In this document: one piece after another, positions 1 through 17,012 of the stretch
Layout: every line of letters begins with the position of its first letter
Numbering within the stretch: the first letter of the stretch is position 1
Source: Candidatus Woesearchaeota archaeon
GTDB taxonomy: Archaea > Nanoarchaeota > Nanoarchaeia > Woesearchaeales > JAGVZT01
Reading direction: 5' to 3'
DNA length: 17,012 nt
Assembly: GCA_017608295.1 (NCBI GenBank)
Contig: JAFCGF010000039.1
Span: forward strand, 1-17,012
Made by a program: the position numbers and the translations under genes
Notes under the pieces: model-generated
Told to the model about the DNA's origin: nothing
The model's input: only the letters and a program-made list of their open reading frames with translations
The model's database searches: none

Positions 1-56
1 TGGATATCATTTTCGTAATCTTTCAGAGAACGAAAGAGTAACGTTTTGAATAGATT

Positions 57-1847
57 TTAAAATGTGGTACCTCTTTTTACCGGTGGGTGGTATCGGTTTA
101 CTCTGTGGTTAAAACATAGGATACCATGCGAATCCGTATAAAGTGACCATACCACATTTGTGCTGAGACTGGATGTCACCAACGGATCATGTTTGAAGGG
201 TTCGAATTTCATCCTTTCCCTGTTCTCATTTGTCAACCTGAATAATCCATCAAAAGTGGAAGCAAACCACAGGGTACCAGACGGATCTTCAGTAATGGCT
301 CTGATATCACTTAAACTCATTGTGAACCCTTCAACTTCATAGAAGGTATTTGTAAGTATGTCCTCTTTTCGCTGACCATACAATGATCCACTGCCCGCAA
401 TCCAGATATGCCCTTTTCTATCCTGCAACAAGTCATTGATCCGTACGTAATCGTATGGAATCTTTGAAGGAAGCTCAATATGATAAAATATCTCAGATTC
501 CCTGTCGAACCTATCCAGTGAAGCAGCCGTCCCCACCCAGAGATTATCATTGGAATCTTCCATTAGTGTAAAAACAAATTGATAGGATAAACTGTTTGGA
601 TTGGCAGGATCAATGGTAAATCTTTTTCTGAAATTCATTTGCCGGTCATATTGTAGTAATCCTCCCTGGCTGGTGCCAATCCAGAAATTGCCTTTGCTGT
701 CTTCCAGAAATGTGGCAGCATCATAGGTATAGGGTTCCTGACCGAACGGTCCTATGGTAAAAGAAGAAAAGGGATTCCTGTTAAGGTTGAGTTTGACGAA
801 TCCTGTAAAACCCGTTGCTACCCATAGGATCCCCTGTTTATCTAGATAGATATCTAATACCGCATCAAAGAAATTGCTCCGGGGATCATCCTTATTGTAA
901 TCATAGCGTGTTACCTTGCCTGTGGCTTTATCGAATCGGTTCAAACCCTTTGTTGTCACCAGCCAGAGCGACTTACCCTCATCCAGCGGATTGTCGAATA
1001 TAGTCCGGATGTAACTATTGCTTATGCTATTGATGTTATCCGGGTCATGCCGGTATTGTGTGATCCTGCCTTCTGCCTCATTATATTGAAAAAGTGCGTC
1101 AATCGTAGTTATCCAGAAAGTGCCGTTGGGATCTTCAACAAAACCGTTCGTCTGCTGATCTGCCAAATCCCCTGCCTCAGGAACAAAGGAGGAAATATTT
1201 TTGAATTTCAAAGAACTTTTATCGAGTAGGTACAATCCCCGATAGGTGCTGATCCACAATCTGCCCTGGCTGTCTTCCGAGATGAAAGAGATCCTGTTTG
1301 CCTGATCTATCGTATCAGAATTGACATGGAGAATGGTATACTCACCTGTGGAGGGGTCAAGATTCAAAATACCTGAACTCTTGGAGGAGGCAAGCCAGAG
1401 ATTTCCATCCTGATCCTCTATACCTGTGTGAATCAGGTTGAAATCAAAATCGAACATAAATCCGGGCTCTCTCAAATAATGGCTAAATGATCCCGTATTT
1501 GGATTATAGATGTTCAGCCCGCCTGAATAAGTTCCGATCCAGATATTCCCGCTCCTGTCTTCAAACAGAATCTTATGGATCATGTTCCCCGAGATAGATG
1601 TAGTATCCATGGGATCGTAATGAAATTCCAGGAAATCATTCCCGTCATACCGGTATAGACCGTTTTCGGTGCCCAACCACATGAATCCTTTCGAATCTTT
1701 GAATATGGAGGTAGCCATTTTGACAGGCAGTCCTTTCAGGAGCGTGTAATCAATTGGTCCGGAGGTGCCGGATTGAGGAAGTCCACTAATGACGAGCGCA
1801 CAGAAGAAGATAACCGACAGTAATGATATTTTAACAGAGTAGGGCAT
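57..1847 (-). CDS. Truncated HTCS sensor (reg_prop propeller protein)
   Basis: Periplasmic sensor half of a hybrid two-component system; such proteins usually sense glycans or similar ligands. An N-terminal signal segment (about residues 1-28) is followed by reg_prop blades with the G-x-(L/I/F)-W-(I/L/F)-(G/A)-T pattern. I count 11 good blades. A 12th begins (SLYTDSHGIL) but then reads CFNHRVNRY instead of the expected W-x-G-T-x-x-G-L-N-R-Y, and the frame stops at TAA within a TTTTAAAA run. The paralogue at 11808-16118 has 14 blades before its Y_Y_Y, membrane, kinase, receiver and HTH parts, all of which are missing here. In the 56 bases past the stop, the next frame (KIYSKRYSFVL) continues briefly but also stops. 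I infer a decayed or truncated gene; the rest of an HTCS could lie beyond the window edge. The ATG at 1847 begins a good signal peptide; no Shine-Dalgarno is seen. Confidence 0.8.
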   Translation of the reverse strand: MPYSVKISLLSVIFFCALVISGLPQSGTSGPIDYTLLKGLPVKMATSIFKDSKGFMWLGTENGLYRYDGNDFLEFHYDPMDTTSISGNMIHKILFEDRSGNIWIGTYSGGLNIYNPNTGSFSHYLREPGFMFDFDFNLIHTGIEDQDGNLWLASSKSSGILNLDPSTGEYTILHVNSDTIDQANRISFISEDSQGRLWISTYRGLYLLDKSSLKFKNISSFVPEAGDLADQQTNGFVEDPNGTFWITTIDALFQYNEAEGRITQYRHDPDNINSISNSYIRTIFDNPLDEGKSLWLVTTKGLNRFDKATGKVTRYDYNKDDPRSNFFDAVLDIYLDKQGILWVATGFTGFVKLNLNRNPFSSFTIGPFGQEPYTYDAATFLEDSKGNFWIGTSQGGLLQYDRQMNFRKRFTIDPANPNSLSYQFVFTLMEDSNDNLWVGTAASLDRFDRESEIFYHIELPSKIPYDYVRINDLLQDRKGHIWIAGSGSLYGQRKEDILTNTFYEVEGFTMSLSDIRAITEDPSGTLWFASTFDGLFRLTNENRERMKFEPFKHDPLVTSSLSTNVVWSLYTDSHGILCFNHRVNRYHPPVKRGTTF

Positions 1848-1868
1848 CCGGTCAGGTTTTGAGTTTGC

Positions 1869-1893
1869 AGGGGCAACCGGATCGGTTGCCCCT
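1869..1893. repeat. GGGGC palindrome, copy 1
   Basis: Inverted repeat with 11-bp arms (AGGGGCAACCG / CGGTTGCCCCT) around a 3-base loop GAT. It has the same core as the palindromes at 11780-11814 and 16413-16441. It lies about 76 bp past the stop of the DUF1302-like gene and 22 bp before the start of the truncated HTCS, so it could end the upstream transcript or form a hairpin in the next gene's leader. No T-tract follows directly. Confidence 0.85.
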
Positions 1894-1908
1894 ACTCAAA
1901 TAACCGGA

Positions 1909-1916
1909 TAAATATA
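1909..1916 (-). promoter_or_regulatory. Weak -7-like box upstream of the truncated HTCS
   Basis: On the minus strand TATATTTA resembles the Bacteroidota -7 box (TAnnTTTG) with a final G-to-A change. No convincing -33 TTTG lies 19-21 bp upstream; a TTG sits only 15 bp away. If it is used, palindrome copy 1 would fall in the 5' leader of the gene starting at 1847. Weak assignment. Confidence 0.25.
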
Positions 1917-1969
1917 AGAAAAATTAGGGAACAATCGCGGTAACTGGTAGCAAGAAGTTGTTTGTATTA

Positions 1970-3214
1970 TTAGAAATTATACTTGATTTTTGTATAAATC
2001 ATTGAGTTATCGTCATAACGGCCAAACATACCTCTTTCATCGCCAACGAAAATATTTGATCCCAGTAATATTGAGAAACTATCACTAAAATCGTAGGTGA
2101 TTTTAGGTCTTATCAATGCATCACCATAGTTCAGTCCAACATATGAAAACAGTTCAAAATGCAGTGTTTCACGCATGGCATCGTATCGGGCAAGGAATGT
2201 CATCGTATTTTGAAATTCAGCTTCTTCGATAAAATCGTTATACCCCATAATATACTTCTGAATAAACTGAGCGCTCAGTTTCAGGTTGCCGATGCCATAA
2301 TCAAGCCCAACGACATAGTGCAAATAATCTTTTTGTGTAAGAGCTCCATCCGCTGTTGGATCAGCGGTCTGAAAGTATTTCCCATTATAATAAGCAGCTT
2401 CACCCCGAAGCACAAAACTCTTGATCGTTGACGTAAATGAGCCCCCGGCAACAGTAAGACGGTGATGCTCGGGAGTGATCAACAATCCAATTAGCACAGG
2501 CAAATTGGTTATTGTATCAATTTCAAATTGTTTTTCAATATACATACTCGGTGTAGCATCCCAGGTATATGCCCCTATCAAATCAAAATCGATGGCAGAG
2601 GAGGATAATGAATACTTCAAATAAACTTCACTGTTTGAAAGGCTGGGGTTTATTTTTTCCTTTGAATAATCAAAAGTTGGCGGAGCCGGAAATTCCGGAG
2701 GCTTGTACCATATCGAACCCGGTTTGGGAAACTCATTACCGGCATAAATCGGTTTCCAAATGAATTCAATGGTACTGTTGCCAAAATAAAAATCAATTTT
2801 TGCTGCATATACACCGATGCGTATCTCATCGAAATCCGGCAACAAAAACTCCGACAAATCCAAAGGAGAAACAATGTCGGTAATAAACACTCCATCGGCT
2901 TTTCCCCATACTATTTGTTGCTTCCCTACACGGATATCAATACTTTTGAAATAGAGATCCAAATAAATCTCTCTTAGCCTAAAATCAAGGCTATCTATAC
3001 CATAAAGATAGAGCATGGGATTAGCTTTAAAAGCTACTCTGTCACCCATTTTTTCAAAATTTAAATTGAGGGTATTTTGCAGCATATTAAAGTTGCCGTT
3101 TTTATATAAAATACCTGTATAATTTCTTACGAACCCATTGATATCGACCATTTGGGCAAAAGACTCCTGCCCAACAAGCAGTAGCAGAAATAATATTATT
3201 CCTTTTATTTTCAT
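1970..3214 (-). CDS. DUF1302-like outer-membrane beta-barrel protein
   Basis: Predicted outer-membrane barrel of 414 residues with a signal peptide (about 1-20, ending S-F-A-Q) and an aromatic C-terminal residue (Y-N-F), typical of barrels. The stretch around residues 90-135 (VGKQQIVWGKADG, then SPLDLSEFLLPD and IRIG) matches the recognisable core of DUF1302-like proteins and related porins. It is shorter than proteobacterial DUF1302 proteins as I remember them. It is the last gene of the TetR/RND/LolA-like unit, starting 24 bp after the stop of the LolA-like gene with an A-rich leader (TTAAAAAG). In such clusters the barrel is thought to provide the outer-membrane end of a route fed by an MMPL-type RND pump; the substrate is unknown. 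Family call fairly sure, role inferred from context. Confidence 0.75.
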   Translation of the reverse strand: MKIKGIILFLLLLVGQESFAQMVDINGFVRNYTGILYKNGNFNMLQNTLNLNFEKMGDRVAFKANPMLYLYGIDSLDFRLREIYLDLYFKSIDIRVGKQQIVWGKADGVFITDIVSPLDLSEFLLPDFDEIRIGVYAAKIDFYFGNSTIEFIWKPIYAGNEFPKPGSIWYKPPEFPAPPTFDYSKEKINPSLSNSEVYLKYSLSSSAIDFDLIGAYTWDATPSMYIEKQFEIDTITNLPVLIGLLITPEHHRLTVAGGSFTSTIKSFVLRGEAAYYNGKYFQTADPTADGALTQKDYLHYVVGLDYGIGNLKLSAQFIQKYIMGYNDFIEEAEFQNTMTFLARYDAMRETLHFELFSYVGLNYGDALIRPKITYDFSDSFSILLGSNIFVGDERGMFGRYDDNSMIYTKIKYNF

Positions 3215-3238
3215 GACTTTTTAACTTGTATAACTGAA

Positions 3239-4024
3239 TCACATCCCCCTCATCATCATCCTTTCAGAAAATTTGGAGGCCGGAATATTTGTATCGATCT
3301 CTACATTACTTAACACCATGGTAGTACGATGATTCTTTTGCACATTCTCCATTTCGGAACTTGTGACAACCAAAAAGCCTGAGATTTTTTCAAATTTCTT
3401 AATCTTTAATACTTTCAGAAACTCTTCATCTTCATCATAAAATTCCTTTTTTAAACCTATGAAGTTGTCTTTCCTTATCCATGTTTTTGTTCTGGAGTAC
3501 ATATATTCTTCATCCTTTGGTGTGCTTTCAACTATGTAATAATCAACGTCATCGATTGTTTCTTCCCCAATAAGTTCATGAGTATCGTCATCCAATTTAC
3601 GGTCTCCCAGATCGTCGTAAGTAAAGTCGGAACCCATAAAATAATCGCTTTTACTATCGCTGGATATCCTTTTGACCTTTTTTAAAGCCGGAAGATAGAT
3701 CCACTGATCATCACTCTTTTCAGAATCGTATTCCCAACTCATGAATGAAGTGTTTTTTACATCGGCAGGCGACTGGAAAAACATGATGCTTTTTTCTACA
3801 TCACCCATCTCTTTTTTGAATTGTTTGATCTTTCTGATTCTTTTTTTGTCGTTTTTATTGATAAGGGTCATGGTAAGGTCGGATGTTTGATCGTCTCCTG
3901 TTGGAAGGTTGTAAACTTTTTCGATAATCTCCCTGCCACTTAGTTGCTGTGCCATTAATTGTCCTGTAAATCCGGTTGTTATTATTAATGCAACTAATAC
4001 TGATGTGATTTTTAATATTTTCAT
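3239..4024 (-). CDS. Outer-membrane lipoprotein-sorting protein (LolA-like)
   Basis: Periplasmic LolA/LolB-fold protein of the LolA_like family (Pfam PF17131), 261 residues. A signal peptide covers about residues 1-26 (ending L-M-A-Q-Q). The mature part starts with GREIIEKVYNLP and contains family hallmarks: MTLINK followed by a basic stretch, FQSPADVKNTSFMSWEY, DDQWIYLPALKKVKRI, and SDFTYDDLGDR. These proteins have a hydrophobic cavity and usually pair with MMPL-type RND pumps, suggesting transfer of a lipid or lipid-like substrate across the periplasm. The C-terminus is Met-rich (RMMMRGM). It lies between the RND gene (140-bp repeat-bearing gap) and the DUF1302-like gene (24 bp), presumably co-transcribed. 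It is not canonical LolA, since no lolCDE-type genes are nearby. Confidence 0.88.
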   Translation of the reverse strand: MKILKITSVLVALIITTGFTGQLMAQQLSGREIIEKVYNLPTGDDQTSDLTMTLINKNDKKRIRKIKQFKKEMGDVEKSIMFFQSPADVKNTSFMSWEYDSEKSDDQWIYLPALKKVKRISSDSKSDYFMGSDFTYDDLGDRKLDDDTHELIGEETIDDVDYYIVESTPKDEEYMYSRTKTWIRKDNFIGLKKEFYDEDEEFLKVLKIKKFEKISGFLVVTSSEMENVQKNHRTTMVLSNVEIDTNIPASKFSERMMMRGM

Positions 4025-4052
4025 TTTTCTTTTTTTAAATGATGTAATTATT

Positions 4053-4076
4053 TAATGGTGTAATGGTATAATGGTT
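4053..4076. repeat. 8-bp tandem repeat TAATGGTN (3 units)
   Basis: Three head-to-tail units TAATGGTG, TAATGGTA and TAATGGTT fill 24 bp of the gap between the RND and LolA-like genes. They are roughly inverted relative to the array at 4131-4170: TATAATGGTT here pairs with AACCATTGTA there with one mismatch. A hairpin with a 70-base loop could form in the mRNA between the two genes. Confidence 0.8.
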
Positions 4077-4130
4077 TTCCTTCATGGCTACTTTCAATAA
4101 ATGATTAATAAATCTACTTTAATGACATTG

Positions 4131-4170
4131 TATAATTGAATAATTGAACCATTGTATAATTGTATCATTT
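4131..4170. repeat. 8-bp tandem repeat (5 units) containing a stop codon
   Basis: Five 8-bp units: TATAATTG, AATAATTG, AACCATTG, TATAATTG and TATCATTT. The last unit holds the TGA stop codon of the RND gene (4165-4167, minus strand) and its final lysine codon, so the repeat defines the 3' end of that gene. Confidence 0.8.
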
Positions 4171-6465
4171 ATTACTGTTCTTAAAATACAGTTTTGAAAC
4201 ATTCAGCAACACAAGCATAATGGTAAGGGTACCCACAAAACTTGTGAACATATTCAGAGATACCAATGCGCCCAGTTCACGGTTGGGTGGGAATACGGAA
4301 AACAGCAACACCAAAAACCCTGCAATTACAACAATGGCATTAAACAAAATTGCCCTGCCTGAGTGCGCCATGGTTTTTTGTGCAGTAAGTTCTTTGTCGC
4401 CTGTTTTTTTAGCATTCACGCGATATTGCTCGATAAAGTGAACTGCATAATCAATCCCAATACCAATGGCTATGCTCGATAGCAAGGCTGTTGTTGTGCT
4501 GAGAGGTATATCCAAAAAACCCATTACGCCAAAACTTATCAATGCTGTTATAAGAATAGGAACGGCGCCGATAATTCCGGCTTTAATATTTTTAAACATA
4601 AATGACAACAGTACGATTACGATAATTATTGAAAGTATCAAACTCATTATTTGTCCTTCCAATATTAAATCGGTAAATATCAGTCCTTTGTAACCACTGC
4701 CGGCATATTTCATATTAATATTCATTTCTGAAAAATCATCCTCATAAGAATCGATTATGGTTATGGCCGAATTGATAGCTTTTGAATTATCGCTTTTTAA
4801 CTGAAAAGTAACATTCAGTTTTGCATAATCGTAGTCGACTACTTTATCAAGGTTTTCAGGGTCGCCCGACATTTCGTAAAGCAGCAGGTACTGGGCAATC
4901 ATGTCGCGGCTGTCGGGGATAGTATTGAAGGCCTCATCATCGGCATTCATAACCTTGTTCATGCGATTTATGTAATCGGCAAGAGAAAATGACGTTCCCA
5001 CAACATCAAGGTCGCTCTCAAGTTGGTTTTGCATTTGATCAACCAGTCTGAGTGCTTCCGGATTCTTAAACACATCTTTTTTGTCTCCTGCATCCAATAT
5101 GAGGTTTAAGGAAGTTGTTCCTCCAAAATGATCGTTGATAAATTTATCGGTAAGCACTATCTCGCTCTCCTTTTCAAACTTATCCAGGAAACTTGAGTTA
5201 ATCCATATTTTCTGCATTCCTATTATTGAAAGAACTATGATTATAGCGGTAGTAATAATGGAAATGTTTTTCCGTTTCACAACCCAGGAAGCAAATTTGT
5301 CAGCAAAGCCAGGTTTCCCATTTGTTTGTTTTGCTTTGGCCTTTCTAACTTTTGGCAGACCAAAAATCATAATTCCGGCCGGTATCAGGGTCAGAGAAAA
5401 TAACATGGCCGCTAATACTCCGAACGCTGTAAAAATCCCAAAGTATTTAATTGGATTAACCTGCGATGTAAGTAAAGAGATAAAGCCGGCCGCGGTTGTT
5501 ATAGAGGTCATTACCACCGGGCTCCACATGTTTCTTATCATATCGATAACTGCTTCTTTTTTCCCGGCATCAGGATTTTTGCGTTGAAATAATTGCAGAT
5601 GGCTATACAGGTGAATACCGTCGGCAACTCCAATGGCAATAAGCATAACAGGGATCATTGTAGAAACAGCGTATATAGGAATGTCAACCAGCGCCATCAA
5701 TCCAAATGCCCATAACACACTAAAAAACACAACTGCCATTGTGAGCAATGTACTTTTTACACTTCGTAGCATAAAAAACAAGACAATAGTAATTACAAGT
5801 AGTACAATCGGTACCATCTTTTTCATATCAGCAGGGCCAAGGAGGGCCATTGTACCTTCCACAATCGGACGGCCGGCTACATGAATTTTAATATCATCGG
5901 TTTGGAATGAGGATGTCAATTCAAGAATTTCATTGTAAAATTCCTGGCTGAATACATCATCCCTGATTTCGGCAATAATAACTGTAACGGTCTCATCGGT
6001 TGAGACAAGACGTCCATAAATCATTTCGTTATTTCTAACATTTTGCTGTAACTCCTTAAGTTGTTCTTCGGATTTCGGCACCCTTTTAAAGAAACGCTTC
6101 ACATCCATCCCCTCTTCATCACCTACAATATTGTCAGCAGTATAAAGAGATGTGACATCTTCTTTTTCAATCTCATCCATTTTTTGCAGCATCCTGGTCA
6201 GTTGCTTTAAAGTATCGATTGTAGCTGTATTATAAATTCCATTTTTATTTTCCAGGGCCACAATAATACCATCGTTTATTCCAAACCATTCTTCGGCCTG
6301 GTCACTATAGACAAAAGCCGGATGTTCCTGTGGCATATACTTGTCCAGATTGGTTTCCATCCTGGAGTTACTCTTCATTACCACAAAAAACAAAGCGCTG
6401 ATCAAGATTATAACAGCCAGTGTTATCCATGGAGTATTGAGTAGTTTTTTTAGTATGTTTTCCAT
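4165..6465 (-). CDS. MMPL-type RND superfamily transporter
   Basis: Inner-membrane transporter of 766 residues from the RND superfamily, MMPL/HpnN-like branch (COG1033 type). TM1 is at about 12-30, a periplasmic domain at about 31-215, and a block of five helices at about 218-372; this layout repeats in the second half (TM7 about 399-420, periplasmic domain, last helices about 600-760). Each half has the helix-4-type motif with an acidic residue expected to carry protons: GVADGIHLYSH (Asp282) and GIGIDYAVHF (Asp672). At about 770 residues it is shorter than the roughly 1000 of AcrB-type drug pumps and fits lipid-exporting MMPL proteins. It starts 27 bp after the TetR stop and precedes the LolA-like gene. 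The last codon and TGA lie in an 8-bp tandem repeat. Substrate unknown; lipid or hopanoid-like is a guess from the family. Confidence 0.9.
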   Translation of the reverse strand: MENILKKLLNTPWITLAVIILISALFFVVMKSNSRMETNLDKYMPQEHPAFVYSDQAEEWFGINDGIIVALENKNGIYNTATIDTLKQLTRMLQKMDEIEKEDVTSLYTADNIVGDEEGMDVKRFFKRVPKSEEQLKELQQNVRNNEMIYGRLVSTDETVTVIIAEIRDDVFSQEFYNEILELTSSFQTDDIKIHVAGRPIVEGTMALLGPADMKKMVPIVLLVITIVLFFMLRSVKSTLLTMAVVFFSVLWAFGLMALVDIPIYAVSTMIPVMLIAIGVADGIHLYSHLQLFQRKNPDAGKKEAVIDMIRNMWSPVVMTSITTAAGFISLLTSQVNPIKYFGIFTAFGVLAAMLFSLTLIPAGIMIFGLPKVRKAKAKQTNGKPGFADKFASWVVKRKNISIITTAIIIVLSIIGMQKIWINSSFLDKFEKESEIVLTDKFINDHFGGTTSLNLILDAGDKKDVFKNPEALRLVDQMQNQLESDLDVVGTSFSLADYINRMNKVMNADDEAFNTIPDSRDMIAQYLLLYEMSGDPENLDKVVDYDYAKLNVTFQLKSDNSKAINSAITIIDSYEDDFSEMNINMKYAGSGYKGLIFTDLILEGQIMSLILSIIIVIVLLSFMFKNIKAGIIGAVPILITALISFGVMGFLDIPLSTTTALLSSIAIGIGIDYAVHFIEQYRVNAKKTGDKELTAQKTMAHSGRAILFNAIVVIAGFLVLLFSVFPPNRELGALVSLNMFTSFVGTLTIMLVLLNVSKLYFKNSNK

Positions 6466-6492
6466 TTTGTACTTATTAATTATTCTCTGAAT

Positions 6493-7077
6493 TTATTTTT
6501 CTAAAATTTTACTCAATACAGCTATTAACTTTTTACCTTCCGCACTTAAACTAAAATTGTGATTGTTCAGATCCCATTTTTTTACTAGCAACCTTAATGA
6601 ACCCATTGCTATTAAAGCAAGGCTTTTTTCATTAATATCTTCCCTTACAGTTTTTTCTGATTGACCTTTCAAAATAATATTTTCAATCGTTTGTGTATTC
6701 AGGTTTAAAATCTCAACTATTTTAATTTTTAAGACTTCTTCATTTTTAAATATTTCTTCTGAAAATATAACTGAAACCATTGATGGGGTTTCAGAAAATA
6801 ATTCGAGCATCTTCGAAAACATGAAACTGATCTTTTCTATTGCCGTGGCTTCATATGTTTCCATCATTTCGGAAAGCATAATCGCCATCTCTTTAAAATT
6901 ATTCAGAATACGAAGAAGGATCTCTGTTTTGCTCTCAAAATGCCTGTATATTCCCGGTTCAGATATACCAATAGCTTTTGAAAGATTTCTAATGGTCAAC
7001 CCCTGTATCCCTTTCTTATCAATGATTTTGATAGATTCATCAATGATTTGCTGTTGTCTTTTTGTTAGCATTTCCAA
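6493..7077 (-). CDS. TetR/AcrR-family transcriptional regulator
   Basis: Repressor-type regulator of 194 residues. The TetR HTH lies at about residues 6-55: KRQQQIIDESIKIIDKKG, then GLTIRNLSKAIGISEPGIYRHFESKTEIL, with the typical G-I-Y-R-H-F recognition helix. The remainder is a variable helical ligand-binding domain. It is first in the RND/LolA-like/DUF1302-like unit and only 27 bp from the pump gene, so it very likely controls its own operon and responds to the pump's substrate. A promoter is visible at 7102-7132. The start ATG at 7077 follows the leader ATTATTTGGAA. Confidence 0.92.
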   Translation of the reverse strand: MEMLTKRQQQIIDESIKIIDKKGIQGLTIRNLSKAIGISEPGIYRHFESKTEILLRILNNFKEMAIMLSEMMETYEATAIEKISFMFSKMLELFSETPSMVSVIFSEEIFKNEEVLKIKIVEILNLNTQTIENIILKGQSEKTVREDINEKSLALIAMGSLRLLVKKWDLNNHNFSLSAEGKKLIAVLSKILEK

Positions 7078-7101
7078 ATAATGTTAGTTAGCATTCGCTC
7101 G

Positions 7102-7132
7102 CAAAAGTAATACTAAATTTTTAACGAACAAG
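7102..7132 (-). promoter_or_regulatory. Promoter of the tetR-RND operon
   Basis: On the minus strand CTTG (7132-7129), a 19-bp spacer, and TACTTTTG (7109-7102) match the Bacteroidota consensus TTTG-N19/21-TAnnTTTG. Transcription should start about 18-22 nt before the TetR ATG. The short leader contains AATG-TTAGTTAG-CATT (7079-7094), an imperfect palindrome overlapping the expected start site and a candidate operator for the TetR protein. Promoter fit is good; the operator is a guess. Confidence 0.65.
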
Positions 7133-7175
7133 TTTTTTAATTATTTTGTGAATTGGATCAGCGTGAGAAGGCTTT

Positions 7176-7334
7176 TCATTTCATTACATGATCTTCCACA
7201 TTCGAGAGACTGGGTAATCCAGGATCTCTTAATTGATCTTGCAGTTGATCAACATCAAAGCTTCTGAGACCAAGATAATGTACCAGGTTTAAAGCACTTC
7301 TGCGATAAACAGGATGGACATTTTCAATTTCTTT
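7176..7334 (-). pseudogene. Remnant of a pyruvate-kinase-like protein (N-terminal region)
   Basis: A 52-codon fragment beginning KEIENVHPVYRRSALNLVHY and continuing with LGLRSFDVDQLQDQL, PGLPSLSNVEDHVMK, then TGA. It matches the helical region that precedes the TIM barrel in the long pyruvate-kinase homologues (pattern: H-P, R-x-S-A-x-N-L-x-H-Y-L-x-L-R, L-Q-x-x-L, G-L-x-S-L, H-V). After the TGA the sequence goes on in the next frame as MKSLLTLIQFTK (down to 7141), the expected continuation, so a frameshift sits near 7180. The catalytic barrel is absent. The fragment overlaps the 3' end of the HD gene in another reading frame. Recognised from memory of the family pattern; a profile search would settle it. 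Confidence 0.65.
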
Positions 7335-7924
7335 TGTAATAGTTGTAGATTTTTGTCTTTTTTTGGTTGAAGTTCTTTTTTTGCAAAATAAGTATGATAT
7401 TCATGTGTCTGAAAAAACTTTACTGATGTTGCATGGAATTTGCGTTTTCCGATTTTCTTTTCTGAAAGATTGATCCATTCTTTCCGCATTTTTTCAATCC
7501 GTTCGATATAGTTGTCCTCTGAAAGATGCATGAGGTCCGCATCACAAAGGACTCTGGAAATAAGATCTTTCGGTTGCTGTGGCACAATGGTAGCCAGAAT
7601 ACAATTTTTTATAAGGGTTATTATACCTTCATCAATGCCTTTTGAAGTTAAAAATTCGGCAGCGATTCTGGCGCTTTCCTCCTCGTGACCTTCAGGACTA
7701 ATAATATAACCTGTATCGTGAAACCAGGCACAAAGTTTTACAATATTTATTTCATCATCTTTTAAACCACTAATCTTTCCAATAAACTCCGAGTTATCAA
7801 CTACATACTTCGCATGATCGATAGTATGAAATTCTATGTTATCAGGTAATTTTTCGGCCAAAAGTTTGGTTACGAAATTCCCGGCTTCTTTTACTAAATC
7901 AACATCTATTTTATTCATTGGCAT
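7289..7924 (-). CDS. HD-domain phosphohydrolase, probably truncated
   Basis: Predicted metal-dependent phosphohydrolase of the HD superfamily, 211 residues. Metal ligands are visible: His in FHTIDHAKYV (about 32-41), the HD pair in CAWFHDTGY (about 66-74), His in GHEEES (about 79-84) and Asp in LCDADLMHL (about 127-135). The tail KKELQPKKDKNLQLLQKKLK is typical of Bacteroidota proteins in which this HD domain is followed by a PycTM (DUF5706) membrane domain of the Pycsar-effector type. Here the frame leaves that homology after KKLK and ends with SILFIAEVL, inside DNA that in another frame encodes a pyruvate-kinase-like remnant. I infer a rearrangement removed the membrane half. Start is ATG at 7924 or 7918; no Shine-Dalgarno is seen. 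Activity on a nucleotide is likely; substrate unknown. Confidence 0.78.
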   Translation of the reverse strand: MPMNKIDVDLVKEAGNFVTKLLAEKLPDNIEFHTIDHAKYVVDNSEFIGKISGLKDDEINIVKLCAWFHDTGYIISPEGHEEESARIAAEFLTSKGIDEGIITLIKNCILATIVPQQPKDLISRVLCDADLMHLSEDNYIERIEKMRKEWINLSEKKIGKRKFHATSVKFFQTHEYHTYFAKKELQPKKDKNLQLLQKKLKMSILFIAEVL

Positions 7925-7983
7925 ATCGTTGTACTCTAATTTAAACTTCCATTAATGAGAAAAATTGCATGATCGAATTGCGA

Positions 7984-8319
7984 TTAAAACATAAACCTAA
8001 ATGTAAAATCTATCATGCTATCTTCGTTTGACCTATTATAAGTTATTGTCAATGCTGTATAATCAAACGGTGTTAGCCATATTCTTATTCCATAACCATC
8101 ATGCCACCTCCTGGAATCTTCTCCTTTTACCCACACCCGGCCTATATCATTAAATATCAGAATGCCTGTTTGTCCATTAAATACACGACTTTTAATATTC
8201 AGTAATTTGAACCGAACCTCTGTATTCTGGTAAAATGAATGATCTCCTGCAAAACGATTGCACCTGAATCCTCTGAGGTTCGTTTTACCGCCCAGAAAAT
8301 TTAGCATGGTAAAATTCAT
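7984..8319 (-). pseudogene. C-terminal fragment of an Omp85/BamA-type outer-membrane protein
   Basis: About 110 residues matching the end of the Omp85 (surface antigen D15) barrel: LGGKTNLRGFRCNRFAGD is the conserved L-G-G-x-x-x-L-R-G-(F/Y)-R motif with the R-F-x-G-D lock, followed by YQNTEVRFKL, a penultimate strand segment and a terminal Phe (FTFRFMF), as in true barrel proteins. Full proteins have 400 or more residues; the N-terminal part is gone. The frame can be extended to a TTG at 8391, but the extra residues read through an IS-end-like sequence (8381-8450) and do not look like barrel protein. Probably non-functional, left after a mobile-element event. Confidence 0.72.
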
Positions 8320-8380
8320 AATCCCCAATATTAACAGCTCCTCACAATGGATGAGAAAACAGAAAATAGAGGGTAAAATG

Positions 8381-8450
8381 GGGGTGGTCAATTTAAATCG
8401 GCCAAAGGGGGGTCACTTTGCTTCGGCCAAGAGGGGTCACTTTACGCGGC
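8381..8450. mobile_element. Iterated repeat resembling an IS21-type element end
   Basis: Three iterations with about 25-bp spacing: GGGGTGGTCAATTTAAAT then CGGCCAA; GGGGGGTCACTTTGCTT then CGGCCAA; GAGGGGTCACTTTACG then CGGCTT. The core is GGGGTCACTTT plus CGGCCAA. Multiple transposase-binding repeats near the ends are a known trait of IS21-family elements, and I have an impression of similar repeats at Bacteroidota IS21 ends, but no istA or istB is present. It abuts the broken Omp85 gene. The repeat is certain; the IS21 assignment is tentative. Confidence 0.5.
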
Positions 8451-8548
8451 TTGTGCATTCTTCATGGAACAGGTGAAAAACTCAGGACACTGGCATCAGG
8501 TTGGAATGGGAATTTCTTAATGGCACCGACAATTTTTTTACTATTTTC

Positions 8549-8578
8549 TTGTTTTTTAAGAAATGTTTCTTATATTTG
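8549..8578 (+). promoter_or_regulatory. Promoter of the ATPase gene, predicting a leaderless mRNA
   Basis: TTG (8549-8551), 19-bp spacer, TATATTTG (8571-8578): a close match to the Bacteroidota -33/-7 consensus. Transcription should start about 5-7 nt past the -7 box, right at the ATG at 8584. The alternative in-frame ATG at 8563 lies upstream of the -7 box and would not be transcribed from here. Confidence 0.65.
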
Positions 8579-8583
8579 TCGTT

Positions 8584-9882
8584 ATGAACAAGAAAGATTT
8601 GATAAAATCCATCTTGAAATCCTGGCAGGATAGGTTACCCGTGTCGGTAATTCCCCGGGAAATCAGTCTGCCGATTGATGCTCAAAAGATCATTACAGTT
8701 GTTGGTGTACGAAGATGTGGCAAGACATCTGTTTTATTTGACACCATCAACAGGTTGATCCTAAACGGGGTGCAAAAGGAACGAATCCTGTTTTTTTCAT
8801 TTGACGATGAACGGTTAAACCTGAAGAGCGATGAATTTGACCTTATTCTTCAGGCCTACAGGGAACTCTACCCGGGTATTCCTTTGAAAGATTGCTTTTT
8901 CTTTTTTGATGAGATTCAAATGGCAGATGGATGGGAGCAGTTTGTTAGAAGGATCTATGATGCCGAAACGAAGAAAATCTATTTGTCCGGTTCCAATTCA
9001 CGCATGCTGGCCACAGATATTGCTACCTCTCTCCGGGGAAGGACCCTGCAATATGAGATCTTTCCGTTGAATTTTAATGAGTTCTGTAATTTCCGGAAAT
9101 TGGATAAAACGACCTTCCTGCCAACAACCATTCCTTATCTTATCAATGCATTCAGAGATCTGATGATGAAAGGCGGTTTCCCGGAACTCGTGTTGAATAG
9201 ATATGCGGAGTTGGAAAGAACGCTGCAGGAATACTATTTTGTACTTCTCTACAAGGACATTGTTGAACGTTATGAAATCCGGAACATCCCTGTACTGAAA
9301 TATTTTGTCACCAGGATGCTCTCTAATCTCTCGAAACCCACATCCATCAATAAAGTCAACAATGAACTGAAATCAGCCGGATATAAATTTGACAAGAATC
9401 TGTTGTATTCGTTAGCAGAATACCTTGAAAATGTATTCTTTATGTTTCGAATGGGTCGGTTTTCCAGAGATGTCGTTCTCTCAGATTTCACCAATAAAAA
9501 AATGTATTTTGTCGATAATGGGATGATTCAGGCTCTGACCCGTTCATACCAGGATGATTATGGCAAATTGTTTGAGAACCTGGTCTTCCTCTGGCTACGT
9601 CAAAAAAAACCATTCCAGCGGGGACTCCTTTACTTTCAGGAGAAAAAAGAGTGCGATTTTGTCCTGTTTGACAGAAACAAACCTGAGATGCTGGTACAAT
9701 GCTGTTACAATCTTGAAGATCCTGATACCAGAAAACGGGAGATCGAAGGGCTGATGGAGGCTTCAGATTATTTTAATTGCCGAAATCTGAGGATTCTCAC
9801 TTTTGATCAAGAGGAAGAGATCAAAGTGGATGGCCGTATTATCCGGATTGTACCTGCATGGAAAGAGATGCTGGCTGAATAA
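8584..9882 (+). CDS. AAA_14 / DUF4143 family ATPase
   Basis: Cytoplasmic P-loop ATPase of 432 residues in the AAA_14 plus DUF4143 family (archaeal-type ATPases, common in Bacteroidota, function unknown). Visible parts: Walker A GVRRCGKTS (41-49), FSFDDERL (71-78), Walker B FFFFDEIQ (105-112), sensor-1-like SGSNSRML (135-142), SLRGRTLQYEIFPLNFNEF with Arg151, MKGGFPELVLN in the linker, and YKDIVERYEIRN at the start of DUF4143. The C-terminal motif EKKECDFVLF (353-362) resembles the D/E-x-D-F-V of the restriction-endonuclease-like fold, followed by a downstream Q where Q/E-x-K is usual, so nuclease activity is doubtful. I chose the ATG at 8584, not the one 21 bp upstream, because of the promoter placement. 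It converges with the beta-helix gene, 9 bp between stop codons. Such genes are often scattered singletons near mobile DNA, as here. Confidence 0.88.
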   Translation: MNKKDLIKSILKSWQDRLPVSVIPREISLPIDAQKIITVVGVRRCGKTSVLFDTINRLILNGVQKERILFFSFDDERLNLKSDEFDLILQAYRELYPGIPLKDCFFFFDEIQMADGWEQFVRRIYDAETKKIYLSGSNSRMLATDIATSLRGRTLQYEIFPLNFNEFCNFRKLDKTTFLPTTIPYLINAFRDLMMKGGFPELVLNRYAELERTLQEYYFVLLYKDIVERYEIRNIPVLKYFVTRMLSNLSKPTSINKVNNELKSAGYKFDKNLLYSLAEYLENVFFMFRMGRFSRDVVLSDFTNKKMYFVDNGMIQALTRSYQDDYGKLFENLVFLWLRQKKPFQRGLLYFQEKKECDFVLFDRNKPEMLVQCCYNLEDPDTRKREIEGLMEASDYFNCRNLRILTFDQEEEIKVDGRIIRIVPAWKEMLAE

Positions 9883-9891
9883 CAGACCTTT

Positions 9892-11676
9892 TTAACGTTT
9901 CACCATTTTCCTGGTCCCGGTTCTGTTTCCAGCCATAATCCTGAACACATAAATCCCTGCCGGCAACGACCCGGCATCCCAAGTCAGCCGGTTTGTCCCC
10001 TTCTGTCCATGCTGTGAAATTTTATCAACCTCCTGCCCAAACTGGTTCAGGATGGATATTTCAACTGTTCCAAATTGAAGAAGATCGTATTCAATGGTTG
10101 TGAATGAAGAGAACGGATTCGGATAATTCGTAATTCGAAAATCGAAAATCGGAGATTGCAAATCGTCTATCCCTACACACCAATCAACTTCATAAGCACC
10201 CATATCCGGTGGGGTTGACGCAGGCAAAGGCCGTGGAAGGTTTCGGATATCATAGTCGGGGGAATAACACCAGCCATAATTGTCAATATACATCGAATCT
10301 GTACCTGTTCCGGCACAAGGTGCGTTGACACAGGAATCAATGCAGTAATTTCCGATTGTCGGATCAATAAAACCCGGATCAGCATCTATATTCCCAATTC
10401 CAGTCCAGCCACCTTGAATATTAGAATAATTAACCGATGAAAAGCTATTATCATTAAATATTGCAGGACCATAATATGCACTGTTATCATAAATTATGGA
10501 ATTCAGGACGATACAACTATCTTTATAATTATATATTCCTCCTCCGATGTCAGCCGAATTTTGAACAATTGTATTATTGATGATAATTGTTTCACACTTT
10601 GAGGTATCTAATATTGATATACCCCCTCCATTTGTAGCTGAATTGTTATAAATCAGGTTATTCACAATTTTTGCCGTACTCCAGATCAGGTTGATCCCAC
10701 CACCACGGCATGTTTGTGCATTTGAAAAATAATTATGAGCGATTATATTATTCTCGATGACAAGCGAAGTGTCCGTCTTCCAGGCACTTATAGCACCCCC
10801 ACAGGTGCTCTGCGAGGATTGCTCATTATGCATGATGACATTGTTATTTACCTGCCCGAACACCCCGATCAGGTACATCGCACTTCCATAGGCACTAGAG
10901 TTAGAACCAACGCCTAAAGATTTATTATGGGAAATTGTATTATTGGAAACTAGTACCTTACAGGAGACGGGTGGTGAAATACAAAAAAATGCTGCTTTTA
11001 CACTGTTTGATTCCGCATGATTATTGGTTATTTCATTCCCTGTAATTGTGGCATCACATGCTATTGTAAATGCAGATCCTGAGGCATCCTTATCTGCAGC
11101 TGTGTTTTTTAGGTAATTCCATCTGAATTTGTTATCTTTGATCACAAGATAGTCGTCCCAATCATTATCTGCAAAATAGTATAATCCTCCTCCTCTGAGA
11201 TTGACCCCAGCAAGGTTATTTACAATTGTATCACGCTCAATATAATTATTCATGATCTTTGCCCCTGAGTAGTAACAGAGAATACCGCCACCACCTCTTC
11301 TGGTAGTTGGGAGGTATGTGCCTTTGCCACCAGTTATTGTAAATCCCTGGATAATAGAGGTCGTATCTTCATCTGAAATGAAATAAACTACGGATGCACT
11401 GTCGGGATGAGAGGGTTGGCTTCCATCGATAATTGTGTTTGTTATATGCATTGTATCACCATCCATTAAAAAATTACTGGCCACCGTTATTGCTTTACCC
11501 TGAAAATTGATGTTCTCAAAATAGGCACCATCAGCAACCAATACTGTATCTCCATTAGATGCCGCATCAATCCCCGCCTGGATGGTGGGTTGGTCGCCCG
11601 GCACATGGATGATTTGTGCGAAAACAGGTGAAACGATGAACATTAAAACTGCAATTGTAATTGTCAATGTTTTCAT
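9892..11676 (-). CDS. Secreted right-handed beta-helix protein with T9SS type A sorting domain
   Basis: Exported protein of 594 residues. The signal peptide covers about 1-20 (ending V-F-A-Q). It opens with IIHVPGDQPTIQAGIDAASN and GDTVLVADGAYFENI, the usual start of pectin-lyase-fold proteins, then short repeats built on N-N-x-I-x-x-N with GGG turns (about residues 120-440), and closes with ADPGF and PPDMGAYE as in choice-of-anchor Q type proteins. A linker from a 7-bp repeat (10125-10166) precedes the type A sorting domain (TIGR04183 type; about 516-594): NYPNPFSSFTTIEYDL, WDAGSLPAGIYVFRI, basic tail RKMVKR. It should be secreted by the T9SS to the surface or medium. No catalytic residues can be assigned, so it may be a lyase-like enzyme or a structural protein. 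A strong GGAGGA lies about 8 bp before the ATG, unusual here. Likely controlled by the adjacent HTCS. Confidence 0.88.
   Translation of the reverse strand: MKTLTITIAVLMFIVSPVFAQIIHVPGDQPTIQAGIDAASNGDTVLVADGAYFENINFQGKAITVASNFLMDGDTMHITNTIIDGSQPSHPDSASVVYFISDEDTTSIIQGFTITGGKGTYLPTTRRGGGGILCYYSGAKIMNNYIERDTIVNNLAGVNLRGGGLYYFADNDWDDYLVIKDNKFRWNYLKNTAADKDASGSAFTIACDATITGNEITNNHAESNSVKAAFFCISPPVSCKVLVSNNTISHNKSLGVGSNSSAYGSAMYLIGVFGQVNNNVIMHNEQSSQSTCGGAISAWKTDTSLVIENNIIAHNYFSNAQTCRGGGINLIWSTAKIVNNLIYNNSATNGGGISILDTSKCETIIINNTIVQNSADIGGGIYNYKDSCIVLNSIIYDNSAYYGPAIFNDNSFSSVNYSNIQGGWTGIGNIDADPGFIDPTIGNYCIDSCVNAPCAGTGTDSMYIDNYGWCYSPDYDIRNLPRPLPASTPPDMGAYEVDWCVGIDDLQSPIFDFRITNYPNPFSSFTTIEYDLLQFGTVEISILNQFGQEVDKISQHGQKGTNRLTWDAGSLPAGIYVFRIMAGNRTGTRKMVKR
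10125..10166. repeat. 7-bp tandem array inside the beta-helix gene
   Basis: Six 7-bp units in 42 bp: AATTCGT, AATTCGA, AAATCGA, AAATCGG, AGATTGC, AAATCGT. On the coding strand this gives the linker around LQSPIFDFRIT just before the sorting domain. 42 bp is 14 codons, so the frame is kept. Related arrays occur at 16683-16724 and 12694-12756. Confidence 0.75.
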
Positions 11677-11683
11677 TGTATGG

Positions 11684-11704
11684 TCCTCCGTTGGTTTCTA
11701 CCAA
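11684..11704 (-). promoter_or_regulatory. Leader hairpin and strong Shine-Dalgarno of the beta-helix gene
   Basis: On the minus strand TTGGT-AGAA-ACCAA (11704-11691) is a perfect 5-bp stem with a 4-base loop. GGAGGA (11689-11684) follows, about 8 bp before the ATG. TCCTCC upstream (11720-11725) could pair with GGAGGA, but only if transcription starts further upstream than the -7-like box at 11705-11712. Confidence 0.45.
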
Positions 11705-11712
11705 TAAAATTA
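11705..11712 (-). promoter_or_regulatory. -7-like box of the beta-helix gene
   Basis: TAATTTTA on the minus strand resembles TAnnTTTG. No TTTG lies 19-21 bp upstream, as expected of a promoter that depends on an activator bound just upstream; the direct repeat at 11743-11772 sits in that position. Confidence 0.4.
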
Positions 11713-11742
11713 CATCAAGGAGGAGCCGGAATTCTACCAGCC

Positions 11743-11772
11743 ATGTTGCAATTAACGAGAGATATGTTGCAA
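11743..11772. promoter_or_regulatory. 21-bp-spaced direct repeat, candidate HTCS/AraC operator
   Basis: ATGTTGCAA occurs at 11743-11751 and again at 11764-11772, exactly 21 bp apart from start to start, i.e. two helical turns on the same face. AraC-family proteins, including HTCS regulators, typically bind such direct repeats. The site is 31 bp or more upstream of the -7-like box of the beta-helix gene and 36 bp from the end of the HTCS gene. The repeat is certain; its role is inferred. Confidence 0.6.
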
Positions 11773-11779
11773 AAAGAGG

Positions 11780-11814
11780 TTTGTAGGGGCGACCGGCCCG
11801 GTCGCCCCTACAAA
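11780..11814. repeat. GGGGC palindrome, copy 2, holding the HTCS stop codon
   Basis: Near-perfect hairpin with 16-bp arms (core TTGTAGGGGCGACCG / CGGTCGCCCCTACAA) and a 3-base loop GCC. The HTCS stop codon TAG (11810-11808, minus strand) lies inside the arm. In the minus direction CTCTTTTTG follows a few bases later and in the plus direction ATTTTTG follows, so it could end transcription both ways. Confidence 0.85.
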
Positions 11815-14800
11815 TTTTTGATAAACTCGGAAGGCAGGAGGCCAAATTGCTTTTTAAAGCACTCGGCGAAATAGGCCGGGTTGGAAAATCCCACTTCCAG
11901 GGCGATCTCTGAAATATTTCCTGTTTTGTGTTCTAGTAGCCTGGCTGCATGATGGAGCCGGATAGCCCGGATGAATTCTGTGGCCGATTGATTGACAAGA
12001 GCTTTCAATTTCCTGTGGAGCTGGGTTCGGCTGAGGTACATCTTTTCGCTGAACCGGGGGATGTCGAAGGTTTCGTCCGAGAGATGATCCTCAATGATGC
12101 TCTTGGCCCTGATGAGGAATTTTTCATCCAGCGATATAAGTTCTTTCTCCCTGGTTTTTTCCTTTTTGGGGAGATCTTCTATCCCCATCTCCCGGAGGTA
12201 TCGTTCCCGAAGCCGTTCCCGCCCCGCTATCAGGTTCCGGATCCGGATCTGGAGCTCATCGGGATCGAACGGTTTGGTAAGAAAATCATCGGCACCGGTC
12301 TCCAATCCTTCGAGCTTGCTTTCCGGGGCTGCACGGGCTGTCAGGAGAATGACCGGAATATGACTGGTGCGTTCGTCGGTTTTCAGCTTCTCACAAAGCT
12401 CAAATCCATCCATCCCAGGCATCATCACATCACTCAGGATCAGGTCGGGAATCTCTTCTGTAGCTTTTTTCAATCCTTCGTTACCGTCTCTGGCTTCTGT
12501 AATGTGGTAAGATTCATCAAGGTAGCTGCGGATGTAGGCCCGAAGGTCGGTGTTGTCCTCTACAATCAGGAGGAGAGGCTGCTCGTTTCCTACCCCCAAA
12601 CCCCCTAAAGGGGGCTTACTCCCCTCCCTTGTTGGGGAGGGGCCGGGGGTGGGGTAGGATTGATTGGCTCCGTCGAATTCCGTTTTGCTCCGGTTGTCGA
12701 TTGTCGATTGTCGATGTTCGATATTCGATATTCGGTGTTCGATATTCGACATTCCATCCTGAACATTTACCTCCTCCTCATTCAAATGCTCTTTCCCAAG
12801 TGGAAGAATAACCCTAAATGTCGTTCCTTTACCAACCTCACTTTCAACGTAGATAGTACCCTGGTGTAGTTCGACCAGTTCCTTAGTTAGGGCAAGGCCG
12901 ATGCCGGTGCCTTCCTGGTCGCGTGTGTAGGAATCATCAGCCTGGTAGAAACGGTCGAAGATGTGCGATAAATGGTCAGGAGGAATGCCGGGGCCGGTGT
13001 CGGAGATCCGTATAGTGGTATGGTGGTGGGGTGATGTGGTGGGGGTAGTGGTGCTATGGTGCAGTGGTGCAGTAGTGAATTGTCCCTTTGTCCCCTTGTC
13101 CCTTTGTCCTCTTTCACTGCCTATTGCCAACTGCCCACTGCCAACTTCGATTTTGATAAGACCACCTTCCGATGTAAATTTAAACGCGTTTGATAGCAGG
13201 TTGTAGAGAATCTTTTCGAGTTTTTCCTGATCAATATAAACCTGAATATCTTTTTCTTCAGCCTGGAAGACCAGGTCGATGTTTCGCTGTTTTGCCAGGG
13301 ATTCGAATGATTGGACATAGCCATTTACCAGTTCGACAAGGTTCACTTCCCTGACTTGCAACCTCATCTCTCCCGATTCCAGTTTAGAGAGGCTCAGCAA
13401 CTGGTTGATCAGCCGTTGCAGCCGCCGTGCGTTTCGCTGCATCATTTCCAAGTCCGGCAACCCCTCCTCTAAAACCACCTTTCTGAGTTTTTCAAGCGGA
13501 CCCAGGATCAGGGTAAGCGGGGTTCTGAATTCATGGGAGATGTTGGCAAAGAAGCGGGATTTAATTTTATCCATCTCTTTCAGCTTCTCCGCCTCCACCT
13601 GTTCCAGTTCCAGATCCTGTTTCAACCGTTGCCGTTTCAGGTCATACCGGCGCCAGGCAACGATCAATCCCAATAAAAAAAGAGCATAGAGTGAATAGGC
13701 CCACCATGTTCTCCAGGGAGGCGGCAGGATCGTGATCGCAAGAGAGGTTCCGGCTTCGTTCCAGTACCCATCGTTGTTGGAGCCTTTTACACTGAAAATA
13801 TAGTCACCAGGAGAAATGCCTGTATAGTTGGCATATCGCCTGTTGCCGCAATAGACCCAGTCGTTATCGATCCCTTCCAGCTGATAGGCATACTGGTTCT
13901 TACCGGGATTCATGTAATCCAGTGCAGCAAATTCAAGAGTGAGATAATTTTGGTTGTAGGAGAGTGTAAGTTGCTTTAACATGGTGATGTTGGTATCGGT
14001 AACGTACGGTTCATTACGGATCTTCAGATCTGTGATAAAAACCGGAGGGATTTGAGTGTTAATTGTTATACTATCGGGGTGGAAATAATAAAAACCATTT
14101 TGCTGGGCACCTCTGCCAGGAACAAAGATCTGTCCGTCGCTGCTTTTAAACAATGGGGTTGTTATATGTTTTTCAAAAGGTAATCCGTCAGATAGGTCAA
14201 AAAGTTTCGGGGTTTCACCCGGTATGATATCTGGCTTAAACATCACAATACCTTTCCAGGTGTTCATCCAAAGATACCCGTTGTCATCTTCAACGATGGA
14301 GAGGATACTATTTTCACCGATCAACTCATTCTTTTCGTAAACCTCAATAAATTCGTGACTTTCATTCATCATAAACAATCCTTCGGTTGTTCCTACCCAG
14401 AAAGTCCCGTTTTTACTTTCAAAAATACATTTTGGGTTGCCTTTTAAACACCTGCTGTCGTTGTTACAGTCCCCAACTCTCTGGAAAGTGATCGAATCAG
14501 AGCTAAGTTCATTCATACGAAACAATCCTTTATTGGAAGCAATCCAGACAATACCGAAGTCATCCTTGTATAAATCACTGATCCATGAATCTGAGAGTTT
14601 ATCATGATTTGCCATTCTCAATGGTTCAGGCACCTGCTTTTTACCATCAAACCAGAACAGTCCCCGGTTTGTAGCAACCCATATAACCCCCATGTTGTTC
14701 TCAAGTATATCGTTGATCCCTTCCGGGAGCAGTTGGTCTTCCGGGATGTTAAACTTCAACTTTGTAACAGACTCTTCGTCTCTGTCAAATAGATAGATCC

Positions 14801-16118
14801 CGGCATATGGCCTGTTCATTCCAATCCATAATCGATGTTTAGAATCTTCCAAAATTTTGAAAACACTATAATTGAGAATGAGACGATCATCGAACCTTAA
14901 ATTAAACCGTTTCATAAAGTTCAGCTGTTGATCATACTTTATTAATCCGCCATTTGGTGAGCCAATCCAGAGATTACTATCCTCATCTTCATAAAAAGTC
15001 ACTGCAGAATAACTATGTTGATTTATTCCATGGGACATGAAAACTTGATTGAAAGGCTTCAAACGAAGATCAAATATATCAATGCCATCCGGTCCCGCAA
15101 TCCAGAGTAAACCACTGTCATCAAGGAACAGTGCGTTTACATGATCGCTCGACAAGCTTTCAGGATTAGTGGGATCTGTGTGAACCCTGTGGTACAATCC
15201 CGAATTAAATTCATATGCATTCAACCCCCACCATGTTGCGATCCACAGGTAATATCCATCTGCATCCTTATATTCAACAATGTCGGTAATATGATAATTG
15301 CTTGGATATTTGGATCTGTTTTTATTCGGGGGCACCCACTCAAGCTTCCCATTATCATATTTAAATAGTAGATGATCTGTTCCGATCCAGAGAACTCCAT
15401 TGTGGTCTTCTGCAATACAATTGATGATCTTATGCCAGTTTTCAATAGGTTCCACAGGGAGAACCAGTTCGATCTCTTTGAAAACCTTCCGTTGTCTGTC
15501 AAATTGATAAAGACCGCCATTGGTACCAATCCAGAGCATCCCTTCCTTATCCTGGAAAATGACCTGAACCTGATCTTTCTTATTGCCGGGGTACAATGGA
15601 TCCTGTTGAAAAACGTTAAAACGACCTGATGAAGGATCAAAAAGATTTAACCCATCGTGTGTTCCAACCCAGATTAAATCTTGATTATCCTGATAGATTA
15701 TATTCACCCTGTCATGACTGATGCTGGTGGGATCGTCCGGGTTGTGAGTGTAATGGGAAAAAGTTTCTGTCGCAGCATGAAACCGGTTCAACCCTCCATT
15801 GATTGTTCCGACAAGTAAATCTCCATTCGTGTATTCTACTAAAGCCATTATAGAATTCCTGGAAATCGATGTTGAATCATTCGGGTCGTTTTTATAGGCT
15901 TTTACATTGTATCCGTCATAACGGTTTAATCCCCCTACAGTACCAAACCACATAAAGCCCTTCGAGTCTTTGATGATGCATCGAATATAATTTGAAGACA
16001 ATCCTTCTTTGGGTGTGATATGCCTGAATTTAAACTCCTGTGATTGGGAAAGAGCCAATTGCGTTGCAATGATCAAAAGGAGCACTCCCCAGATGGATAT
16101 GACAGGATAACGGGGCAT
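11808..16118 (-). CDS. Hybrid two-component system (HTCS) sensor-regulator
   Basis: One-piece sensor, kinase and transcription factor of 1436 residues. Order: signal peptide (about 1-25); 14 reg_prop blades forming a double propeller (about 30-690); Y_Y_Y domain (about 735-798); one TM helix (about 804-825); HisKA with FFANISHEFRTPLTLILGP (phospho-acceptor His862); HATPase with N-box LLSNAFKFT and G-boxes DTGPGIP and GTGIGLALTKEL; receiver VEDNTDLRAYI with LSDVMMPGMDG (phospho-acceptor Asp1230); AraC-type HTH (about 1335-1436, SRTQLHRKLKAL and IALEVGFSNPAYFAECFKKQFG). All catalytic residues are present. Three repeat-derived, frame-keeping inserts interrupt it: residues 993-1035 inside the ATPase domain, and about 1123-1143 and 1154-1177 in the kinase-receiver linker. 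The stop codon comes from a palindrome, so the usual short basic tail after SEFIKNL is missing. It likely activates the beta-helix gene downstream. Ligand unknown; in relatives often an oligosaccharide. Confidence 0.95.
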   Translation of the reverse strand: MPRYPVISIWGVLLLIIATQLALSQSQEFKFRHITPKEGLSSNYIRCIIKDSKGFMWFGTVGGLNRYDGYNVKAYKNDPNDSTSISRNSIMALVEYTNGDLLVGTINGGLNRFHAATETFSHYTHNPDDPTSISHDRVNIIYQDNQDLIWVGTHDGLNLFDPSSGRFNVFQQDPLYPGNKKDQVQVIFQDKEGMLWIGTNGGLYQFDRQRKVFKEIELVLPVEPIENWHKIINCIAEDHNGVLWIGTDHLLFKYDNGKLEWVPPNKNRSKYPSNYHITDIVEYKDADGYYLWIATWWGLNAYEFNSGLYHRVHTDPTNPESLSSDHVNALFLDDSGLLWIAGPDGIDIFDLRLKPFNQVFMSHGINQHSYSAVTFYEDEDSNLWIGSPNGGLIKYDQQLNFMKRFNLRFDDRLILNYSVFKILEDSKHRLWIGMNRPYAGIYLFDRDEESVTKLKFNIPEDQLLPEGINDILENNMGVIWVATNRGLFWFDGKKQVPEPLRMANHDKLSDSWISDLYKDDFGIVWIASNKGLFRMNELSSDSITFQRVGDCNNDSRCLKGNPKCIFESKNGTFWVGTTEGLFMMNESHEFIEVYEKNELIGENSILSIVEDDNGYLWMNTWKGIVMFKPDIIPGETPKLFDLSDGLPFEKHITTPLFKSSDGQIFVPGRGAQQNGFYYFHPDSITINTQIPPVFITDLKIRNEPYVTDTNITMLKQLTLSYNQNYLTLEFAALDYMNPGKNQYAYQLEGIDNDWVYCGNRRYANYTGISPGDYIFSVKGSNNDGYWNEAGTSLAITILPPPWRTWWAYSLYALFLLGLIVAWRRYDLKRQRLKQDLELEQVEAEKLKEMDKIKSRFFANISHEFRTPLTLILGPLEKLRKVVLEEGLPDLEMMQRNARRLQRLINQLLSLSKLESGEMRLQVREVNLVELVNGYVQSFESLAKQRNIDLVFQAEEKDIQVYIDQEKLEKILYNLLSNAFKFTSEGGLIKIEVGSGQLAIGSERGQRDKGTKGQFTTAPLHHSTTTPTTSPHHHTTIRISDTGPGIPPDHLSHIFDRFYQADDSYTRDQEGTGIGLALTKELVELHQGTIYVESEVGKGTTFRVILPLGKEHLNEEEVNVQDGMSNIEHRISNIEHRQSTIDNRSKTEFDGANQSYPTPGPSPTREGSKPPLGGLGVGNEQPLLLIVEDNTDLRAYIRSYLDESYHITEARDGNEGLKKATEEIPDLILSDVMMPGMDGFELCEKLKTDERTSHIPVILLTARAAPESKLEGLETGADDFLTKPFDPDELQIRIRNLIAGRERLRERYLREMGIEDLPKKEKTREKELISLDEKFLIRAKSIIEDHLSDETFDIPRFSEKMYLSRTQLHRKLKALVNQSATEFIRAIRLHHAARLLEHKTGNISEIALEVGFSNPAYFAECFKKQFGLLPSEFIKNL
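12588..12659. repeat. 72-bp element with 9-bp inverted ends inside the HTCS gene
   Basis: Ends TCCTACCCC / GGGGTAGGA enclose two perfect hairpins: CCCCC-TAAA-GGGGG (12601-12614) and CCCCTCCC-TTGTTG-GGGAGGGG (12621-12642). At 72 bp it adds exactly 24 codons (residues 1154-1177, SYPTPGPSPTREGS then KPPLGGLGVG), a Pro/Gly-rich linker between kinase and receiver. From memory, similar C/G-rich repeats are common between genes in Bacteroidota. Confidence 0.85.
12694..12756. repeat. 7-bp tandem array (9 units) inside the HTCS gene
   Basis: Nine contiguous 7-bp units: TTGTCGA three times, then TGTTCGA, TATTCGA, TATTCGG, TGTTCGA, TATTCGA, CATTCCA. The 63 bp make 21 codons, read on the minus strand as three heptads MSNIEHR, ISNIEHR and QSTIDNR. 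It lies in the kinase-receiver linker, 34 bp from the 72-bp element. Confidence 0.88.
13014..13142. repeat. 129-bp compound repeat insert in the HATPase domain
   Basis: Three blocks in a row: a GTGG-rich stretch (13014-13079); four 8-bp units TTGTCCCT, TTGTCCCC, TTGTCCCT, TTGTCCTC (13080-13111); and four 7-bp units CTGCCTA, TTGCCAA, CTGCCCA, CTGCCAA (13117-13144, running just into the flank). It is read as 43 residues from GSGQLAIGSERG to SPHHHTT, between strand LIKIEV and strand IRISDTGPGIP, where other HTCS proteins have a short turn. Confidence 0.8.
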
Positions 16119-16224
16119 CAGGTTGGGTTAGGGCGTCATAAAGATAATAAAAAAGAAGTGAAAAAGATGCAGCGAGACAGCATGGAGGTTGCTTCACTAT
16201 TTCTTAGTTAGCGATATACATGAT

Positions 16225-16378
16225 CGAGGTTGCTTCATCACGCCACAGGCGTGATTCGCAATGACACGGTTTCAAATTAATTAAGCCACCCTGTCATCAC
16301 GAGGACCCCGCCTCGGCGGGGGACGAAGTGATCTCGTTCCGGCAATCTGTCAGCTATGAAACCGATGAAGCAACCTCG
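16225..16378. repeat. MITE-like element with 15-bp inverted ends
   Basis: CGAGGTTGCTTCATC (16225-16239) and its exact reverse complement (16364-16378) bound 154 bp. Inside are two opposed copies of one hairpin unit: one with ATCACGCC-ACA-GGCGTGAT (16237-16255) followed by TCGCAATGACACGG, the other with CTGTCATCACGAGG then CCCCGCC-TC-GGCGGGG (16306-16321) and GACGAAGTGATCTCG. An extra GAGGTTGCTTC is at 16185-16195. No protein is encoded. The unit resembles the widespread GTCATTGCGA / GAAGCAATCTC type of bacterial repeat. Confidence 0.75.
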
Positions 16379-16412
16379 TTTCGGAAAGCAGCCAACTAAG
16401 GTGAAACCATTG

Positions 16413-16441
16413 GTAGGGGCAACCGGACCGGTTGCCCCTAC
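16413..16441. repeat. GGGGC palindrome, copy 3
   Basis: Perfect 13-bp arms GTAGGGGCAACCG / CGGTTGCCCCTAC around GAC, starting 5 bp after the TAA of the T9SS protein gene. It shares 11-bp arms with copy 1 and differs from copy 2 by one compensated base pair (CAAC versus CGAC), which keeps the stem intact. No T-tract follows. Confidence 0.88.
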
Positions 16442-16446
16442 AGACG

Positions 16447-17012
16447 TTATCTCACCAAAACCAGTTTCTTCGAACCGTATTTGCCCCCAGCCACGATTCG
16501 GCACACATATATCCCCGCCGGTAACGACCCGGCATCCCAGGTAACCTTGTTTTTTCCTTGTTGGCCGGCATGATCAATGTTATCGACTACCTGTCCAAAC
16601 TGGTTATATATTATGATCTCCACATTTACAGGCTTTTCCAGTTCAAATTCGAGGGTCGTAGAAAAAGAAAACGGATTCGGATAACTCTTCAATCGTAAAT
16701 CGAAAATCGGAGATCGGAGATCGGCCACTCCTACCGCCGGCATCCCCCCTGTCTTCACAATGTGAAACTGCACCGCTCCGCCATTGCTTTCGATCCGGAA
16801 GGCGAGGGAGTCGGTCAGGGTATCTACGGGGGTGTAATAGATGAAGAAAGTATAGTCGAAGGGACCTTCCAGGGTGATGGTGGTGTCAAAAGTAGTGATG
16901 AACTCGGTACCCTCCAGTGAGGTGATGGAGGTAAACCTCAGCGTGTCATTGGCCCGGTTGGTAATGGTCAATGGAATGGGATCTGTGTTCCCAATCGCGA
17001 CAGTATCATCCG
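16447..17012 (-). CDS. C-terminal part of a T9SS-exported protein (partial)
   Basis: The frame is open to the window end; the first residues seen are DDTVAIGNTDPIPLTITNRAND, so the N-terminus lies outside. The first roughly 100 residues resemble an ASH/choice-of-anchor D immunoglobulin-like domain (LTITNRANDTLRFTSI, YTPVDTLTDSLAFRI). A linker around LRSPIFDLRLKS derives from a 7-bp repeat. The last about 80 residues are a type A sorting domain: SYPNPFSFSTTLEFEL, VEIIIYNQFGQVVD, WDAGSLPAGIYVCRI, basic SKKLVLVR. The sorting domain is clearly related to that of the beta-helix protein (shared NQFGQ-V and WDAGSLPAGIYV). It should be secreted by the T9SS and anchored or processed at the surface. 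Function of the missing part unknown. Confidence 0.85.
   Translation of the reverse strand, partial: DDTVAIGNTDPIPLTITNRANDTLRFTSITSLEGTEFITTFDTTITLEGPFDYTFFIYYTPVDTLTDSLAFRIESNGGAVQFHIVKTGGMPAVGVADLRSPIFDLRLKSYPNPFSFSTTLEFELEKPVNVEIIIYNQFGQVVDNIDHAGQQGKNKVTWDAGSLPAGIYVCRIVAGGKYGSKKLVLVR
16683..16724. repeat. 7-bp tandem array in the T9SS protein gene
   Basis: Five clear 7-bp units, CAATCGT, AAATCGA, AAATCGG, AGATCGG, AGATCGG (16690-16724), plus a weak sixth (ACTCTTC, 16683-16689). It encodes the linker just before the sorting domain, the same position and family as the array at 10125-10166. Confidence 0.75.

Follow-up and report, generated by a model that had tools for sequence, protein, structure and literature searches.

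Degenerate heptanucleotide arrays in interdomain linkers: probably a familiar type of repeat lodged at positions that can take extra residues

Heptanucleotide long simple sequence repeats (LSSR) were described by Mrazek 2007, as cited in PMC4679880 and PMC4692102, and GGGAATC repeats are known in Xanthomonas and GGGGA(C/T)T repeats in Nostoc (PMC4692102). These repeats resemble the arrays of the window (the whole stretch of 17,012 nucleotides that was analysed) in having 7-bp units placed head to tail (PMC4692102, PMC4679880), and the Xanthomonas repeats form convergent inverted pairs, which is counted as a likeness (PMC4692102). They are also described as dispersed and mostly intergenic with a minority in genes, a likeness to arrays of the window's word family in two array-rich genomes. 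Compared with what is described there, the window arrays have other words, more degenerate units and a different lineage, and they are located in interdomain linkers, T9SS linkers included. Rickettsia palindromic elements are an example of repetitive DNA tolerated within protein genes, but the three window arrays differ from them in being tandem repeats and not palindromes. REPs inside protein genes have also been reported (PMC3733652). They likewise show that repetitive DNA is tolerated in genes, and the palindrome at 12588-12659 in the window is of this sort, whereas the three arrays, as tandem repeats, are not.

TAACTGA direct repeats occur in Beggiatoaceae, Cyanobacteria and some Bacteroidetes (PMC4679880). 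They are similar as dispersed heptanucleotide arrays whose copies in ORFs mostly occupy protein ends or positions without an assigned domain, but in the best-studied genome they are mostly found just upstream of start codons, and the word is unrelated (PMC4679880). Borg tandem repeats are also located in ORFs, creating amino-acid repeats that are often disordered (PMC9879509). Borg ORF units are divisible by three and mostly perfect (PMC9879509), whereas the window units are degenerate and a 7-bp unit keeps the frame just in copy multiples of three.

Periods of 3 to 24 were scanned in 42-bp segments and compared with 30 Markov shuffles. Period 7 was above all 30 shuffles, whose largest value was 0.63, at four places:

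10115-10173: period-7 place, score 0.77
12681-12764: period-7 place, score 0.89
13113-13157: period-7 place, score 0.66
16676-16738: period-7 place, score 0.80

Period 8 was above the shuffles (maximum 0.68) at 4032-4080, 4122-4174 and 13057-13122, giving four period-7 and three period-8 places within 17 kb. Periods 3, 6 and 18 were above the shuffles at one place each and period 24 at two, and the places of periods 14, 16 and 21 coincide with these same arrays. Three arrays, all carried by genes on the minus strand, had been pointed out in an earlier note on this DNA:

10125 to 10166, plus strand: degenerate heptanucleotide array 1, 6 units of TCG-N4, one of them TTG; the minus strand encodes DDLQSPIFDFRITN, then YPNPF
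12694 to 12756, plus strand: heptanucleotide array 2, 9 units, the last TCC, in the linker between HATPase_c and Response_reg; the minus strand encodes SNIEHRISNIEHRQSTIDNR
16683 to 16724, plus strand: heptanucleotide array 3, 6 units, one degenerate; the minus strand encodes ADLRSPIFDLRLKS, then YPNPF

All three are real and lie in the genes named by that note, with period 7 exceeding every shuffle at each. Like LSSR, they consist of head-to-tail 7-nt units above chance (0.77-0.89 versus a shuffle maximum of 0.63). Their interdomain position was also confirmed, 10125 and 16683 being directly before TIGR04183 and 12694 between HATPase_c and Response_reg. The proposed common 7-bp unit holds in part: as read by eye, like the unit counts, the plus-strand unit is TCG(N4) in all three, but the array of the kinase resembles the others weakly. 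Its best ungapped identity with array 1 is 0.60, which none of 2355 other segments reaches, and its identity with array 3 is 0.52, no better than the best chance segments (3 of 2355 as high). Word sharing between the kinase array and the other two is thus weak. The lengths of 42, 63 and 42 bp are multiples of 21 as claimed, a pattern to be expected when 7-bp units are kept whole and in frame and two of the arrays have a common ancestor.

Arrays 1 and 3 adjoin two C-terminal domains (CTDs):

9892 to 10125, minus strand: predicted T9SS type A sorting domain (TIGR04183 / PF18962), aa 518-594 of a 594-aa protein, ORF 9892-11676
16447 to 16683, minus strand: second predicted T9SS type A sorting domain, in a gene running past the window end
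10082 to 10176, minus strand: edge of the shared module (array and CTD start), in the same register as 16640-16734, 76%

Both C-termini are predicted T9SS type A sorting domains, scoring 39.3 and 44.5 bits with TIGR04183 at a curated cut-off of 23. Between the two modules, identity reaches 0.79 over the array and 0.63 over the CTD and is 0.20 upstream (10180-10259), the similarity ending just upstream of the array. Arrays 1 and 3 are parts of one homologous linker and sorting-domain module, without independence.

Independent insertion of these two arrays was ruled out, as the similarity runs on through the CTD. The earlier note had named duplication of one C-terminal module as an explanation that would count against its proposal, and arrays 1 and 3 do share such a module. 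That two of the three arrays sit in one homologous module had been missed.

Related CTDs (P0122-P0136) were compared as protein sequences. A 14-residue linker was seen by eye in 16 of 17 related CTDs with different cargo. In 7 of the 17, a spacing of 7 residues gives identity at three or more of seven residues, which none of 21 more distant T9SS proteins shows; with other spacings (4 to 10), the same threshold is reached in 1 of 17 and 6 of 21, respectively. Within the close CTD subfamily, linker and domain are found on several cargo types. Since a similar linker is present on related sorting domains of other cargo, the array has probably been inherited along with the domain. In this subfamily the array lies at a module edge, but any domain-wise duplication would break there too. 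A search for the subfamily in 395 genomes gave 110 matching genomes at E 1e-10 with a best identity of 45%, and therefore no DNA of close relatives. A tree of 16 CTDs addressing the exchange of linker words (P0131, too short, was omitted) had 1 of 13 inner branches well supported. The CTD DNA had no match in four genomes of the family of G180, a result considered uninformative.

Array 2 is situated in a different setting:

11808 to 16118, minus strand: gene for a hybrid histidine kinase, a hybrid two-component regulator of 1436 aa, with Reg_prop, Y_Y_Y, HisKA, HATPase_c, Response_reg and HTH_18
12588 to 12659, unstranded: REP-like palindrome, in frame in the same linker as array 2, encoding YPTPGPSPTREGSKPPLGGLGVG
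13010 to 13157, unstranded: 8-mer and 7-mer arrays clustered within a HATPase_c loop

The array falls between HATPase_c (aa 963-1108) and Response_reg (aa 1184-1293). At the palindrome, aa 1155-1177 correspond to gaps in more than 75% of 56 other aligned kinases. Folding of 12585-12770 gave a z of -4.5, with 0 of 200 shuffles as good; no such signal was found for the loop cluster at 13000-13150 (z 0.30). The kinase array is separate from the CTD module arrays and lies amid other repeats. These further 7-mer and 8-mer arrays of the kinase and its in-frame palindrome were absent from the earlier note. The alignment comprised 57 proteins longer than 1300 aa among the first 60 of 120 listed, from 7952 found. 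Periodicity of 7 residues in the same loop or linker was present in 12 of 57 kinases, the window's included and some barely at threshold, while control periods of 5, 6, 8 and 9 were present in 0, 2, 1 and 0. In the rest of these proteins (about 1300 aa), 10 of 57 pass the period-7 threshold and 4-6 of 57 do so for other periods.

In other genomes, the word pattern was matched 378 times in G001, 275 in G002, 645 in G004, 163 in G006 and 151 in G007, and 2-4 times each in G180, G149, G400, G614 and G615; these are overlapping matches, not arrays. A reversed-pattern control gave 0 in G001, 1 in G002, 17 in G004, 0 in G006, 7 in G400, 0 in G149 and G614, and 2 each in G615 and G180, and was high in G003 (33 versus 25 matches) and G007 (70 versus 151). 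Placement was examined in samples from two array-rich genomes. Among 39 arrays in G001 (Bacteroidales), where ORF coverage is 92%, 29 were intergenic, 6 at ORF ends and 4 inside ORFs; in G002, 47 of 48 were intergenic, four rows with masked letters having been dropped from 52. The four arrays inside ORFs are in unrelated proteins: MutS2 holds one, between MutS_V 371-551 and Smr 732-807, PurL holds two, one of which borders a domain match and is not clearly interdomain, and the fourth is in an ORF that matches no Pfam family. A cultured strain with arrays of this type is Pseudochryseolinea flava SDU1-6. That the word family supplies interdomain linkers is thus supported, and such arrays also occur inside other genes elsewhere. 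This part of the earlier claim stands, with MutS2, PurL and, at the protein level, kinase relatives as additional cases; a role as driver of fusions is not supported.

The earlier note had suggested that the repeat seeds or spreads sorting-domain fusions, the arrays perhaps being recombination sites at which cargo genes exchange C-terminal signals. The similarity of the two CTD modules does start just upstream of the array, and several types of cargo carry related CTDs whose linker is similar, but any domain-wise duplication would break at a linker edge, and both sorting-domain arrays belong to a single C-terminal module. Furthermore, the expected enrichment at sorting-domain junctions was not seen: period-7 arrays were found at 0 of 120 junctions from seven other genomes (loci without a PNP motif near the match, 3 of 60, 2 of 40 and 5 of 30, were left out), whereas a measure of the same type gives 0.86 and 0.79 for the two window junctions. 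The window's own lineage might differ from these genomes. A narrow-pattern search before sorting domains was positive in 2 of 395 genomes, with a convincing array before a YPNP motif in G400. In G180, which a comparison of one protein places closest among 247 genomes, there is one array of the word family beside at least 150 sorting domains, and the kinase array joins no sorting domain. Among the literature matches listed, none was on point for T9SS linkers and repeats. We regard exchange at the arrays as very unlikely. Hardly probable at all is that selection for a peptide with a 7-residue period, such as a strand before YPNPF, produced the periodicity with no DNA repeat behind it; by eye, FxIxN before YPNPF resembles the FxLxQN of other T9SS proteins, but the word family lies mostly between genes in G001 and G002 and a period-7 array is also present in the unrelated kinase linker.

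An unexpected observation was made in G006, where arrays form inverted arms around REP-like hairpins. An inverted array is present within 140 nt at 24 of 29 array loci, and in 13 of these 24 at least 10 positions of the inner 14 nt are paired. Additionally, 32 of 36 tracts end at one phase. In a set of 118 loci, 58 of 228 period-7 arrays had an inverted partner beside them, against a reversed-only control of 4, and in viral contigs 24 of 208 had one, against a control of 4. The arrays could on this evidence be arms of small, widely inserting mobile elements of palindromic build, in which an array and an inverted array enclose a REP-like hairpin, the window copies being remnants or one-armed, and the in-frame palindrome 34 nt from the kinase array would fit. 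Yet the window has no inverted partner close to its arrays (0 of 3 for period 7, 0 of 3 for period 8), and the inverted pairing of its 8-mer arrays at 4030-4176 is unremarkable (z -1.07, 29 of 200 shuffles as good). Such partners are also rare in G001 (2 of 44) and G002 (7 of 64), the 36 G006 tracts show no significant unevenness in their start phases (P 0.18), and pooling the phases of the 118 loci, which mix words, gives a nearly even distribution. We consider this origin unlikely for the window arrays. No paper on heptamer arrays with REP hairpins was found. A broader proposal, which we consider rather unlikely, is that the heptanucleotide arrays of many bacterial phyla are arms or deposits of a mobile or templated system and not products of local slippage, repeatedly supplying linkers. 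It is based on the few own words per genome, the preferred boundary phases, which do not fit plain local slippage, and the inverted flanks of REP hairpins in at least one Saprospiraceae genome.

The explanation we prefer, and consider likely, is that degenerate heptanucleotide arrays of the dispersed type settled where proteins tolerate extra residues, arrays 1 and 3 going back to one event and the kinase array being independent. A 7-bp unit read three times would give a 7-residue repeat, so that arrays of 3n units without stops in that orientation would become in-frame linkers. The linker and sorting-domain module would have been copied between cargo genes together with its array, and the array would not itself move sorting domains. 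The kinase array would have arisen or been inserted independently in a linker that also took up the REP-like palindrome, other short arrays sitting in a loop of the same kinase. Units may be gained or lost by slippage or conversion, and selection would merely filter out disruptive arrays.

The arrays are probably of a familiar type, scattered through many bacterial genomes, that lodges where a protein can take extra residues. Short, junk-like repeats can turn into linkers of proteins whose genes are unrelated, and finding a common repeat where two domains meet does not mean that it serves recombination. With the boundary phases and hairpin cores of other genomes, the long-standing question why seven is a favoured repeat length becomes testable. 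If the mobile or templated proposal is true, ready-made interdomain linkers would be supplied repeatedly as a side effect.

The window DNA is Bacteroidota-like, with its closest match in a Bacteroidia genome. The three 7-bp arrays reported in the earlier note stand, each at its place, as period 7 exceeds 30 of 30 shuffles at all of them. All share a degenerate unit of the form TCG-N4, as read on the + strand:

10125-10166, + strand: heptanucleotide array 1, TCG-N4, directly before a T9SS type A sorting domain
12694-12756, + strand: heptanucleotide array 2, TCG-N4, in a hybrid kinase, between its HATPase_c and receiver domains
16683-16724, + strand: heptanucleotide array 3, TCG-N4, directly before a T9SS type A sorting domain

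Period 7 also exceeds all shuffles at 13113-13157, and period 8 does so at three places in the window; for periods 3, 6, 18 and 24 the number of such places is one or two each.

Other repeats were observed in the window. A 24-bp tandem repeat at 8401-8446 exceeds shuffles and adjoins a short ORF. Two 8-bp arrays (4032-4080 and 4122-4174) lie either side of a short intergenic spacer and are able to pair as an inverted pair, with a fold no better than shuffles. Outside the listed long ORFs, a palindrome GTAGGGGC..GCCCCTAC has copies at 1863-1895, 11779-11815 and 16409-16445, the second and third matching the first at 84% and 91% identity; it is REP-like, but its GTAG end sits within the pairing part. 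An inverted repeat between genes (16203-16400) has 37-nt arms, 73% complementary, with a GC-rich palindrome between them, as judged by eye. Additionally, a Reg_prop ORF of 596 aa (57-1847) lacks the kinase portion that its neighbour has and scores 115.6 bits against T9SS_PorZ, far below the cut-off of 260.

The C-terminal modules of the two secreted-type proteins can be aligned gap-free over both the array and the sorting domain. Identity is 0.79 for the array and 0.63 for the sorting domain, against 0.20 just upstream of the array. Judged on these alignments, arrays 1 and 3 are one array, and their common length of 42 bp is most simply explained by inheritance. Searching proteins with the last 105 residues gave 10 relatives besides the query, and a second search using one relative as query gave more. 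Among the precomputed Pfam accessions of these relatives are rhodanese, a glycoside-hydrolase pair, kelch and BNR-type families; for some relatives that listing gives no cargo domain. On protein sequences alone, a repeat-like 14-residue linker (for example ELRITNYELRITN, LRSPISDFRIKN and DLRISNFEFRISN) was seen by eye before YPNPF or FPNPF in 16 of 17 close members, both window domains counted, the exception being the relative P0128. At least 3/7 identities at 7-residue spacing occur in 7/17 close members versus 0/21 more distant T9SS proteins, and at spacings 4-6 and 8-10 in 1/17 and 6/21, respectively.

The kinase array matches array 1 with a best identity of 0.60, reached by 0/2355 other windows. 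Its best identity to array 3 is 0.52, a value that the top chance windows also attain (3/2355 other windows are as high). By sequence comparison, the kinase array is separate from the sorting-domain arrays. The same linker carries an in-frame palindrome (12588-12659) that is absent from >75% of 56 other aligned kinases. Furthermore, a HATPase_c loop (13010-13157) is filled with several different in-frame 7- and 8-bp arrays, and several homologues have other repeat-like peptides there. With a threshold of 5 of 10 or more, 7-residue periodicity was found in the loop or linker of 12/57 kinases, the window's included, against 0, 2, 1 and 0 for periods 5, 6, 8 and 9. Over the rest of the protein, which is about 10 times longer, period 7 passes in 10/57 and other periods in 4-6/57.

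The role as interdomain linker is real and is seen elsewhere, whereas the proposal that the repeat seeds or spreads sorting-domain fusions is unsupported. G180, which on the identity of one protein (76%) is the closest among 247 Bacteroidia genomes, has at least 150 TIGR04183 matches and a single array of this word family. Junctions were taken from seven genomes (G180, G001, G002, G006, G400, G007 and G004, titled Chlorobiota), and 120 of the 130 fetched were scorable. Period 7 of at least 0.65 within 100 nt upstream was found at 0/120 (batches 0/57, 0/38 and 0/25), these being the better-scoring TIGR04183 matches rather than every match. Random windows in the loci of the 57-junction batch reach the threshold in 2/1140 cases, and the window's own two junctions reach 0.86 and 0.79 over 90 nt. 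A pattern joining YPNP to an array, which covered one strand and a subset of codons, had matches in 2/395 genomes, one match being convincing.

At least 118 stretches match a five-unit TCG-N4 pattern; the 80 listed span many phyla. The 118 loci (864,881 bp), selected because each holds one such array, contain further arrays: 56 have period 7 and 7 have period 8, and no other period from 2 to 24 has more than 4. Pattern matches per genome range from 2 to 645 (11 genomes), and among the matches listed the favoured words differ between G001, G002, G004 and G006. In stretches picked from contigs with listed arrays, 29/39 arrays of G001 (391 kb) are intergenic, 6 lie across an ORF end and the other 4 are internal to ORFs; PurL holds two of these, MutS2 has one that separates MutS_V from Smr, and the last is in an ORF that has no Pfam match. 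In G002 stretches picked in the same way (392 kb), 47/48 are intergenic and none is inside an ORF. No frame is open across the 150-nt flanks at 38/40 arrays fetched from both genomes.

Within the 118 loci, 58/228 period-7 arrays have an inverted partner beside them, as do 24/208 in viral contigs (reversed-only control, 4 in each); such partners are rare in G001 (2/44) and G002 (7/64). An inverted array continues from 24/29 loci with (TCGTGAR)n tracts in G006, and in 13 of them the inner ends form a clear hairpin. Of these tracts, 32/36 share one end phase, their start phases being not significantly uneven. Preferred phases occur in G001 too, and phases are near even when pooled across loci of mixed words. 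We also observed that one-word arrays (L420-L439 in G001, L520-L530 in G006) start and end at preferred phases despite differing flanks, the downstream flanks in G006 being partly alike, and that heptanucleotide arrays at L520-L559 of G006 form inverted arms around REP-like hairpins of several core types.

Convergent heptamer pairs have already been reported in Xanthomonas (PMC4692102); the window arrays have no such inverted partner. Heptanucleotide repeats are described as over-represented, with polymerase slippage proposed (PMC4679880, PMC4692102, both citing earlier work by Mrazek). REPs within genes are on record (PMC3733652), and in Borgs disordered regions are made by in-frame repeats (PMC9879509). 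The window arrays belong to an already known kind of repeat.
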